64,000 nt of DNA from Cyclobacteriaceae bacterium (lineage in GTDB: Bacteria; Bacteroidota; Bacteroidia; Cytophagales; Cyclobacteriaceae), in NCBI GenBank assembly GCA_026129485.1, contig JAHCHY010000006.1, positions 1 to 64,000 on the forward strand, written 5' to 3'. The notes under the pieces were generated by a model, which saw nothing but the letters and a program-made list of their open reading frames with translations, ran no database searches and had not been told where the DNA came from. The position numbers and the translations under genes are program-made. Shown here piece by piece: positions 1-64,000 of the stretch; within the stretch, counting starts at the first letter, position 1, and every line of letters begins with the position of its first letter.

Positions 1-26
1 CTATCAACCAACAAATATCAACTAAT

Positions 27-2597
27 TTACGCTGAATTCCTGGCTGCGTTAATAATTCCAAACATGCAACGGATGATCAGCTTGCGATACCGTTGCTCAT
101 ACATCTTGTTTGAATCATTGAGTTGGCGAATGTTCATTAACGCATATTGCTGAATGGCTATTAACGGCAGCACAATCCGCTCGCGCAGGCGCACCGAATC
201 GCGAATGTTCGGGCTGCTTTCCATTAAATTGCTTAACCCGGACACTTCAAGTATGCGTTGTTTCGATAATTCATATTCTGCAAACATCTTCTTCCAGAAC
301 TCGCCAAACTCCGGGTCGTTACTCAGGTAAGCTGTAGCCTGGTAATTTGTTTTGGTTAACGACATCATACTGTTGCCCAGCAGGGTTCGGAAGAAGAGCG
401 ATTCCCGGTAAAAGTTTTTTAGCTCCTGCATACCATACTTATCTGCAATAGCCGAAAGCGCAGAACCCACACCATAAAACCCGGGGATATTCTGCTTCAT
501 CATAGCCCAGGAACCCACAAACGGAATAGCACGCAAGTCTTCAAACTTTAACTCTTCTGTGGCGCTTCGCTTTACCGGGCGCGAACCAATGTTGGTATCG
601 CCAAAGAATGAAAGTGGTGTAACTTTTTCCAAGTAAGGTACAAAACGGTCGTGATGCTTCAGGCTTAAATATGCTTTATAACCTTCTTCCGCCAGTTCAT
701 CCAAAATCTGTTTTTGCTCGTCCGAAAGCTGGCTTTCATCGCGCTTAAATACATCGCCTTCCAGACCCGCGGAGATCAACTGCTCAAGGTTGTATTTGCA
801 CGAAGCTGCTTTACCAAAATTGGCGCTGATGGTTTGTCCCTGTATGGTGATCTGCACTTCTTCATTCTCAATCGTATCACCTAATGAAGCATAAAAGTCG
901 TGCGTGTTACCGCCACCACGTGCCGGGGGGCCTCCTCTGCCGTCAAAAAACAAAGCCTTCAATCCATGCTTGCGCGAAATAGCAGTAAGGTTTTCTTTCG
1001 CGCGGAAAATAGACCAGTTGGCGCGCAGGTAGCCGCCATCCTTGGTGCCATCTGAAAAACCAAGCATAATAGTTTGATGCGATTTACGCTTAGCCAGGTG
1101 TTCGCAATACGGAGCGACCTGGTACAGCTCGTCCATGATCTGCGGGGCATGCGCCAGGTCATCAATCGTTTCAAACAGGGGCACCACATCCAGCTCCAGC
1201 CCGGCACCGGTTCCCAGCAGCAACCTGCCTAATACAAATATTTCAATTACATGCAACGCGCTCTGGCAATTGCTGATCACGTAACGATGACTTCCGGTTG
1301 CGCCATTATTCTTTTGGATCTCTCCTATTACCCGGATGCTGTTCAGTGTTTCGCTTACAAATGCATCGGTGATTTTCAAGGTATTCAAATCCAGCTTCAA
1401 CGCAAGCAGGTAATTGATCTGCTCCTGCTGCGAAAGCTTTTGAAAATCTTCGCCCGAAATGGTTTTACCTGCTTTTGCGCCACAATCCAGGATATGATTC
1501 CAGGCAAAATCATGCCTGCGGCTATCCTGCCTGATATCTAAGCTGGCAAAATGAAACCCGAACAGCTTTACTTTAATCAGGAATGAGTCCAGCAAATCCA
1601 GGAACAATCCATCGTGATCTTCGGCTAACCGTTTTCTGACCTGGTTCAGATCGTGTATTAAATCATCCACACGTTCATAACCGCGCTCCGTTCCATAAGT
1701 CCATTGGTAAATTTTTCTTTCAATCTCCGCTACCAGCTTATCCACACCGCGAAACGTAAGTCGCCTGCGTAAAATTCTCAGGTCGCGGTAATAACATTTC
1801 AGAATACTATCCTGAAGCCTGGCGGCCACCTTGCGCGTAATCTCGCTGGTTACAAACGGATTTCCATCGCGATCGCCCCCCGGCCAAAAGCCAATCACTA
1901 CCAGCCTGTCATTTTTCCATTCCGATAGAGGGAGATTTAATCCCGTACACAACAGTTGAATAATCTCAGGAATGGATTGATAAAAAACATTTTCCAGATA
2001 CCAGCACAAGCTCACGGCTTCATCGTAAGGTGTAGGCTTATCCTGGTTGATAAAGCCCGTTTTACCCAACTGCTGCAGCAACAGGTTGATATGCTGAAGG
2101 TTACTATCACGAATAGACTTTTCAAGATCGGTAAGAATACCCAGCACATAGCCCGGGTAAAACTGTGTAGGGTGTGCGGTAAGCACAGTCCGCAGGCTGA
2201 AATTTTCGAGCCGGTCAATCAGCTCTTTCTCTTTGCGGTCAAATCGCGCACGTTGAATTAAAGAAGCTATTGTACCCTTTCCGGTAGTGTCATTAACTTG
2301 TTCAAAAGCCGAGTCTTCGACCGAATCGAACAGGGCTACCTGCCGCTCTACATATTGAATAAACTTAAACAGCAGGCTAAATTGCTCTTCCGGTTTAGCG
2401 TGCGAAACCAGGTCGCTGAAAAACTGGCTTAGAATTTCATTGGCAGGTCTACCTTGTTCAAAAGCCTCTTCACAATATTGCTGCAAGAAAGGCAAAAGTG
2501 TGCCGGTACGCTGAATATCCTGAAAAGGCAGGTTCAGAAACAGGCTGTTATAAATGTGGTACCGGGCGCCAACGGTCTGTTCGTATTTGGAAGTCAT
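27..2597 (-). CDS. ppc: Phosphoenolpyruvate carboxylase
   Basis: Carboxylates PEP with bicarbonate to oxaloacetate, an anaplerotic feed of the TCA cycle in the cytoplasm. The 856-residue length suits the family. The active-site motif TAHPT with the catalytic His is at about residues 140-144, and the Gly/Arg-rich loop FDGRGGPPARGGG lies at about residue 550. The C-terminus ends in NAARNSA, close to the NxxRNTG end of classical enzymes, so the gene is complete. It is transcribed alone, divergently from the DUF4136 gene, with a 165-bp gap between them. The ATG at 2597 is the first in frame and gives the expected N-terminus. Function is confident from the motifs. Confidence 0.95.
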   Translation of the reverse strand: MTSKYEQTVGARYHIYNSLFLNLPFQDIQRTGTLLPFLQQYCEEAFEQGRPANEILSQFFSDLVSHAKPEEQFSLLFKFIQYVERQVALFDSVEDSAFEQVNDTTGKGTIASLIQRARFDRKEKELIDRLENFSLRTVLTAHPTQFYPGYVLGILTDLEKSIRDSNLQHINLLLQQLGKTGFINQDKPTPYDEAVSLCWYLENVFYQSIPEIIQLLCTGLNLPLSEWKNDRLVVIGFWPGGDRDGNPFVTSEITRKVAARLQDSILKCYYRDLRILRRRLTFRGVDKLVAEIERKIYQWTYGTERGYERVDDLIHDLNQVRKRLAEDHDGLFLDLLDSFLIKVKLFGFHFASLDIRQDSRRHDFAWNHILDCGAKAGKTISGEDFQKLSQQEQINYLLALKLDLNTLKITDAFVSETLNSIRVIGEIQKNNGATGSHRYVISNCQSALHVIEIFVLGRLLLGTGAGLELDVVPLFETIDDLAHAPQIMDELYQVAPYCEHLAKRKSHQTIMLGFSDGTKDGGYLRANWSIFRAKENLTAISRKHGLKALFFDGRGGPPARGGGNTHDFYASLGDTIENEEVQITIQGQTISANFGKAASCKYNLEQLISAGLEGDVFKRDESQLSDEQKQILDELAEEGYKAYLSLKHHDRFVPYLEKVTPLSFFGDTNIGSRPVKRSATEELKFEDLRAIPFVGSWAMMKQNIPGFYGVGSALSAIADKYGMQELKNFYRESLFFRTLLGNSMMSLTKTNYQATAYLSNDPEFGEFWKKMFAEYELSKQRILEVSGLSNLMESSPNIRDSVRLRERIVLPLIAIQQYALMNIRQLNDSNKMYEQRYRKLIIRCMFGIINAARNSA

Positions 2598-2762
2598 CGG
2601 TTCTGGTAAAAAAATTCCCTGAAATTAATGCGAAAGAGTCTATTGTTTTAGTTTCAAAGGGCATTTCCTGCATTTTAGCCAAACATTTACATAAAAGAAA
2701 TGCCGTTAGCTTGCATGGGCTTTTAAAATGGATTACCTTTTCTATTTCTAATCCAAACCACT

Positions 2763-3344
2763 ATGAAGAAAATTTACCTACTCGCGTTGCTGCCGGTTTT
2801 GTTGGGTTCGTGCCTGGGGTATAAGGAGTTGCCTGTAGAGTACGATTACAGCTATAAAGGAAATTTTAAAAAGTATCGCAGTTTCGACATCATGCGCCCT
2901 ATGGGCATTAACGATTCTACCATGATCAACGAGATCGTGGAGAAATCAATCATTTCGCGCATGAAGTTCTTAGGATATAAGCAGACTGACACGCGTCCGC
3001 ACCTGATCATCGGCTTTAAAATGTATGCCGATAGCTTACGCTTCAACGGCTACGACCAGCCGGATATTGAAGAGTGGGTACGCACACAGAAAGAAGACGA
3101 AAAGTATGATTCCAAAAAAATTAACCTGAACACCGGAACCCTGCTGATCCAGTTTTTTGACAGGCGCCAGAACCGCTCTATCTGGCAGGGTTATGCTACC
3201 ACCCTCTACGGCAGCATAAATTTTAACAATGAACGCCATTTGCGTAATGCCGTTATTTCTATCCTGGACAAATACCGGTTTATGGCCGAGGGCTTTGTAG
3301 AGGGTAACCAGGCGGCCGCCCAGGCCGATGACTTGGACGATTAA
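2763..3344 (+). CDS. DUF4136 domain lipoprotein
   Basis: A 193-residue secreted protein. The N-terminus (MKKIYLLALLPVLLGSC) is a lipoprotein signal peptide with Cys at about residue 17. The body resembles DUF4136: a short beta-rich domain with a YDY/Y..F segment at the start and a conserved IxGF..Y pattern around residues 80-90, ending in an acidic tail (QADDLDD). DUF4136 proteins are envelope lipoproteins of unknown role, common in Bacteroidota and Proteobacteria. It stands alone between ppc (divergent) and tRNA-Gln. No pathway can be assigned. Confidence 0.8.
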   Translation: MKKIYLLALLPVLLGSCLGYKELPVEYDYSYKGNFKKYRSFDIMRPMGINDSTMINEIVEKSIISRMKFLGYKQTDTRPHLIIGFKMYADSLRFNGYDQPDIEEWVRTQKEDEKYDSKKINLNTGTLLIQFFDRRQNRSIWQGYATTLYGSINFNNERHLRNAVISILDKYRFMAEGFVEGNQAAAQADDLDD

Positions 3345-3406
3345 GCACCCGGTCAAACACCTTAAAAAACACTGAATTTCGGGTTTTCAGTTCTCGAAAT
3401 TGTTCC

Positions 3407-3414
3407 TACATTTG
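3407..3414 (+). promoter_or_regulatory. Bacteroidota -7 promoter box for tRNA-Gln
   Basis: TACATTTG matches the Bacteroidota housekeeping -7 consensus TAnnTTTG exactly and ends 27 nt before the tRNA. A 7-bp inverted repeat (AATTTCG at 3375-3381, CGAAATT at 3395-3401) lies just upstream, around where the -33 element would be; no clear TTG is visible there. The transcript probably covers the tRNA and may read into prs. Confidence 0.6.
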
Positions 3415-3441
3415 CACCTCAAATTTTTGATTTGAAGGCAT

Positions 3442-3512
3442 TGTCCTATGGTGTAATGGTAACACAGCAGATTTTGATTCTGCTTTTCTAGGTTCGAATC
3501 CTAGTAGGACAA
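3442..3512 (+). tRNA. tRNA-Gln (anticodon TTG)
   Basis: A 71-nt cloverleaf can be drawn by eye. The acceptor arms TGTCCTA and TAGGACA pair over 7 bp, the anticodon stem is GCAGA/TCTGC with loop TTTTGAT, so the anticodon is TTG at 3474-3476, and the T arm is CTAGG-TTCGAAT-CCTAG. The discriminator base is A and CCA is not encoded. It reads CAA/CAG glutamine codons. It lies 40 bp before prs in the same orientation. Confidence 0.96.
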
Positions 3513-3552
3513 CTTAAAAATCCTGGGCATCCGGGATTTAATTTTTGAAGGA

Positions 3553-4482
3553 ATGGCTGTAAAAATCTTCTCCGGGCGGGCAACTACCTATTTAGCTGAG
3601 AAAATAGCTCATGCTTATGGTGAACCTTTGGGCCGGGTAGACTACCAGCAGTTCAGCGATGGTGAAATGTCGCCTTTTATTGGTGAATCGGTACGCGGGC
3701 ACGATGTGTTTATTGTACAGTCAACCTTTGCACCGGCCGAGAACTTTATGGAACTGCTGTTGATGATCGATGCAGCCAAACGCGCCAGCGCCTCTAACGT
3801 GAATGTGATTATCCCCTATTTTGGTTATGCCCGGCAAGATCGCAAAGATAAGCCGCGGGTAGCCATAGCCGCCAAGCTGATTGCCAACCTGCTATCAGCC
3901 GCAGGCGCTAACCGCGTTATGACCTGCGATTTACATGCTGATCAGATCCAGGGTTTTTTCGATATACCGGTTGACCACTTAGATGGTAATTACATTTTTG
4001 TTCCCTACCTCAAATCGCTGAAACTAACCAACATCATGTTCGCATCTCCGGATGTGGGTGGGATTAAGCGGGCCCGAAGCTTTGCCAAGTTTTTTAATGC
4101 CGACCTGGCGGTGTGCGATAAGTACCGGAAAGAAGCCAACAAAATAGAATCCATGCGCCTGATTGGCGATGTGGAGGGCAAGGATGTGATCCTGGTAGAT
4201 GACCTGGTGGATACAGCAGGTACAATCTGTAAAGCCGCAGGATTATTAAAGGAAAAAGGAGCCACTACCGTAAGGGCTATTTGTACACACCCTGTATTAT
4301 CCGGCAAGGCATACGAGAATGTTCAAAATTCTGCACTGGAAGAACTGGTTGTTACCGATACCATTCCCCTGAAACAGGAAACCAGCAAGATTAAGGTGTT
4401 GACCGTGTCTGATCTGTTTGCGAAAGCCATTCGCAAGATCCACGATCACGAATCCATCAGCTCATTATTTATTCGTTTGTAA
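3553..4482 (+). CDS. prs: Ribose-phosphate pyrophosphokinase (PRPP synthetase)
   Basis: Makes PRPP from ribose 5-phosphate and ATP, the precursor for purines, pyrimidines, His, Trp and NAD. The 309-residue class I enzyme shows FSDGE at about residue 35, the metal-binding DLHADQIQGFF near 130 and the PRPP loop VDDLVDTAGT near 215-225. Length and motifs are canonical. It lies between tRNA-Gln and rplY in the same direction; the prs-rplY pair 33 bp apart is a frequent arrangement in this phylum, so co-transcription is likely. Confidence 0.96.
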   Translation: MAVKIFSGRATTYLAEKIAHAYGEPLGRVDYQQFSDGEMSPFIGESVRGHDVFIVQSTFAPAENFMELLLMIDAAKRASASNVNVIIPYFGYARQDRKDKPRVAIAAKLIANLLSAAGANRVMTCDLHADQIQGFFDIPVDHLDGNYIFVPYLKSLKLTNIMFASPDVGGIKRARSFAKFFNADLAVCDKYRKEANKIESMRLIGDVEGKDVILVDDLVDTAGTICKAAGLLKEKGATTVRAICTHPVLSGKAYENVQNSALEELVVTDTIPLKQETSKIKVLTVSDLFAKAIRKIHDHESISSLFIRL

Positions 4483-4515
4483 TTTCTTAATTATCAATTT
4501 AAACCATAAACAATT

Positions 4516-5187
4516 ATGAAAACCATCGAGATTATAGGGTATCGAAGAGCAAATCTCGGCAAGAATGCTTCCCAGAAAATACGCGAAGAAGGCAACGTGC
4601 CTTGCGTATTGTACGGAGGTGCTGAACAAGTGCATTTCGCTGCACCGGTTATTCTTTTCCGCGATTTGATTTATACCAACGAGGCACACTTTGTTCACCT
4701 GAACATTGAAGGTGAGGAGTGCCAGGCTATTATGCAGGAAGTACAGTTTCACCCGGTAAGTGAAATTATTCTGCACGTGGATTTCCTCCGCATCAGCGAA
4801 GACAGAAAAATTAAAATGGATATTCCTACCCGCCTGGTTGGCCAGGCTCCCGGGGTTTCCAAGGGTGGCGCATTGGTGCGCAAGCGTGCATCTTTAAAAG
4901 TGTATGCTTTCCCCAAGGATATGCCTGATCATATTGATGTAGATTGCTCCAGCCTGGATTTCCACCACGCTGTAAAAGTGGGCGATCTTAAATTCGCAGG
5001 TCTTGAATTCCTGGATCCGAAACAAGCTTCTATTGCCGTGGTTGAAGTGCCGCGTGCTGCCAAGCTTGCTGAGGAAACTACTGCCGCAGCTGCTACGACC
5101 GCTGGCGCACCTGCTGCTGCCGGTGCGGCTCCCGCTGGCGATGCCAAGAAGGCCGAGGCTCCGAAGAAAGACGAAAAGAAGAAATAA
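4516..5187 (+). CDS. rplY: 50S ribosomal protein L25 (general stress protein Ctc type)
   Basis: Binds 5S rRNA in the large ribosomal subunit. At 223 residues it is the long CTC form: an N-terminal L25 beta-barrel (about residues 1-95) followed by the C-terminal TL5 domain (about 100-185). After residue 190 comes a low-complexity Ala-rich stretch and a Lys/Glu tail (KKAEAPKKDEKKK), common in Bacteroidota L25. It is followed by a strong terminator at 5208-5245, which ends the prs-rplY unit. Confidence 0.94.
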   Translation: MKTIEIIGYRRANLGKNASQKIREEGNVPCVLYGGAEQVHFAAPVILFRDLIYTNEAHFVHLNIEGEECQAIMQEVQFHPVSEIILHVDFLRISEDRKIKMDIPTRLVGQAPGVSKGGALVRKRASLKVYAFPKDMPDHIDVDCSSLDFHHAVKVGDLKFAGLEFLDPKQASIAVVEVPRAAKLAEETTAAAATTAGAPAAAGAAPAGDAKKAEAPKKDEKKK

Positions 5188-5207
5188 TTCTTTTCCGATG
5201 TTACTTG

Positions 5208-5245
5208 ATCCCGTTCGGCATAGCCGGGCGGGATTTTTTATTTTA
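5208..5245 (+). terminator. Rho-independent terminator after rplY
   Basis: A 12-bp stem (ATCCCGTTCGGC, loop ATA, GCCGGGCGGGAT, two G-T pairs) is followed directly by TTTTT and a further T-rich run. It lies 20 bp after the rplY stop codon. Confidence 0.88.
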
Positions 5246-5309
5246 ATTCGCCCTTATGAAATGCCCATGTAAAACCTTTACACGAACTGAAGATGTTTAT
5301 ACAGGCATT

Positions 5310-5330
5310 CCCTGCCTGCCGACAGGCAGA
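5310..5330. repeat. Short GC-rich palindrome
   Basis: CTGCCTG-CCGA-CAGGCAG is a 7-bp inverted repeat in the gap before pth. It has no T-tract. A similar core (CCTGCC...GGCAGG) occurs inside leuS at 33109-33125, so it is probably a scattered REP-like repeat rather than a terminator. Confidence 0.5.
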
Positions 5331-5359
5331 CATCTGACCTTGAACAAAATTATTAACAG

Positions 5360-5920
5360 ATGAAATACCTGATAGCCGGACTTGGGAACCCGGGAGGTGA
5401 GTACGAGCTAACCCGCCATAACATCGGGTTCCTGGTGCTGGACCGGTTGGCCGATATTCATAAAGCTGAGTTTTCTACCACCCGGTTGGTTGACAAAGCC
5501 GAAGTAAAATACAAAGGTCGGCAGCTTCACCTGGTAAAGCCCAACACGTACATGAACCTGAGCGGCAAGGCTATTGCCTATTGGCTCCAGGAATTGAAAA
5601 TCCCGAAAGAAAACCTTTTGGTGGTGGTGGACGATCTGGCTTTACCATTCGGTTCGCTGCGCCTGCGCACCAAAGGAAGCCCGGCCGGGCATAATGGATT
5701 AAAGAACATTGAGCTGCTGCTGGACGGACAGGATTACTCCCGCTTGCGCTTCGGCATTGGCAGCGATTTCGCCAAAGGCCAGCAGGTAGATTTTGTGCTG
5801 AGCAATTTTTCACAACCGGAGTTTGAAGCATTGCCTGCCCTTATGGATAAGGCCGGGGAGATAATTTTTTCATTCTGTACTGCAGGCGCTGAACGAACTA
5901 TGGCGCTGTTCAACCGGTAA
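5360..5920 (+). CDS. pth: Peptidyl-tRNA hydrolase
   Basis: Releases peptidyl groups from stalled tRNAs so the tRNA can be recycled. The 186-residue length is typical. [18 protein letters not shown] at residues 7-24 contains the catalytic His (about 20) and substrate Asn; [11 protein letters not shown] near 60-70 and DDLALPFG near 92 are conserved, as is GHNGLKNI near 111. The gene lies directly after rplY, a pairing seen widely in bacteria, but a terminator separates them here. Confidence 0.95.
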
Positions 5921-6194
5921 TCCGGGTTTAAAAAACGAGCCAGGTTTCGAATTTTGGCCCAAACCTTACAAACGTTTTTGTCATTAGACCCTGCTTTTTG
6001 CTTAAAAAAGCATACTACAGGGGCAAATACCTCCTATTTTATTCACCAGTAGCCTATCTTCCTTACTTTGGGTTACGGATGTAGGATTTGAAACTCTTTC
6101 AATCGAAATAAAAGACGCCCTTCTGCCAATTTTGAACAAAATAAGAAAGCGTATGGCCACGAAGGGATTGTCTAACATCAGTGTAAACACACGC

Positions 6195-6323
6195 ATGAAG
6201 CAACTGCTGTTGCTCATTGCCCTGATTATGATTGGAATACTGGTTGCGATGGTTTCCGCAGATGGTGAACCTACTGTAAAAATCGATACGCTGAAAAGCG
6301 ATGTCCGTTCGCCAAGAAGCTAA
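6195..6323 (+). CDS. Small single-pass membrane or secreted peptide (42 aa)
   Basis: A 42-residue ORF starting MKQLLLLIALIMIGILVAM: a hydrophobic segment over residues 3-20, then a short polar tail ending DVRSPRS. An upstream in-frame ATG at 6132 would add 21 basic residues, but the internal start gives a clean membrane or signal segment. A well-formed terminator begins 28 bp after the stop, which supports a real transcription unit. I do not recognise the family. The 275 bp between pth and this gene contain no other ORF I can support. Confidence 0.4.
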   Translation: MKQLLLLIALIMIGILVAMVSADGEPTVKIDTLKSDVRSPRS

Positions 6324-6351
6324 AATTTTAAAGATAGGGTGTTTGGTAAAG

Positions 6352-6385
6352 CCTCTGCGGGAAACCGCAGGGGTTTTCCTTTTTT
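6352..6385 (+). terminator. Rho-independent terminator
   Basis: A 9-bp stem CCTCTGCGG / CCGCAGGGG (one T-G pair) with a GAAA tetraloop, followed by TTTTCCTTTTTT. It ends transcription coming from the small 6195 ORF and directly abuts the -33 element of the aminotransferase promoter. Confidence 0.88.
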
Positions 6386-6412
6386 GGCGCGTGCCATTTT
6401 CGTGTAGCTTTG
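6383..6412 (+). promoter_or_regulatory. Promoter of the class III aminotransferase gene
   Basis: TTTG at 6383-6386, an 18-nt spacer, then TAGCTTTG at 6405-6412: an exact Bacteroidota-type promoter. The start codon (6419) begins only 6 nt after the -7 box, so the predicted transcript has almost no leader. Confidence 0.7.
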
Positions 6413-6418
6413 TTTTTC

Positions 6419-7603
6419 ATGGACTACTCGCACGAAATATTCCTGCATCGCCTGGCCCAGACATCCCCCCATCCTTTTTTGATTTCTGTTGAACGGGCCG
6501 AAGGTGTCAATTTGTATGCACCCGATGGCAGGGTTTACATGGATATGATTTCGGGCATTGGTGTGAGCGCCATCGGCCATCGGCACCCACACGTAATAAA
6601 TGCTATCAAAGCACAATTGGATAAACACCTGCATGTAATGGTGTATGGTGAATACATTCAATCTGCATCCAACCGGCTGGCTGCAAAGCTCACTTCGCTT
6701 TTACCTCCGCAGCTTAACTGTGCCTACTTTGTTAACTCGGGAACGGAAGCCAATGAAGCAGCGCTAAAGCTTGCCAAGCGCATTACCGGTCGCACCGAAA
6801 TTATATCGTTTCGGAAATCTTACCACGGCAGCACACACGGATCGCTAAGTGTATCGGGCAATGAAATCAAGAAGCAGGCTTTCAGGCCACTGTTGCCCGA
6901 TGTACGGTTTATCGACTTCAACAATACTGATGACCTGAAGCAGGTTACAACCCGAACCGCATGTGTGATAATGGAAACCGTGCAAGGTGATGCCGGTGTT
7001 CGCGTACCAGGTAAAGCCTACATGCAGGCCGTCCGGAAGCGATGTAACGAAACCGGGGCATTATTGATCCTGGATGAAATTCAATGTGGCATGGGCCGCA
7101 CCGGTAAATGGTTTGCCTTTGAACACTTTGCTATTGTACCCGATATTTTAACCATCGCGAAAGCATTTGGCGGAGGATTGCCGATCGGGGCATTCATTTC
7201 ATCGGAGGAAAAGATGAAGGAGCTAACACACAACCCGATGCTGGGCCACATTACCACATTTGGCGGAAACCCGGTTTGTTGTGCAAGCGCCCTGGCCACC
7301 CTGGAAGTAATTGAAAATGAACGGCTTCTTGAACAGGTTGAACAAAAAGGGAAATTGATTGAATCGCTGGTTCAACACAAAAAAATAAAAGCAGTACGCA
7401 GAATCGGGTTGCTTTTCGCATTCGATTTTGAGTCAGATGAAATCGTGAACCGAATTGTAAATTATGCCAAAGAACAGGGTGTGATCTGCTACTGGTTCCT
7501 TTCTCATCCGCACAGCTTCAGGATAGCGCCACCGCTAACCATAACCGAATCTGAAATAAAAAAGGCCTGCCAAGTAATTATGGAAGCCATAGACCAAGCT
7601 TAA
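6419..7603 (+). CDS. Class III PLP-dependent aminotransferase
   Basis: A 394-residue aminotransferase of the acetylornithine/4-aminobutyrate family. It shows the ..GIGVSAIGHRHPHV segment near 45, FVNSGTEANEAALKLAKR near 100-117, the cofactor Asp in LILDEIQCGMGRTG near 217-230 and the PLP-binding Lys in IAKAFGGGLPIGA near 247. The ATG at 6419 follows the promoter at a distance of 6 nt; the TTG three codons upstream lies inside the promoter box and is not used. Substrate cannot be decided from sequence: no arginine or lysine biosynthesis neighbours are present. It is followed 2 bp later by the AI-2E permease gene. Confidence 0.88.
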   Translation: MDYSHEIFLHRLAQTSPHPFLISVERAEGVNLYAPDGRVYMDMISGIGVSAIGHRHPHVINAIKAQLDKHLHVMVYGEYIQSASNRLAAKLTSLLPPQLNCAYFVNSGTEANEAALKLAKRITGRTEIISFRKSYHGSTHGSLSVSGNEIKKQAFRPLLPDVRFIDFNNTDDLKQVTTRTACVIMETVQGDAGVRVPGKAYMQAVRKRCNETGALLILDEIQCGMGRTGKWFAFEHFAIVPDILTIAKAFGGGLPIGAFISSEEKMKELTHNPMLGHITTFGGNPVCCASALATLEVIENERLLEQVEQKGKLIESLVQHKKIKAVRRIGLLFAFDFESDEIVNRIVNYAKEQGVICYWFLSHPHSFRIAPPLTITESEIKKACQVIMEAIDQA

Positions 7604-7605
7604 CT

Positions 7606-8682
7606 ATGAACAAACAACAACATCACTTCGACCGACTGGATTATACGTTTAAGCTGCTTATCGTGGTGGCTTTGATTATTACGGCCACTATCCTGGCAAG
7701 AGATATCGTTATCCCGATCCTGATCTCAGGCATTTTTTCCATCGTGATGCTGCCGGTAATTAAACGACTGGAAAGAAAAATGTCATCTGTGTTAGCCATT
7801 ACGCTTACGCTGATCTTCAGCTTCCTGGTGTTTTCGGCATTAACATGGCTCACCATTAGCCAGATGAGCGCGCTCGTAAAAGACCTGCCTAATCTCGAAT
7901 CAAAATTCAATGCGCTGGTGGATCGTGTAAGCTCTGCCATACAGGATACTTTTAACATGAGCGCCAAAGAGCAGAATCAAATGCTGAAAAACAGCTTGGC
8001 CAGCCTGGGCAGCTATGCAACAAATTTATTCACCGCTACAACCAATATTATATCGTTGCTCATCCAGGTGCCCATATATGTATTCCTGTTCCTGATCTAC
8101 CGCGATAAGTTCAGAGCCTTTGTCCTGGCTTTTCTGGGTGGAGAAGAAGATATCACCTGGAAAGGTGAAGTGGAGGGTGTGATACAAGGTTATATTTCAG
8201 GGCTGCTGCTGGTAACAGGTATTATTGCTGTGCTGAATAGTATCGGGCTGCTCATCCTAGGAATTGACCACGCCATATTTTTTGGTGTGCTGTCAGGCGT
8301 GCTGACCATTATACCTTATGTGGGAATTTTTATAGGAGCGACCTTACCCGTGCTGATGGCGCTGCTTACCAAAGACAGCCTTTGGTATGCCGTTGGCGTG
8401 GTTATCATATTCTCGATTGTCCAGTTCCTGGAAGGAAACTTCATCACACCACGCATAACGGGGTCGAGGGTTAGCATCAATGCCCTGGCTGCCATTGTCG
8501 CTTTGCTGATTGGCGGAAAAATCCTGGGGATTGCGGGAATGATCCTGGCTATTCCGGCCCTGGGAATTTTAAAGATCATCCTGTCGCATACACGCTACCT
8601 GAAGCCGTTCGTAATTCTGATTGAAGACACTCCAATTAAACCCGGGACTGAGCCTTCTGAAGAACAAAAGCCTGAAGAATAG
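7606..8682 (+). CDS. AI-2E family transporter (PF01594 permease)
   Basis: A 358-residue inner-membrane protein with the layout of the AI-2E/TqsA-PerM family: two hydrophobic segments near the N-terminus (about 18-50), another near 65-85, a soluble middle region (90-145) and a cluster of membrane segments from about 150 to 335, with a Pro/Glu-rich cytoplasmic tail. Family members are 330-400 aa. Some export autoinducer-2 or act as Na+/H+ antiporters; the substrate here is unknown. It follows the aminotransferase by 2 bp, so the two are co-transcribed, and ends 2 bp before the convergent hslV stop. Confidence 0.85.
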   Translation: MNKQQHHFDRLDYTFKLLIVVALIITATILARDIVIPILISGIFSIVMLPVIKRLERKMSSVLAITLTLIFSFLVFSALTWLTISQMSALVKDLPNLESKFNALVDRVSSAIQDTFNMSAKEQNQMLKNSLASLGSYATNLFTATTNIISLLIQVPIYVFLFLIYRDKFRAFVLAFLGGEEDITWKGEVEGVIQGYISGLLLVTGIIAVLNSIGLLILGIDHAIFFGVLSGVLTIIPYVGIFIGATLPVLMALLTKDSLWYAVGVVIIFSIVQFLEGNFITPRITGSRVSINALAAIVALLIGGKILGIAGMILAIPALGILKIILSHTRYLKPFVILIEDTPIKPGTEPSEEQKPEE

Positions 8683-8684
8683 CG

Positions 8685-9221
8685 CTATAGTTTTTCGATT
8701 ACCAGGTTGTGGTTCGTATAAATGCAGATATCCGCTGCAATGTTCAGGCTTTCGCGTACAATTTCTGCTGCTGAAAGATGCGGAGCATGCTTTTTCAATG
8801 CCAATGCTGCGGATTGCGCATACATAGCGCCCGAACCAATTGCTGCCACCTGGTTGTCGGGTTCCAATACATCACCTGTGCCCGAGATAACTAATACTTC
8901 TTCCTTGTTAACGGCAATCAGCATGGCCTCCAGCCTGCGCAGGTAACGATCCATACGCCAGTCCTTTGCCAGCTCGATGGCTGCCCGTTTCATATTGCCA
9001 CCGTACGCATTCAGCTTTTCCTCAAAGCGATCCAGCAACGTAAAGGCATCGGCCGTTGAGCCGGCAAAGCCCGCAACTACCTTCCCTTCATGAAGCTTAC
9101 GGATTTTTTTAACATTGCTTTTTGCAATGGTATTGCCCATGGTGGCCTGGCCATCACCTCCAATGGAAACTTCGCCATTGTGTAGAATGGCCAGGATGGT
9201 AGTTGCATGAATAGGTTGCAC
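8685..9221 (-). CDS. hslV: ATP-dependent protease subunit HslV (ClpQ)
   Basis: Proteasome-like Thr protease that works with the HslU ATPase in the cytoplasm. The start is GTG at 9219-9221, giving MQPIHA then TTILAI: the catalytic Thr becomes residue 1 after removal of a 6-residue propeptide, as in the family. [11 protein letters not shown] and the [11 protein letters not shown] segment (about 133-143) are conserved. The 178-residue length is normal. Two bp separate it from the upstream Uma2 gene, so it lies at the end of the pdhC-Uma2-hslV run. hslU is not adjacent. Confidence 0.93.
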
Positions 9222-9223
9222 GA

Positions 9224-9811
9224 TTATGATATGAGTTTTGTGCCAGTATAGATTTCTCTAACCGGAATATTAAGTGAAAGCGATGTTATTTTCAATATGG
9301 ATTCCAAATCGGTTTGTTCTTCCAGTTCCCAGTTTCCGGAACTATTGAGCCTGAATGTTTCAATGTTTACCGACTCCGTGTCAATCAAAACATATTCTTT
9401 CAGTGTAGGTATTTGCCTGTATAGTCTGAATTTTCCACCACGATCGTAATCTTTTGTAGAAGGGGACAAAATCTCAATAAGCACGGTTGGCTCTAATGCA
9501 TTATCATCATCCAACCATTTAGAATCACTGCAGTAGATAGAGATATCGGGATAGGTAAACAGGGTGTTTTCAGGGATATGAAGTCGCATATCACTTCCGT
9601 AAGGTTTGCAAGACTTACCCCTAAGCTGCAGGGTTAATTCACCAAACAAATTTGAAAACAGGATATTATGCCTTCGTCCGGCACCTGCCATTGCAAATAC
9701 CTCTCCTTTGTAATATTCGTGTTTCTCCGTTGCCTTCCGTTCATAATCAAGATATTCTTCTACTGTAAGAAGCTTCTTGCCATAAACCGGAATCGGATCC
9801 CGAACAATCAT
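9224..9811 (-). CDS. Uma2 family (DUF820) PD-(D/E)XK-like protein
   Basis: A 195-residue protein of the Uma2 family, predicted PD-(D/E)XK-fold nucleases of unknown role, most abundant in cyanobacteria. The typical N-terminus ([29 protein letters not shown]) is at residues 16-45, and the core is YPDISIYC (about 92-99) followed by [21 protein letters not shown] (about 108-128), which supplies the D...ExK-type residues. It is squeezed between pdhC (4 bp) and hslV (2 bp) and must be co-transcribed with them, although no functional link is obvious. It may be a mobile gene that landed in the operon. Confidence 0.85.
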
Positions 9812-9815
9812 ACTT

Positions 9816-11426
9816 TTAGATTAAAATCCTTACCGGATCTTCCAACAAACCTTTTAACGTTTTCAGGAATGCCGCGCCAGAAGCGCCATCCACCACGCGG
9901 TGATCGCAAGAAAGTGTTACCTTCATAATGTTGCCCACTGCCAACTGGCCATTCTTCACAATAGCTGTTTCCTTAATACCGCCTACGGCAAGAATACACG
10001 CGTCCGGTGTGTTGATGATGGCGGTAAACTCCTCCACGCCAAACATACCAAGGTTGGAAATGGTAAACGTGCTTCCTTCCCAATCGGCAGGCTGCAATTT
10101 TTTATCGTGCGCACGTTGCGCCAGGTCTTTCACTTCAGCCGCAATGTGCGAGAGTGATTTGTTATCGGCAAAACGAACCACCGGTACCAGCAAGCCATCT
10201 TTAACCGCAACCGCTACCCCAATGTGCACGTGGTGGCTCTTCCTGATTTTATCACCCTGCCAGCTTGAATTAATATCCGGGTGCTGTCGCAACGCTGCCG
10301 CAGTCGCCTTCAGCACCATGTCGTTGAACGATATTTTAACCGGGGAAATTTCATTGATGCTCTTGCGTGCTTCTACCGCTTTGTCCATGTTGATTTCCAT
10401 GGTTACATAGAAGTGCGGTGCTGTAAACTTGCTTTCAGAAAGTCTGCGGGCAATGGTTTTGCGCATTTGCGATACGGCCACTTCCTCAAAACTTTCCTGC
10501 CCTACCACCTGCGGTAATACTACCGGAGCGGGGCCTTTAACAGCAGAACCAGCCGCTGGTTTATAGGTTTCCACATCGTGTTTGGTAACCCGACCGCCTT
10601 CACCCGATCCCTGGATCTTGCTGATATCAAAGCCCAAATCTTTAGCCATTTTCTTAGCCAATGGTGATGCTTTTACACGACCGTTTGCAGTTTCGTGCGA
10701 AACCGTAGTTGACGATGATACCGTTTCAGCAGCAGGTTTACTTTCTGCTTGTGCAGCAGCTTTTACCGGGGCAGCGCCTTTAGCCTGGTGCGCTTTTAAT
10801 AAAGTTTGCCAATCCGCATCCTTTTCACCAATAATAGCCAGCACACCGTTAACCGCGACCGCTTCCTTTTCTTTTGCGCCAATGTATAGCAACGTACCGG
10901 TATTGTACGATTCATACTCCATAGTTGCCTTATCGGTTTCTACTTCGGCTAACAGCTCACCGGACTTCACACTATCGCCTACTTTTTTATGCCAGGCCGC
11001 AATCACCCCTTCGTTCATGGTATCGCTCATCTTGGGCATCAGCACTATTTCTGCTTTAATGCCCGATGTATCGATTGCCTCCGCCACCGCGGTTGCTGTT
11101 TCCGTTTTTGCAGTTTCGGCTTTTCCGCCTGCTGCAGCCGTAGTGGTAGCTGCACCTGCAGATGAAAGCAGCGCTGAAAAATCTTCTCCTTTATTACCCA
11201 CAATGGCCAGCACTTCGTTCACTTTAACAGCCTCTCCTTCTTTGGCGCCCAGGTACAAAACAGTGCCGGTGTTGAATGACTCGTAGTCCATCGTTGCTTT
11301 ATCCGTTTCAATTTCAGCCATCAACTCGCCTGATTTTACCGTGTCGCCTACTTGCTTATGCCATTTGGCAATCACCCCTTCCGTCATGGTGTCGCTCATT
11401 TTCGGCATCCGTACTATCTCTGCCAT
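9816..11426 (-). CDS. Pyruvate dehydrogenase E2, dihydrolipoyl acetyltransferase
   Basis: Core of the pyruvate dehydrogenase complex: transfers acetyl from lipoyl to CoA. At 536 residues it holds two lipoyl domains, with lipoylated Lys at about 43 and 166 in [22 protein letters not shown], separated by Ala/Thr-rich linkers. A peripheral subunit-binding domain follows (about 252-288, [13 protein letters not shown]). The catalytic domain runs from about 310 and contains [11 protein letters not shown] with the active His near 508. E1 and E3 are not next to it. The ATG at 11426 is the natural start. Confidence 0.94.
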
Positions 11427-11521
11427 GTGTATCTTCTTTAAGTCGGTTTAATTCAAAAGTTGAGGGTCAAAAATAGGCTTATTTGCCCGATTTTCAAGCA
11501 AAAGAAAAGGCTGGTTTTCTT

Positions 11522-14515
11522 CTAAAAATTAAGCGTGCCAATGAGCAGTTCAAAGCGGGTTACGGCCGGCTTCAGGCCATAGGAATACCGGAACCCCACA
11601 TCCACCTGCGGTAGCATTCGCAGAATATTAATATCGAATTTTACTTCTGCACCGGTGCTCAGGTAGGTGCCGGTGTCGGGGGTTGAGCTGGCAATGGTTG
11701 TGCTTCCAAATCCGTAATCCAGAAAGGCATTTACTCTAACGCGCTGCACATTAAGCAATGGCCCGATATTCACGTCCGGATACCAGACCGGAAATGTATA
11801 ATTAGCTGACATGGTATAGAAATCTTCAAACCGCCTGATTCCCAAGCCGCGTGGCAGCGGCACCCTGTTCCGGAATTGATAGTTATCAAATCCCTGCTCG
11901 CCCGGGCCAAGCGCTACGGTCTTTCTTTTCTGATAACCCCAATAACCCCACAAAGAATGATGTTTGAACAGCCCCGGAAAATACAGTTGCGTATAAAACG
12001 AAAACTGGCTTCCTGAGTAATCACCCCCGTAAGGTGTTCCGTACAAGTTCAGAAACACAGCTTGCCCCCACTTGCTGTTTATATCTCGCCTGCTTTGTTT
12101 CTGTAAACGATAGGCTGTGATATTGAAATGGTTATAGATCAGGCTGCCATTGCCTGCATAGTTGGAAAAATTGTAGTAGCCCACTCTTCTCCTGGCCACG
12201 TCCGTTCCGCCCTGGTTAATCGTATCGTACACGATAAGTCCCGGAATATGACGGCTGCTGGTTTCGCCATTATAAAAATCTGAAACTTGTGTGTACCCCA
12301 CATAATTGCCAAGGCTTACTAAGCTCAGAAATCTGCCATTTGTCGCGAGCAAAGGCAGGCGCAATCCTGCCTCTATGCTTTTTTCTTCCCATGTAAACGT
12401 AACGTTTCGGGTACTTCTCACTTTAGTAGTGTCGTTCTGCTTGCTTATAAACCATTCTTCCACCGTAACATTGCCTTCATCTGCTGTTCTGCTGGCCCGC
12501 AAAAAATTTACATCCAGTATCGGGTACGCTCCCTGGTAGCTTATACCTGCCTTCCAGCTTCCGGTACGCTCGTTAATATCGTACAGGTAACCCGCATTAA
12601 GCGACAGGTTACTCAATACATCGCGTGAAGAAATGCCTATATCTACCTGCGTAAGACTGTTATCCACATAGGCACCCCAGCTATAAGGATTAAATAAATG
12701 CGCAGCCCGGGAATACTTCTTTACCTCGTACTTTTCCTGTGGCACGTCAGCCAGCAGGTTGCTTTTCTCCTCTTCATAGAGAACTGCGCCATCTTGCCAG
12801 ACGCCTGTTTCCTTCCACCCCGATTTAGTAAGGTCAGCGCGTACCACATCAAGGCCATCCCTGCCCTGCTCATTGTAATACAGGTATTTTCCATCGGCAC
12901 TGATTCCGGGATTATAAGCTCCGTACTGGCTTCGGGTTACCCGGTAATGCTTGCGGGTTGTTCCCTCCCAGGCAAAAATATTATCCACTCCACCCACAGG
13001 GGCGTTATAAAAAATATAATCGCCATGCGGAACAGGGTGCCCTATGTTTTCATCTGCCGGGGCAGTCAGGCTTGACCGGATTCCGGTTTCAACCGAGTAT
13101 TGAATGAGTAACTTGCCCGCTTTGCCGGTGGCCAGCGTAACGATTTCTTTTCCATTTTCGCTCCAGCGCGGCATGGAAATAAAATCGTTGTCAGCATTTT
13201 CAAATCTTTTAATTACCGAACCGGTTTCATAATCCACTATAACCAACGTGGTTGTATAGTCGGTGGCTGTTTCCACAGTAGCCACCTGCGTGCCATCAGG
13301 AGAAAGCGCGGCTGAAGCATACCGGCTTTTAAATGTCAGCTGCTTGCGTTGCTTTGTTTTCAGATCGTAAGCTACAATAACGGAATATGATTTTACCCGC
13401 CAGCGCGGATCGTACCGATACTCATTCCATACAATACGCTTGTTGGCAGCCGAAAGCATTCCGGTTTGATTGTACGGGCCGAGCGTCAGCAATTTCTTTT
13501 CTCCGGAAGGAGTTAGCAAGGTCAGCTCCTCCACATCACCAATACCGGATTTAATAACCACAACTGAATCAACACCTACAAGTTGCGGGAACCGGTAATC
13601 CGTGTACGCTTTCGATTTTCTTACTAAAAGATAATCAAATGGTGTAAGCTCCTGTTGTTTTGATTTCCATTCCTGCTGAAGGTCGCGGGCCATTTCGGCA
13701 TACAAATCTTTTACATACAAGCCCGACTCTTTTTTAATAGCACGCGAAAAAGTGAATGGCATAAACGGCACGCTCCATGCCCGTTCGGTTATGTTACCCC
13801 ATACATGATCATTGCGGGTTCGCTTTCGCAGGTAGTTAACCATGTGATAGCCCAGCACATAATGATCGGGTATATTATGCTTGTAAGACCGCAGGTATTG
13901 CTTATTGTAATTGAATATGCGGTCTTCCTGTAAATTGGTTCTGAATACGAGGTCGAAGTGCGGGATGCGTCCACGGCCCGAGCTTGTAAATTCTGTTTCG
14001 GTAGCTACGGCATCGCCTTCCCAAAACCATTGCGGCACGGCTATAAAACTCATGGCTGCCAACGTATTGGAGCCAAACAAATAATATAAAGCCCGGTTAA
14101 AACCCCGGTTAGCATGGCTGAATTGTACCATGTGGCGATATTCATGCGTGGCCAGCAGGTCAAGCCAGTCCAGGTTTCCCTGGAAATTATAATTCTGCGA
14201 AGGCATAGCATAAAACTCTGACCTGCGGGGAGTAATGGAAACAAATCCGTTGCTGATGGAAGACTGGTTCTGTAAGACCACCGAAATCGATCGTGGCGGT
14301 TTACCCAACGATGCAGATTCCGGCTCGCGAATGTGCTCTAACGTATTGGCTACACGCATAGCCTGTGCTTCAAACCCGGCAGGAAACACCACTTTGAAAT
14401 TGGGAGTCCTGACCTGCTTCCACTTCAGGTTGGGATTGTTTTCCAGCACGGTAGAAGGTTGCGCGAAGGACGTGAAAGTAAAAAACAATAAACCAGCTAA
14501 AAGACGTGCTTGCAT
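11522..14515 (-). CDS. Secreted gluzincin metalloprotease fused to beta-propeller and outer-membrane barrel
   Basis: A 997-residue protein with a signal peptide (MQARLLAGLLFFTFTSFAQP). Residues 35-300 form a peptidase-MA-like domain: HEYRH at 124-128 is an HExxH zinc motif and WFWEGDA at 163-169 gives the third ligand Glu166. Residues about 330-600 carry repeats of the TolB/PD40 propeller type (ALSPDGTQVATVE, MPRWSENGKEIVTL, GISADGKYLYYNEQG). From about 630 to the end there are alternating aromatic beta strands ending in LIGTLNF, typical of a bacterial surface antigen-type barrel. It probably sits in the outer membrane with the protease on one face. It lies 60 bp downstream of the DUF4249 gene and may be the third gene of that operon. 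Substrate unknown. Confidence 0.7.
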   Translation of the reverse strand: MQARLLAGLLFFTFTSFAQPSTVLENNPNLKWKQVRTPNFKVVFPAGFEAQAMRVANTLEHIREPESASLGKPPRSISVVLQNQSSISNGFVSITPRRSEFYAMPSQNYNFQGNLDWLDLLATHEYRHMVQFSHANRGFNRALYYLFGSNTLAAMSFIAVPQWFWEGDAVATETEFTSSGRGRIPHFDLVFRTNLQEDRIFNYNKQYLRSYKHNIPDHYVLGYHMVNYLRKRTRNDHVWGNITERAWSVPFMPFTFSRAIKKESGLYVKDLYAEMARDLQQEWKSKQQELTPFDYLLVRKSKAYTDYRFPQLVGVDSVVVIKSGIGDVEELTLLTPSGEKKLLTLGPYNQTGMLSAANKRIVWNEYRYDPRWRVKSYSVIVAYDLKTKQRKQLTFKSRYASAALSPDGTQVATVETATDYTTTLVIVDYETGSVIKRFENADNDFISMPRWSENGKEIVTLATGKAGKLLIQYSVETGIRSSLTAPADENIGHPVPHGDYIFYNAPVGGVDNIFAWEGTTRKHYRVTRSQYGAYNPGISADGKYLYYNEQGRDGLDVVRADLTKSGWKETGVWQDGAVLYEEEKSNLLADVPQEKYEVKKYSRAAHLFNPYSWGAYVDNSLTQVDIGISSRDVLSNLSLNAGYLYDINERTGSWKAGISYQGAYPILDVNFLRASRTADEGNVTVEEWFISKQNDTTKVRSTRNVTFTWEEKSIEAGLRLPLLATNGRFLSLVSLGNYVGYTQVSDFYNGETSSRHIPGLIVYDTINQGGTDVARRRVGYYNFSNYAGNGSLIYNHFNITAYRLQKQSRRDINSKWGQAVFLNLYGTPYGGDYSGSQFSFYTQLYFPGLFKHHSLWGYWGYQKRKTVALGPGEQGFDNYQFRNRVPLPRGLGIRRFEDFYTMSANYTFPVWYPDVNIGPLLNVQRVRVNAFLDYGFGSTTIASSTPDTGTYLSTGAEVKFDINILRMLPQVDVGFRYSYGLKPAVTRFELLIGTLNF

Positions 14516-14518
14516 ATA

Positions 14519-14536
14519 CTTTCCGAAAACGGAAAG
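14519..14536 (-). promoter_or_regulatory. Small hairpin just upstream of the metalloprotease start codon
   Basis: Perfect 7-bp inverted repeat CTTTCCG-AAAA-CGGAAAG, ending 3 bp before the ATG at 14515 (minus strand). It lies in the 60-bp gap between the DUF4249 stop and this gene. It could fold in mRNA and limit translation, or be an RNA-processing signal; neither is shown. Confidence 0.3.
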
Positions 14537-14574
14537 CTACATCACACAGCCCAATTTTACTAAACCAGCTTACC

Positions 14575-15519
14575 TCAATTCTCGGCCAGGTCGTCTAAGC
14601 TATTGAACTTTCGCCCCAGCCCGGAAACAGCGCCTACATTAAAGAAGCCCACCACCTTGCTTCCACCGGCAGCTGTATTGCGAATATTGGTTGACACATT
14701 TGCCAACGGTGTAGAAAACAGCTCGCCAAAGCCACCGGGCCTGTTGGTTTGTATGGCTACTTCGTTGAGAAAATTAAACGAAGCTTCGCTTATCGCATGA
14801 ATCTGAACATAAACCGAATCTCCTACCTGGTAAGGCGACAGAAGCCTGTCATTTTCATCTGTATCGAATGGGTTTATGCCTCTGCGGATAGGCGCGATAA
14901 ACTGCACACCGCCAAAGCTGCTGCCTTTGCTGAAGCCTGCATCATAGGCAGTTAAAATTTCACTTGGCTTGTTCAGCCATAAACCATTCTTAAACGTTTT
15001 GATCCAGTAGCTATCGCCCGGCTCTTCCGGGTCGGTTGACCAGAATTCCGCCAAGTACAAATCATCTATAAACTGGTTTCCCTTTTCCATATAAAAGGTA
15101 ATGCTATCCACAGGCGGCACGCGCCCCATTTTTGATTCGGCTGCAAATGTTTCGCCAGCGACCTGGATGGTAAGGCTGTACTTCAACCCTACTTCGCCAA
15201 ATACCGTGTTACCGGCAGGCGCCCAGAAATACTCGCCCGGGTTTTTCTCCGTAAAATTATAGACCGTTCCATGCTCATCGGTAATGGTAACCGTAGCTCC
15301 TGAAACTCCGGGCGGAAGCACATGCTCAAAATAAGGTTGCGTGCGTGTTAAATAAATCTTTTGTGAGTCCGGCAGGTTGTTAATCCAGGCATCCACCACC
15401 AGGATCGGCTCTGCATTTTCCAGCTTGGGATTGATCACATCTTCACAGGAATAAAAAACTGCCGGTATCAAAAACACAGCAAGGCATTTCATCCAAAACC
15501 TGTTAGCAGCTTTCATATA
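14575..15519 (-). CDS. DUF4249 lipoprotein, partner of the TonB receptor
   Basis: A DUF4249 protein of about 314 residues from the second Met (MKAANRFWMK); an ATG five codons earlier at 15534 is also possible and lies 3 bp from the receptor stop. The signal peptide ends in a lipobox (PAVFYSC), so it is an outer-membrane-anchored lipoprotein. The conserved N-terminal IxPKLENAEPILVVDAWI segment and YLTRTQPYF fit the family. DUF4249 genes almost always follow a TonB-dependent receptor, as here. Such pairs resemble SusD/SusC in logic, but their ligands are unknown. Confidence 0.85.
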   Translation of the reverse strand, partial: YMKAANRFWMKCLAVFLIPAVFYSCEDVINPKLENAEPILVVDAWINNLPDSQKIYLTRTQPYFEHVLPPGVSGATVTITDEHGTVYNFTEKNPGEYFWAPAGNTVFGEVGLKYSLTIQVAGETFAAESKMGRVPPVDSITFYMEKGNQFIDDLYLAEFWSTDPEEPGDSYWIKTFKNGLWLNKPSEILTAYDAGFSKGSSFGGVQFIAPIRRGINPFDTDENDRLLSPYQVGDSVYVQIHAISEASFNFLNEVAIQTNRPGGFGELFSTPLANVSTNIRNTAAGGSKVVGFFNVGAVSGLGRKFNSLDDLAEN

Positions 15520-15537
15520 TTCATTACCATTCATTGC

Positions 15538-17913
15538 TTAAAATTTAAAGTTGTAAGAAACAGACGGAACAATTGTTCCGATAATAGATAGCTGCCGCGC
15601 TTCACTGTTAATCGGGCTACCCTGTGCTACACGATCACTGCCTTGCGTAAAATAAATGGAGAATGGATTCCTTCTTCCATACAAATTATAAACACCAAAT
15701 ACCCAGTAATCCGTATTCCTGCGCGGCTTACCATTGGCCTTAACGGTTTTGCCTTCCAGGCGGAATGAAACATCCAACCGGTGGTAGGCCGGCAACCGCA
15801 CGTTATTCCGGCTGTCCTGTGCGTTGTAGGGAATTAAAATACCCTGTACCACATAGCGGGAAGTGGGGAATGTGGCGGGCGTTCCGCTTACAAACGTAAA
15901 GTTTGCCGAAGCTGACCATCTTTTACTGATGTCGTAAAATCCGCTCAGCTTGAGATTATGTGCCTGATCGTACCGGGCGGCATACCATTCGTTATTATTG
16001 ATCCCGTTTACCTTTAGCTCGGTGCGCGCCAGTGTATAGGCAATCCAACCCGTAAGCTTGCCAACCTTCTTCTGCAAGTAAAGCTCCATTCCATAGGCAC
16101 GGCCAATCCCGGACAACAGGTCGCCTTCCAGGTACTGGTTAATTAGCAGGTCAGCGCCATCAATATAGTCGATCTGGTTTTCGGTGCTGCGGTAGTAGGC
16201 TTCAACCGAAAATTCGTATGCGCGGTCTTCCCCCAAATCGCGAAAGTAACCTACGGCATATTGATTACCGGTTTCAGGCTTAATGTTGTTGGTGCTGGGC
16301 GTCCATACATCCAGCGGGTTGGAAGCCGTGGTATTGGATATAAGGTGCACATACTGCGACATGCGCGTGTAGCTGGCTTTAACGGAGCTTACATCATTCA
16401 GCTCAGCTTTAATTGAAAACCTGGGCTCGAAATTATGATAGGTAATCATACGCTCGCCACGGGCAAAAGTTTTCTCGGCAACGGGTGTTCTTCTTGTCCC
16501 GGGTATCGTGTCGTTATACGCATATTGCGAGCCGGAGCCAAAAGCCATAAAGTTCGAATACCGTATGCCATACTCAACCGCTACTGTGGATGACAGCTTT
16601 TGATTATTTCCCAGGTACAATGCTGTTTCGAGGTTATACTTTTCCGGTAAACCGATATCAATGCGCGTTCCGTTAGAAGTACCATAGGCATTGGCCGGCT
16701 CGAATGAATAGTAGTTGGCTTCTGCACCAAACGATAACTCATTCGAAGTATTGATAAAGTAGCTAAAAGCCGGCTTGAATGTTATGTTCTGCACCGATGA
16801 TTTCCACCTGAAATTATCGCGTTCGGTGTTGCCAAACTGCAAGGCATAATCGTACTTGCTGAATATGGTGGAGAAGTTGGTGAACAGCCGGTCGTTAAAA
16901 ATTTTATTCCAGCGAATGGTGCCCGTGTTGTTTCCCCATGAGAAACCCTGCTGCTTATCAAAGAAAAACTTATCGCGGCCCGTATAGCCGGAAACAAAAA
17001 TGCGGTTGCGTGCATTGATATTATAGTTGGCTTTGCCGGTGAGGTCGTAAAAGTTTAAAGCAGCGCCTTCATTTAGGATATCCACAAATGGCCGCGCAAG
17101 AATATCGGCATACGATCTTCGCCCCGCCACAATAAACGATCCGCCACCATCAAACAAAGGGCCTTCAACCGATGCCCGGCTGAATATGGATCCGATTCCA
17201 CCGTTTACCTCGTGCCGTTTGTTATTGCCTTCTTTCATGCGTACATCCAGCAACGATGCCAGGCGGCCGCCAAACTGGGCGGGAATGGCGCCCTTATAAA
17301 GCTTGGTGTCTTTTACCGCATCGGGGTTAAATACCGAAAAGAAACCCAGCAGGTGCGATGAGTTATATACGGTAGCTTCATCCAGCAAAATAAGGTTCTG
17401 CCCTACACTACCCCCGCGCACGTTAAAGCCGGAAGCGCCTTCGCCCACCGTAGTAACGCCCGGAAGCTGCTGCAGGCTCTTGATAACATCTGCCTCGCCC
17501 ATAAAAGCCGGAATGCGCGTTATCGTTTTGATGTCCAGCCGGTTCACACTCATGGCCAGCGACTTGGTGCCTTGCTCTTCCTTTTCGGAGCTCACCACCA
17601 CTTCTTCCAGTTGCCGGCCTTCAACTTCCAGCTCCAGGTCGAGCCGCGTGTTTTCTTTTAATGAAATGGTTTTTACCCGGGTTGTATAACCCACATAGCT
17701 GAATGACACTTCATACTCGCCCGGATCAAGCGTAAGGGAATAAAAACCATACACATTGGTAGTTGCACCGGTGGCCAATGACCGGATGTAAACGGTTGCG
17801 CCAATCAATGCCTCGCCATTGGCTGAGTCTTTTATGTAGCCGCTCAATGTGGCCCGGTTCTGAGCCATCAATCCGAATGGTAAAAGCAGAATGAATAGTA
17901 GAAATGATCGCAT
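15538..17913 (-). CDS. TonB-dependent receptor with carboxypeptidase-like N-terminal domain
   Basis: A 791-residue outer-membrane transporter. Signal peptide at residues 1-17, a CarboxypepD_reg-like domain (about 20-105, ATLSGYIKDSANGEALIGATV), then the plug with ADVIKSLQQLPGVTTVGEGASGFNVRGG (about 140-170) and a barrel ending in a terminal aromatic strand (VPSVSYNFKF). Energised by TonB-ExbBD across the periplasm. Paired with the DUF4249 lipoprotein directly downstream. The ligand cannot be inferred. A perfect 14-bp palindrome lies 22 bp upstream of its start. Confidence 0.9.
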   Translation of the reverse strand: MRSFLLFILLLPFGLMAQNRATLSGYIKDSANGEALIGATVYIRSLATGATTNVYGFYSLTLDPGEYEVSFSYVGYTTRVKTISLKENTRLDLELEVEGRQLEEVVVSSEKEEQGTKSLAMSVNRLDIKTITRIPAFMGEADVIKSLQQLPGVTTVGEGASGFNVRGGSVGQNLILLDEATVYNSSHLLGFFSVFNPDAVKDTKLYKGAIPAQFGGRLASLLDVRMKEGNNKRHEVNGGIGSIFSRASVEGPLFDGGGSFIVAGRRSYADILARPFVDILNEGAALNFYDLTGKANYNINARNRIFVSGYTGRDKFFFDKQQGFSWGNNTGTIRWNKIFNDRLFTNFSTIFSKYDYALQFGNTERDNFRWKSSVQNITFKPAFSYFINTSNELSFGAEANYYSFEPANAYGTSNGTRIDIGLPEKYNLETALYLGNNQKLSSTVAVEYGIRYSNFMAFGSGSQYAYNDTIPGTRRTPVAEKTFARGERMITYHNFEPRFSIKAELNDVSSVKASYTRMSQYVHLISNTTASNPLDVWTPSTNNIKPETGNQYAVGYFRDLGEDRAYEFSVEAYYRSTENQIDYIDGADLLINQYLEGDLLSGIGRAYGMELYLQKKVGKLTGWIAYTLARTELKVNGINNNEWYAARYDQAHNLKLSGFYDISKRWSASANFTFVSGTPATFPTSRYVVQGILIPYNAQDSRNNVRLPAYHRLDVSFRLEGKTVKANGKPRRNTDYWVFGVYNLYGRRNPFSIYFTQGSDRVAQGSPINSEARQLSIIGTIVPSVSYNFKF

Positions 17914-17934
17914 AGTATTAATCGTACTGGTTAA

Positions 17935-17948
17935 ACAGGTTAACCTGT
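17935..17948. promoter_or_regulatory. 14-bp perfect palindrome, candidate operator
   Basis: ACAGGTTAACCTGT is a perfect 14-bp palindrome between the divergent TonB receptor (start 17913) and the small 18044 ORF. It lies 8 bp upstream of the -7 box TACGTTTG (17957-17964), so it would cover the -33 region of that promoter. A dimeric repressor or activator site is plausible. Confidence 0.4.
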
Positions 17949-17956
17949 GGAAGTGT

Positions 17957-17964
17957 TACGTTTG
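17957..17964 (+). promoter_or_regulatory. -7 promoter box for the 40-aa membrane peptide
   Basis: TACGTTTG matches TAnnTTTG exactly. It precedes the 18044 start by 79 bp. No TTG is seen at the expected -33 distance; the 17935-17948 palindrome occupies that place. Confidence 0.4.
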
Positions 17965-18043
17965 GTGCGTAAAAAAATTGTTGTTCTTAAGCATTAACCA
18001 GATCACTTAACCGGTATTAATTTTTAGGTACCTTGCGCAAGTC

Positions 18044-18166
18044 ATGAAAAAACTGATAGAGCTATACCAGCGCTATAAAGCCTATATACGGGTGGACCTG
18101 GTCATGTACGGGGTGATGATCTTACTGATTATCCTGTATTTTATCTATACCGTCTTAACAGGCTAA
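18044..18166 (+). CDS. 40-aa single-pass membrane peptide
   Basis: An ATG-initiated ORF of 40 residues: a polar, basic N-terminus (MKKLIELYQRYKAYIRVDL) and one strongly hydrophobic segment at about residues 20-38 (LVMYGVMILLIILYFIYTVL), ending TG. It is too short for usual gene callers. It has an upstream promoter box and its stop overlaps the convergent bestrophin stop by 4 bp, with no other coding use of this strand. It looks like a positive-inside membrane peptide with a short amphipathic helix. No family recognised. Confidence 0.5.
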   Translation: MKKLIELYQRYKAYIRVDLVMYGVMILLIILYFIYTVLTG

Positions 18167-19047
18167 CCCGGCAGCAGGATCTCGTGCACGTTATTTTTTA
18201 TTTTCTCCGCCAGGTCATCGGTAGGAAGATCGTTCATATCCAGTCCGAACGGATCTTCAATGTCTTCCGCGATCAATTCCACACTTAATAAAATGAATGC
18301 GATGATCAGTACGGCAGGGATAGTCATGTATTTGAGCTCCGTTACAAATCCCAACGGAAGCGTAATGATGTACGTGAAAATAAATTTCTTGATGTACATC
18401 GCATACGAATAAGGAATAGGCGTGGTCTTGATCCGTTCGCATGCGCCAATAATATCTATGAACTCCTTCATCTCCTTATCCAGCACAAAAAAATGATCAC
18501 TCGTCAGCTTTTTTTCGATATACAACTGGTTAACCCGCGCATACATCATACCGGCAATGGCATTCGGTTTATGGATAGCTTTACCCACCACCTCCAGAAA
18601 CTGCTCATCTACGGGCTCAAGCGTATCCATGTGTACGCCCGAGCGCAAGTGTTCTTTACAGGAAAAGACAAAGTTATTGATGGCCTTCAAAAACCATATC
18701 CGGTTTTGTGTATCGTCCTGCGGCAAATAGGCATTTAGCTTAAGGGCAAAGTTACGGGTGCTGTTCACCAGTGCGCCCCACAGCTTTCTTCCTTCCCACC
18801 AGCGGTCATACGCAGAGTTTATCCTGAACACCAGGAACAAGCCCAGCACAATACCCAGCAGCGAGTGCAACGCGGTGGTGCTTTGGAACTCCTCACGCTC
18901 AGGGTGAATGACCTCCAGCACCAGGTAACAAATAGCAAATGACAGCACCCCCATAAAAAAGAGGGCAGGCATAAGCGTGCGCATCACAAACCGGCTATAG
19001 GAATGAAAGATCAGGGAAAGCCACGTTTTAGGATTGTAATGGACCAT
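18163..19047 (-). CDS. Bestrophin family channel (UPF0187)
   Basis: A 294-residue member of the bacterial bestrophin/RFP-TM family, pentameric inner-membrane anion or cation channels. The N-terminal YNPKTWLSLIFHSYSRFV is typical; hydrophobic segments lie at about 24-45, 65-80, and 220-260. The conserved NSAYDRWWEGRKLWGALVN block is at about 77-95 and EDPFGLDMNDLPTDDLA near 270-286. Length fits prokaryotic homologues. It is a lone gene; ion selectivity cannot be read from the sequence. Confidence 0.88.
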   Translation of the reverse strand: MVHYNPKTWLSLIFHSYSRFVMRTLMPALFFMGVLSFAICYLVLEVIHPEREEFQSTTALHSLLGIVLGLFLVFRINSAYDRWWEGRKLWGALVNSTRNFALKLNAYLPQDDTQNRIWFLKAINNFVFSCKEHLRSGVHMDTLEPVDEQFLEVVGKAIHKPNAIAGMMYARVNQLYIEKKLTSDHFFVLDKEMKEFIDIIGACERIKTTPIPYSYAMYIKKFIFTYIITLPLGFVTELKYMTIPAVLIIAFILLSVELIAEDIEDPFGLDMNDLPTDDLAEKIKNNVHEILLPG

Positions 19048-19169
19048 AAGCCAAAATTTCGGCTAATAAAATCTATCAGAAACGTATTTGCAACTGAAAC
19101 CCTTGCAGCCAGATTTGCGTATATGATTTTAAAGTAATATATTTATAATATCATTTTAATATCAATTCT

Positions 19170-20021
19170 ATGAATACCGAAAAATCCTACTCCCCGCTTT
19201 CCGGCTACCTGATGGTGCTGGTGGTTCTGGTTTTTATCCTGGCTGGCAGCGTTGGCGTGCTGGTAGCCCGAAACTTTCATTTGTTCTGGTTCCTGGGCCT
19301 CGGCCTCTTCCTTGCCTTCGGTTTTTTCTATGTAAACCCAAATGACTCCGTGGTGCTGGTGTTGTTTGGCGAATACAAGGGCACGGTAAAGCAAAACGGC
19401 TTTTACTGGGTCAATCCGTTCTTCAGCCGCAAGAGGATTTCACTACGTGCCCGCAACTTCGACAGCGAGAAGATCAAGGTAAATGACAAAGTCGGTAACC
19501 CGATCCAGATCGGGGTAATCCTGGTGTGGCAGGTAAAAGATACGTTTAAGGCTGCGTTTGAAGTGGACAACTATGAAAACTTTGTCCGCATTCAAAGCGA
19601 CTCGGCCGTGCGCACACTGGCGGGCTCCTATCCTTACGACAACTTTGATCATGAATCGGAAGTAACGTTGCGTTCGGGGCATAATGAAGTAAACCATGCG
19701 CTGGAAGAAAACCTGAAAAACCGGTTGGAAATTGCAGGCATCCATGTAATTGAAGCCCGCATCGGCTACCTCGCTTACGCCTCTGAAATTGCCGGGGCCA
19801 TGCTGCGCAGACAGCAGGCTGCCGCAGTAGTAGCTGCCCGGTATAAAATTGTAGAAGGCGCTGTGAGCATGGTGCAGATGGCGCTGGATCACCTCGCAAA
19901 AGACAATGTTATTCAATTAGATGAAGAGCGCAAAGCCGCTATGGTAAGCAACCTGATGGTTGTATTGTGTGGCGATAAAGATGTAAGCCCAGTAGTAAAC
20001 ACCGGAACCCTGCACACATGA
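19170..20021 (+). CDS. SPFH/Band 7 domain membrane protein
   Basis: A 283-residue protein with two adjacent hydrophobic stretches at about residues 13-57, followed by a Band 7/SPFH domain (about 60-230: VVLVLFGEYKGTVKQNGFYWVNPF) and a helical C-terminal region with the RRQQAAAVVAARYKIVEGAV segment. SPFH proteins assemble as rings on membranes and scaffold proteases or lipid domains. It heads a three-gene operon: the next gene overlaps by 4 bp, and an Arc-like DNA-binding protein follows. This SPFH plus ribbon-helix-helix pairing recurs in bacteria but its role is not known to me. Confidence 0.85.
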   Translation: MNTEKSYSPLSGYLMVLVVLVFILAGSVGVLVARNFHLFWFLGLGLFLAFGFFYVNPNDSVVLVLFGEYKGTVKQNGFYWVNPFFSRKRISLRARNFDSEKIKVNDKVGNPIQIGVILVWQVKDTFKAAFEVDNYENFVRIQSDSAVRTLAGSYPYDNFDHESEVTLRSGHNEVNHALEENLKNRLEIAGIHVIEARIGYLAYASEIAGAMLRRQQAAAVVAARYKIVEGAVSMVQMALDHLAKDNVIQLDEERKAAMVSNLMVVLCGDKDVSPVVNTGTLHT

Positions 20022-20548
20022 TAAACCGGGACGAATATTTGTTTGAGGAAACCCAACGCTATACCCAATGGTGGCTCTGGACCACCATTGGGCTAATCGC
20101 TTTAGGAACCAATACACTTTTCGGGTATGGCCTGTTTCAGCAGCTTGTGCTGGGAAAACCCTGGGGCGATAAGCCGGCAAGTAACACATTGTTGCTCATC
20201 ACCACGCTGGGTACCGTAACCCTGACCACCGGTATGCTGCTGTTATTTTATTATGCTGCGCTTGAAACCCGGATATCCCGGTACGGCCTGGAATACAAAT
20301 ACAGGCCATTTATTAACTCCTGGAAAAGGATTGAACGGGAAGCCATTGCATCCTATTCTGCCAAAAAACAATTTGTCGGGGGTTATGGTTATCGCTATAC
20401 TTTTCGGGGGGCATTGCTGCTCAATGTAAAAGGCAACCAATTCGTTGAGGTTCGTACCCATGCCGGCACGATCATCAATCTGGGCACCCAGGTACCCGAA
20501 AAATTTATTGCCGCGCTGCAGCAGATCAGTCGATCAAACTCCAACTAA
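20018..20548 (+). CDS. Two-TM membrane protein with PH-like domain
   Basis: A 176-residue protein with two membrane segments (about 18-42 and 60-86) followed by a soluble region (about 90-176) with the beta-strand pattern of bacterial PH-like domains (RISRYGLEYKYRPF...WKRIEREAIASYSAKK). Its start overlaps the SPFH stop (ATGA), so translation is coupled. No named family is recognised. Context suggests it works with the SPFH protein at the inner membrane. Confidence 0.6.
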   Translation: MINRDEYLFEETQRYTQWWLWTTIGLIALGTNTLFGYGLFQQLVLGKPWGDKPASNTLLLITTLGTVTLTTGMLLLFYYAALETRISRYGLEYKYRPFINSWKRIEREAIASYSAKKQFVGGYGYRYTFRGALLLNVKGNQFVEVRTHAGTIINLGTQVPEKFIAALQQISRSNSN

Positions 20549-20550
20549 TC

Positions 20551-20706
20551 ATGTCTAACAAAAAACCTTTTGCATTGCGACTTGACCCGGAGATACTCAA
20601 AGCCATAGAAAAATGGGCTGCCGATGAGTTTCGAAGCACCAACGGCCAGTTAGAGTGGATCATCAGCAAAGCGCTGAAAGATGCCGGGCGGCTAAAGCAA
20701 AAATAA
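20551..20706 (+). CDS. Arc-like ribbon-helix-helix protein (51 aa)
   Basis: A 51-residue ORF starting 2 bp after the previous stop. The sequence (KKPFALRLDPEILKAIEKWA, then STNGQLEWIISKALKDAGR) is a ribbon-helix-helix domain: an N-terminal beta strand FALRLD, helix 1 PEILKAIEKWAADE and helix 2 STNGQLEWIISKALKD. Arc-like proteins bind DNA as dimers or tetramers. It ends the SPFH operon and may repress it, or act in a non-DNA role. Too short for standard ORF thresholds but clearly conserved in type. Confidence 0.75.
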   Translation: MSNKKPFALRLDPEILKAIEKWAADEFRSTNGQLEWIISKALKDAGRLKQK

Positions 20707-20762
20707 GACTTGTTGGTATTGCGGTTATTAGCTTATTTGGCAACTCCAAACAAGAGATAACC

Positions 20763-21521
20763 ATGCTACGGATTTTGTTGCTGTTGATTGTGCTGCCGGT
20801 GTATGCATTTACCCAAACCGATTATATTGTTACCGCTAAAGCCGATACCCTGCGGGGCGAAGTACGCATACTCAGCTACGATATCATGGACAGGGTTCAG
20901 GTTAATACCGGCAAGAAAAAAGAAATATTTACCGCATTGCAGGTATTAGGTGTTTACCTCGATGAAAAATTTTACAGGCCCGTTCAGTACGACAAGCGTG
21001 TTATGATGATGCAACAGCTGAAGGCCGGTTACCTGAGCCTGTATGCCTTCCGGTTACCCAACCAAGCCACCTACGATGGCCGCTATCTCTATCGGCTGGA
21101 TGGCAAAAATATCGAAGTTCCCAACCTGGGTTTTAAAAAGATAGTTTCTGCATACTTAGAAGGCTGCCCCGACCTGAGCGAAAAAATTAAGGCAGGCGAG
21201 CTGGGCAAAAAAGATCTCGATCAAATCCTGGATGATTATAACACCTGCATGGCATCGGCCAGGCCTGCGGAGGCAGCGCCTGCCGCCAAACCTGTGGTAA
21301 ACAACCGGGTGATTGCCATTCAAAACCTGAAGCAAAAAATAGCCGGGCAGGATTTCGCCAGTAAGAAAGACGCATTGGATTTATTGAATGACCTGGAGCA
21401 GAAGGCCGGCAGGCAGGAAACAATCCCCAACTACCTGCTGGAAGGATTAAAATCCTATCTCGCTTCGGTGGCAACCGTACAAGCAGACCTGGAAAATTTG
21501 CTGGCGCTTCTGAAAGAATAA
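20763..21521 (+). CDS. Secreted protein of unknown function
   Basis: A 252-residue protein with a signal peptide (MLRILLLLIVLPVYAFTQ). The body starts with DYIVTAKADTLRGEVRILSYD, a pattern often seen in Bacteroidota secreted proteins of unknown function, then an Ala/Pro-rich linker near 160-175 and a helical C-terminal part. An ATG 36 codons upstream overlaps the Arc-like gene and would give no signal peptide, so the inner ATG is chosen. The gap to the SPFH operon is 56 bp, so it may be co-transcribed. No function assigned. Confidence 0.65.
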   Translation: MLRILLLLIVLPVYAFTQTDYIVTAKADTLRGEVRILSYDIMDRVQVNTGKKKEIFTALQVLGVYLDEKFYRPVQYDKRVMMMQQLKAGYLSLYAFRLPNQATYDGRYLYRLDGKNIEVPNLGFKKIVSAYLEGCPDLSEKIKAGELGKKDLDQILDDYNTCMASARPAEAAPAAKPVVNNRVIAIQNLKQKIAGQDFASKKDALDLLNDLEQKAGRQETIPNYLLEGLKSYLASVATVQADLENLLALLKE

Positions 21522-21587
21522 GCGAATAAGCTAACACCAACACAGGGTCATGTTTGCTGTGCATCAAACCCATAAAATAACAAGCGC

Positions 21588-22445
21588 TTGAAAAGAATTG
21601 CGATAGCAGGTGCAACCGGTATGCTGGGCTGGCCCGTTGCAAAAGCGTTGGCCGATAACGGTTTTGAGGTTACTGCGTTGATCCGGTCTGTCAAAGACAA
21701 AAAAGATCATGCAAACATCAACTGGATTGAGGGTGATCTTAAAGAACCCGAAACAATCCGGACGTTTCTTTATGGCCAGGATGCCGTTCACTTAAATTTA
21801 TCGGTAAAGCAAAGCGAACGCGAAACCGATTGGCATGCAGAAGAACAGGGATTAGAGAACCTGCTGCGCATCGCACAGGAAGCCAGGCTTAAAAAGGTTT
21901 CTTACCTGTCGTCCCTGATTATGAACTACCAGGCCGATGGTTTTAACTGGTGGGTATTCCGGTTAAAGCAAAAGGCCGTTAACCTGGTTAAGCAATCGGG
22001 ATTAAGCGCAATCATTTTCTATCCTTCCACTTTTATGGAAACCCTGGTTCATCAATATAAAGCAGGATCGTTTTTGATTTTGGCCGGTGAATCAAAATAC
22101 AAACAATATTTTATTGCTGCGGAAGATTACGCACAACAGGTTGTTCGATCGTATAAGCTGCCGGGGCATTCGGGCGTTCGCGAATACGTGGTGCAGGGCG
22201 CTACGGGTTATACTACCGATGAAGCAATCGCCCTGTTCAAAAAACAGATTTCGCAAAAGCTTTTCACACTACGCGCCCCTTTGGGGTTAATCCGGTTTTA
22301 TGGAAAGTTTATTCAGAAGATGAACTACGGCTATCATATCCTGGAAGCCCTGAACAACTACCCGGAAAAATTTGAAGCCGAAAGCACGTGGGAAGAATTG
22401 GGCAAGCCGGAAATTACGCTTGAGAAATTCAGTAAACGGGTTTAA
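21588..22445 (+). CDS. NAD(P)-binding NmrA/atypical SDR family protein
   Basis: A 285-residue Rossmann-fold protein starting with TTG. The dinucleotide motif AGATGMLG (GxxGxxG) is at residues 6-13, followed by NWIEGDLKEPE near 44-54 as in NmrA-like atypical short-chain dehydrogenases. YLSSL at about 103-107 replaces the usual S/Y..K catalytic arrangement, so enzymatic activity is uncertain. It is convergent with the DUF3667 gene and the two stops overlap by 4 bp. Substrate unknown. Confidence 0.75.
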   Translation: MKRIAIAGATGMLGWPVAKALADNGFEVTALIRSVKDKKDHANINWIEGDLKEPETIRTFLYGQDAVHLNLSVKQSERETDWHAEEQGLENLLRIAQEARLKKVSYLSSLIMNYQADGFNWWVFRLKQKAVNLVKQSGLSAIIFYPSTFMETLVHQYKAGSFLILAGESKYKQYFIAAEDYAQQVVRSYKLPGHSGVREYVVQGATGYTTDEAIALFKKQISQKLFTLRAPLGLIRFYGKFIQKMNYGYHILEALNNYPEKFEAESTWEELGKPEITLEKFSKRV

Positions 22446-23242
22446 CGGTTGCCGGGTGGTTTGAACATTTCAAAAACCTCCGGGTTGGCGATCAACACGA
22501 TTATGGTAATTATGGTGGTCAGCAGCCCGATCAGTAGTTGGGCCATAAAATATACTCCTAAACCTTTAAAGAAAGACTTAATCCTGCTTTGATACCGGAA
22601 CATATCAGAATACCCATAACACAAATAACTGATCCCGACAGTCATCTGGATCCAGTAAGGAATAAACTTTCCAAGGATGGAATATGAAAGAAGGCTGAGT
22701 ATGCTGATCCAGTAAAGATGGCCCAGCGTATAAAAAGGCAGCACGGTATGCTCAATGAAATTGAGCTTGCTCTTTCTGAAAAAAAGGAAGCGCGAAAAGA
22801 AAGCCTGGATCGGGACTATGATAAATGAAACCAGCTTTAAGTTATCTGAAACCAGCTTAATGGTTGCCTGCATAAACTGCTCCTGACCGCTGCCGGCTTC
22901 GGGTTCCGGTTGCAGTCCTATATCAGAAGCGTTCTTTAAAAACTTAACCATATCAATACCCAGCAGGCTGGCTACCAGGTACATCAGGGTAATCATCAGG
23001 AAGAAATACCCTACGGGGCCATAGTACGAAACCCTGTTGCGTTGTATGAACCGAAGCGCTGCCTGTCCCGGCTGAATGGTGAGATCGCGCAACGTGCGGG
23101 GCAACTTGCCGTCAAAGCCGTAGATACGCGCCCAGAAGTCATTCCAGCCTTCGCGAAATGACAAACGTTTTACAGTTGATCGCTGACCACAGCTTGAACA
23201 ATAGTTGCCGGTAACTTCTGCGCCACAGTTTATGCACGCCAT
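22442..23242 (-). CDS. DUF3667 zinc-ribbon membrane protein
   Basis: A 266-residue protein with an N-terminal zinc ribbon (Cys3, Cys6, Cys15, Cys18: CINC...CSSC) followed by GFDGKLPRTLRDLTIQPGQAA (about 42-62), a hallmark of DUF3667, and four or five hydrophobic segments between about 75 and 255. DUF3667 proteins are inner-membrane proteins of unknown function, common in Bacteroidota. It is the last gene of a minus-strand run that includes a LytS/LytTR two-component pair 41 bp upstream. Confidence 0.85.
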   Translation of the reverse strand: MACINCGAEVTGNYCSSCGQRSTVKRLSFREGWNDFWARIYGFDGKLPRTLRDLTIQPGQAALRFIQRNRVSYYGPVGYFFLMITLMYLVASLLGIDMVKFLKNASDIGLQPEPEAGSGQEQFMQATIKLVSDNLKLVSFIIVPIQAFFSRFLFFRKSKLNFIEHTVLPFYTLGHLYWISILSLLSYSILGKFIPYWIQMTVGISYLCYGYSDMFRYQSRIKSFFKGLGVYFMAQLLIGLLTTIITIIVLIANPEVFEMFKPPGNR

Positions 23243-23283
23243 AGGTTGGAAAGGTAAGCCGAAGACAATATCGAGGTTAGTTT

Positions 23284-24042
23284 CTACTTATCCAACCAGT
23301 TTTTAAAATCCTGCACCCGTTCGCGGGCCACGATCACATCATCATCGTCTGACGTTTTAAGTACTAATTTTAACCGGCTGTTGGTATAGCTGATCATATC
23401 TTTTATAGCCGCTACCGCAACAATATATTTCCGGTTGATGCGGAAGAACCAATCGGGGTCAAGCAGTCCGTCTAATTGATCGAGCGTAAAATCCAGGATG
23501 TGTTTCCGGCCGTCTGCTGTTTGCGCAAACGTGGTTTTCTCTAAGCTAAAAAAGAACAAAATTTCTCCCACCTCTACCGACTTAAGATGCTCGCCTACTT
23601 TTATGATAAACCGTTCCTTATACTTTTTGGTGAGCATGTGCATGGCATAGCTGATGCTTTCCAGCATCTTATCCGGCATAGCTAAATTTCCCGCAAGCGT
23701 AGTATATTTTTTAAGCGCAGCCTTTAGCTCATCTTTATCCACCGGCTTTAGCAGGTAGTCGATGCTGTTTACCTTAAAAGCTTTAAGCGCATATTCGTTG
23801 TACGCAGTGGTGAAGATAACCGGTGTTTTTACTTCTGCTTTTTCAAATACTTCAAAGCTTAATCCATCAGCAAGCTGTATATCCATCAGGATAAGATCGC
23901 AGGTGTTTTTCCTTAACCATTCGGCTGATTGCTTTACCGAATCGAGGCTGGCCAGAACGTTCCAGTCCGGCTGCAGCTCTTTTATCAGGCTGGTTAGCAG
24001 GGTGGCTGCCTGGGGCTCGTCTTCAATAATTAGAACATTCAT
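23284..24042 (-). CDS. LytTR response regulator
   Basis: A 252-residue regulator: receiver domain (about 1-120) with acidic residues E7/D8, phospho-acceptor Asp54 (LMDIQL) and Lys in LLKPVDK near 103, then a LytTR DNA-binding domain (about 145-250, with FSLEKTTFAQTADGRKHILDFTLDQLDG and FFRINRKYIV). Its start overlaps the kinase stop by 4 bp (ATGA), so the two are made together. It probably binds short direct repeats upstream of target genes; the nearest candidates are the CPBP, TPR and receptor genes of the same run. Confidence 0.93.
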   Translation of the reverse strand: MNVLIIEDEPQAATLLTSLIKELQPDWNVLASLDSVKQSAEWLRKNTCDLILMDIQLADGLSFEVFEKAEVKTPVIFTTAYNEYALKAFKVNSIDYLLKPVDKDELKAALKKYTTLAGNLAMPDKMLESISYAMHMLTKKYKERFIIKVGEHLKSVEVGEILFFFSLEKTTFAQTADGRKHILDFTLDQLDGLLDPDWFFRINRKYIVAVAAIKDMISYTNSRLKLVLKTSDDDDVIVARERVQDFKNWLDK

Positions 24043-25064
24043 GATTTTACAATCGGCAAGCTTACCTTAAACACTTCTTTTGTTTCTTCAATCAGCACCT
24101 GCTTATCGGTTAAGAACTCATATCGCTTCCGGATATTATCCAGACCTAAGCCGGGAGATTCCTCAGGCAATGCTGTTTTTTGCAGCAACGAGTTTTCTAC
24201 CGCCAGGTATTGATCGCTTGCATATACCTTAACGGTTAACGGGTTCTCTTCGCTGATCACATTATGCTTGATGGCGTTTTCTACCAGCATCTGCAAAGCC
24301 AATGGCGCCACGTAACCTGTAACATCATTCAGCTTTATATCCAGCCTCAGCTTATCGCCAAAGCGGATTTGTTGGAGAAATAAAAACGAGTTGAGAAACT
24401 TAATCTCATCCTGAACCGGCACCACTTCCTTATCGCGCGTATCCAGCACATACCGATATACATCCGAAAGCTGTTTGATAAACCTCACCGCCTGATCCTG
24501 ATTTTGATACACTAAGTTGGTAAGCGCATTTAAGCTGTTAAACAAAAAGTGCGGGTTTACCTGGTTACGCAGACTGTTGTATTGCGCCTCCACACTCTCT
24601 TTCTTCAATCGCTCTGCATCTACTGCGGTCTGCTTCCAGTTGAGCAAAAATGCCCGCCCGGTCATAAACATGGTAATGATCAGGGTTATGATGATGGTAG
24701 AGAAGAAAGTTCCCTCGAGCCGGTTGCCTACATTAAAGCCAAAAGCAAAATTAAAAAACCAGATAACGGCAAACACTGCGCCTATCGTGTACACGATCAT
24801 GCCTATGATTCCGGCTATCAAACGCTTAACCGGGTCTTTATGCCACGAATAGAGATTATCCAGCCATTGGGATACAAATGCATTACCGAGCCACAGCACC
24901 AACCAGATACAAACTGTAAAAAAGCTGATCCAGAAATAGGCGGACACACGTTCGCAGCAAGCCCGCCAGACGAACCAGCTCATCACAAAGCCGGCTATCA
25001 CCATGCCGATCATGGTCTTAAAATTCTCGCGAAAGAGCGCTGTAACAGGAGGAAGCTTAAACAT
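24039..25064 (-). CDS. LytS/YehU-type sensor histidine kinase
   Basis: A 341-residue kinase with four membrane segments (about 15-32, 42-65, 83-110, 120-140), then a His-kinase domain (PF06580) with phospho-acceptor His172 in QVNPHFLFNSLNAL and an ATPase end (LQMLVENAIKHN near 260-272, GLGLDNIRKR near 310). No extracytoplasmic sensory domain is evident, so the membrane part may sense the envelope directly. Partner of the LytTR regulator immediately downstream. Confidence 0.92.
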   Translation of the reverse strand: MFKLPPVTALFRENFKTMIGMVIAGFVMSWFVWRACCERVSAYFWISFFTVCIWLVLWLGNAFVSQWLDNLYSWHKDPVKRLIAGIIGMIVYTIGAVFAVIWFFNFAFGFNVGNRLEGTFFSTIIITLIITMFMTGRAFLLNWKQTAVDAERLKKESVEAQYNSLRNQVNPHFLFNSLNALTNLVYQNQDQAVRFIKQLSDVYRYVLDTRDKEVVPVQDEIKFLNSFLFLQQIRFGDKLRLDIKLNDVTGYVAPLALQMLVENAIKHNVISEENPLTVKVYASDQYLAVENSLLQKTALPEESPGLGLDNIRKRYEFLTDKQVLIEETKEVFKVSLPIVKS

Positions 25065-25097
25065 GACGAACCGGTATAGACGCGAATATAAAAATTA

Positions 25098-25799
25098 TCA
25101 GGGAGCCAGCACGAGCGACACATCAATAAGAAAGTGAATCGTAATCAGCCATTCCAATCGCTTATACTTTAACAAGACAAATGGAACTGAAAAGGCCAAT
25201 GCCGCCACAAAGTACTGCAACCCACCGCCCCAGCTTTTGGGCGTACCGTGAATAAAGATGAAAGCCACACCTGCTATCAGCACTGAAAGCCACACTGAAT
25301 GCGTTAGCTGATTCAGCCGGGTAATAGCAAAGCCACGAAACAATACTTCTTCGGTAACACCTACCACGGCTGCAGCAAAAATCACAAACAGGCGTTCCCA
25401 TACGGTAATGGGTGCAATGAAGATCGTGTTTGAAATACGGGGAGGGTTATCTCCGTAGTAAGCCTGCGGAACAAAAACGGCACAAGCAATCAATAGCAGC
25501 AGCAGTACAACAAACCAGGTGCGTTTGCTCAAAAACCAATTCCAGTCCAAACCAAGCGACATCCACGATTCATGATTGCGGCTTAATGTTCTGCGAACGA
25601 CCAGGAACGGAATTATATGAAACCCTAAATTAACCAACCAAAACAGCCACCAATGCAATCTGCTTGCCCGTGTAAAAATCGGTTCGATGATGACACCCAT
25701 AATACCCGAACAATACAGTAACGGGTAAACAACCAGGATCACCAGCAGGGCAATCCCGGTATGCTTTCCTGCGTTTGAAGTTTCGGCTACAATACTCAT
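25098..25799 (-). CDS. CPBP family intramembrane metalloprotease (Abi)
   Basis: A 233-residue inner-membrane protein with about seven hydrophobic segments. The CPBP motifs are present: EEVLFRG near 146-152, FIHG near 182 and a later His in HFLIDVS near 224, which together form the metal site. Related to Rce1-type CAAX proteases; bacterial members act in protein maturation, bacteriocin immunity or signalling. It starts 6 bp after the TPR gene stop and lies 33 bp before the histidine kinase, so it might process or report to the two-component system. Confidence 0.87.
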   Translation of the reverse strand: MSIVAETSNAGKHTGIALLVILVVYPLLYCSGIMGVIIEPIFTRASRLHWWLFWLVNLGFHIIPFLVVRRTLSRNHESWMSLGLDWNWFLSKRTWFVVLLLLLIACAVFVPQAYYGDNPPRISNTIFIAPITVWERLFVIFAAAVVGVTEEVLFRGFAITRLNQLTHSVWLSVLIAGVAFIFIHGTPKSWGGGLQYFVAALAFSVPFVLLKYKRLEWLITIHFLIDVSLVLAP

Positions 25800-25805
25800 A
25801 AAATA

Positions 25806-26441
25806 TTAATTGCAGGACTTCAGCAAACCTTCGGTCATTTCTTTTCCCCATACGGGAGCAACCGGGTTATCGCTTTTGAAAGATGTAAACTGTTCCAATG
25901 CTTTCTTAGCCATGCCGCATGCTTCGGCTGTGGATGATCCGAAAAACTGCGCAGTGCCAAACTGCATCTGCGCCATCAATGCCAATGCACGCGGGTTGTT
26001 GGAGTTAATGCCCAATGCCTTACCGTAAGCCTGCATGGCCATACCCGAGTATTGCGGTCCGCGCGTAGCGGGATCAACCGTTACACGGATCATGTGCACA
26101 AAGCCTTCCAGCGCAATCAGTTCGGATTCGTTCGGTACCAGCGCTTTGCCTTTTTCGATAGCGGCTAATGCCTGATCGAGGTAGCTGTCTTTTTTTGAAC
26201 CTTCCTGCTCCCGGGTAGCTATCATAATGTTTCCGAATGCACTATAATAATGGGGTTCCCATTTGGATTTTTCAACACCGGCAATGCGGTTGAACGCATT
26301 AACAGCCGCCTGCAATTCATCAATGGTTTTGGCGGTATATACATTTTTAATCTGCTTGCCCATTTGCTCGTAATACTTTTCATCGCTGGCAAACGTGGCA
26401 ATCGCGAAAAGCAGGATAAGGATGGTGTGGATTGTTTTCAT
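25806..26441 (-). CDS. Secreted TPR-like protein downstream of TonB receptor
   Basis: A 211-residue protein with a signal peptide (MKTIHTILILLFAIATFAS). The body is all-helical with TPR-like repeats (LDQALAAIEKGKALVPNESELIALEG, MQAYGKALGINSNNPRALALMAQMQ). It lies between a TonB receptor (30 bp upstream) and the CPBP protease (6 bp downstream). Its close linkage to the receptor suggests a periplasmic accessory role; nothing in the sequence defines the ligand. Confidence 0.65.
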   Translation of the reverse strand: MKTIHTILILLFAIATFASDEKYYEQMGKQIKNVYTAKTIDELQAAVNAFNRIAGVEKSKWEPHYYSAFGNIMIATREQEGSKKDSYLDQALAAIEKGKALVPNESELIALEGFVHMIRVTVDPATRGPQYSGMAMQAYGKALGINSNNPRALALMAQMQFGTAQFFGSSTAEACGMAKKALEQFTSFKSDNPVAPVWGKEMTEGLLKSCN

Positions 26442-26471
26442 AGTAGTTAGTTGTTAGTTGATGGTTGTTAG

Positions 26472-28634
26472 TTAAAGATTGGGTAGCTGGTTAACTGATT
26501 TATTTTTAGTGATTGTGATAAACACGCCCACAAACAGGAAACGCGGTGCGGCCTGGCGTATGGCACGGCTTACATAAGCACCTTCGGCATTGGTAGCGGT
26601 GCTGTATTCGTAACCGAAAATATTATCGCGGCCCAGCAGGTTGGTGCACGAGAGATAAATAATCAGGTTGCTTTTGGGCAGGTAAGCCACGTTGGCGCTC
26701 AGATCGGAATAGTATGGAGTTTTATCGGTATTAAAATTTTCCTGTGCGCGGTTGGGATTATAATAAGGTCTGCCGCTGGTATAGCTGTAGGTAAAGCCAA
26801 GCTGCGATTTGATTTTGGAAACAAAGTGCTTATATACAAAAGAGAAGTTGTGAGCAGAAGCAAATGCAGGTGTAGCTGCATGCGGATAGCTCAGGTAGTC
26901 GCGCTCGGTATCCAAAAAGGAATACGACACCCAGTAATCCACATTCTTAAACGTCTGGCTGTCGCGCCAAAATACATCAATACCGCGCGCATAACCGGAG
27001 CCGTTGTTATTGAATGACGTTCCGGCAACATCTGCATACTTAGTCAACTGATCGTAACGTTTGTAATACGTTTCCACGCGAAAGGTTTTACGATCGGTAA
27101 CCACCTGGTAATTGAGAATGTAATGTTCCGCTTTTTCCGGACTTAGCTGGTTGTTGAACCGCACAAACCGGTTGGCAGCCGTTTGACGGAATGTGCCGTA
27201 CGCCAATGAAAACTGTCCGCGTTTACCGGGCTTGTAGGCGACCGACAAGCGTGGATCAACGCTTGCCTCATCGTTCAAACTATTGTTTTCAAATCGTCCG
27301 CCTGCTTTTACAACAAATTTGTTGCTGGCATAATACTCGGCTTCGGCAAAGGTAGCTGATAGGGGCTCGGTGAATGTAACCTGCTCATGAAGCTGTGAAA
27401 CAGTATTGAATCGCGAAGCCTCATAATCGCGATAAAAATATTCGCTGCCAAAGCGTAGCTCCAACTGATCGGAAACGGAGTGTTCAAAAACCAGCTTACC
27501 ATGTAACCCTTTTTCGGTTTCTGCTGCCGGCACATTATCGGTATGCGTATCGTTTTGATTGTAGGTGTAGGATAATCCACCGCGCACCGACCAGCTTTCA
27601 TTTAATGCCTGCTGGTAAGCTCCGTTCAGGTAACGAAAGCGATTGGTCAGATCAAACCGGTGCTTAACGGATTGATCCAGTATCTCGTGCTGGTACAACG
27701 AAAAATCAGATTGATTGAAGTTACCATAAAGCTTGAACATACCGGTTTTGCCTACCTGCTGGCGCCAGGCCCCGCTTCCCTCCCACGATGCGGGAGCTTT
27801 GTTCCAGTCAATCACCTGGTTAATCAAGCCAAAGTAAGGCCGCACGTTGGTGTACTGAATTTTTCCCGATACCGAAGCGCGATCCCACACTTGTGTATGC
27901 GCTACATCAGCGCCTACCGAAAGAATACCGATGTCAGTTTGGTTCATCTCGGCTTTGTCTTTGGAATTAAGCACCAATGCCGATGACAGCGCCTGGCCGT
28001 ACTCGGCCGAGTAACCGCCTGTACTAAAGCTGGTGCCTTTAAACATAAACGGCATAAACCTGCCGCGCGAAGGTGTGTTGGGCGCAGCTACTCCGTACGC
28101 ATCCAATACCACCATGCCGTCAATAAAGGTTCGGGTTTCCGAGCCATCGCCACCGCGCACAAACAGGCGACCGGTTTCTCCCACTTTTTGTGTGCCGGGC
28201 AAAGTATTCAACGCACCGGCAATATCGGCTGTGGCTCCGGCTGTCATGGCAATATCCACCGGCTTTAAAATCGTTCTGCGTTTTTCTTCACCAGCCGTAA
28301 ACGATCCGGCCGAAATAACCACGCCTTCCAATTGGTTGATCTCTTCTTTCAGGTTTGCCGTAATCGTTACATCCTTACCTGTAAGCTCAAGCTGCTGCAC
28401 AAACGGCTTGTATCCCACGAAAGTGATTATCAAGGTTTGCGTACCTGTTTCTTCTGAAAGAAACGAAAACGTACCATCCGCTCCTGAGCTGGTACCATCG
28501 TATGAATCTTTGATCAGCACATTAGCCCCGGGTATGGGCTCACCAGCAGTATCCGTAACCTTACCGGTAATGCGGGTTTGACTGAATACCGGAATGACGA
28601 TCACTACGAAAAGAAAAGTAGTCAGTGCCTTCAT
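26472..28634 (-). CDS. TonB-dependent receptor
   Basis: A 720-residue outer-membrane receptor: signal peptide (about 1-18), carboxypeptidase-like domain (about 20-100, TRITGKVTDTAGEPIPGANVLIKDS), plug domain with LNTLPGTQKVGETGRLFVRGGDGSETRTFIDG split across about 142-175, and a 22-strand type barrel. The C-terminus (LFVGVFITITKNKSVNQLPNL) lacks the usual final aromatic, so the last strand may end slightly earlier. It is the first gene of a minus-strand run with a TPR protein, a CPBP protease, a two-component system and DUF3667. Ligand unknown. Confidence 0.9.
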   Translation of the reverse strand: MKALTTFLFVVIVIPVFSQTRITGKVTDTAGEPIPGANVLIKDSYDGTSSGADGTFSFLSEETGTQTLIITFVGYKPFVQQLELTGKDVTITANLKEEINQLEGVVISAGSFTAGEEKRRTILKPVDIAMTAGATADIAGALNTLPGTQKVGETGRLFVRGGDGSETRTFIDGMVVLDAYGVAAPNTPSRGRFMPFMFKGTSFSTGGYSAEYGQALSSALVLNSKDKAEMNQTDIGILSVGADVAHTQVWDRASVSGKIQYTNVRPYFGLINQVIDWNKAPASWEGSGAWRQQVGKTGMFKLYGNFNQSDFSLYQHEILDQSVKHRFDLTNRFRYLNGAYQQALNESWSVRGGLSYTYNQNDTHTDNVPAAETEKGLHGKLVFEHSVSDQLELRFGSEYFYRDYEASRFNTVSQLHEQVTFTEPLSATFAEAEYYASNKFVVKAGGRFENNSLNDEASVDPRLSVAYKPGKRGQFSLAYGTFRQTAANRFVRFNNQLSPEKAEHYILNYQVVTDRKTFRVETYYKRYDQLTKYADVAGTSFNNNGSGYARGIDVFWRDSQTFKNVDYWVSYSFLDTERDYLSYPHAATPAFASAHNFSFVYKHFVSKIKSQLGFTYSYTSGRPYYNPNRAQENFNTDKTPYYSDLSANVAYLPKSNLIIYLSCTNLLGRDNIFGYEYSTATNAEGAYVSRAIRQAAPRFLFVGVFITITKNKSVNQLPNL

Positions 28635-28775
28635 ACGCTGCGTGTTTTGTGCGATTACACGTCAAAAATGTGGCTGACTGCCGGCAATAGCTAAAAGGTG
28701 TTACCGAAGTGTAAGTCCGGCCGGATGACCTGTTTGAACCTGAAGACAAACCGATCTCGTAGTATCTACTTTTAA

Positions 28776-28898
28776 CCGGAGTTACGCAAAAACACTGACT
28801 GTCAGTTTGAGTCAGTCGAAAACTATTTAATTCAGAACCAAAAAAGACTTCGACAAGCTCTGTCTGACATTCGAGATTGTGTTTTTGCGTAACTCCGG
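28776..28898. mobile_element. MITE-like element, 123 bp, perfect 20-bp terminal inverted repeats
   Basis: The ends are perfect inverted repeats of CCGGAGTTACGCAAAAACAC (28776-28795 and 28879-28898). A 7-bp direct repeat CTTTTAA lies exactly outside each end (28769-28775 and 28899-28905), as expected for a target-site duplication. The inside has no ORF and is itself an imperfect palindrome (TGTCAG...GTCGAAAACT against AGTCTTCGAC...CTGACA), so the whole element can fold into one long hairpin. It is best explained as a non-autonomous transposable element moved by a transposase encoded elsewhere. It sits between the TonB receptor and the bile-acid symporter genes. Confidence 0.8.
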
Positions 28899-28920
28899 CT
28901 TTTAAATACTATCTTTAGAA

Positions 28921-29787
28921 ATGCAACAATCAGCCGCTACTTCCCTGTTCCTTCCCATCGCGCTCGGCATTATTATGCTGGGGCTCGGGCTTTCGCTTAC
29001 GCTGGAAGATTTTAAACGTGTTACCAAATACCCAAGGGCCATGACCATTGCGCTGGTATGCCAGATGGTATTACTGCCGGCACTTTGTTTTGGTATCGCT
29101 ATCTTTAGCGGACTTAGCCCGGTGCTGTGTGTGGGATTGATCCTGCTGGCCGCATCACCCGGTGGCCCGACCGCCAATCTTTACAGCCACCTTTCAAAAG
29201 GCGATGTAGCTTTAAATATTACGCTTACTGCTGTTAACAGCGTGCTCACACTTTTTACCCTGCCGTTTATTGTTAATCTCGCCATGAAACATTTTATGGG
29301 TGCCGGACAATACATACCCCTGCCTTTTGCAAAAGTGATAGAGATGTTTGTGGTGGTGCTGGTGCCGGTAGCGCTGGGTATGCTTATTAAAAACAAAGCG
29401 CCCGGGTTTGCCGATAAAATGAACAAGCCTGTTAAAATCATTTCGGCATTGCTGCTGGTTATTATTATTGTATCGGTAACATTGCGCGAAAAGCAACTGC
29501 TGACCGATCACTTTGCACAACTGGGCGCACCTGTATTGCTCTTTAATGTGCTCAGCCTTGCCGTGGGGTATTACCTTCCCATGTTATTTAAAGTTGATAA
29601 GAAGCAGGCCATTGCCATTGGTATGGAGATCGGGATTCACAACGGTACGCTGGCCATCTACATTGCGTTAAATGTGTTGAACAATTCCACCATGAGCATA
29701 CCACCGGCTATTTACAGCTTGCTCATGTTCTTTACCGCAGCCGCTTTTGGCTTCTTGGTTAACCTGTCCCGAAAGCAAACCGCCTGA
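28921..29787 (+). CDS. Bile acid:sodium symporter family protein (BASS/ACR3-like fold)
   Basis: A 288-residue inner-membrane protein with nine to ten hydrophobic segments. The N-terminal LGIIMLGLGLSLTLEDFKRV (about 17-36), CLVLLAASPGGPTANLYSHLSKGD-type segment at about 78-102 (Asn in PTANL) and IGMEIGIHNGTLAIY near 238-252 are the crossover and sodium-binding motifs of the family. Natural substrates in non-gut bacteria are likely organic anions such as keto acids. It is a single gene, starting 22 bp after a transposon-like element. Confidence 0.88.
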   Translation: MQQSAATSLFLPIALGIIMLGLGLSLTLEDFKRVTKYPRAMTIALVCQMVLLPALCFGIAIFSGLSPVLCVGLILLAASPGGPTANLYSHLSKGDVALNITLTAVNSVLTLFTLPFIVNLAMKHFMGAGQYIPLPFAKVIEMFVVVLVPVALGMLIKNKAPGFADKMNKPVKIISALLLVIIIVSVTLREKQLLTDHFAQLGAPVLLFNVLSLAVGYYLPMLFKVDKKQAIAIGMEIGIHNGTLAIYIALNVLNNSTMSIPPAIYSLLMFFTAAAFGFLVNLSRKQTA

Positions 29788-29827
29788 CCTGAGTTTCAAA
29801 TCAGTCGCGGAATAAACTTTTCGTTAG

Positions 29828-29859
29828 TTGACTGAAACGGGCTTTGTTTGTTATGTTTG
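29828..29859 (+). promoter_or_regulatory. Promoter of the M28 peptidase gene
   Basis: TTG at 29828-29830, a 21-nt spacer and TATGTTTG at 29852-29859 match the Bacteroidota promoter pattern. The ATG begins 4 nt after the -7 box, so the transcript is predicted to start at or next to the start codon. Confidence 0.5.
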
Positions 29860-29863
29860 GCAA

Positions 29864-31168
29864 ATGAAAAAGATCATCCTACTATTATTTGCCGGTGCCA
29901 GCTTACTGGGCCATGCGCAACCTGTTAACAAACATATAAAAGAAGAAAACGTAGCCCGCGTAATCAAAACGCTTGCGGCTGACGATATGATGGGCCGCTC
30001 GGCTACCCGCCCTGAGCACATCGACAAAGCTGCTGCTTTTATCGAGAGCGAGTTTAAAAGCATCGGGCTTACACCCCTGAAAGGATTGAAAGGCTTCCGG
30101 CAGGAATTTAAAAAGGACATGATCGTACCGCAAACATTAGAGGTTGTTATCAACGACCAGAAAATCCCATCTGAAAATACGTTGCTGGTTACGGAGAATA
30201 CATCGGTTAACCTTACTAAAAATGCGGGCATAATTGTTATTCCGTACGACACCGCCATTAAAAACACGCGCCAGTATTTATTAAGCAAAGCCTTTAATCT
30301 TACCCGCGATACCGCTACGGCATTTGTATTGGTGGCACCGGAGTTCAAAGAAAACTTTAAGGAGCTGAAAGGCTACTTCGGCAGGCGTTTTACAAGCGGC
30401 CGCAAGACCAACAAGATTTTTGTGCTGGGTGTTACTTCGGTGCTTTCGTATTCCGTAAAAGCCACGCAAAAAATCGAAACTATCACCATGAGCAATGTGG
30501 CGGGTATGATCCCCGGCAAAACCAGGCCCGATGAGTATGTCGTGTTCTCCGGCCATTACGACCACATCGGCATACGCCCTGCCATAGAAGGCGATTCCAT
30601 TGCCAACGGTGCCGATGATGATGCCTCCGGTACCACAGCCGTAATTGAGCTGGCGCGATACTTTAAGAAAATAAAGAACAACAACCGCACATTGATCTTT
30701 GTTGCCTTTACTGCCGAAGAAATTGGCGGCTATGGTTCGCGTTATTTTTCAGAGCAGTTGAACCCCGACCAGGTGGTGGCGATGTTTAATATTGAGATGA
30801 TTGGCAAGCCATCGAAGTGGGGCCAGAATGCTGCGTTCATTACCGGTTACGAGCGATCTGACTTCGGAGAAATCCTGCAAAAGAACCTACAGGGCACACC
30901 GTTCCGATTCCATCCCGACCCTTATCCGCAGCAAAATCTCTTCTACCGGTCGGACAATGCCACGCTGGCGCGATTGGGTGTTCCGGCTCACACTATTTCA
31001 ACCGATGAAATCGACATTGACAAGTTTTACCATACGGTGAATGATGAAGTGGAAACCTTGAACATGGCTAACATCACGGCCACCATCCGCGCGATTGCAT
31101 TGAGCGCACAATCGATAGTGGCGGGGACGGATACACCGAAAAGGATTGATAAGAGTACAGTGCGGTAA
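29864..31168 (+). CDS. Secreted M28 family zinc aminopeptidase
   Basis: A 434-residue exopeptidase with a signal peptide (MKKIILLLFAGASLLGHAQ). The zinc site is seen in FSGHYDHIG (His and Asp, about 228-236), NGADDDASGTTAV (Asp, about 248-260), AEEIGG (catalytic Glu pair, about 285-290), and the final His in PAHTISTDEIDIDKFYHTVND near 390-405. Residues 110-210 form an inserted PA-like region. Periplasmic or secreted peptide digestion is likely. The chosen ATG gives a clean signal peptide; the ORF could extend 12 codons upstream but that reads through the promoter. Confidence 0.9.
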   Translation: MKKIILLLFAGASLLGHAQPVNKHIKEENVARVIKTLAADDMMGRSATRPEHIDKAAAFIESEFKSIGLTPLKGLKGFRQEFKKDMIVPQTLEVVINDQKIPSENTLLVTENTSVNLTKNAGIIVIPYDTAIKNTRQYLLSKAFNLTRDTATAFVLVAPEFKENFKELKGYFGRRFTSGRKTNKIFVLGVTSVLSYSVKATQKIETITMSNVAGMIPGKTRPDEYVVFSGHYDHIGIRPAIEGDSIANGADDDASGTTAVIELARYFKKIKNNNRTLIFVAFTAEEIGGYGSRYFSEQLNPDQVVAMFNIEMIGKPSKWGQNAAFITGYERSDFGEILQKNLQGTPFRFHPDPYPQQNLFYRSDNATLARLGVPAHTISTDEIDIDKFYHTVNDEVETLNMANITATIRAIALSAQSIVAGTDTPKRIDKSTVR

Positions 31169-31203
31169 ATTCGGTAAGAAATCAGGATGAACAGCGTAGT
31201 GAT

Positions 31204-32406
31204 CTAAAAATTGGATGAGTATTTATCAATTAGCCTTACCATTAAGTCATTCAAGTATTCTACCTCATACTCGCCAACAGAGGCTTTCAAATGTTCGTTA
31301 CCTATACCACTGTCATCGGTAATAAATACATAAGTACCCTGTGTTGATATGGCCATAAAGCGCATCAGGAATTCGGTTTCTTTATCAATACCACTTGCAG
31401 TAATCGGTATAATCTTTATCCCTGTCAGGCTGGCTTTCATTACCGAAAGCTGCAAGTTAGCTATTACTTCATTGTCATAATGTGGTGGCGCATCCAGCAT
31501 CAGAAAAATCAACTTTGTTTTCGCTTCCGTTGTCCATTGCAATTCGTTTATGGCTTTGTCTAAGGCGGTATGAACAGCCTCGGGAAAATCGCCTCCACCT
31601 GCCGCGCTTTGTTTTTTAATAAAATCTATTGTCGCGGTTACATCAGAAGTGAAGGGTGAAAGTTTTGTAACATACTCATCTCCTATATCCCGGTAAAAAA
31701 CAGAAGACAACGAAACGGTAGAATTTGGGTTGTTGGCTTTTGACCGGGTAATAACATCATAAAGTTCCGTTTTCAGATATTCCAGTTCATCCCCCATCGA
31801 ACCCGTTGCATCTACCACAAACGATACCTCAATACGATTTTGCGCTAAAATTTCCTGCGGTATAACAAATTCATTTATTCCTTGCTCAAAAGGTAAAATA
31901 TGATCTGAGTACTTTAATCCGCTCCCCACATCAATACGATATTGCAAAAGGTCAACATTAGATTTTTTTTGAAAAAGGTCTATCCAAAGTTCAGCCATGC
32001 CGCTATTATCTGTTACGGCTGTGAACACAACCCCCGACTCTCGCTTTAATTGTACTAAAACATTGGTAGCGGGATTACCATTACCATCGCGTACCCGAAC
32101 CGATATCCTGTTTGAATGGAAAAAACTCCAATATGTCGGCATTTTTGAAAATTCGTCTGACTCAATCAGCTCCTTCCAAAAGTTCCAATGGTTTAGATCG
32201 TTCCACTCGGCAGCCGTAATTACGCCAGATTTAGATTGGCCTGAACCGGTGCCAGAGCCGGAACCTGAGCTTGTACCGCCACGTCCACCGGCAAACGCTA
32301 GCAATTCGGCCGAAGCACTACCAGATGTACCCTCTGGCATTTCAGTACAACTTACCACAAGGAAAATAGCGACAAGAAAAAGCAAAAGGGAGGCTCGCAT
32401 AATCAT
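31204..32406 (-). CDS. von Willebrand A-domain lipoprotein
   Basis: A 400-residue lipoprotein: signal peptide with lipobox (LVVSC near residue 20), a Gly/Ser-rich linker (about 36-58), an Ig/carboxypeptidase-regulatory-like beta domain (about 98-150), then a vWA domain (about 197-400). The MIDAS motif is DATGSMGDE at about 200-208, a DxTxS variant of DxSxS, and a later Asp lies in FLMLDAPPH. It is probably an outer-membrane protein that binds partners through a metal site. It is convergent with the M28 peptidase and divergent from leuS. Confidence 0.8.
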   Translation of the reverse strand: MIMRASLLLFLVAIFLVVSCTEMPEGTSGSASAELLAFAGGRGGTSSGSGSGTGSGQSKSGVITAAEWNDLNHWNFWKELIESDEFSKMPTYWSFFHSNRISVRVRDGNGNPATNVLVQLKRESGVVFTAVTDNSGMAELWIDLFQKKSNVDLLQYRIDVGSGLKYSDHILPFEQGINEFVIPQEILAQNRIEVSFVVDATGSMGDELEYLKTELYDVITRSKANNPNSTVSLSSVFYRDIGDEYVTKLSPFTSDVTATIDFIKKQSAAGGGDFPEAVHTALDKAINELQWTTEAKTKLIFLMLDAPPHYDNEVIANLQLSVMKASLTGIKIIPITASGIDKETEFLMRFMAISTQGTYVFITDDSGIGNEHLKASVGEYEVEYLNDLMVRLIDKYSSNF

Positions 32407-32527
32407 TGATTTTGGGTTTACCTACTTAGACTCAAGATCAAGCAGCAGGGTTGTAAAGGGTGTGTAATTAGATGACTTTGATCAATTAAAACCAAATTAA
32501 TGCATCTAAAAAACCACGCGATTAGGT

Positions 32528-32535
32528 TATTTTTG
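32528..32535 (+). promoter_or_regulatory. -7 promoter box of leuS
   Basis: TATTTTTG matches TAnnTTTG; it ends 30 bp before the leuS ATG. No obvious TTG is seen at -33. Confidence 0.5.
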
Positions 32536-32565
32536 CGCTCTTAAGCATGCTAAGAACCGGTTATT

Positions 32566-35520
32566 ATGGCTGAATACACGAAAGACGAGATCAAACGAAT
32601 TGAAGAAAAGTGGCGCAAGACCTGGATTGAAAAAGAAGTTTACAAGGTTATCAACGATACCTCCAAACCCAAATACTATGTGCTCGATATGTTTCCCTAC
32701 CCTTCCGGGGCCGGGCTGCACGTAGGCCACCCGTTAGGTTATATTGCCTCTGATATTGTTGCGCGGTTCAAACGCATCAAAGGTTTTAATGTGCTGCACC
32801 CCATGGGCTTCGATGCCTTTGGCCTTCCGGCAGAACAGTATGCGCTGGAGCATGGTATTCACCCGGCTGTTTCCACGGCCGATAACATCAATAATTTCAA
32901 GAAGCAGTTAGGCAACATCGGCTTTTCGTACGACTGGAGCCGCGAAGTGCAAACCTGCGATCCGAAATATTACAAGTGGACGCAGTGGATCTTCCTGCAG
33001 ATTTTCGATAGCTGGTTTAACCGGAAAAAGCAAAAGGCAGAACGCATCAGCGAACTGATAAAAATTTTCGAAACAGAGGGAAATGCTAATCACCCTATTC
33101 CGAACCCGCCTGCCGGACGGGCAGGTTCAAAATTTCGAATTTTGAATTTTAAATCCACTGATTGGAAATCATACTCCGAAAAAGAGCAGCAGGAGGTTTT
33201 AATGGAATACCGCCTCGCTTACCTGGCTTATACCGATGTAAACTGGTGCGAAGCATTGGGCACGGTGCTGGCCAACGATGAAGTGATCAATGGCGTGAGC
33301 TATCGTGGGGGGTTTCCGGTAGTGAAAAGACAAATGCGCCAGTGGAGTTTGCGCATTACCGAATATGCCGACCGGCTGCTGAAAGGACTGGAAGAAATCG
33401 ACTTCAGCGAGTCGATGAAAGAAATTCAGCGCAACTGGATCGGTAAGAGCGTGGGAGCGGAAATCAAATTTGAAATTCAAAATTCGGAATTCGGAATTGA
33501 TGTATTCACCACTCGTCCCGATACCATCTTTGGCGTTGACTTCATGGTTTTAGCTCCCGAGCATGAGCTTGTAAAACAGATCACAACTCCGGAACAAAAA
33601 GAAGAAATTGAAAAATACCTGAAGTATGTAGGGAGCCGCTCGGAAGTGGATCGCATGGCCGAAGTGAAAAAGATCACCGGGGCTTTTACCGGTGCGTACG
33701 CCATTAACCCGTTCAGCGGTAAGCCCATCCCGGTATGGATCAGCGAATATGTACTGGCCGGTTACGGAACAGGTGCGATCATGGCCGTGCCGTGTGGCGA
33801 TGAGCGCGACCATAAGTTTGCCAAACACTTCAACATTCCGATAACTAATATTATCGGTTCACATTATAATGGCAACGAAGCCAACCCTACCAAAGAAGCC
33901 GTGCTGGAAAACTCCGGCTTCCTGACGGGAATGGTTATGCACAAAGCGATTGATGTAGCCATCGATGAAATTGAAAAACGTGGCATTGGTAAGCGCCAGG
34001 TAAACTACAAGATGCGCGATGCGGGCTGGAGCCGCCAGCGCTATTGGGGCGAACCCTTTCCCGTATACTTTAAGGATGATATTCCCTATGCTATGAAGGA
34101 AAGCGAGTTGCCATTAGAGCTACCTGAAACAAATACCTTCAAACCTTCTGGCAATGGCGAAGGTCCGCTGGCCAACCTGCCCGACTGGATCAACTTTGCA
34201 CCCGGCCTGAAACGCGACAGCAACACCATGCCTACCCATGCAGGCGCTGCGTGGTATTTTCTGCGTTATATGGATCCGCACAACGACACCGCTTTCGCGG
34301 ATAAAAAAGCATTAGACTACTGGAACCAGGTGGATGTGTACATCGGGGGTTCGGAACATGCCGTTGCGCACCTGCTGTACTCCCGCCTGTGGACAAAAGT
34401 ATTGCACGACTTAGGTTACCTGAATTTTGATGAGCCGTTTAAAAAATTGATTAATCAGGGAAAGATTACAGGCTTCAGTAAATTTGTCTACAGAGTTTAT
34501 TATGAAGTGCTTAATAGAAACTCAACTTCAACTTTTGCTTTACCTCAATTATATGTAAGCTATAATGTAGCAAATAGAATTATAAATAATAAAGTTGATA
34601 TCCAAGAAAAGAAGCTTATTCAAGGATTATATGAAAGAGAACTCAAAAAGTTAAACCCTGAACTCAATTATGCATTAAATGAATTCAGTCTTTATGCTAC
34701 TGAAATGCACGTAGACATTAACATAGTCAACGGTGATGAGTTAAATATTGAAGAATTCAAAAAATGGAAGCCTGATTTTGCCACGGCCGAATTCATTCTG
34801 GAAGGCGGCAAATACATCTGCGGCTCAGCCATCGAAAAAATGAGCAAGTCGTACTTCAACGTGGTGAACCCCGACCAGATCATCAACGATTACGGAGCCG
34901 ACACACTACGCATGTACGAGATGTTCCTCGGGCCGCTGGAAGCATCCAAACCGTGGAGCACACAGGGCATTGATGGCGTATATAAATTTTTAAGACGCTT
35001 CTGGAACCTCTTCCACGATCAGGCCGGTACTTTTAAAGTAACCGATGCCGAACCCACCCGCGAAGAATTGAAGGTGCTGCACAAAACCATTAAAAAGGTA
35101 GAGCAGGATATTGAAAGCTTTTCGTTCAATACTTCGGTGAGCGAATTCATGATCTGTGCCAACGAACTTAGCTCATTAAAATGTAACAAGAGAAAAATTC
35201 TTGAACCATTAGTAATCGCCCTCTCTCCTTTCGCTCCGCATATTGCAGAAGAATTGTGGTCGTTGCTGGGTCATGCCGACACCGTATTAAAGGCTTCGTA
35301 CCCGAAATACGATGAGCAATACCTTACCGAAAGCTCGCACAACTACCCCATCTCCATCAACGGTAAAGTACGCGCCCAGATGAACTTTGCGCTCGACATG
35401 CCTAAGGAAGACATCGAAAAACAGGTGCTGGCTTCAGAGATCGTGCAAAAATGGAGCGAGGGCAAGCCGCCTAAAAAGGTGATTGTGGTGCCGGGCAAGA
35501 TTGTGAACGTGGTACTCTAA
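32566..35520 (+). CDS. leuS: Leucyl-tRNA synthetase, with unusual internal insertions
   Basis: Charges tRNA-Leu. At 984 residues it is longer than the roughly 920-945 I recall for Bacteroidota enzymes. HVGH is at about 52-55, the CP1 editing domain has TTRPDTIFG near 317-325, and EKMSKSYFN near 757-765. Two segments look foreign. Residues about 180-194 are encoded by a GC-rich palindrome followed by an AATTTTGAA inverted repeat, reading PIPNPPAGRAGSKFRILNF. Residues about 645-705 (roughly 34480-34740) are very AT-rich and replace the short loop normally found between LINQG..FVYR and HVDINIV in relatives. The reading frame is intact and all catalytic motifs are kept. Confidence 0.93.
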   Translation: MAEYTKDEIKRIEEKWRKTWIEKEVYKVINDTSKPKYYVLDMFPYPSGAGLHVGHPLGYIASDIVARFKRIKGFNVLHPMGFDAFGLPAEQYALEHGIHPAVSTADNINNFKKQLGNIGFSYDWSREVQTCDPKYYKWTQWIFLQIFDSWFNRKKQKAERISELIKIFETEGNANHPIPNPPAGRAGSKFRILNFKSTDWKSYSEKEQQEVLMEYRLAYLAYTDVNWCEALGTVLANDEVINGVSYRGGFPVVKRQMRQWSLRITEYADRLLKGLEEIDFSESMKEIQRNWIGKSVGAEIKFEIQNSEFGIDVFTTRPDTIFGVDFMVLAPEHELVKQITTPEQKEEIEKYLKYVGSRSEVDRMAEVKKITGAFTGAYAINPFSGKPIPVWISEYVLAGYGTGAIMAVPCGDERDHKFAKHFNIPITNIIGSHYNGNEANPTKEAVLENSGFLTGMVMHKAIDVAIDEIEKRGIGKRQVNYKMRDAGWSRQRYWGEPFPVYFKDDIPYAMKESELPLELPETNTFKPSGNGEGPLANLPDWINFAPGLKRDSNTMPTHAGAAWYFLRYMDPHNDTAFADKKALDYWNQVDVYIGGSEHAVAHLLYSRLWTKVLHDLGYLNFDEPFKKLINQGKITGFSKFVYRVYYEVLNRNSTSTFALPQLYVSYNVANRIINNKVDIQEKKLIQGLYERELKKLNPELNYALNEFSLYATEMHVDINIVNGDELNIEEFKKWKPDFATAEFILEGGKYICGSAIEKMSKSYFNVVNPDQIINDYGADTLRMYEMFLGPLEASKPWSTQGIDGVYKFLRRFWNLFHDQAGTFKVTDAEPTREELKVLHKTIKKVEQDIESFSFNTSVSEFMICANELSSLKCNKRKILEPLVIALSPFAPHIAEELWSLLGHADTVLKASYPKYDEQYLTESSHNYPISINGKVRAQMNFALDMPKEDIEKQVLASEIVQKWSEGKPPKKVIVVPGKIVNVVL
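33109..33146. repeat. REP-like palindromic repeat inside leuS
   Basis: CCTGCC (33109-33114) pairs with GGCAGG (33120-33125), followed at once by TTCAAAATT-TCG-AATTTTGAA (33126-33146). Both halves resemble intergenic repeats elsewhere in the window (5310-5330 and 42651-42700). Here the repeat lies in frame in the leuS coding sequence. Confidence 0.6.
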
Positions 35521-35526
35521 GTTCCT

Positions 35527-35554
35527 GGTTACCAGTTACCGGAAACTGGTAACC
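35527..35554. repeat. Hairpin after leuS
   Basis: Perfect 11-bp inverted repeat GGTTACCAGTT-ACCGGA-AACTGGTAACC starting 7 bp after the leuS stop. There is no T-tract, so it may be a REP-like element or an mRNA 3'-end stabiliser rather than an intrinsic terminator. Confidence 0.55.
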
Positions 35555-35621
35555 GGAAACTAACACACATTAGTCTTTCCGTAACAATTCCTTAATTTTA
35601 GAGCGCACTTAACACACCTCT

Positions 35622-36620
35622 ATGCGCTACTCCAAAATCGTTGGCCTGGGCCATCATGTTCCGGAAACCGTTATCACCAACCAATATTTGTCTACCGTTA
35701 TGGAAACCAACGATGAGTGGATCGTGGAACGCACCGGCATTAAGGAAAGACGGTGGATGGATCCCACCAAAGATACCGTAGGCAATATGGCCGCCAAAGC
35801 TGCACGCATAGCCCTGCAACGCGCCAGCCTCACCGAAAAAGACATCGACTTTATAGTATTCGCTACCATTACACCCGACTATTTTTTTCCGGGCTCAGGC
35901 GTTTTGCTTCAGCGCGAATTAGGTTTGGAGGGCATTGGCGCGCTGGACATCCGCAACGCCTGTTCAGGGTTTATCTATGCGCTTTCCGTGGCCGACCAGT
36001 TTATAAAATCGGGCATGTATAAAACCATCCTGGTGGTGGGTGCCGAAATTCAATCTACCGCCATTGATGTTTCAACCCGCGGCCGCAACACAGCCGTAAT
36101 TTTTGCCGATGGTGCCGGGGCAGCTATTCTGCAACCGTCTGACAAACCCGGAATTCTTTCCACTCATTTACACTCGGATGGCCGCTTTGCCGAAGAGCTT
36201 TATGTGCGCGATCCGGGTAGCAGCAGGCCGCGCGAAGAACGCCAGCCCGAACAGATTTTAGACACCACACACTTTAAGGTGGTAATGAACGGCAACCAGG
36301 TATTCAAGCATGCGGTTGTTCGCTTTATGGAAGTGATCAACGAAGCGCTGCACGCCAACGGCATGAAAAAAGAAGACATCGATCTGCTGGTACCCCACCA
36401 GGCCAACCTGCGCATCAGCCAGTATATACAGGAGAAGCTTGCTTTGCGCGATGACCAGGTGTATAACAACATTATGCGCTATGGCAACACCACCGCTGCC
36501 TCCATCCCCATTGCCATGAGCGAAGCGTGGGCGGAAGGAAAGATGAAGGAAAATGACGTTATTTGTTTGGCTGCCTTTGGAAGCGGGTTCACCTGGGCTT
36601 CGGCTTTAATCCGATGGTAA
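35622..36620 (+). CDS. fabH: 3-oxoacyl-ACP synthase III (KAS III)
   Basis: Condenses an acyl-CoA primer with malonyl-ACP to start fatty acid synthesis. The 332-residue protein shows the catalytic triad: Cys114 in RNACSGFIYA, His in LVPHQANLRI near 258 and Asn in YGNTTAASIP near 288. The His and Asn segments match FabH rather than chain-elongation enzymes. It is not in a fab cluster here; Bacteroidota often carry more than one copy, so this may be the housekeeping or an accessory copy, for example for branched primers. Confidence 0.9.
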   Translation: MRYSKIVGLGHHVPETVITNQYLSTVMETNDEWIVERTGIKERRWMDPTKDTVGNMAAKAARIALQRASLTEKDIDFIVFATITPDYFFPGSGVLLQRELGLEGIGALDIRNACSGFIYALSVADQFIKSGMYKTILVVGAEIQSTAIDVSTRGRNTAVIFADGAGAAILQPSDKPGILSTHLHSDGRFAEELYVRDPGSSRPREERQPEQILDTTHFKVVMNGNQVFKHAVVRFMEVINEALHANGMKKEDIDLLVPHQANLRISQYIQEKLALRDDQVYNNIMRYGNTTAASIPIAMSEAWAEGKMKENDVICLAAFGSGFTWASALIRW

Positions 36621-36633
36621 TTTTTAATTTAGA

Positions 36634-36656
36634 ATTCCAAATTCAAGATTTGGAAT
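36634..36656. repeat. AT-rich inverted repeat after fabH
   Basis: ATTCCAAAT-TCAAG-ATTTGGAAT, a perfect 9-bp inverted repeat 14 bp after the fabH stop. The surrounding sequence (TTTAATTTAGAATTC before, AATTTTGAATC after at 36668-36678) resembles the repeat at 42651-42700. Confidence 0.5.
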
Positions 36657-36685
36657 AGCGCACCAATAAATTTTGAATCTAAACA

Positions 36686-36910
36686 ATGAAAACAACCTCC
36701 TATAATCCCAGTCCGCTTGAAGTTGACTTTGCCAACGCGCTAATGATCTTACAAAAACAGATTGAAGAACATCTGCAGGACAATGAAATTGTAAAGGCAG
36801 AGCCTAACATTACCCGCGATAACCCAATGGTAAAATTTAACCTCGTGGATAAGGATGGCGATCCGCACGAAATCGTGATTCGCATCGTTCAGATCCCGGA
36901 CAAGTTTTAA
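36686..36910 (+). CDS. Conserved-type hypothetical protein (74 aa)
   Basis: A 74-residue soluble acidic protein with no signal peptide or membrane segment. The first half is helical (DFANALMILQKQIEEHLQDNEI), the second half beta-rich (MVKFNLVDKDGDPHEIVIRIVQIPDKF). No family recognised. It lies between fabH (65 bp) and the gntP-like gene (10 bp), in the same direction, so it may be co-transcribed with the latter. Codon use is like its neighbours. Confidence 0.6.
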   Translation: MKTTSYNPSPLEVDFANALMILQKQIEEHLQDNEIVKAEPNITRDNPMVKFNLVDKDGDPHEIVIRIVQIPDKF

Positions 36911-36920
36911 GCCGGCCGCC

Positions 36921-38237
36921 ATGTCCATACTCATTATAGTAGTATGTATTGCGTTGCTGGTAGCCCTCATCTCATGGTTAAAAGTAAACCCGTTCCTTTC
37001 CTTTCTTGTCGTTTCCATCCTGGCAGGTTTACTGCTGGGCATTGAAGCATCCAAAATCAGCGCCTCCGTACAAAAAGGCGTAGGCGATATGCTGGGCTCG
37101 TTAGCCATCGTGGTGATTGCCGGAGCCATGCTGGGCAAGCTGGTGGCAGAAAGTGGCGCTGCGCAACGCATCTCATCCGGGCTTACCAAGGTTTTCGGAG
37201 AAAAAAACCTGCAATGGGCATTGATGACAACCGGCTTTGTTATCGGCATTCCCCTGTTCTATAATGTAGGCTTTGTGCTGGTATTTCCGCTTATTGCTTC
37301 TATCGTTTACCGGTACAAGCTACCCGCTGTGTACATCGGGTTGCCCATGATGGCCGCACTCTCGGTAACACATGGCTTTCTTCCTCCTCATCCTTCGCCC
37401 ACTGCATTGGTAGCCCAGTTCAATGCACACATGGGCACAACCCTGTTATATGGCTTTGCCATTGCTATTCCAACCGTGCTGATAGCCGGTTTACTTTATT
37501 CCAAAACACTGAGAGGAATTCAAACCACCCTGATCAAAACTTTTCAATCAGAGGGTTTACCCGAAGATCAGCTACCCGGGTTAGGCAACAGCTTGCTTTC
37601 AGCATTGCTGCCGGTAATTTTTCTTACTGCCACTACATTATTAAACCCGTATGTAAACGAAGGTTCCGCTTTTAAGCCTGCGCTTATCTTTTTGAGCGAT
37701 CCTGCCATTGTCATGCTTATCTCCTTAGGTGTAGCTACTTTCTCGCTCGGCATCTTTCGCGGTCAAACCACCAGGCACATCATGAACATTTATGGCGATG
37801 CCGTAAAAGATGTGAGCATGATCCTGCTGATCATGGGTGGGGCCGGTGGATTGAAGCAGGTTTTATTAGACAGCGGCATCAGCCATGAAGTAGCCGGGTT
37901 ACTTGAAGGATTTAATGCGCATCCGCTGGTGCTGGGGTGGATTATTGCCTGCATCATTCGCGTTTGTGTAGGTTCCGCCACGGTAGCCGGGCTTACTGCT
38001 GCCGGCATTATGCTGCCCTTTATCGGGCGGCCGGGTGTTGATCCTAACCTGATGGTGCTTTCTATTGGCGCAGGCAGCCTGATGTTCTCGCATGTGAACG
38101 ATGCCGGGTTCTGGCTGTTCAAAGAATACTTTAATCTCAGTATCCGCGATACGGTACGATCATGGTCGGTAATGGAAACCATTGTGGCCGTATGCGGATT
38201 GGCCGGTGTGATGCTGATCAATGCATTTTTGAACTGA
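36921..38237 (+). CDS. GntP family permease
   Basis: A 438-residue inner-membrane symporter of the gluconate:H+ symporter family with about 12 hydrophobic segments. The conserved GIPLFYNVGFVLVFPL (about 110-125), SVTHGFLPPHPSPTALV (about 150-166), and C-terminal GSLMFSHVNDAGFWLFKEYF (about 388-407) motifs are clear. GntP members carry gluconate, D-serine or other hydroxy acids. Its neighbours (RidA-like, D-threonine-aldolase-like, M19 dipeptidase) argue for a D-amino or hydroxy-amino acid as substrate rather than gluconate. Confidence 0.9.
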   Translation: MSILIIVVCIALLVALISWLKVNPFLSFLVVSILAGLLLGIEASKISASVQKGVGDMLGSLAIVVIAGAMLGKLVAESGAAQRISSGLTKVFGEKNLQWALMTTGFVIGIPLFYNVGFVLVFPLIASIVYRYKLPAVYIGLPMMAALSVTHGFLPPHPSPTALVAQFNAHMGTTLLYGFAIAIPTVLIAGLLYSKTLRGIQTTLIKTFQSEGLPEDQLPGLGNSLLSALLPVIFLTATTLLNPYVNEGSAFKPALIFLSDPAIVMLISLGVATFSLGIFRGQTTRHIMNIYGDAVKDVSMILLIMGGAGGLKQVLLDSGISHEVAGLLEGFNAHPLVLGWIIACIIRVCVGSATVAGLTAAGIMLPFIGRPGVDPNLMVLSIGAGSLMFSHVNDAGFWLFKEYFNLSIRDTVRSWSVMETIVAVCGLAGVMLINAFLN

Positions 38238-38246
38238 TTCTTTTTT

Positions 38247-38717
38247 ATGGATACGCTTACTCCTGATCAACGCTTTGCACAGCTTAACCTTACCTTACCT
38301 CCGGCACCGACTCCGTTAGGTGTATACAAGCCCTTTCTTATTGTTGATAAGTTTGTGTATGTATCCGGGCACGGAACAGTTAAAGAAGACCGCAGCCTGA
38401 TCATTGGAAAAGTAGGCGTTGATTTGAATGCCGATGAAGCCAAGCTTGCCGCACAACAGGTTGGGCTGGCCATATTAGCCACGCTAAAGGCAAACCTCGG
38501 CAGCTTCAATAAAATCAGGCGTGTAATCAAAGTATTGGGTATGGTAAATGCCGTACCGGAGTTTGAGCGACATCCTTTTGTAATAAACGGATGCAGTGAA
38601 TTATTCGCCAAGGTATGGGGGCCGGATAATGGCGTGGGCGTACGCAGCGCAGTGGGCATGGGCTCGTTGCCGGATAATATTCCGGTCGAAATTGAGGCGG
38701 TGTTTGAGCTGGAATAA
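38247..38717 (+). CDS. RidA/YjgF-like protein (long form)
   Basis: A 156-residue member of the YjgF/YER057c/UK114 superfamily, longer than canonical RidA (about 128). It has FVYVSGHGTV (about 32-41) and a conserved Arg in GVRSAVGMGSLP near 131, the residue that binds imine carboxylates in RidA. RidA removes reactive 2-aminoacrylate released by PLP dehydratases. Its position between the GntP permease (9 bp) and a PLP enzyme that may act on D-hydroxyamino acids (13 bp) fits such a detoxification role. Confidence 0.83.
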   Translation: MDTLTPDQRFAQLNLTLPPAPTPLGVYKPFLIVDKFVYVSGHGTVKEDRSLIIGKVGVDLNADEAKLAAQQVGLAILATLKANLGSFNKIRRVIKVLGMVNAVPEFERHPFVINGCSELFAKVWGPDNGVGVRSAVGMGSLPDNIPVEIEAVFELE

Positions 38718-38730
38718 ATTGAACAACATC

Positions 38731-39834
38731 ATGAAGAGCTGGTACGAAATCAAAAACATAAACGAGCTGGATTCCCCTGCCCTTGTGGTCTATCCCGATC
38801 GTGTAAAAGAAAACATCCGGATATTAAAGCAATTTGTGCCCGATGTATCCCGATTGCGGCCGCATGTAAAAACCAATAAATGTGCACAGGTGTGTAAGCT
38901 GATGATGGACGAAGGCATTTACAAGTTTAAATGCGCCACCATTGCCGAAGCCGAAATGCTGGGCAATCTGAATGCGAAAGATGTATTGCTGGCCTATCAG
39001 CCGGTTGGCCCGAAAGTCAACAGGTTGGTTGAAGCGGTCAAGAAATTTCCGGCAACAAAATTTTCCTGCCTGATTGACAGCTTCGATGCAGCACAGGCAA
39101 TTTCCAATGCTGCCCAAACACAAAGCATCCGGCTAACTGTATTTATAGATGTAAATGTGGGTATGAATCGTACCGGTATTGCCCCGGAACAAGTCCCATC
39201 ACTCTATAATCAATGCGAATCCTTACCGGGAATTGAGATTACGGGTCTTCATGCCTATGACGGCCACCTGCGCGATACTGACCTTAATCTCCGAAAAGAA
39301 AAATGCGATGCCGGTTTTGCCGGAGTTGCCGCTATTCATTCCCAACTGGAAAATCAATACAACAAAAAGCTGGTTATTGTTGCCGGTGGCACACTATCAT
39401 TTCCCATACATGCACAACGGCAGCCTGTAGAATGCAGTCCCGGTACGTTTATATTCTGGGATAAAGGCTACCAGCAAATTTTACAGGAGCAACCGTTTTT
39501 GTTTGCCGCATTGGTTGTTACACGCATTATTTCCAACCCGGCACCCGGCATATTCACCACCGATCTTGGTCATAAAGCCATTGCTTCCGAAAATCCATTG
39601 GCAAGCCGGGTTTATTTTCTGAACGCAGAAGGGCTTGAACCCATCGGGCACAGCGAAGAGCATCTTGTACTGAAGACCTCGGTTTCATCACTTAAAGTGG
39701 GCGATGTACTGTACGGAGTTCCGCACCACATCTGCCCTACCGTTGCCCTGCACGAAACATTGGCAGTGGTTGAAAATCATACCGTAACCGGAAGCTGGGA
39801 CATAATCGCCCGGAAAAGAAAAATTTCAATCTGA
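38731..39834 (+). CDS. D-threonine aldolase-like PLP enzyme (DSD1/alanine racemase fold)
   Basis: A 367-residue fold-type III PLP enzyme. The cofactor Lys lies in RLRPHVKTNKCAQVCKL (Lys at about 45). GLHAYDGHLRD near 173-183 and a C-terminal metal-binding segment HICPTVALHE (His and Cys, about 331-340) match D-threonine aldolases and D-serine dehydratases, which split or dehydrate D-beta-hydroxy amino acids using a divalent metal. The ATG at 38731 lies 13 bp after the RidA-like stop; longer forms would overlap that gene. Exact substrate undetermined. Confidence 0.87.
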   Translation: MKSWYEIKNINELDSPALVVYPDRVKENIRILKQFVPDVSRLRPHVKTNKCAQVCKLMMDEGIYKFKCATIAEAEMLGNLNAKDVLLAYQPVGPKVNRLVEAVKKFPATKFSCLIDSFDAAQAISNAAQTQSIRLTVFIDVNVGMNRTGIAPEQVPSLYNQCESLPGIEITGLHAYDGHLRDTDLNLRKEKCDAGFAGVAAIHSQLENQYNKKLVIVAGGTLSFPIHAQRQPVECSPGTFIFWDKGYQQILQEQPFLFAALVVTRIISNPAPGIFTTDLGHKAIASENPLASRVYFLNAEGLEPIGHSEEHLVLKTSVSSLKVGDVLYGVPHHICPTVALHETLAVVENHTVTGSWDIIARKRKISI

Positions 39835-39837
39835 TCT

Positions 39838-40905
39838 ATGCAGCATTTCATTATTGATGCACATCTTGATCTGAGCATGAATGCGATGGAGTGGAATCGC
39901 GACTTGCGCAAATCCATTTCAGAAATCCGGCAACGTGAAAATCATCTTACCGATAAGCCCGATCGCGGCAAAGGCGTGGTCAGCTTTGAAGAACTGCGCA
40001 AGGGAAACATCGGGCTGGTAGTGGCCACGCAGATTGCACGTTATGTAGCTCCTGGTAATGCTTTACCCGGCTGGCACTCGCCCGAACAGGCATGGGCACA
40101 CACACAGGCACAACGCGCCTGGTATGCTGAAATGGAAAGAGCCGGTGAATTGAAAGCCATTACCGATCTTCCATCGCTTGAAGCACACCTGGAAGATTGG
40201 ACGACCGAAAAGCCCATTGGTTATATCTTAAGCCTCGAGGGCGCTGACTCACTGGTTACACTTAAGCATCTTGAAATTGCTTATCAGTACGGACTGCGTG
40301 CCATTGGCCCCGCCCATTACGGCCACGGCCGGTATGCACAGGGCACCGATGCTACCGGTGGTATGGGCTCAAAAGGAAAAGAGCTGCTGAAAGAAATGGA
40401 ACGGCTCAACATCATTCTGGATGCCACTCATCTGTGCGATGATTCCTTCTGGGAAGCTATGGATAATTTCAATGGAGCGGTATGGGCCAGTCATAACAAC
40501 TGCCGCGTGCTGGTGAATCACAACCGGCAGTTCAGCGATGAGCAGATTAAAGAATTGATTGAACGTGGTGCCGTAATTGGTGGTGTGCTGGATGCGTGGA
40601 TGCTCGTACCCGACTGGGTTCGGGGAAAGTCCACACCACAAAGCATGAATTGCACATTAGAAAAGTTGATTGACCATTACGATCACATCTGCCAGCTGGC
40701 CGGCAATTCCCTGCACATTGGTATAGGTTCCGATCTGGACGGAGCTTTCGGCAAAGAGCAATGCCCGACAGATATTGAAACGATTGCCGACCTTCAAAAA
40801 ATTTCCACGTTACTTTCACAACGCGGGTACACCCGGCAGGACATTGAGAATGTAATGCATGGCAATTGGTTACGGTTTTTAAGAAGGGTCTGGAAACCTC
40901 ATTAG
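39838..40905 (+). CDS. Membrane dipeptidase-type M19 hydrolase
   Basis: A 355-residue amidohydrolase-fold enzyme. The HxD metal pair is at residues 8-10 (DAHLD), LSLEGAD (bridging Glu) near 130, ILDATHLCD and WASHNN (two further His) near 197 and 220, and IGIGSDLDGAF near 298 carries the final Asp. M19 enzymes cleave dipeptides with a C-terminal D-residue or D-Ala-D-Ala-like substrates. No signal peptide is seen, so it is cytoplasmic. It starts 3 bp after the D-threonine aldolase-like gene and probably feeds it. Confidence 0.9.
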   Translation: MQHFIIDAHLDLSMNAMEWNRDLRKSISEIRQRENHLTDKPDRGKGVVSFEELRKGNIGLVVATQIARYVAPGNALPGWHSPEQAWAHTQAQRAWYAEMERAGELKAITDLPSLEAHLEDWTTEKPIGYILSLEGADSLVTLKHLEIAYQYGLRAIGPAHYGHGRYAQGTDATGGMGSKGKELLKEMERLNIILDATHLCDDSFWEAMDNFNGAVWASHNNCRVLVNHNRQFSDEQIKELIERGAVIGGVLDAWMLVPDWVRGKSTPQSMNCTLEKLIDHYDHICQLAGNSLHIGIGSDLDGAFGKEQCPTDIETIADLQKISTLLSQRGYTRQDIENVMHGNWLRFLRRVWKPH

Positions 40906-40983
40906 AAACCGCTTTACTTTTCACATAATATTCCTAACCCGGAAGAGTAGTTTTCGTACCTTACATTGTTGAACCGTGAGATT

Positions 40984-42636
40984 ATGAGATTTTGGAAGAA
41001 AAAATGGGCCATTGCCGCCCTCGCAGTTGCAGGCATTGTCGGGTTCTCGTTCACATCCCCCGCTGAGCGTTATTTCGAAATAGCCAAAAACTTAGACATT
41101 TTCGCTTCGCTTTTCAAGGAAGTAAATGCTTTGTATGTAGATGAAGTCAATCCCAACAAAGCTATTCGTACGGGCATTGACGCCATGCTTGAATCGCTCG
41201 ATCCCTACACCAATTTTATTTCAGAAGATGAGGTGGAAGACTTCCGCACCCTGAACACCGGCCAGTACGGAGGCATTGGCGCAGTAACCCGCCCTATCGG
41301 CAAACGCACAGTGGTAACCATGGTGTATGAAAATTATCCTGCCTACAAAAGCGGTCTGCGCATAGGCGATGAGATTTTAAAAATAAATGGTCTTGAGCTG
41401 GCGCGGCTTACTGCAGAAGAAGCTAACCATATAATGCGCGGGCAGGTGGGCACCCCCGTTAATCTCACCATAAAAAGAACCGGAGTAGATAAGCCGATGG
41501 AGCTGGAGTTTAAACGCGAGAAGATCAAGATCAGCAACGTGCCCTACTTTGGTATGCTGGCGCCCGATATGGGATACATCCGGCTTACCGAGTTTACACC
41601 CGATGCCGGTAAGGAAGTAAGGAATGCCTTGATCAGCCTGAAAGAAAAAGGAGCGAAATATTTAGTGCTTGATCTTCGCGGCAACCTCGGGGGCTTATTG
41701 CACGAAGCGGTAAACATTTGCAACCTGTTCATCCCGAAAGGGAAAAAGGTTGTTGATACCAAGGGCAAAGTGGAAGAAAACAACATCACCTACGAAACCC
41801 TTAACGCTCCTGTTGACCTCGATATCCCGGTAGCGGTATTGATCAATCGCAGCAGCGCTTCTGCATCCGAGATTGTGGCAGGCACATTGCAGGATTATGA
41901 TCGCGGGGTGATACTGGGCGAGCGTTCTTTTGGAAAAGGCCTGGTACAGGTTCCGCGCTTACTGTCTTACAACTCGCAGGTAAAAATTACTACAGCCAAA
42001 TACTATACACCTACCGGCCGGTGCATCCAGGTATTGGATTATACGCACCGGAGGGAAGATGGCAGTGTGGCTTCAATCCCTGATTCACTGAAAAAAGAAT
42101 TTCGCACCACACGTGGCCGCAAGGTTTATGATGGCGGTGGCATTGAACCCGATATTGCAATCCCGGTTACGGAGGATGCCACCATTACGAAAGTTGTTTA
42201 CCTGAACGGATTTATTTTTGATTATGCTACCGGGTATGCGCACCAGCATCCTACCCTGCCGGAGCCCCGTACATTTTCACTTACCGATAAAGAGTATGCG
42301 GATTTTGTAAGTTGGATGAAACCAAAAGATTACTCCTTTCAATCACCGGTTGAAACCGAGCTGGAGGAATTGATTGCTGAGGCTACTAAAGAAAAATCAT
42401 ACCCGGAGCTGAAGAGTAACATCGAGCAGATACAGGCTAAGCTGAAAGACCTGCGCAAGAACGAATTGCTCAACCATAAAGACGCCATCAAAGCATTGCT
42501 GGAACGGGAGATTGCCTCCCGCTACTATTTTGAGCGCGGAGCCGTGGAAGCTACCTTTAAGTACGACAAGGAAATTAAGGCTGCTATGGATGTGTTACGA
42601 AACCAGCCTGAATACAAACGGATTCTCAAAATCTGA
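40984..42636 (+). CDS. S41 family C-terminal processing peptidase
   Basis: A 550-residue periplasmic protease with an N-terminal membrane or signal segment (about 6-26). A PDZ domain spans about 90-170 (GIGAVTR..., PAYKSGLRIGDEILKING), followed by the Ser/Lys catalytic core: the Ser lies in NRSSASASEIVAG near 293 and Lys in GERSFGKGLVQ near 318. C-terminal 150 residues are helical and typical of Bacteroidota members. It trims or degrades envelope proteins. The ATG at 40984 is preferred to the upstream TTG codons. Confidence 0.92.
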   Translation: MRFWKKKWAIAALAVAGIVGFSFTSPAERYFEIAKNLDIFASLFKEVNALYVDEVNPNKAIRTGIDAMLESLDPYTNFISEDEVEDFRTLNTGQYGGIGAVTRPIGKRTVVTMVYENYPAYKSGLRIGDEILKINGLELARLTAEEANHIMRGQVGTPVNLTIKRTGVDKPMELEFKREKIKISNVPYFGMLAPDMGYIRLTEFTPDAGKEVRNALISLKEKGAKYLVLDLRGNLGGLLHEAVNICNLFIPKGKKVVDTKGKVEENNITYETLNAPVDLDIPVAVLINRSSASASEIVAGTLQDYDRGVILGERSFGKGLVQVPRLLSYNSQVKITTAKYYTPTGRCIQVLDYTHRREDGSVASIPDSLKKEFRTTRGRKVYDGGGIEPDIAIPVTEDATITKVVYLNGFIFDYATGYAHQHPTLPEPRTFSLTDKEYADFVSWMKPKDYSFQSPVETELEELIAEATKEKSYPELKSNIEQIQAKLKDLRKNELLNHKDAIKALLEREIASRYYFERGAVEATFKYDKEIKAAMDVLRNQPEYKRILKI

Positions 42637-42650
42637 ACAGTTTTATCATT

Positions 42651-42700
42651 CAGGATTCAAAATTTAAAACCGGAAACCCAATCTTAAATTTTGAATCCTG
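42651..42700. repeat. Perfect 17-bp inverted repeat between S41 protease and glnN
   Basis: CAGGATTCAAAATTTAA (42651-42667) and its exact reverse complement (42684-42700) flank a 16-nt loop. It lies between two convergent genes. It lacks a long T-tract but could form a bidirectional hairpin end. Its TTCAAAATT/AATTTTGAA core recurs at 33126-33146 inside leuS and near 36668. Confidence 0.7.
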
Positions 42701-42708
42701 GATTTAAC

Positions 42709-44871
42709 TCATCTCAAAAACAATAACTCCCGGTATTTAACCAACGGCCAGTCTTCATCATCCACCAGCAGCTCCAGCTTATCCACCGCATCGCGGATTT
42801 TTTCAAAGTACTTTTCCTTCACATCATCGCAGTAGCCGATAGCGCGCTTATGCGTATCGGTAACTTTATTAAGGCGCTTGCGCTCTTCAATCATTTCGCG
42901 CACACCTACCTTAATGGTTTCAATGTGCCCGGAGATTTCCTTAATGGTTTGCGTTACGGCAGTATTATCGATACCCAAGCCTTTTAACCCGTTGGCATTA
43001 TTGATCAGCTTGTTCTGATACGCAATGGCGGTGGGAATAATATGGTTCATAGCCAAATCGCCAATTACACGGGCTTCGATCTGCACGCGCTTGATATAGC
43101 TTTCCAGCTTGATCTCATTGCGGGCCTCCGCTTCCTTGTGGCTCATTACTTCATGCTTCTCGAACAAAGTCAATGATTTTTTTGACACATAGGCTTCAAT
43201 AGCGCGCGGCATATTTTTGATATTGCTCAGGCCGCGTTTTCCTGCTTCTTTCACCCACTCGTCAGAATAGCCATCGCCTTCAAATCGAATAGCTTTTGAT
43301 TCCTTGATGTACTTGCGTAATACGTTTACAATCGCGAGGCGCTTTTCCTCACCTTTATCAATTTCTTTTGAAACCGTTTCAAACAGTTGGGTAAGCTGTT
43401 CGGCCACGATCAGGTTGAGCACGGCCATCGGGGTAGCACAGTTATCCGAGCCGCCTACTGCACGGAACTCGAATTTATTTCCCGTAAAGGCAAATGGCGA
43501 AGTACGGTTGCGATCAGTGGCATCCAATATAATTTCCGGGATCTGATCGATGCCCAGCTTCATATACATATTATCGCCTTTCTCAATTTTTATATTCCCA
43601 TTGGTTTCGAGCTCATCCAGCACAGCAGTCATTTGCGAACCGATAAATACCGATACAATGGCCGGGGGCGCTTCATTTGCACCCAGACGGAAATCATTGC
43701 CCGCAGTGGCAATGCTGGCGCGCAGCAGGTCGGCATGCTCATACACAGCCTTAATGGTAGTAACAAAGAATGTCAGGAAGAGCAGGTTATCGCGCGCAGA
43801 GCTGGATGGCGCATACAGGTTAACGCCTGTATCGGTAATCAGCGACCAGTTGTTGTGCTTACCGCTTCCGTTCAGGCCGGCAAACGGTTTTTCATGGAAC
43901 AATATTTTCAGGTTATGCTTGTCGCCCACACGGCTGATCACATCCATCATAAGCTGGTTATGATCGTTGGCCACATTTACTTCTTCAAACAACGGGGCTA
44001 CTTCAAACTGGCTTGGCGCTACTTCGTTATGACGGGTGCGCACGGGGATACCCAGCTTCCAGCATTCAATTTCAAAGTCGCGCATAAAATCATACACGCG
44101 ACCCGGAATAGTGCCAAAGTAGTGGTCCTCCAACTGCTGCCCACGAGCCGGGGCATGGCCAAACACCGTGCGACCAGCCATCACCAGGTCCGGGCGTGCG
44201 TTGAACAACGCCTTGTCCACTGCAAAATACTCCTGCTCAGGCCCCAGTGATGCCACCACATGCTGAATGTCTTTATCAAATAACTGGCACACTTTGGTAG
44301 CGGCAATATCAACGGCTTTCAATGCCTTTAACAAAGGCGACTTGGTATCTAATGTTTCGCCTGTGTAGGAAACAAATATGGTGGGGATGCTCAGGGTCTT
44401 TCCATACAGGAACATGGGTGAGGTCGGATCCCATGCGGTATAACCGCGCGCTTCAAATGTGCTGCGGATACCGCCACTGGGGAATGAAGAAGCATCCGGC
44501 TCCTGCTGAACCAGCTCGCTTCCTTTAAATTTCTCAATCCCGGAAAGGGCATCAAAAAATGAATCGTGCTTTTCGGCAGTTCCGCCTGTCATGGGCTGGA
44601 ACCAGTGTGTAAAGTGCGTAGCGCCTTTTGCAATAGCCCACGATTTGGCTGCCGAGGCAACAGCATCGGCAGTAGCCTCATCGATCTTTTCGTGGTTTTT
44701 GATTGCATGACTGACCTTTTTGAAAACGGCCGGGGCCAAAGTGGCGCGCATCTGCTCCATGCCAAATACATTCTCACCAAAGAACTGGGAAATGTGGGGT
44801 GTTGTAGCATCTACGTGCACTTTAGGGCGTTCATTCAGTTTTTTAAGAGCTTCAAATCGTAATTGCGCCAT
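42709..44871 (-). CDS. glnN: Glutamine synthetase type III
   Basis: Makes glutamine from glutamate, ammonia and ATP. At 720 residues it fits the long GSIII form usual in Bacteroidota. The N-terminal GSIII-specific region includes FGENVFGMEQMRATL (about 29-43) and THFTHWFQPMTGGTAEKHD (about 80-98). LGPEQEYFAVDK near 205-216 (metal Glu residues), GSGKHNNWSL near 335 and NRTSPFAFTGNKFEFRAVGG near 450 complete the active site. It is monocistronic with a clear promoter at 44900-44928. Confidence 0.96.
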   Translation of the reverse strand: MAQLRFEALKKLNERPKVHVDATTPHISQFFGENVFGMEQMRATLAPAVFKKVSHAIKNHEKIDEATADAVASAAKSWAIAKGATHFTHWFQPMTGGTAEKHDSFFDALSGIEKFKGSELVQQEPDASSFPSGGIRSTFEARGYTAWDPTSPMFLYGKTLSIPTIFVSYTGETLDTKSPLLKALKAVDIAATKVCQLFDKDIQHVVASLGPEQEYFAVDKALFNARPDLVMAGRTVFGHAPARGQQLEDHYFGTIPGRVYDFMRDFEIECWKLGIPVRTRHNEVAPSQFEVAPLFEEVNVANDHNQLMMDVISRVGDKHNLKILFHEKPFAGLNGSGKHNNWSLITDTGVNLYAPSSSARDNLLFLTFFVTTIKAVYEHADLLRASIATAGNDFRLGANEAPPAIVSVFIGSQMTAVLDELETNGNIKIEKGDNMYMKLGIDQIPEIILDATDRNRTSPFAFTGNKFEFRAVGGSDNCATPMAVLNLIVAEQLTQLFETVSKEIDKGEEKRLAIVNVLRKYIKESKAIRFEGDGYSDEWVKEAGKRGLSNIKNMPRAIEAYVSKKSLTLFEKHEVMSHKEAEARNEIKLESYIKRVQIEARVIGDLAMNHIIPTAIAYQNKLINNANGLKGLGIDNTAVTQTIKEISGHIETIKVGVREMIEERKRLNKVTDTHKRAIGYCDDVKEKYFEKIRDAVDKLELLVDDEDWPLVKYRELLFLR

Positions 44872-44899
44872 ATAGTGGTTGTTTAAAGGTAGATTGGCT

Positions 44900-44928
44900 C
44901 AAAATTATAGTTTTCTATTCAGAACCAA
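44900..44928 (-). promoter_or_regulatory. Promoter of glnN
   Basis: Read on the minus strand: TTG at 44928-44926, an 18-nt spacer and TAATTTTG at 44907-44900, an exact TAnnTTTG box, 28 bp before the ATG. In the rest of the 335-bp gap up to 45206 I see no gene, tRNA or strong hairpin. Confidence 0.7.
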
Positions 44929-45206
44929 GGTCAATAGAAACCTTAAATCCAAAAAAATATATACCAAATAAACAGGTAAGGGTCTAAAATTAACCTAACA
45001 ACAATTAGGCGTGATGCCTGACGACCGGCTTCTTATGACCCACCAGCGCCCGGTAAACAGGCTACGATCCTGAAATTTAAACTCCAAAACAAGGACGTTT
45101 AACCGTTTTGCAAACCATTTCGTCTTGAGTTAAGCTGAAATTTTTGGCCTCGTACAAACTAAAATGTTTGTTTTTACGTCTAACCATTCAAAGCAAAAGA
45201 GAAGGT

Positions 45207-45359
45207 ATGATTAACGTAGCATTTATACGACCCGACTTCGGGAATACCAAAGTGGCAGGCTCCTACCTTAAAAATTTTAACCTGGCATTAGTTAACTGGG
45301 AGCTGAACCGGAAGGAAGACCAGCAGAAAGGCAGGAAAAACCGTAAGGGTATTAAATAA
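45207..45359 (+). CDS. Small basic protein (50 aa)
   Basis: An ATG ORF of 50 residues (MINVAFIRPDFGNTKVAGSY... ending in a Lys/Arg-rich tail NRKEDQQKGRKNRKGIK). AGAGAAGG 5 bp upstream can serve as a ribosome-binding site, unusual in this phylum, and a strong terminator follows immediately after the stop. A longer reading from 45144 is open but less likely. Not recognised; the basic tail suggests nucleic acid binding. Isolated between glnN (divergent) and the DUF2807 gene (convergent). Confidence 0.5.
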   Translation: MINVAFIRPDFGNTKVAGSYLKNFNLALVNWELNRKEDQQKGRKNRKGIK

Positions 45360-45360
45360 A

Positions 45361-45388
45361 AAACCGGGCTTCTGAAGCCCGGTTTAAT
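45361..45388 (+). terminator. Rho-independent terminator
   Basis: AAACCGGGCTTC pairs with GAAGCCCGGTTT around a minimal loop; the tail is TTTAATTTT. On the opposite strand the stem is preceded by A-rich sequence that reads as a T-tract, so it may also serve the convergent DUF2807 gene that ends at 45404. Confidence 0.85.
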
Positions 45389-45403
45389 TTTGGCGCTGCC
45401 TGC

Positions 45404-46084
45404 TTAATAAGCCTTCTTCACAGAACCCCCGCTACTCGAATTTGTATTGGTTTTTTCGGGGCTGCCGCGATAGCGGATGCTTCCCCCGCTGCTGGCACGC
45501 GCAACCAGCTCTTTTGATACCGAGATTTTAGCGCTTCCGGCACTGCTGGCGCTGGCCCTTACAGTTTCGCTCTCCAGCGCATACGCATCTACTTCACCTG
45601 CGGTGCTCACATCTACATCCAGGCTTTTGGCCTTACCTTCCAGCATCACATCGCCTGCGCTGGATGCCTCGGCCGTAACCGAACCGGCATCAATCGAAAT
45701 TTCAACAGAGGCTGCACTGGATGTACTGATATCCAGGCTGCCGGCTTTAATAGTTCCCTCGGAAAAAATATTAGCCGCTGAGCTGGCGTGAATTTTACTT
45801 AAGGTAACGTAGGTTACGTACACCTTCACATTCCTGTTTTTGTAACGGCCATCGCGCATGTGAATACGCAAATAGCTACCGGAAACCTCGGTTAGCACAT
45901 TGGAGGCATCGGTACCGGTAACCTCCACCCGTACAGATTCCTTATCGCCTTTTTTCAGGTAAACATCAATCGCTTCTCCTGCTTTTACACCGCTAAACGA
46001 ACCAACCGATCGCACATCGCTTTGCTGGGCCCAGGCGATCATTCCAAACAGGAATACAACTGAAGTTACAAGGAGCTTTCTCAT
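45404..46084 (-). CDS. Head-GIN domain (DUF2807) secreted protein
   Basis: A 226-residue protein from MRKLLVTSVVFLFG, with a signal peptide to about residue 20. The rest is a right-handed beta-helix-like DUF2807 domain: FSGVKAGEAIDVYLKKGD at the start, then Ser/Ala-rich repeats with the pattern (A/S)SSAGxV..(S/A)(S/A)xAGS, ending in SSSGGSVKKAY. Such proteins are found on Bacteroidota envelopes as auto-transporter-like adhesive folds of unknown role. The ATG 11 codons upstream would put polar residues before the signal and is rejected. Confidence 0.83.
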   Translation of the reverse strand: MRKLLVTSVVFLFGMIAWAQQSDVRSVGSFSGVKAGEAIDVYLKKGDKESVRVEVTGTDASNVLTEVSGSYLRIHMRDGRYKNRNVKVYVTYVTLSKIHASSAANIFSEGTIKAGSLDISTSSAASVEISIDAGSVTAEASSAGDVMLEGKAKSLDVDVSTAGEVDAYALESETVRASASSAGSAKISVSKELVARASSGGSIRYRGSPEKTNTNSSSGGSVKKAY

Positions 46085-46215
46085 TTTAATTGCATTTAAC
46101 CCATAGACCACCGGCATATAAATAGGTTGCGTGGTAATTGCCGGGGCCGTTCATTTTTTTAGGACTGGTGTAAGAAATAATCAATTTTTACCCTAAATTT
46201 CGATTACTGACAGCA

Positions 46216-46223
46216 TACTTTTG
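46216..46223 (+). promoter_or_regulatory. -7 promoter box of the TerB-like gene
   Basis: TACTTTTG matches TAnnTTTG exactly, 20 bp before the start codon at 46244. Confidence 0.55.
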
Positions 46224-46243
46224 CACAAAACTAAAAACTCGTC

Positions 46244-46636
46244 ATGATTAAAGAACAATTGAATGTGCTAATTAACCTGGCCGCAAGTGATCGCTCTGTG
46301 GGTGAAAAGGAAGCCAAAGTAATCCATATGATTGGTAAGGCTAACGGCCTGTCTAAAGACGAAGTGGAGAATATGATGAAAAGCCCTCAGCCGATTGGTG
46401 ATTTAAGCAGTTTCTCTGAAGACCAGAAATTTGAAAACCTGTATCACCTGATTCAGCTTATGAAAAGTGATGGCCAGGTATTTAAAAGCGAAATTCACTT
46501 TTGCGAGCAGATTGCAGAAAAGCTGGGCTACAAAAAAGGCGTGGTAGGAGAATTATCAAGCCGCATTTACTCAGACCCAACCATTACTGCCGACAGAAAG
46601 CTGCTCTTTGAACGAGCACACAAATTTTTGAAGTAA
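46244..46636 (+). CDS. TerB-like helical protein
   Basis: A 130-residue all-helical cytoplasmic protein resembling the TerB/DjlA-N fold: LINLAASDRSVGEKEAKVIHMIGKANGLS (about 11-40) and LIQLMKSDGQVFKSEIHFCEQIAEKLGY (about 69-96) are the paired acidic, metal-binding helices (D..V...E) seen in the family. Many members are not involved in tellurite resistance. No ter genes are nearby. Single gene ending at a shared hairpin with the convergent amidohydrolase. Confidence 0.7.
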   Translation: MIKEQLNVLINLAASDRSVGEKEAKVIHMIGKANGLSKDEVENMMKSPQPIGDLSSFSEDQKFENLYHLIQLMKSDGQVFKSEIHFCEQIAEKLGYKKGVVGELSSRIYSDPTITADRKLLFERAHKFLK

Positions 46637-46653
46637 TAAGGTTCGACCAAGGT

Positions 46654-46685
46654 AAGGGCCTGGGGAACCGGGCCTTATTTTTTCT
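46654..46685 (+). terminator. Terminator after the TerB-like gene
   Basis: AAGGGCCTGG-GGAA-CCGGGCCTT forms a stem with one bulged G, followed by ATTTTTTCT. It overlaps the last codons of the convergent amidohydrolase (stop at 46675). Confidence 0.65.
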
Positions 46686-48387
46686 CATATAAAACTTTCC
46701 CGCCCAGTATAGTCATGCTTACTTCCGTGGAAAGGATCTCGTTATCCGGAACAGTCATCAAATCTTTACTGAAGACCACAAAATCGGCCAGCTTTCCCGG
46801 CCGGATGGAGCCTTTGATATTTTCTTCGAAAGCGCCATAGGCTGCATCAAGCGTATAGGATTGTAAAGCTTGTTCGCGAGTCATTTTTTCTTCCGGCTCA
46901 TAGCCTCCTGCGGGTTCGCCTTTCAAAGTCTGGCGAGTTACCGAAGCAAAAAAAGATGCAACCGGGTTGATCGGTTCAACCGGAACATCGGTACCATTTA
47001 CGATTACCGCCCCCGACTTCAATAACGATTGCCACATATAAGCGCCTTCTTTGATCCGCTTCTCTCCTAATCTGTCGATAGCCCACGGCCTGTCTGATGA
47101 TAAGTGAATCGCCTGCATGGCAGGCAACACGCCCAATTTACCAAAGCGTGGAATATCATCGGGATGCAAATGCTGCGCATGCTCAATGCGGTAACGATGG
47201 TTAGCTGCCTTTCCGGGATTTTCGGAAAATGCCAGCTCGTACCGGTCAAGGATTTCTTTGTTAGCCCTGTCGCCAATGGCGTGCGAGCAAACCTGGAACC
47301 CATACTTTAGACCTTCGCGGGAAATCTTCAGAACCGTGTCCATCGATAAAGTGGCCATTCCGCTAAAGTCAGGCCTGTCGGAATAAGGTTCCAGCAACCA
47401 TGCTCCGCGTGAACCTAAAGCCCCATCGCAGTTTAGCTTTATTGCCCGAACGGTTAACCGGTTTGCCGCATCTATCTCCGGCCCTTTCTTAAACCATTCA
47501 TACAGTAACTCACTATCAAAACCCGTTAGCATTACATACAGGCGCGTATTCAATTTACCGGCTTCCTTAAACTTGCGGAACAATTCAATATTCTTACGCG
47601 ATACGCCTGCATCATGAAAGCTGGTAATGCCGTTTCGCAGACTGGCGGCAATAGCCAGCTCAAGCGCCTGCTCATCTGTTTCAGGCGTATTACCGGGAAT
47701 ATGCCGGGTAATTAAAGACTGTGCCCGCTCATTAAACAAGCCGGTAGGATTGCCGAGCTCGTCTAATAATATTTCTCCGCCTTCGCCCAAGTTGCGACCA
47801 AGCTTCTCTACCGAAAGCTGATTTACCCCGGCTATCTGCATGGCTTTGGCATTGGCAAACCCGGCATGTCCGCTTGCATGACTAAGGAATACAGGATTAG
47901 CAGGAGAAGCTTCGCTCAGAAGCTGGTGGGTCTGAAATCCTTTTACCTGTTTCTTCGGCTTGGTTGTCCATTTATCCTGATGCCAGCCCCGGCCTATTAT
48001 CCATTGGCCCGGCTGCGCTTTGGCTACTGCCGCTTTCACTTTTTCCACCATTTCCTCATAGCTGGTAATGTCCATCAGGTCGAGGTTAAGCTCGCTGTAA
48101 CCCAATCCCATAAAATGGCCATGCCCCTCAATAAATCCCGGTGTCATCGTTTTGCCGGCCAGGTCAATAATACGGGTCTGCTCACCCTCATATTTTGAAA
48201 GACCATCCAGGCTTCCGGCATACACGATCGTATCACCCACCACCGCAACAGCTTCTACCGTTGGGGTTCCGGGCTCAACCGTGTAAATGATTCCTCCTTT
48301 GATAACCAGGTCGGCCGGGGTTTTCTTTTCGGAACATTGTGTAAGTCCAAAAGCCAGCAGCAATACAAGGCGTAAGATTCGATTCAT
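46675..48387 (-). CDS. YtcJ-type amidohydrolase lipoprotein
   Basis: A 570-residue metal-dependent hydrolase of the amidohydrolase 3 family. A lipoprotein signal (LLLAFGLTQC, Cys at 19) places it in the periplasm. GFIEGHGHFMGLG (about 88-100) carries the HxH metal pair; the middle has ...QVCSHAIGDRANKEILD and YRIEHAQHLHPDDI (metal His, about 365-405), and NGTDVPVEPINP (about 465-476) the catalytic Asp. Family members hydrolyse amides, carbamates or formylated compounds; substrate unknown. Confidence 0.88.
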   Translation of the reverse strand: MNRILRLVLLLAFGLTQCSEKKTPADLVIKGGIIYTVEPGTPTVEAVAVVGDTIVYAGSLDGLSKYEGEQTRIIDLAGKTMTPGFIEGHGHFMGLGYSELNLDLMDITSYEEMVEKVKAAVAKAQPGQWIIGRGWHQDKWTTKPKKQVKGFQTHQLLSEASPANPVFLSHASGHAGFANAKAMQIAGVNQLSVEKLGRNLGEGGEILLDELGNPTGLFNERAQSLITRHIPGNTPETDEQALELAIAASLRNGITSFHDAGVSRKNIELFRKFKEAGKLNTRLYVMLTGFDSELLYEWFKKGPEIDAANRLTVRAIKLNCDGALGSRGAWLLEPYSDRPDFSGMATLSMDTVLKISREGLKYGFQVCSHAIGDRANKEILDRYELAFSENPGKAANHRYRIEHAQHLHPDDIPRFGKLGVLPAMQAIHLSSDRPWAIDRLGEKRIKEGAYMWQSLLKSGAVIVNGTDVPVEPINPVASFFASVTRQTLKGEPAGGYEPEEKMTREQALQSYTLDAAYGAFEENIKGSIRPGKLADFVVFSKDLMTVPDNEILSTEVSMTILGGKVLYEKK

Positions 48388-48492
48388 ACCGTAAACAATG
48401 ATTTATTAAAAGTACAATTCAATTCCGGAAGACCGATGAAACAGTTTTACGAATGGTTGAAATTTAGTTCTTTATTTATCTTCGCAGCGTAA

Positions 48493-50325
48493 ATGCGCGA
48501 CCGGTTACGTTTCTTTGGTTTCCTGGCCTTATTCTGGATGAGCTTCTTTACCCTGGGCCGAATTCTTTTCCTGTTATACCTGCTGCCGCAAACCCATACA
48601 CTTACCTTCTACGAAATAGCCATGCCCCTCTTGCTGGGCCTTCGCATGGATGCTGCCATGACGGGTTATTGGTTGTTGCTTCCCGGGTTGTTGTTTGCTG
48701 CCTCCGCTTTTACATCCAACCGGTTCACTTTTTATTCGGTTGGCATCGTTACAGCCACACTCCTGCTGATCTCTGCTGTACTGGTAGTGGCTGATGTTGA
48801 GCTCTACAAGCACTGGGGCTTTCGCATTAACTCTACCCCGCTCATGTATATGGAAAGCGAGGCCGCCAGCAGTGTAAATCCAAATGTGCTGGTTATCCTG
48901 ATTTTAATATTCGTAACATTACTGGGTACGTTCCTGTTCATCTATGCACGCTGGCTGGGGCCGCGGCTGCTGGCATTAACCCCCATCGGAAAAAAACGTG
49001 CGCTAACCTGGCTGCTGATCACTGTTGCTTTAATCATTCCAATCCGGAGCAGCTTTTCGGTCGCTCCTTTAAATACAGGTGTGGTTTACTTTCACAAAAA
49101 GAAATCATTTCCTAATCATGCGGGCATTAACCCGGTCTGGAATTTTTTCAGAAGTGTTTCGCGGAGCAAGAATTTTAAATATCCTCATAACCTTTATAAG
49201 CCGGAGACCCTCGTTCCTGATTTTGAAAGATTGATGCATACCTCCGGTAAAACCGAAATGCTGATCGACACCACAGTGCATAAGCCCAATGTGCTGCTAA
49301 TCATACTGGAAGGCTTTACTTCGAAAATAGTTGAACCGCTTGGCGGGCTCTCCAACATTACTCCCCGGCTTAACGCATTGGTAAGCGAAGGCATTCTGTT
49401 TGAAAACTTTTACGCCAGCGGAGACCGTACCGATAAGGGAATTGTATCCATACTGAGCGCTTATCCGGCTCAGCCCAAAACATCCATCATCAAGTTTCCT
49501 GACAAAACACAAAAGCTCTCTTTTCTGTCCAGGGAGCTGGAACAAAACGGATACCACACTTCATTCATCTACGGAGGGGATATTGGCTTTGCCAACATGG
49601 AATCGTATGTAACCCTGGCCGGCTTTTCCGCGATTACAGAAGAAGGTGATTTTGACAACGACCTGGATGATTCCAAATGGGGTGTTGCCGATCATTACGT
49701 ATTTGACCGGATGCTGGATAAATTGGATTCTGCAAATGCTCCTTTCTTTAAAGTGATGCTGAGCCTGAGCAGCCATGAGCCTTTTGAAGTTCCGATGGAA
49801 ACGGTAATTGAAGGAGAAGATGAAGGATCGTTGTACCTGAACTCCTGCTACTATACCGATAAAAGCCTGGGTGAATTTATCCGGCAGGCAAAGCAAAAAA
49901 CCTGGTGGAAGAATACGCTGGTAATAATTACGGCCGATCACGGTCATCGTTTTCCCGACCCCAAAGAATTAAAAGACAAAGACCGGTTTAAAATCCCGAT
50001 GCTGTGGCTGGGCGGTGTAATTACAAAGCCCGGAACCCGCATCAGCACGTTTGCGGCACAACCGGATATTGCCCATACGCTTCTTGGCCAGCTACAAATA
50101 ACACCAGCAACCGGTTTTTCCTTCAGCCGGAACATACTGGCCGAGCATGTGAATCCGTTTGCCGTGTATATATTTAACAATGGATACGGGTATGTGAGTG
50201 AAAATCATCAAAGCATTTATGATTTCGATCTCCGGCACTACCTGAAAGATAAAGGCAATAAAAACGAATTGCTGTGGGGACAGGCCTACGTGCAAACCTT
50301 GTTTAATGATTACAACCGGAAATAG
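48493..50325 (+). CDS. LtaS-like sulfatase-fold phosphotransferase
   Basis: A 610-residue membrane enzyme: five hydrophobic segments in the first 200 residues, then a sulfatase/alkaline-phosphatase-fold domain (about 258-590). VLLIILEGF holds the metal Glu near 268, the nucleophile Thr lies in SGDRTDKG near 313, and DHGHRFPD near 480 binds metal. This is the architecture of lipoteichoic acid synthase and phosphoglycerol transferases (OpgB/MdoB). Since the organism is Gram-negative, it probably transfers phosphoglycerol or phosphoethanolamine to an envelope glycan or lipid. A possible promoter (TTG at 48457, TATCTTCG at 48477-48484) precedes it. Confidence 0.87.
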   Translation: MRDRLRFFGFLALFWMSFFTLGRILFLLYLLPQTHTLTFYEIAMPLLLGLRMDAAMTGYWLLLPGLLFAASAFTSNRFTFYSVGIVTATLLLISAVLVVADVELYKHWGFRINSTPLMYMESEAASSVNPNVLVILILIFVTLLGTFLFIYARWLGPRLLALTPIGKKRALTWLLITVALIIPIRSSFSVAPLNTGVVYFHKKKSFPNHAGINPVWNFFRSVSRSKNFKYPHNLYKPETLVPDFERLMHTSGKTEMLIDTTVHKPNVLLIILEGFTSKIVEPLGGLSNITPRLNALVSEGILFENFYASGDRTDKGIVSILSAYPAQPKTSIIKFPDKTQKLSFLSRELEQNGYHTSFIYGGDIGFANMESYVTLAGFSAITEEGDFDNDLDDSKWGVADHYVFDRMLDKLDSANAPFFKVMLSLSSHEPFEVPMETVIEGEDEGSLYLNSCYYTDKSLGEFIRQAKQKTWWKNTLVIITADHGHRFPDPKELKDKDRFKIPMLWLGGVITKPGTRISTFAAQPDIAHTLLGQLQITPATGFSFSRNILAEHVNPFAVYIFNNGYGYVSENHQSIYDFDLRHYLKDKGNKNELLWGQAYVQTLFNDYNRK

Positions 50326-50365
50326 TGTGAAATGACCATAAACAGAACCCGGCTAACCAGCATGA

Positions 50366-50384
50366 TTCCCGATAGCTATCGGAA
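50366..50384. repeat. TTCCCGATAGCTATCGGAA palindrome
   Basis: Near-perfect palindrome (one missing C in the right arm) in the gap after the LtaS-like gene. I recall CCCGATAGCTATCGGG as a palindrome scattered through Bacteroidota genomes; only this copy was noticed here. Confidence 0.45.
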
Positions 50385-50425
50385 GTATATGCGAATTACC
50401 TGTAACCACTAAAAATTATCAGCAC

Positions 50426-51112
50426 ATGAAAAGATTTTTATTTATAGGCATATTAAGCCTCACAACGCTGGCAGCAGATGCGCAGGATGTAGGGCTATCG
50501 TTTTCTTACTTCATTCCGAGAAATGGTTATTTCTCCACACCCATAAGCCCGTTTTCGTTTCGGGGCGTAGGTGTAAACCTGAACAAGTTCATAGCGCTGG
50601 AAACTGGTTTTTCACTATACCGTATGTCGGGTATGAATATGCTTGATCTTCCATTTAGCACGAAAGACCCGTTGCTTGGCCCAAACTTCACGCTCTTTGT
50701 GCCGGCTGAGCTGGTGCTGGAATTTAAAGGCAAGCAAGCTGAGTTCGATATTAAAGGCGGTGGCTTTTTCTTTTACGGGTTCGACCAGAAGCTGAACCTT
50801 GGCAACTTTGACCGGGCTATTAGGCAACATGAACAATGGGATGTAGCCAACTCCGATTTAAGCTTTAAGAACAATCCCGGTTTCGGGTATCATGCAGGTG
50901 TTGAATTTACTTTTCCGGTAACCCGTCAATTCTCCCTTTCGTTCGAAATCAATTACTTAGTGGGTACAGCTAAATTTCCGCTTAACGGATCTTACACAGG
51001 CGGAACTGTATTAAACGGATTTGAAACGGTTAACGTGGATTACAAAGACGCGAAAGTGGATTTTACCGGGCTGGAGTTTTCAATCGGGGTTATTTTCGGA
51101 TCGGGCAGGTAA
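50426..51112 (+). CDS. Secreted outer-membrane beta-barrel-like protein
   Basis: A 228-residue protein with a signal peptide (MKRFLFIGILSLTTLAADAQ). The rest alternates polar and hydrophobic/aromatic residues in strands typical of small 8-12-strand outer-membrane barrels (FSFRGVGVNLNKFIALETGFSLY, FSLSFEINYLVG), ending with FTGLEFSIGVIFGSGR. No named family recognised. Its last 33 bp overlap the 3' end of the convergent CapA gene. Confidence 0.65.
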   Translation: MKRFLFIGILSLTTLAADAQDVGLSFSYFIPRNGYFSTPISPFSFRGVGVNLNKFIALETGFSLYRMSGMNMLDLPFSTKDPLLGPNFTLFVPAELVLEFKGKQAEFDIKGGGFFFYGFDQKLNLGNFDRAIRQHEQWDVANSDLSFKNNPGFGYHAGVEFTFPVTRQFSLSFEINYLVGTAKFPLNGSYTGGTVLNGFETVNVDYKDAKVDFTGLEFSIGVIFGSGR

Positions 51113-52444
51113 ATTGCTTATGCAACAGACCCGCTTTGCCAGCCGGGCATTTTTAAAGCCGGGCCGGGAACGAATTTCCTGCAAAGCCTGCAAGGCTATT
51201 TCAAGCTCGTAGAATAGCCCGGCATACCACGTAAAGCTGCCCGGATCGTGTTCAACTTTATCCAACCCATAGAAACCAAGCAAGCTATCATGCCTTATCA
51301 GCGAATCTGTTTCAGTAAAAACGCCAAGGCGCACCGCGTACACAATAGAATCAACTTCATGCTGAATCTTTCGCTCCGCCACATTCACGTTATGCTTTGT
51401 TAATAACGCCCTGGAATCCTTCACAAATAAGCTCATGGCATCGCGGGCGGTTTTCTCTTTTACAAATACGGTGTCGTTTTCAAAATACCGGAGCGGACGC
51501 ATCACAAATTCAGTTGATTTTTGCACCCACGTCAATTCATATTCGGCCTGCGAAATTTTTGTAGTAACTATGGTGTCGGCTGCAATCTTTTGCAGGTCAA
51601 CCCACAGCATAGCCCCGCCATCGCGGTAACGCGGCCGCTGCCCCGAAACAAAATTACCGAGTGAATACACTACTAACCTGTCCTGCTCTTTGTTCCATTC
51701 CATTGGTTGTAGTACATGCGGATGCGCGCCTATCACCAGCTTAGCACCTTCGCGAAATAAAAGCTTGGCCAGCTTCTTTTGCGTTGCGTTAGGCAAGCTT
51801 TGGTATTCATCGCCCCAATGCATAAATACAATAATGGCATCTGTTTTTTGATTACGCGCTTTTGCCATATCAAGCTTGATCTGCACCGTATCAATCAGGT
51901 TTACAATGTTGGGTTTGGTTACCGGGATGCCATTGGTGCCATAGGTATAATTCAGCAACGAAAGCTTAAAGCCATTCTTTTCAATGATTAAAGGATATGT
52001 GTTTACTCGCTCCAAAGAATCCCTGAATGTGCCGGTATGCAGTACCCGCAATGAGTCGAGCACACGTATGGTTCGCTCCAATCCCTTGCGTCTTCTGTCC
52101 ACGCTGTGGTTGTTCGCTGTAACCAGCACATCAAACCCTGATCGTTTTAATTCAATAGCCAATGCATCGGGCGCGCTGAATTGCGGATATCCCTTATACG
52201 GTGCACCAGCCAATGTAAGCTCAAGGTTACCGATGGCTAAATCGGCTGATCGGATAATGGGCGCTATATATTCAAAGCAGGCTGCGTAATCGTACTGCTT
52301 CAATGCTGTATTGTAGGCAGCAGCAATATTGGAATCATGCTGCATGATATCGCCCGCAAACAATAATGAAAGGCGTGTAGTGTCTTGCGCAAACACACAG
52401 GCGGGAAATAACAAAACGGAAAGTGTCAGTCTGAGTTTATACAT
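51080..52444 (-). CDS. CapA family (PGA_cap) metallophosphatase-fold protein
   Basis: A 454-residue secreted protein with a signal peptide (MYKLRLTLSVLLFPACVFAQ). The PGA_cap domain (about 27-290) shows LLFAGDIMQHDSN (27-39), LAIGNLELTLAG (about 70-81), VTANNHSVDR (about 108-117) and VIGAHPHVLQPMEW (about 236-249), the calcineurin-like metal motifs of CapA. CapA proteins act in poly-gamma-glutamate or capsule metabolism, but in Bacteroidota the role is mostly unknown and no capB/capC is present. The C-terminal 40 residues overlap the convergent barrel gene and look poorly conserved (KRVCCISNLPARSENNPD). Confidence 0.82.
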   Translation of the reverse strand: MYKLRLTLSVLLFPACVFAQDTTRLSLLFAGDIMQHDSNIAAAYNTALKQYDYAACFEYIAPIIRSADLAIGNLELTLAGAPYKGYPQFSAPDALAIELKRSGFDVLVTANNHSVDRRRKGLERTIRVLDSLRVLHTGTFRDSLERVNTYPLIIEKNGFKLSLLNYTYGTNGIPVTKPNIVNLIDTVQIKLDMAKARNQKTDAIIVFMHWGDEYQSLPNATQKKLAKLLFREGAKLVIGAHPHVLQPMEWNKEQDRLVVYSLGNFVSGQRPRYRDGGAMLWVDLQKIAADTIVTTKISQAEYELTWVQKSTEFVMRPLRYFENDTVFVKEKTARDAMSLFVKDSRALLTKHNVNVAERKIQHEVDSIVYAVRLGVFTETDSLIRHDSLLGFYGLDKVEHDPGSFTWYAGLFYELEIALQALQEIRSRPGFKNARLAKRVCCISNLPARSENNPD

Positions 52445-53114
52445 GCGGGTAAGCGATCACTTTGTTTTCTGCAATTACAAAAATTCTATCGTCTTTTTTG
52501 GGTTTAATGCGGGCCGTTCCGGTAAACGAACCGAATGCCGGCAAAATGCCTTGTTGCTTTCCAAAGTAAAAGCAAGGTAATGTAACCGACTGCCGGCCTG
52601 TACCGCGTAATTGCACAGCCGGATGAATGTGCCCCGAAAGATTGTACATCCCTTCAGGAATATCTTCTAATGGCTCATGCGTAAGCAGGAAATTACCCAA
52701 CCGGTATTCACCTACATGCACCTGCAGGTTGTTGCGTTCATATTGCAATGCGCTAAGTATATCGTGGTTACCCAACACTAATTCAAACGAACAGCTCACA
52801 AAATGCCTGCGTACCTGGCCCAATACCTCCCACTCTTCATTATAATGACTGTGAAACAGGTCGCCCAAAAACAAGACCCGTTCGGGTTGGGTCGCTTGCA
52901 GGATCGAAATAAGGGTCTCGGTATTCTTATCATTTACCTGAGGCGGAACCGGGATACCCGACTTACGGAAATGATTGATCTTACCGAAGTGTAAGTCGGC
53001 CATCAGCACCATCTTCCTGCCTTTAAGCCACAGCGCTTTCTGGGGCATTAATTCTATTACCTCGTTCAAAATCTCAACTTCCATTTCCATGCGTTCAACA
53101 TTGCAAATTGTCAT
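52437..53114 (-). CDS. pdeM: Ligase-associated DNA damage response endonuclease PdeM
   Basis: A 225-residue calcineurin-fold phosphoesterase. Metal motifs: ADLHFGK (about 39-45), FLGDLFHS (about 80-87), LGNHDIL (about 113-119), LTHEPL and LSGHIHPAVQLRG (about 144-175). The order and spacing match the PdeM nuclease that is normally encoded beside an ATP-dependent DNA ligase, an Lhr-like helicase and an exonuclease. The helicase is 1.6 kb away on the same strand, but a phosphate permease gene separates them. The stop overlaps the CapA start by 8 bp. Confidence 0.88.
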   Translation of the reverse strand: MTICNVERMEMEVEILNEVIELMPQKALWLKGRKMVLMADLHFGKINHFRKSGIPVPPQVNDKNTETLISILQATQPERVLFLGDLFHSHYNEEWEVLGQVRRHFVSCSFELVLGNHDILSALQYERNNLQVHVGEYRLGNFLLTHEPLEDIPEGMYNLSGHIHPAVQLRGTGRQSVTLPCFYFGKQQGILPAFGSFTGTARIKPKKDDRIFVIAENKVIAYPHV

Positions 53115-53241
53115 AATTCAGTGTTCTAAAAAACGCTTTTTCAACCTTTAAGAAACTTTCTTATTAGCTGATAATCATGTGATTGTAAGCGCTCTTAAAA
53201 TTCATAAGAAATCATTGCTCCTATTCTTGTCCCAAAATTGG

Positions 53242-53285
53242 TAACATTGGCTTAACATTGTCCAACTGACAACCTGTTACCTTTA
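53242..53285 (+). promoter_or_regulatory. Pho-box-like direct repeat and promoter of the phosphate permease gene
   Basis: TAACATTG occurs at 53242-53249 and 53253-53260, an exact repeat with 11-bp period (GTAACA-N5-TTAACA). This resembles PhoB/PhoP-type sites. TTG at the end of the second copy (53258-53260) is followed after 17 nt by TACCTTTA (53278-53285), one base from TAnnTTTG, so the repeat occupies the -33 region. The start codon is at 53305. Confidence 0.55.
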
Positions 53286-53304
53286 CCCGCGCTTTGCATA
53301 ACCT

Positions 53305-54717
53305 ATGTTCGATTTAGAGCTTTCCTACTCAATCCTTCTTGTTGTTTGCCTGCTTGCCGCCTGTGGATTTGAATTTGTCAATGGCTTTCATGATACCGCC
53401 AACGCAGTAGCCACCGTTATTTATACCAATTCGCTAAAACCCTGGGTAGCGGTAGTATGGTCAGGTATCTGTAACGCTATTGGCGTGTTCCTGGGTGGAA
53501 TTACAGTGGCTATGGGTATTGTAAACCTGCTACCGGTGGAGTCGCTGGTGGATCAGAATATAGCCCACAGCCTTGCCATGGTATTGGCGCTTTTGCTTAG
53601 CGCGATTTTCTGGAACCTGCTAACGTGGTACTTTGGTATTCCCTGTTCCAGCTCGCATACCCTCATTGGTTCTATCCTGGGAGTTGGTCTGGCCTACTCT
53701 TTATTACCCGATGCCAACGAAGCGGCAGTTAACTGGGGCAAAGCGCAGGAAATAGGAGCTTCCTTATTGATCTCTCCGCTGTTCGGGTTTTCGCTTACGA
53801 TTATATTGATGTTTCTGCTGCGCAACCTTACCAAGAATACCAGCGCAGGTGATGGATTGTTTAAAGAACCCAAGAAGAATCAACCGCCACCCTGGTGGAT
53901 TCGTACTATTTTGATTCTGACCTGCACCGCGGTAAGCGGCTTTCATGGTTCTAATGACGGACAAAAGGGCGTAGGATTGGTCATGCTGATCCTGATCGGA
54001 ATTGTGCCTGCATACTTTGCGCTCAATCCAGGCTTTGAGCCCGGCAACCTGGGCGCACCTTTAAAGAAAATAGAAGTAACGATTAACGGGTTAGACGGAT
54101 CGCCACTCTCCAAGTCTGACAAAGTAAAGCTCGACAGCTCGAAAGTAATGACCACGCGGTTGCTCTCAAGCTTACGAGGTGTTTCATCCGTAAGCAGCAT
54201 TCCTTCGCAGGAACGTTTCCTCGTTCGCAAGGATATTATGCTGCTCAACAGCAACATCAAATTACTATCTTCTAATAATGAGCTTGCCATGAGCGAAGCC
54301 GACAAAAAAACATTAACGGATAATATGAAGGCCGTGCGCAAGATTACCGATTACTCGCCACGCTGGGTAATTGTGATGATTGCGCTTTCGTTAGGAATGG
54401 GTACGATGATCGGCTGGAAGCGCATTGTAAAAACTATTGGTGAGAAAATCGGGAAAGAACATTTAACCTATGCACAGGGCGCCAGTGCCGAGCTGGTAGC
54501 CTCTACCACCATCGGGCTTTCCACCTGGTTTGGATTACCGGTTAGCACCACGCACGTTTTGTCTTCCGGTATTGCCGGATCGATGGTAGCGAGCAAAGGC
54601 GTTAAGAACCTGCAACCCGATACCGTGCGCAACATCTTAATTGCCTGGTTGCTTACTTTACCTGTGGTGATGATCCTGGCAGGAACGTTGTTCCTGATTT
54701 TCAGATCTACTTTCTGA
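53305..54717 (+). CDS. PiT family inorganic phosphate permease
   Basis: A 470-residue inner-membrane phosphate:cation symporter. The two PiT signatures are FEFVNGFHDTANAVATVIYT (about 22-41) and the C-terminal ASTTIGLSTWFGLPVSTTHVL (about 399-419). About ten hydrophobic segments lie in two halves, separated by a hydrophilic loop of roughly 110 residues (about 240-350, EVTINGLDGSPLSKSDKVKL) that is longer than in E. coli PitA. It is inserted on the plus strand between two minus-strand DNA repair genes. Confidence 0.92.
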   Translation: MFDLELSYSILLVVCLLAACGFEFVNGFHDTANAVATVIYTNSLKPWVAVVWSGICNAIGVFLGGITVAMGIVNLLPVESLVDQNIAHSLAMVLALLLSAIFWNLLTWYFGIPCSSSHTLIGSILGVGLAYSLLPDANEAAVNWGKAQEIGASLLISPLFGFSLTIILMFLLRNLTKNTSAGDGLFKEPKKNQPPPWWIRTILILTCTAVSGFHGSNDGQKGVGLVMLILIGIVPAYFALNPGFEPGNLGAPLKKIEVTINGLDGSPLSKSDKVKLDSSKVMTTRLLSSLRGVSSVSSIPSQERFLVRKDIMLLNSNIKLLSSNNELAMSEADKKTLTDNMKAVRKITDYSPRWVIVMIALSLGMGTMIGWKRIVKTIGEKIGKEHLTYAQGASAELVASTTIGLSTWFGLPVSTTHVLSSGIAGSMVASKGVKNLQPDTVRNILIAWLLTLPVVMILAGTLFLIFRSTF

Positions 54718-54730
54718 ATCAGGCGTCTTG

Positions 54731-57163
54731 TTACTGAAAGGCAATGCGCATTTTACGGATGCGGTCTTCCAGCTTCTCGGAAGTAAGCTTTTCCCGCGTG
54801 CGATCTACCATGATCGGAAATGCAAAAGGTGTAGGCTTTTCCGGTTCAGCAATCACAATTTTTTGATGCGCAATGCGAACCAGCGCCTTGCGCAATCGCG
54901 CTTCTTCCAACTGAAAGTCCATTACCTCCTCAAAAGCTTGTTGCAGCAACAGGTTGTGCGATTCATATTCATGGAACACATTGAAGAAAAGTTGTGAAGA
55001 AGATTGCAGGTGGCGCTCCTTTATCTTCCGGCCGGGTAATCCTTTAAAGATCAAACCTGAAATGGCGGCTATATCCCGAAACTTACGTTTGGCCATCTCC
55101 GTTGCGTTGATGCTGGCCTGAATATCCCTCAACAAATTTTCTGCACCCAGCACATTTGTTTCAATAGCTTCATAAATCGGTATCTCCTGGTCGGATAACA
55201 GCTCGAAGCCATAATCATTCATGGCAATGGAAAATGTAATGGGTTGAATTAGCGCCATACGGTAGGCAATCAGCGCAGCCATACCTTCGTGCACAGCCCG
55301 TCCTTCAAACGGATACATCAGCACATGATAGCCTTCGCTGGTACGAAAATATTCTACTAAAAACTCGTTCACTTTTGGCAGATGCGAACGTTCACGCTGC
55401 AACTGCATGAGCGGACGAAGAAATCTCATTTCGTCATCCATTTCTTTACCTGTTGCAGCTTCGTCAATCTTTAGCCGGATCATCTCGCTCATCTGCGATG
55501 ACAAAGGCATGCGTCCGCCCTGCCACGAAGGCACCTTACCCGATTTCTTCCTTGATTTGCGCACATGCGCCTCCATTTCCTTTATGCGCACCAGCTCTAG
55601 GCTTTGGCCGGCAAACCAAAACACATCGCCAATCTTTAAACCGGAAATAAAATACTCTTCAATGGTACCCAGGAATTTTCCGCTTACATATTTTACATAC
55701 AACAAACTATCGCCCACAATGGCGCCAATGGATAGCCGGTGCTTAAATGCAATACGCTTATTCTCCACTTTAAACACACCATTTTCTGCTACCACTTTTC
55801 TGTATTCGTTATAAGCCGTTAACGCTTCGCCCCCGGTGGTAATAAAGCTTAACAGCCAGCGCCACTCATCATCGGTAACGGAAGCATAGCTAACCGTGCT
55901 TCTTACTTCCTGTAGAATTTCTTCCTGCCGGAATCCATCCGATACGGCCAGTGTAACCAGATACTGGATCAGCACATCGAACGAACGCAGGTACGGCAAA
56001 CGTTCTTCCACAATATCGCGGTGCATGGCTTCGCGCAAGGCAGCGCCTTCGGTTAGCTCAAGTGTGTTGGTAGGCAAAAAATAAATTTTACTTAACGCAC
56101 CGGGCTGATGCCCGCTTCGGCCTGCACGTTGTAAAAACCGGGCGACACCTTTTGGGCTCCCTACCTGGATAACGGTCTCCACCGGGCGGAAGTCAACACC
56201 CAGGTCCAAACTGGAGGTACACACAACTGCTTTAAGCTTACCTTCATGCAATTGATCTTCCACCCAATCGCGCAGCTCTTTGCTGATAGAACCGTGATGC
56301 ATGGCGATCAACCCGGAAAGTTCGGGTGCGGCATCCAGCATTTTCTGGTACCAGATTTCAGCAAACGACCGCGTATTGGTAAAAATAAGCGTGCTGTTAC
56401 TCCGCTTCACAATAGGAATTACCTTATCCAGCAATTGAATACCCAAGTGGCCCGACCACGGCATACGCTCTACTTCATCCGGAAAAATGGAAACGATGTC
56501 TACCAGCTTCCGGATATTTGCCTTTACTACTTTGATCTTCCGTTCAGTAAAAAAATTACCGAGCAGTATCTGCATGGCCTGCTCCATGTTGCCGATAGTA
56601 GCCGATATACCCCAGACGCGCAGGTTCGGAGAAATAGTCTTCAACCGCGAAAGCGCCAGCTCCATCATAACACCGCGCTTGGAACCCACCAGCTCATGCC
56701 ATTCATCCACCACGATAGTGCGCAGGCCAGCAAAGTATTCGGCATAGCCGCTTTGCGAGATGAGCAGGTGTAAGCTTTCAGGTGTGGTGATTAAAAAATC
56801 GGGAGGCTGTTCCTTTTGCCTGGTCCGCTCACGTGTGCTGGTATCGCCACTGCGTACCCCAATCTGCCACGCGGGTTGTAAATCGCGGGCCGCACGCTTG
56901 CCGGAAAGTTCAATCTCCTTAGCCAGCGCCCGTATGGGTGTAATCCAGATGGCTTTGGGGCCTTTCGTTTTTTTTGATCCGGCAGATTCCAAAAGAATCG
57001 GAATGAGCAGGGAATATGTTTTCCCGCTTCCGGTAGGAGCGTTTACAATGCCATGATAGCCTTCCCACACGCTTTGCCAGGCCTCCACCTGAAAAGGAAA
57101 GGGACTCCAGCCTTGTGCCTCAAACCACGCCATCCCTTTCGCAAGCATGCTATTCATCTTCAC
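54731..57163 (-). CDS. Ligase-associated DNA damage response DEXH-box helicase (Lhr-C type)
   Basis: An 810-residue superfamily 2 helicase. Walker A PTGSGKTY at 43-50, DEWH at 153-156 (motif II), SATIGN near 190, and the motif VI QRAGRSGH near 350. After the two RecA domains come the winged-helix and Lhr-type C-terminal domains, ending at 810, the size of bacterial Lhr-C helicases found with DNA ligase, exonuclease and PdeM. Motif VI and IV are intact. The companion ligase and exonuclease are not in this window; PdeM is 1.6 kb downstream. Confidence 0.88.
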   Translation of the reverse strand: MKMNSMLAKGMAWFEAQGWSPFPFQVEAWQSVWEGYHGIVNAPTGSGKTYSLLIPILLESAGSKKTKGPKAIWITPIRALAKEIELSGKRAARDLQPAWQIGVRSGDTSTRERTRQKEQPPDFLITTPESLHLLISQSGYAEYFAGLRTIVVDEWHELVGSKRGVMMELALSRLKTISPNLRVWGISATIGNMEQAMQILLGNFFTERKIKVVKANIRKLVDIVSIFPDEVERMPWSGHLGIQLLDKVIPIVKRSNSTLIFTNTRSFAEIWYQKMLDAAPELSGLIAMHHGSISKELRDWVEDQLHEGKLKAVVCTSSLDLGVDFRPVETVIQVGSPKGVARFLQRAGRSGHQPGALSKIYFLPTNTLELTEGAALREAMHRDIVEERLPYLRSFDVLIQYLVTLAVSDGFRQEEILQEVRSTVSYASVTDDEWRWLLSFITTGGEALTAYNEYRKVVAENGVFKVENKRIAFKHRLSIGAIVGDSLLYVKYVSGKFLGTIEEYFISGLKIGDVFWFAGQSLELVRIKEMEAHVRKSRKKSGKVPSWQGGRMPLSSQMSEMIRLKIDEAATGKEMDDEMRFLRPLMQLQRERSHLPKVNEFLVEYFRTSEGYHVLMYPFEGRAVHEGMAALIAYRMALIQPITFSIAMNDYGFELLSDQEIPIYEAIETNVLGAENLLRDIQASINATEMAKRKFRDIAAISGLIFKGLPGRKIKERHLQSSSQLFFNVFHEYESHNLLLQQAFEEVMDFQLEEARLRKALVRIAHQKIVIAEPEKPTPFAFPIMVDRTREKLTSEKLEDRIRKMRIAFQ

Positions 57164-57226
57164 AAAATAGAAGTATTAAAAAACATTTTTACGCACGACT
57201 GTGTTATTTTGCAATAACTGAAAGTT

Positions 57227-58099
57227 ATGGGTAAGTATTCTATCAAAGAGCTTGAAAAGCTATCCGGCATAAAAGCCCATACTATTCGCATTTGGGAAAA
57301 AAGGCACAGGTTGGTGAATCCACAACGTACGCAAACCAACATCCGTTATTACTCCGATGATGACCTGAAAAAAATCATCAGTGTTTCTGTGCTCAATAAT
57401 CATGGTGTGAAAATTTCCAGGATTGCAGGGTTAAGCACAGACGAGTTGAACCACCGGGTTTCAGAGTTTAGCGAATCTAAAAACAGCATTGAGATTTACA
57501 TCGATCAGCTGGTATTGGCCATGATCGACATGGAAGAAGAAAAATTCGAAAAGACCCTCGCCAACCTGATTCTGAAGTTCGGCTTCGAAAAAGCAATTGT
57601 TGAAATTGTGTTTCCTTTCCTTGAAAAAATCGGGGTGCTATGGCTCACGAATAATATCACGCCCGCCCAGGAGCATTTTGTTTCCAACATTATCCGCCAG
57701 AAGCTGATCGTAGCCATTGACGGTTTGCCACTGGCGCCCAAAACCGCCACTAAAGTGCTGTTGTTCCTGCCTGAAAATGAGCTGCACGAGCTTGGCCTGC
57801 TATTCTATTATTACCTGGCCCGGCAGGCCGGTATGCGTACGTATTACCTCGGCCAAACCGTTCCTCATAAGGATTTAAGATCAGTGTACGAAGCGCACAA
57901 GCCTGACATCCTGGTAACATCGCTTACCAGCGGACCTTCCCTAAAAAACCTGCCCGGTTACATGGCCCGCCTGGGCAACGATTTTGCCAGCGCCAAAATT
58001 TATATTTCGGGCAGCGCCCTTAAAAAAGCCCGTTTTAACCTTCCTTCCAACATCACTATATTTTCCAACGCACTGACATTCAAGTCGTTGATAGCCTGA
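57227..58099 (+). CDS. CarH-like MerR regulator with B12-binding photosensor domain
   Basis: A 290-residue regulator. Residues 1-70 are a MerR helix-turn-helix (YSIKELEKLSGIKAHTIRIWEKR). Residues about 90-160 form the helical bundle with the upper-face motif Wx9EH: Trp139, Glu149, His150 (W-LTNNITPAQ-EH). Residues about 172-290 are the cobalamin-binding Rossmann domain with ExHxxG: Glu185, His187, Gly190; His187 is the expected lower cobalt ligand. All these residues are those used by light-sensing CarH, which binds DNA as an adenosylcobalamin tetramer in the dark. A small inverted repeat (ATAACT-GAA-AGTTAT, 57214-57228) overlaps its start codon. It is divergent from the helicase and directly precedes the carotenoid operon. 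Confidence 0.9.
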   Translation: MGKYSIKELEKLSGIKAHTIRIWEKRHRLVNPQRTQTNIRYYSDDDLKKIISVSVLNNHGVKISRIAGLSTDELNHRVSEFSESKNSIEIYIDQLVLAMIDMEEEKFEKTLANLILKFGFEKAIVEIVFPFLEKIGVLWLTNNITPAQEHFVSNIIRQKLIVAIDGLPLAPKTATKVLLFLPENELHELGLLFYYYLARQAGMRTYYLGQTVPHKDLRSVYEAHKPDILVTSLTSGPSLKNLPGYMARLGNDFASAKIYISGSALKKARFNLPSNITIFSNALTFKSLIA

Positions 58100-58104
58100 T
58101 TATC

Positions 58105-58136
58105 TTGTTTAATTATAATAAAAATTTATTAAACAA
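58105..58136. promoter_or_regulatory. Operator copy 1, candidate CarH-type site
   Basis: TTGTTTAAT (58105-58113), 14 nt, then ATTAAACAA (58128-58136): a perfect 9-bp inverted repeat starting 5 bp after the regulator stop. It lies upstream of the -33 element of the sigma factor promoter. Confidence 0.75.
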
Positions 58137-58140
58137 TAAT

Positions 58141-58170
58141 TTTGAAAGTCATTCATGGGCTATAATTTTG
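58141..58170 (+). promoter_or_regulatory. Promoter of the sigma factor/carotenoid operon
   Basis: TTTG at 58141-58144, an 18-nt spacer and TAATTTTG at 58163-58170, an exact Bacteroidota housekeeping promoter, 30 bp before the ATG at 58201. Its -7 box overlaps the left half of operator copy 2. Confidence 0.75.
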
Positions 58171-58199
58171 TTTAATAATTCACACAAAAAATTAAACAT
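58168..58199. promoter_or_regulatory. Operator copy 2, candidate CarH-type site
   Basis: TTGTTTAAT (58168-58176), 14 nt, then ATTAAACAT (58191-58199), the same 9-14-9 layout as copy 1 with one mismatch in the last base. It begins 63 bp (six DNA turns) after copy 1, overlaps the -7 box and reaches the start codon, so bound repressor would block RNA polymerase. Confidence 0.75.
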
Positions 58200-58200
58200 T

Positions 58201-58704
58201 ATGACAGCGATAGAATTCAGCAAGCAGGTAGCCATGCTCCGCCCTACGCTCAGAATGTTTACCCGCAGGTTTACAACCGATCGGGACGAGAGCCTTGACC
58301 TCGTTCAGGACACCATCCTGAAAGCATTGACTTACCGCGACAAGTTTCGGGAAGCCACTAACCTGAGGGGCTGGCTGTTCACCATCATGCGTAATACCTA
58401 TATCAACAGTTACCGGAAAAATCAGCGAGCCAAAACCGCGCATGATGATACTAAAGAGCTATTCTACCTTAACGTAGAGGATACACATACCTTTAACAAG
58501 CCTGAGCGCAGCGTGGAGTTTAAAGAAGTCTGGAAAAATGTAAATCAGCTTGCAGACGAATTACTGATTCCTTTCAAAATGCACGCTACCGGTTACAAGT
58601 ACCACGAAATCGCGGAGCATCTGAACATTCCGATCGGTACGGTTAAGAACCGGATATTCCATGCGCGTAAAGAAATCCAGAAAAAACTAACCGGCTACCG
58701 GTAA
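58201..58704 (+). CDS. ECF-type RNA polymerase sigma factor
   Basis: A 167-residue sigma-70 family protein. Region 2 spans about 10-80 (RMFTRRFTTDRDESLDLVQDTILKALTYRDKF, split by the core-binding D..D..Q), and region 4 about 110-165 (KMHATGYKYHEIAEHLNIPIGTVKNRIFHARKEIQKKL), an HTH for -35 recognition. The ATG at 58201 lies at the end of the operator; an in-frame start at 58105 would read through both operators. No anti-sigma gene is adjacent, so control is probably at transcription by the B12 regulator just upstream. crtI starts 26 bp downstream. Confidence 0.92.
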   Translation: MTAIEFSKQVAMLRPTLRMFTRRFTTDRDESLDLVQDTILKALTYRDKFREATNLRGWLFTIMRNTYINSYRKNQRAKTAHDDTKELFYLNVEDTHTFNKPERSVEFKEVWKNVNQLADELLIPFKMHATGYKYHEIAEHLNIPIGTVKNRIFHARKEIQKKLTGYR

Positions 58705-58730
58705 TCTGCACGTTCAGTCCAAACCACAAC

Positions 58731-60221
58731 ATGAAAAAAATTGCCGTAATAGGTGCCGGGTTTTCAGGGTTAGCAGCCGCAGCCAGTTTGGCGAAGGAAG
58801 GATACCGGGTTACTGTACTGGAAAAGAATAGTTCGCCCGGGGGCAGGGCCCGAAAATTTGAGGCCAGCGGCTTTACTTTTGACATGGGGCCAAGCTGGTA
58901 CTGGATGCCTGATGTGTTTGAAAAGTTCTTCGCGCATTTCAATAAAAAAACTTCCGATTACTATACGTTGGAGCGATTGAGCCCTTCGTATCGCATCTAT
59001 TATGGAAAAGATGATTATCTGGACGTTCCTGCAGGAACAGAAGCAATATGCAGGTTTTTTGATGAGCTGGAGCCGGGAAGCTCCAAAAACCTGATCCGTT
59101 TCCTGGAAGAAGGAAAATACAAGTATGACATTGGCATGGGTGAGCTGGTATATAAGCCCGGGCTTTCATTAGCCGAGTTGATGAATACCAGGCTTTTGAC
59201 CGGTGCTTTTCGTCTGCACGTACTTCAATCTATCTCGAAATACGTGCGTAGCTTTTTTAAACACCCGCGTATTATACAGATGCTGGAGTTCCCGGTTTTG
59301 TTTCTGGGAGCAACTGCACAAAATACACCTGCGCTATACAGCCTGATGAATTACGCTGATATGGCGTTGGGAACGTGGTACCCGCAGGGAGGTATGTTTA
59401 AGGTTATTGAAGGCATGACCGGGCTTGCGCAAGAGCAGGGCGTTTTGTTTGAGTTCAATAGTGAAGTAACAAAATTGAATGTTGCGGATAACGCTGTTCA
59501 CGAAGTTGTAGCTAATGGCCACGCCCGTTCGTTCGATTATGTAGTAGCCAGTGCCGACTATCATTTTGTTGAGCAAAAACTATTACCGCAAAGCCATCGC
59601 AGGTATTCTGAATCTTACTGGCAAAGTCGCGATATGGCTCCTTCCAGCCTCATCTTTTACCTCGGCTTCAATAAAAAGATTGACGGCCTGCTTCATCACA
59701 CTTTGTTTTTTGATCAGGACTTTGGTTTACATGCACGCGAAATTTATAACACCCCGAAATGGCCAACAGCTCCGCAGTTCTACGTTTCCTGCCCATCGCA
59801 AACTGATGCTGCTGTTGCACCAGCCGGGCATGAAAATGTATTTATCCTGATCCCGGTTGCACCCGGGCTGGAAGACAGCGAGGCCACCCGTGAAAGGTAT
59901 TTTCGCATCGTAATGGATCGCCTCGAACACCTGACGGGGCAATCGCTAACGCCTCACATGGTTTTCAAACGCAGCTACGCGCACAAAAATTTCATAGAAG
60001 ATTACCACGCTTTTAAAGGAAATGCCTACGGTCTGGCCAATACGCTTAAACAAACGGCCAATCTTAAGCCCGGCATCGTAAACAAAAAGGTTACGAACCT
60101 GTTCTATACAGGTCAGCTAACCGTTCCGGGGCCGGGTGTTCCGCCTTCACTCATTTCCGGGCAGGTAGTTGCGAGAGAGCTGATAAAACAAGACAGACAT
60201 CAAAATGATTTTCAAATATAA
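58731..60221 (+). CDS. crtI: Phytoene desaturase
   Basis: Converts phytoene to lycopene by successive desaturations with FAD. The 496-residue protein begins with the dinucleotide fold (VIGAGFSGLAAAASLAKEGY, 6-25, GxGxxG) followed by LEKNSSPGGRARKF (about 31-44) and ends with the CrtI-type signature (NLFYTGQLTVPGPGVPPSLISG, about 460-482). Second gene of the light-controlled operon; crtB follows after 52 bp. Confidence 0.95.
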   Translation: MKKIAVIGAGFSGLAAAASLAKEGYRVTVLEKNSSPGGRARKFEASGFTFDMGPSWYWMPDVFEKFFAHFNKKTSDYYTLERLSPSYRIYYGKDDYLDVPAGTEAICRFFDELEPGSSKNLIRFLEEGKYKYDIGMGELVYKPGLSLAELMNTRLLTGAFRLHVLQSISKYVRSFFKHPRIIQMLEFPVLFLGATAQNTPALYSLMNYADMALGTWYPQGGMFKVIEGMTGLAQEQGVLFEFNSEVTKLNVADNAVHEVVANGHARSFDYVVASADYHFVEQKLLPQSHRRYSESYWQSRDMAPSSLIFYLGFNKKIDGLLHHTLFFDQDFGLHAREIYNTPKWPTAPQFYVSCPSQTDAAVAPAGHENVFILIPVAPGLEDSEATRERYFRIVMDRLEHLTGQSLTPHMVFKRSYAHKNFIEDYHAFKGNAYGLANTLKQTANLKPGIVNKKVTNLFYTGQLTVPGPGVPPSLISGQVVARELIKQDRHQNDFQI

Positions 60222-60273
60222 TTCGGGAAGCAAATCAACCTTTACACTTTCATAACCGGGCAAACCTCAACGT

Positions 60274-61113
60274 ATGAACCGAGCGCTCTTCAATACTGTT
60301 TCTGTTACGTGCAGCAAATTAACTACGCGGGCTTACAGCACTTCTTTTTCAATAGGCATCAGGTGCCTTAAGAAAAAATTACAGGGGCCTGTTTACTCCA
60401 TTTACGGGTTTGTTCGTTTTGCCGATGAGATCGTAGATACATTTCATGAACATGATAAGGCCGCTTTGCTGCAGCGGTTCAGGGAAGATACTTATCGTGC
60501 GCTGGAAGATCGCATCAGCCTTAATCCTATCCTGAACAGCTACCAGGCCACAGCCAACCAGTACAATTTTGAAAAAGAGCTTACCGATCAGTTTTTGAAA
60601 AGTATGGAGATGGACCTGCATCTCAAATCCTATGATCAGAAAGAAATCAAAGAGTATATCCTGGGCTCTGCAGAAGTGGTGGGCCTGATGTGCTTACGGG
60701 TATTCTGCGAAGGTGATGAAGCCGCGTATCAGAAACTGAAGCCGCTGGCCATGAAGCTGGGGTCAGCTTTTCAGAAAGTAAACTTTCTCCGCGACCTGAA
60801 TGCTGATTTTAACAGCATGGGCCGTACGTATTTCCCGGGAATTGACCTTACCCGGTTTGACGAAACAAGCAAAAGCAGGATAGAAGAAGATATTGCTGCT
60901 GATTTTCGTGAAGCTTACATCGGTATAAAACTACTCCCGCGCAATGCCCGCTTTGGTGTGTATGTAGCTTACCTGTACTATCTTGCACTCTTCAAAAAAA
61001 TAAAGAATACCCCCAGCCACATGGTGTTACAAAATCGTATAAGCGTGCGCAACCGGCATAAGCTTTCAATCCTTGCTTATTCATTTGTAAAGCACCAGTT
61101 AAACATGATATGA
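60274..61113 (+). CDS. crtB: Phytoene synthase
   Basis: Condenses two geranylgeranyl diphosphates to phytoene. In the 279-residue protein the first Asp-rich motif is FADEIVD (about 43-49), the second FLRDLNADFNSMGRTYFP (about 171-188), both binding Mg2+-diphosphate. YSTSFSIGIRCL near 20 is the family start. Overlaps idi by 4 bp (ATGA), so translation is coupled. Confidence 0.95.
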   Translation: MNRALFNTVSVTCSKLTTRAYSTSFSIGIRCLKKKLQGPVYSIYGFVRFADEIVDTFHEHDKAALLQRFREDTYRALEDRISLNPILNSYQATANQYNFEKELTDQFLKSMEMDLHLKSYDQKEIKEYILGSAEVVGLMCLRVFCEGDEAAYQKLKPLAMKLGSAFQKVNFLRDLNADFNSMGRTYFPGIDLTRFDETSKSRIEEDIAADFREAYIGIKLLPRNARFGVYVAYLYYLALFKKIKNTPSHMVLQNRISVRNRHKLSILAYSFVKHQLNMI

Positions 61114-61628
61114 TGGAGGAAGTGATTTTAGTGGACGCGCAAGACCGGGAGACCGGCACCATGGAAAAGCTGGAAGCCCACCGGAGGGGGTTGCTGCACC
61201 GTGCTTTTTCAATTTTGATCTTTAACCGCGAAGGCGAACTCATGCTGCAGCAGCGGTCGCTTAACAAATATCACAGCGGAGGCTTGTGGACCAATACGTG
61301 TTGCAGTCATCCGCGCCCGGGCGAAACAGCCATTGAAGCCGGGAAACGAAAGCTGGCGCAGGAGATGGGCTTTGATTGTGATCTCTCCTATTCGCACAAG
61401 TTTATATATAAGGTTGAACTGGATAATGACCTGATTGAACATGAGTGGGATCATGTGCTGGTCGGCTTTTACGATGCCGACCCCATACCGAACCGGGAAG
61501 AAGTCATGGACTGGAAGTTTGTAACGCTTCCTGAAGTACGGGAAGACATCAGGCAAAATCCGCACCTGTACACCCGGTGGTTCAAATTAATACTTGCCCA
61601 ACCTGAATTTGACCAGTTGAAAGTTTGA
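61110..61628 (+). CDS. idi: Isopentenyl-diphosphate delta-isomerase, type I
   Basis: Interconverts IPP and DMAPP, supplying the primer for isoprenoid chains. The 172-residue Nudix-fold enzyme has catalytic Cys in LWTNTCCSHPRPGE (about 56-69), Glu in EHEWDHVL (about 110-117) and the family start LVDAQDRETGTMEKLEAHRRGLLHRAFS. Its presence within the operon raises precursor flow when carotenoids are induced. It overlaps both neighbours by 4 bp. Confidence 0.94.
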   Translation: MMEEVILVDAQDRETGTMEKLEAHRRGLLHRAFSILIFNREGELMLQQRSLNKYHSGGLWTNTCCSHPRPGETAIEAGKRKLAQEMGFDCDLSYSHKFIYKVELDNDLIEHEWDHVLVGFYDADPIPNREEVMDWKFVTLPEVREDIRQNPHLYTRWFKLILAQPEFDQLKV

Positions 61629-62950
61629 ACGTGTTTGATCCCGGTTCCGGCACCTCGCTGATCGATTCTGCAACCACGTTATTCTGGTTCAGAAGAGATC
61701 TGCGCCTGCAGGATAATGCCGGGTTATACCACGCGCTCAAACACCATACGCATGTAATCGGCATCTTTATTTTCGATACCGGGATCCTGGGAAAGCTGGA
61801 AGATAAAGCCGATGCGCGGGTAGAATTTATTCTTCAATCACTAACCTATCTCCAGCAACAACTGGTTGAATTGGGTTCTTCTCTCCTCGTGCTTCACGGC
61901 AAACCGGTTGATATTTATAAAAAATTAAGCCCCAAAGCTATTTATGCCAACCACGATTACGAGCCGTATGCAACCCAGCGTGATGAAGCAATAAGAAAGA
62001 TGCTGGAACAAGGGAATATTGCTTTCAAGACCTTTAAGGACCAGGTAATATTTGAAAAAGAGGAAGTGCTGAAAGATAATGGAAAGCCTTACACGGTGTT
62101 TACCCCGTATAGCCGCAAGTGGAAAGCGCTGCTCAATCCATTTTACATGAAGTCATACCCAACGGAAAAATATTTCAGCTCATTCAAAAAAATAAAGCCG
62201 GCTGCATTACCTGCACTGCACGATATCGGATTCAGGCCCTCGGGTATTTCATTTCCGGGGCGTGTGATCAAACAAACTGTTATAGACCGGTATGATAAGC
62301 AACGTAACTTTCCCGCTGTTGAAGGCACGACAAAGCTGGGCGTTCACCTTCGGTTTGGCACCGTAAGCATTCGCAGGCTTGTACAGGTGGCCCTGAAAAA
62401 AAACGAAGTCTGGCTAAACGAATTGATCTGGCGCGATTTCTACCAGATGATTTTGTGGCACTTTCCTCACGTAGAAACAAAAGCTTTTAAGCCCGCTTAC
62501 GATAATATTGAGTGGCGCAACCATGCAGATGAGTTTAACGCGTGGTGCAACGGCTGCACCGGTTACCCGGTTGTAGATGCCGGTATGCGCGAGCTAAATA
62601 CTACCGGTTTTATGCACAACCGGGTACGTATGATTGTGGCCAGCTTTCTCACCAAGCATTTACTGATTGACTGGCGCTGGGGCGAGGCTTACTTTGCCCA
62701 AAAGCTGCTCGACTTCGATCTGGCTGCCAACAACGGTGGCTGGCAATGGGCTGCAGGTTCGGGTTGCGATGCAGCGCCTTATTTTCGGGTTTTCAATCCC
62801 GAGCTTCAAACCGAAAAATTCGACCCTGAACGAAACTATATCAAACGCTGGGTACCGGAAGCCGGAACCCATGCGTATCCAAAGCCAATTGTTGAACACA
62901 GGTTTGCCCGTAACAGGGCCCTGAAAGCTTATAAAGCAGCTTTAGGCTAA
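61625..62950 (+). CDS. phr: Deoxyribodipyrimidine photolyase (class I)
   Basis: Light-driven repair of UV-induced pyrimidine dimers. The 441-residue protein has the N-terminal antenna-binding fold (LFWFRRDLRLQDNAGLYHAL, about 18-37) and the FAD-binding helical domain (about 220-441) with WRDFYQMILWHFPH, CTGYPVVDAGMREL, TGFMHNRVRMIVASFL, and DLAANNGGWQWAAGSGCDAAPYFRVFNP in separate segments. Start is TTG overlapping the idi stop (TTGA); a GTG two codons later is possible. CPD photolyase is more likely than cryptochrome because the FAD-site and substrate-binding Trp/Met positions look canonical, but this is not proven. Confidence 0.92.
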   Translation: MNVFDPGSGTSLIDSATTLFWFRRDLRLQDNAGLYHALKHHTHVIGIFIFDTGILGKLEDKADARVEFILQSLTYLQQQLVELGSSLLVLHGKPVDIYKKLSPKAIYANHDYEPYATQRDEAIRKMLEQGNIAFKTFKDQVIFEKEEVLKDNGKPYTVFTPYSRKWKALLNPFYMKSYPTEKYFSSFKKIKPAALPALHDIGFRPSGISFPGRVIKQTVIDRYDKQRNFPAVEGTTKLGVHLRFGTVSIRRLVQVALKKNEVWLNELIWRDFYQMILWHFPHVETKAFKPAYDNIEWRNHADEFNAWCNGCTGYPVVDAGMRELNTTGFMHNRVRMIVASFLTKHLLIDWRWGEAYFAQKLLDFDLAANNGGWQWAAGSGCDAAPYFRVFNPELQTEKFDPERNYIKRWVPEAGTHAYPKPIVEHRFARNRALKAYKAALG

Positions 62951-63007
62951 CAAAACTCTTTACCCGGTTGCGTGTTATACCTATATGAAATAAGCAAAAA
63001 TTAACAC

Positions 63008-63159
63008 ATGAAGTGTATTCGATATCTCAAAAGCAGTTTTTGCTGATCCCGTTGACACAAGTGTGGGAGTTTTTCCAACATGCTCATGTCATTTTTGCTG
63101 GCCGCAAGGTTAGTCGTATTTTTGATTACCGGTATAAAACGCTGGAAAGCATACTTTAA
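63008..63159 (+). pseudogene. Decayed SRPBCC (START-like) family gene
   Basis: The gap between phr and crtZ contains a gene remnant. After ATG (63008) the frame reads KCIRYLKS and then shifts by one base; the continuing frame from 63034 reads QFLLIPLTQVWEFFQHAH, directly joined to VIFAGRKVSRIFDYRYKTLE and SIL, then stop at 63157-63159. The first part matches the start of SRPBCC ligand-binding proteins (xQFLPIxLxxxWEFF) and the last part their end (RxIFDYRYxxLExxL). About 100 central residues are missing. So the gene has suffered one frameshift and a large internal deletion. Confidence 0.8.
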
Positions 63160-63170
63160 AAAGTAAAGTC

Positions 63171-63665
63171 ATGGATTGGAAATTAATTCTGCTTTGTTCT
63201 TTCATAACGATCGGGACTTTTCTGTTCTGGGAATTTATTGCCTGGTTCACGCACAAATACATTATGCATGGTTTTTTGTGGGTGTGGCACAAATCGCACC
63301 ACACGGTACACGATCATACGCTGGAAAAAAATGACTGGTTTGCCGTGGTGTTCAGCCTTCCATCAATCGGAATCTTCTACTACTTCAGCTTAGTAAAGTA
63401 CAATCCATATATGCTTGCGGTAGGTCTTGGTATTTTCTGTTACGGATTGTTTTACCTGATCTTCCATGACATTATTGTGCATCAGCGCATCAAATGGCGA
63501 CCGGACAAACGAAGCAGGTATTTGCAGCGTATGATTCATGCGCATTATATTCATCACGCCAAACACACCAAAGAAGATTGCGAAGCATTTGGCTTTTTGT
63601 ATGCCCCTAAAAAATATGAGCCCGGTAAGTTTGTATTTAAGAACAAGCGGCAGGAAACACAGTAG
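63171..63665 (+). CDS. crtZ: Beta-carotene hydroxylase (sterol desaturase superfamily)
   Basis: Adds 3-hydroxyl groups to beta-ionone rings, giving zeaxanthin. A 164-residue membrane di-iron enzyme with His clusters H28-x4-H33 (HKYIMH), H40-x2-HH44 (HKSHH), HDIIVHQ near 104-110 and HYIHHAKH near 124-131, and three to four hydrophobic segments. Length and pattern fit bacterial CrtZ. It lies just after the SRPBCC remnant and before the lycopene cyclase. Confidence 0.9.
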   Translation: MDWKLILLCSFITIGTFLFWEFIAWFTHKYIMHGFLWVWHKSHHTVHDHTLEKNDWFAVVFSLPSIGIFYYFSLVKYNPYMLAVGLGIFCYGLFYLIFHDIIVHQRIKWRPDKRSRYLQRMIHAHYIHHAKHTKEDCEAFGFLYAPKKYEPGKFVFKNKRQETQ

Positions 63666-63712
63666 AGGCCGGGGGTTAGAAGTTGGAAGTCAGACTAATT
63701 AAATAATCCAGG

Positions 63713-64000
63713 TTGAAAGAAAACTATCTCTATCTCGCAGTTGATTTTTTCTCCATCATCTTCCCGTTTCTGTTTAGCTTTTATTCCAAAGCAAACTTTT
63801 CAAAGAAATGGCGTTACCTGTGGGTGGCCATTTTAATTCCGGCTATCCTTTTTATCGGGTGGGATGAATGGTTCACCCGAATGGGCATCTGGGGCTTTAC
63901 CCCGCGTTACCTTACAGGGATTTACGTATCCTCACTGCCGGTGGAGGAGATCCTGTTCTTCATCTGCATACCGTATGCCTGCGTGTTTACTTACGAAGCC
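63713..64000 (+). CDS. Lycopene cyclase (CrtYcd type), 5' part only
   Basis: The window cuts this gene after 96 codons. From TTG at 63713 the product begins [21 protein letters not shown], a membrane helix, and contains [19 protein letters not shown] then [18 protein letters not shown] near residues 74-91, the PxE(E)xxFF signature of heterodimeric/fused lycopene cyclase domain proteins. It cyclises lycopene ends to beta-carotene, the substrate for CrtZ. An AT-rich region 5' of the TTG carries no ATG alternative in frame. Confidence 0.88.

Follow-up and report, generated by a model that had tools for sequence, protein, structure and literature searches.

Two long inverted repeats flank the promoter of a carotenoid and photolyase operon in a member of the Cyclobacteriaceae, and they are very likely bound by the CarH-like B12-dependent regulator encoded beside them. 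The locus lies within a 64,000-nucleotide stretch of DNA (the window), and its features are collected in Table 1. The repeats, which we term O1 and O2, are conserved in sequence among relatives, occur together with the regulator, adjoin light-related genes in related genomes and overlap the promoter. On the strength of sequence comparison we consider it quite probable that regulator bound to adenosylcobalamin (AdoCbl) occupies both operators and represses the operon in the dark, and is released in the light. In the dark, B12-loaded regulator would lie on O1, abutting the −33 element, and on O2, covering the −7 box and the start region, and the occupied operators would exclude RNA polymerase from the promoter of the sigma-crtI-crtB-idi-photolyase genes. 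Light would cleave the AdoCbl, whereupon the regulator would release the DNA and the carotenoid and photolyase genes would be made. Any statement concerning a tetramer carries less confidence than this picture of dark repression and light release.

Table 1. Features of the operator locus, numbered from the first nucleotide of the window.
Feature	Coordinates	Strand	Description
CarH-like MerR-family regulator, 290 aa	57227..58099	+	MerR HTH, B12-binding cap and B12-binding Rossmann domain
Operator O1	58105..58136	.	9-14-9 inverted repeat, TTGTTTAAT-N14-ATTAAACAA, just 5' of the −33 element
−33 element TTG	58142..58144	+	From sequence; 5 bp after O1, 18 bp 5' of the −7 element
−7 element TAATTTTG (TAnnTTTG)	58163..58170	+	From sequence; TTG in common with the O2 left arm
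Operator O2	58168..58199	.	9-14-9 inverted repeat, TTGTTTAAT-N14-ATTAAACAT, over the presumed transcription start region
ECF sigma factor, first operon gene	58201..58704	+	Pfam Sigma70_r2, Sigma70_r4_2; ATG 1 bp past O2
Phytoene desaturase CrtI (NCBIfam CrtID)	58731..60221	+	NF058655 740 bits, cut-off 640
Phytoene synthase CrtB-like	60274..61113	+	Pfam SQS_PSY 154.9 bits; no NCBIfam cut-off reached
Isopentenyl-diphosphate isomerase Idi	61110..61628	+	NF002995 156 bits, cut-off 127
DNA photolyase / cryptochrome family protein	61625..62950	+	Pfam FAD_binding_7, DNA_photolyase

The initial annotation had described twin 9-14-9 repeats with a start-to-start distance of 63 bp, and these are exact in the sequence. 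Its placement of the repeats 5 bp behind the B12/MerR gene is also correct, as the regulator stop codon ends at 58099 and O1 starts at 58105. They do flank the sigma factor promoter; O2 shares its TTG with the −7 box and ends at 58199, and the sigma factor ATG begins at 58201. An earlier copy of TAATTTTG at 58137-58144 lacks a TTG at the usual spacing; the closest one 5' of it is at 58105. Elsewhere in the window, the protein encoded at 63171-63665 looks like a carotene hydroxylase, although no Pfam or NCBIfam model reached the cut-offs applied.

The regulator contains a MerR-type N-terminal domain (PF13411, MerR_1; 53.8 bits, cut-off 21.6) and the cobalamin-binding four-helix cap (PF02607, B12-binding_2; 39.6 bits, cut-off 23). 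The Rossmann domain scored 27.7 bits with PF02310 (B12-binding), under its cut-off of 32.1, and its fold matches that of Thermus thermophilus CarH (TtCarH). Sequence matches in the PDB were to the same protein (E about 2e-18), and an AlphaFold model with a mean pLDDT of 90.1 had the TtCarH-DNA complex 5c8e as its best fold match (E 1.1e-15). The cobalamin contacts (Wx9EH, ExH), W139, E149, H150, E185 and H187, are invariant in 99/99 aligned relatives. The protein therefore has the MerR domain, cobalamin domains and contact residues of the broad LitR/CarH family of B12-binding MerR regulators. Its score of 94.1 bits with the NCBIfam CarH equivalog NF052513 is far below the cut-off of 400, and for this reason we call it CarH-like. 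Several conserved residues of the DNA-binding domain, including His18, Ile22, Asn38 and Ile39, are unlike those of Thermus. The genome encodes a cobalamin adenosyltransferase. By regulator protein the closest named relatives are metagenome bins of the Cyclobacteriaceae and Cytophagales, with 80-82% identity.

In Thermus CarH, illumination brings His132 into place as the upper cobalt ligand, generating a bis-His state that stabilizes the light form. At the corresponding position (residue 140 of the window protein) no histidine was found in any of the 99 relatives, which have Gln in 61, Leu in 29 and other residues in 9. Light-induced release could therefore differ from that of Thermus CarH, or be weak. 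The Thermus H132A variant is reported to remain in the majority tetrameric in the light, though an earlier report found disassembly (PMC10442372, available text), so that regulators lacking His132 may release DNA by another route. The position also varies, or lacks histidine, in other light-responsive cobalamin domains (PMC11796333, available text), and His132 is therefore not a defining feature of the broad family.

The comparison set comprised 105 loci containing relatives of the regulator, reduced to 101, of which 98 have enough sequence behind the gene. Paired sites with up to four mismatches are present in 49/101 loci, spaced by 62-64 bp (33 loci), 43/44 bp (9), 54/55 bp (2), 106/107 bp (2), and 32, 111 and 121 bp (one each). 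Two pairs at 74 bp were seen with a weight matrix; this was trained on paired sites and is circular for those, and was used only to note the 74-bp pairs. The six-turn spacing of the initial annotation thus holds in the clade of the window, whereas other clades have spacings of 43-44, 54-55 and 106-107 bp. On the regulator tree the four labeled spacing classes are each compatible with one origin, judged on labeled rows (53/99 are unlabeled), and support for the 62-64-bp class is 91/78.

In the 62-64-bp class TAnnTTTG lies exactly 5 bp before O2 in 27/33 loci; the operator arm thus supplies the TTG that ends the −7 box. Allowing a distance of 17-23 bp, a TTG was found upstream of TAnnTTTG in 21 of these 33 loci (at 18-21 bp) and in 6/9 loci of the 43/44-bp class, nearly all of these TTGs falling within 6 bp after O1 in both classes. 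In the 43/44-bp class the −7 box is located within the O2 spacer in 7/9 loci. O1 therefore stays beside the −33 element, whereas the position of O2 with respect to the −7 element changes by about 20 bp.

These positions bear on whether O1 and O2 act independently or are bridged by one assembly, between which we see the chances as about equal. In the independent variant of our explanation each operator would bind a separate dimer or tetramer without looping, O1 being fixed by the −33 element and O2 by the −7 element or start site, such that the near-integral helical spacing would reflect constraints of the promoter. The constancy of O1 beside the −33 element in both large spacing classes and the shift of O2 are in keeping with this, as is the observation that targets away from carH usually have a single site. 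Against it, helical phasing holds for the six spacing classes of 107 bp or less (p 0.002, with a cut chosen after seeing the data), but over all eight classes the phasing is not significant (p 0.19). The phasing of paired operators is thus suggestive only, and we dropped it as proof of looping.

Behind carH, sites with up to three mismatches are present in 67/98 loci, and two sites in 38/98 (0.6 and 0.0 respectively in shuffled sequences). TGTTTAA-N16-TTAAACA, corresponding to the 9-14-9 spacing, is exact in 49/98 loci; a version one base longer occurs in 6/98 and one with the arms reversed in 0/98. The N14 gap is strongly preferred. Most of the information is held in the arms, and the DNA between O1 and O2 varies among relatives. 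Conservation beside orthologous regulators was the test that the initial annotation had set for its proposal, and it is borne out by the presence of the operator near the target in 73/80 loci. These were scored as sites with up to four mismatches in the 200 bp preceding sigma/crtI; an equally long control stretch from within the target gave 1/80, and the 7/80 target loci with no operator at that threshold were counted as misses. Where the target is more than 300 bp from carH the operator is still present in 7/10 loci. Where no sigma/crtI follows carH, an operator (up to four mismatches) lies behind carH in 1/17 loci, a count that leaves out four loci with less than 300 bp of sequence, one of which has a site. 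Taken together, these target-linked counts indicate that the operator goes with the target promoter and not with carH. Upstream of carH a site with up to three mismatches was found in only 8/101 loci, and general autoregulation of carH was rejected for this reason. In four Sunxiuqinia loci (L084, L087, L094, L109) the closest matches (1-3 mismatches) are located 128-221 bp 5' of the regulator gene and not behind it.

The scarcity of sites upstream of carH might be taken to favor a different light or pigment regulator binding the palindromes, with the CarH-like protein acting elsewhere, and three genomes with no detected CarH-like gene do have the exact motif. We regard this as improbable given the strong co-occurrence of motif and regulator in both class and family, and the identity of the half-site with the published CarH core (see below). 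In a class sample of 295 genomes, with the regulator called at E up to 1e-20 (184 with, 111 without), the exact core is present in 109/184 genomes with the regulator compared with 3/111 without, and the reversed pattern in 4/295. A family sample comprised 98 genomes, in 85 of which the regulator was detected (E up to 0.001) and in 13 not. The exact 8-16-8 core has 99 sites in 56 of these genomes, that is 56/85 with the regulator and 0/13 without, compared with one match for the reversed pattern. These co-occurrence tests treat related genomes as independent, ignoring phylogeny. Regulator-positive genomes lacking the exact motif number 75/184 in the class and 29/85 in the family. With two mismatches allowed in the 9-14-9 pattern, the 85 regulator-positive genomes have 294 motif and 88 reversed matches, and the 13 regulator-negative genomes 19 and 16; the reversed control is not negligible at this threshold.

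A phylum sample of 118 genomes has class members largely in common with the class sample. All 14 motif matches fall within the class, and the reversed pattern occurs in 2. Outside the class the motif was found in 0/89 genomes, of which only one has a regulator-like gene. Within the one phylum covered, conservation beside orthologous genes and co-occurrence across genomes support the view of the initial annotation that the operator is linked to the B12/MerR regulator and belongs to this lineage. One genome of the same genus as the window (G094; estimated 100% complete, 30 contigs) has neither a regulator match (E up to 0.001) nor an exact motif; it has one motif match with two mismatches. This is an apparent loss of the regulator and operator system.

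The operator also precedes other genes in relatives. Among the matches listed, 47 sites lie away from carH (43 with the exact core and 4 with 0-1 mismatch); their genomes are often related, so the neighbor counts are not independent events, and one representative per gene group was confirmed by Pfam. Of these 47 listed sites, 12 adjoin queD/PTPS followed by folE (the queD/PTPS-folE-SDR loci L144, L147, L149, L152, L159, L160, L164, L167, L169, L170, L182 and L185), 11 a fasciclin-type protein (L141, L143, L155, L158, L161, L166, L171, L175, L176, L177 and L179; grouped by BLAST, L141 confirmed by Pfam), 7 a rhodopsin (L145, L146, L148, L153, L165, L168 and L183), 3 a photolyase, 2 a DUF4199 gene, 1 sigma-crtI and 1 crtB, and 10 have no assigned or related neighbor. 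The operator ends 27-29 bp before the start codon in 10/12 queD loci, and these genes are possibly a light-controlled pterin operon. A lycopene-cyclase-like gene lies beyond the rhodopsin in 6 of the 7 loci; L148 has none, and its rhodopsin frame is short. The operator before these genes suggests light control of a light-driven pump together with its retinal precursor. The fasciclin genes are a repeated neighbor of the operator. The two DUF4199-type membrane protein genes each follow a perfect operator, at distances of 5 and 47 bp (L151 and L173; L151 confirmed by Pfam). TAnnTTTG occurs 5 bp before the distal site in 2/12 queD, 3/11 fasciclin, 3/7 rhodopsin and 0/3 photolyase loci. In the window genome no second target was found with up to one mismatch, and queD has no site (the best has 8 mismatches). 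The wide regulon is therefore seen in relatives and not in the window genome.

It might be argued that O1 and O2 act as RNA stem-loops, serving to terminate or attenuate transcription downstream of carH and within the sigma factor leader. Weak hairpins are possible for both (−4.6 and −3.9 kcal/mol), but this folding is ordinary for the composition (z −1.1 and −1.6). Moreover the letters of the arms are conserved, the spacer length is nearly fixed, and the motif adjoins the −33 element and precedes unrelated genes. With such weak folding we dropped the hairpin reading as very improbable.

The pattern is confined to O1 and O2 within the window at up to three mismatches (4 matches over both strands, 0.26 expected), and 0/100 shuffled windows reached four matches. 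In the 4.08-Mb genome no copy with up to one mismatch was found besides O1 and O2, and three matches with two mismatches are all poor palindromes, two of them within open frames of 795 and 588 codons. That the repeats are chance palindromes of intergenic DNA, as the AT-richness of the region might encourage one to think, is scarcely credible in view of the shuffles, the reversed-pattern controls and the conservation.

We then return to binding by the CarH-like regulator. CarH operators of Thermus and Bacillus consist of 11-bp direct repeats in tandem, three or four in number and not all perfect, with core TnnACA (PMC9304148, available text). The arms of our operators match TGTnnA and TnnACA in 94/98 sites each. 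At a distance of 11 bp from the right arm, a second core was found upstream in 0/98 sites and downstream in 2/98, and on either side of the left arm in 1/98; on these counts we rejected tandem 11-bp CarH repeats in or beside the operators. Thus the CarH half-site core is used here in inverted orientation, with cores 24 bp apart by arithmetic. The initial annotation had considered the motif to differ from the short-repeat CarH sites. The layout is indeed unlike them, but the arms are not an unrelated motif, since each is the CarH half-site core TnnACA. The spacer of O2 also contains a TnnACA (TTCACA); this was dropped as a third conserved half-site, being at the same offset in only 5/98 sites.

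Each arm would then be one CarH half-site. With half-sites facing and cores 24 bp apart, a CarH dimer of two-fold symmetry, whether free or part of a tetramer, could place one DNA-binding domain on each arm. The head-to-tail dimer of Thermus CarH contacts repeats 1 and 3 (PMC9304148, available text), which by arithmetic lie 22 bp from each other; a single operator here could thus plausibly be spanned by one dimer.

A more extended reading unites a Bacteroidia-specific CarH code of inverted half-sites gripped by a head-to-tail dimer, release without bis-His ligation, a genome-wide light regulon in many members, and paired operators bridged by one dark-state assembly. The regulon would comprise carotenoids, rhodopsin with its retinal precursor, pterin synthesis, photolyases and fasciclin proteins. 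As a whole this is tentative, and we rather doubt that all its parts are right together. The operator offers a readable marker of probable light-controlled genes in the class Bacteroidia. By this comparison, a single CarH half-site would serve as direct repeats in certain lineages and, inverted with a long spacer, in another, a point relevant to DNA reading by this oligomeric photoreceptor. The absence of His132 in 99/99 proteins means that natural proteins can be used to test how CarH is released in the light without bis-His ligation. Should light control prove true, Bacteroidota genetics would gain a light-responsive, AT-rich operator with its repressor.

The CarH proteins of T. thermophilus and Bacillus megaterium share with this system the MerR domain, the cobalamin contacts W, EH and ExH, the half-site core and the overlap with a promoter. 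The fold comparison was with Thermus CarH, and the operator here lies at a carotenoid operon. Thermus CarH has His132, unlike the regulator here and its relatives. In Streptomyces coelicolor the B12/MerR regulator LitR lies next to LitS, an ECF sigma factor responsible for carotenoid gene expression. Its arrangement of regulator, sigma factor and carotenoid genes resembles that of our locus. The Thermus and Bacillus operators differ in their tandem direct 11-bp repeats, compared with inverted half-sites with cores 24 bp apart here. For CarA/CarH of Myxococcus and Cystobacter a ~55-bp operator at the crt promoter is bound by CarA as two dimers; inverted repeats were proposed first, and later binding and footprinting favored 11-bp direct repeats (PMC9304148, available text).

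The twin TGTACA-N12-TGTACA sites of the Pseudomonas class II LitR proteins are the closest precedent. PplR1 and PmlR2 recognize TGTACA-N12-TGTACA and T(G/A)TACA-N12-TGTA(C/T)A. At one mapped promoter there are two long-spaced bipartite sites, at −35 and between start site and ATG, and in P. putida the light-inducible set includes photolyase, FolE and a cryptochrome-like protein (PMC9758184, available text). Our system is similar in both respects, with two sites per promoter, O1 beside the −33 element and O2 over the −7 element and the predicted start site, and, across relatives, with a comparable gene set. The cores differ, since TGTACA with N12 places them 18 bp apart by arithmetic, whereas O1 and O2 have TGTTTA-N18-TAAACA with a nearly fixed spacer and do not match T(G/A)TACA-N12-TGTA(C/T)A. 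TGTACA is itself palindromic, so that direct and inverted orientations are indistinguishable in class II LitR, while the half-site here is asymmetric. A LOV protein activated by light releases PmlR2, whose binding was unaffected by illumination alone (PMC9758184, available text).

In the openly licensed literature we found no published description of such an operator, or of any CarH operator in the class Bacteroidia, nor any DNA-binding or light-response results for a regulator of this family from Bacteroidota, and the available portions of PMC9304148, PMC8156234, PMC10442372, PMC9758184, PMC11796333 and PMC12627116 describe no CarH operator from Bacteroidota. Twin bipartite operators around a promoter (class II LitR) and the control of crt operons by CarH are already known. 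To the extent of our searches, the new elements are an asymmetric half-site in an inverted, long-spaced layout, the class-wide spread of this layout, the set of genes that it marks and the His132-less regulator.
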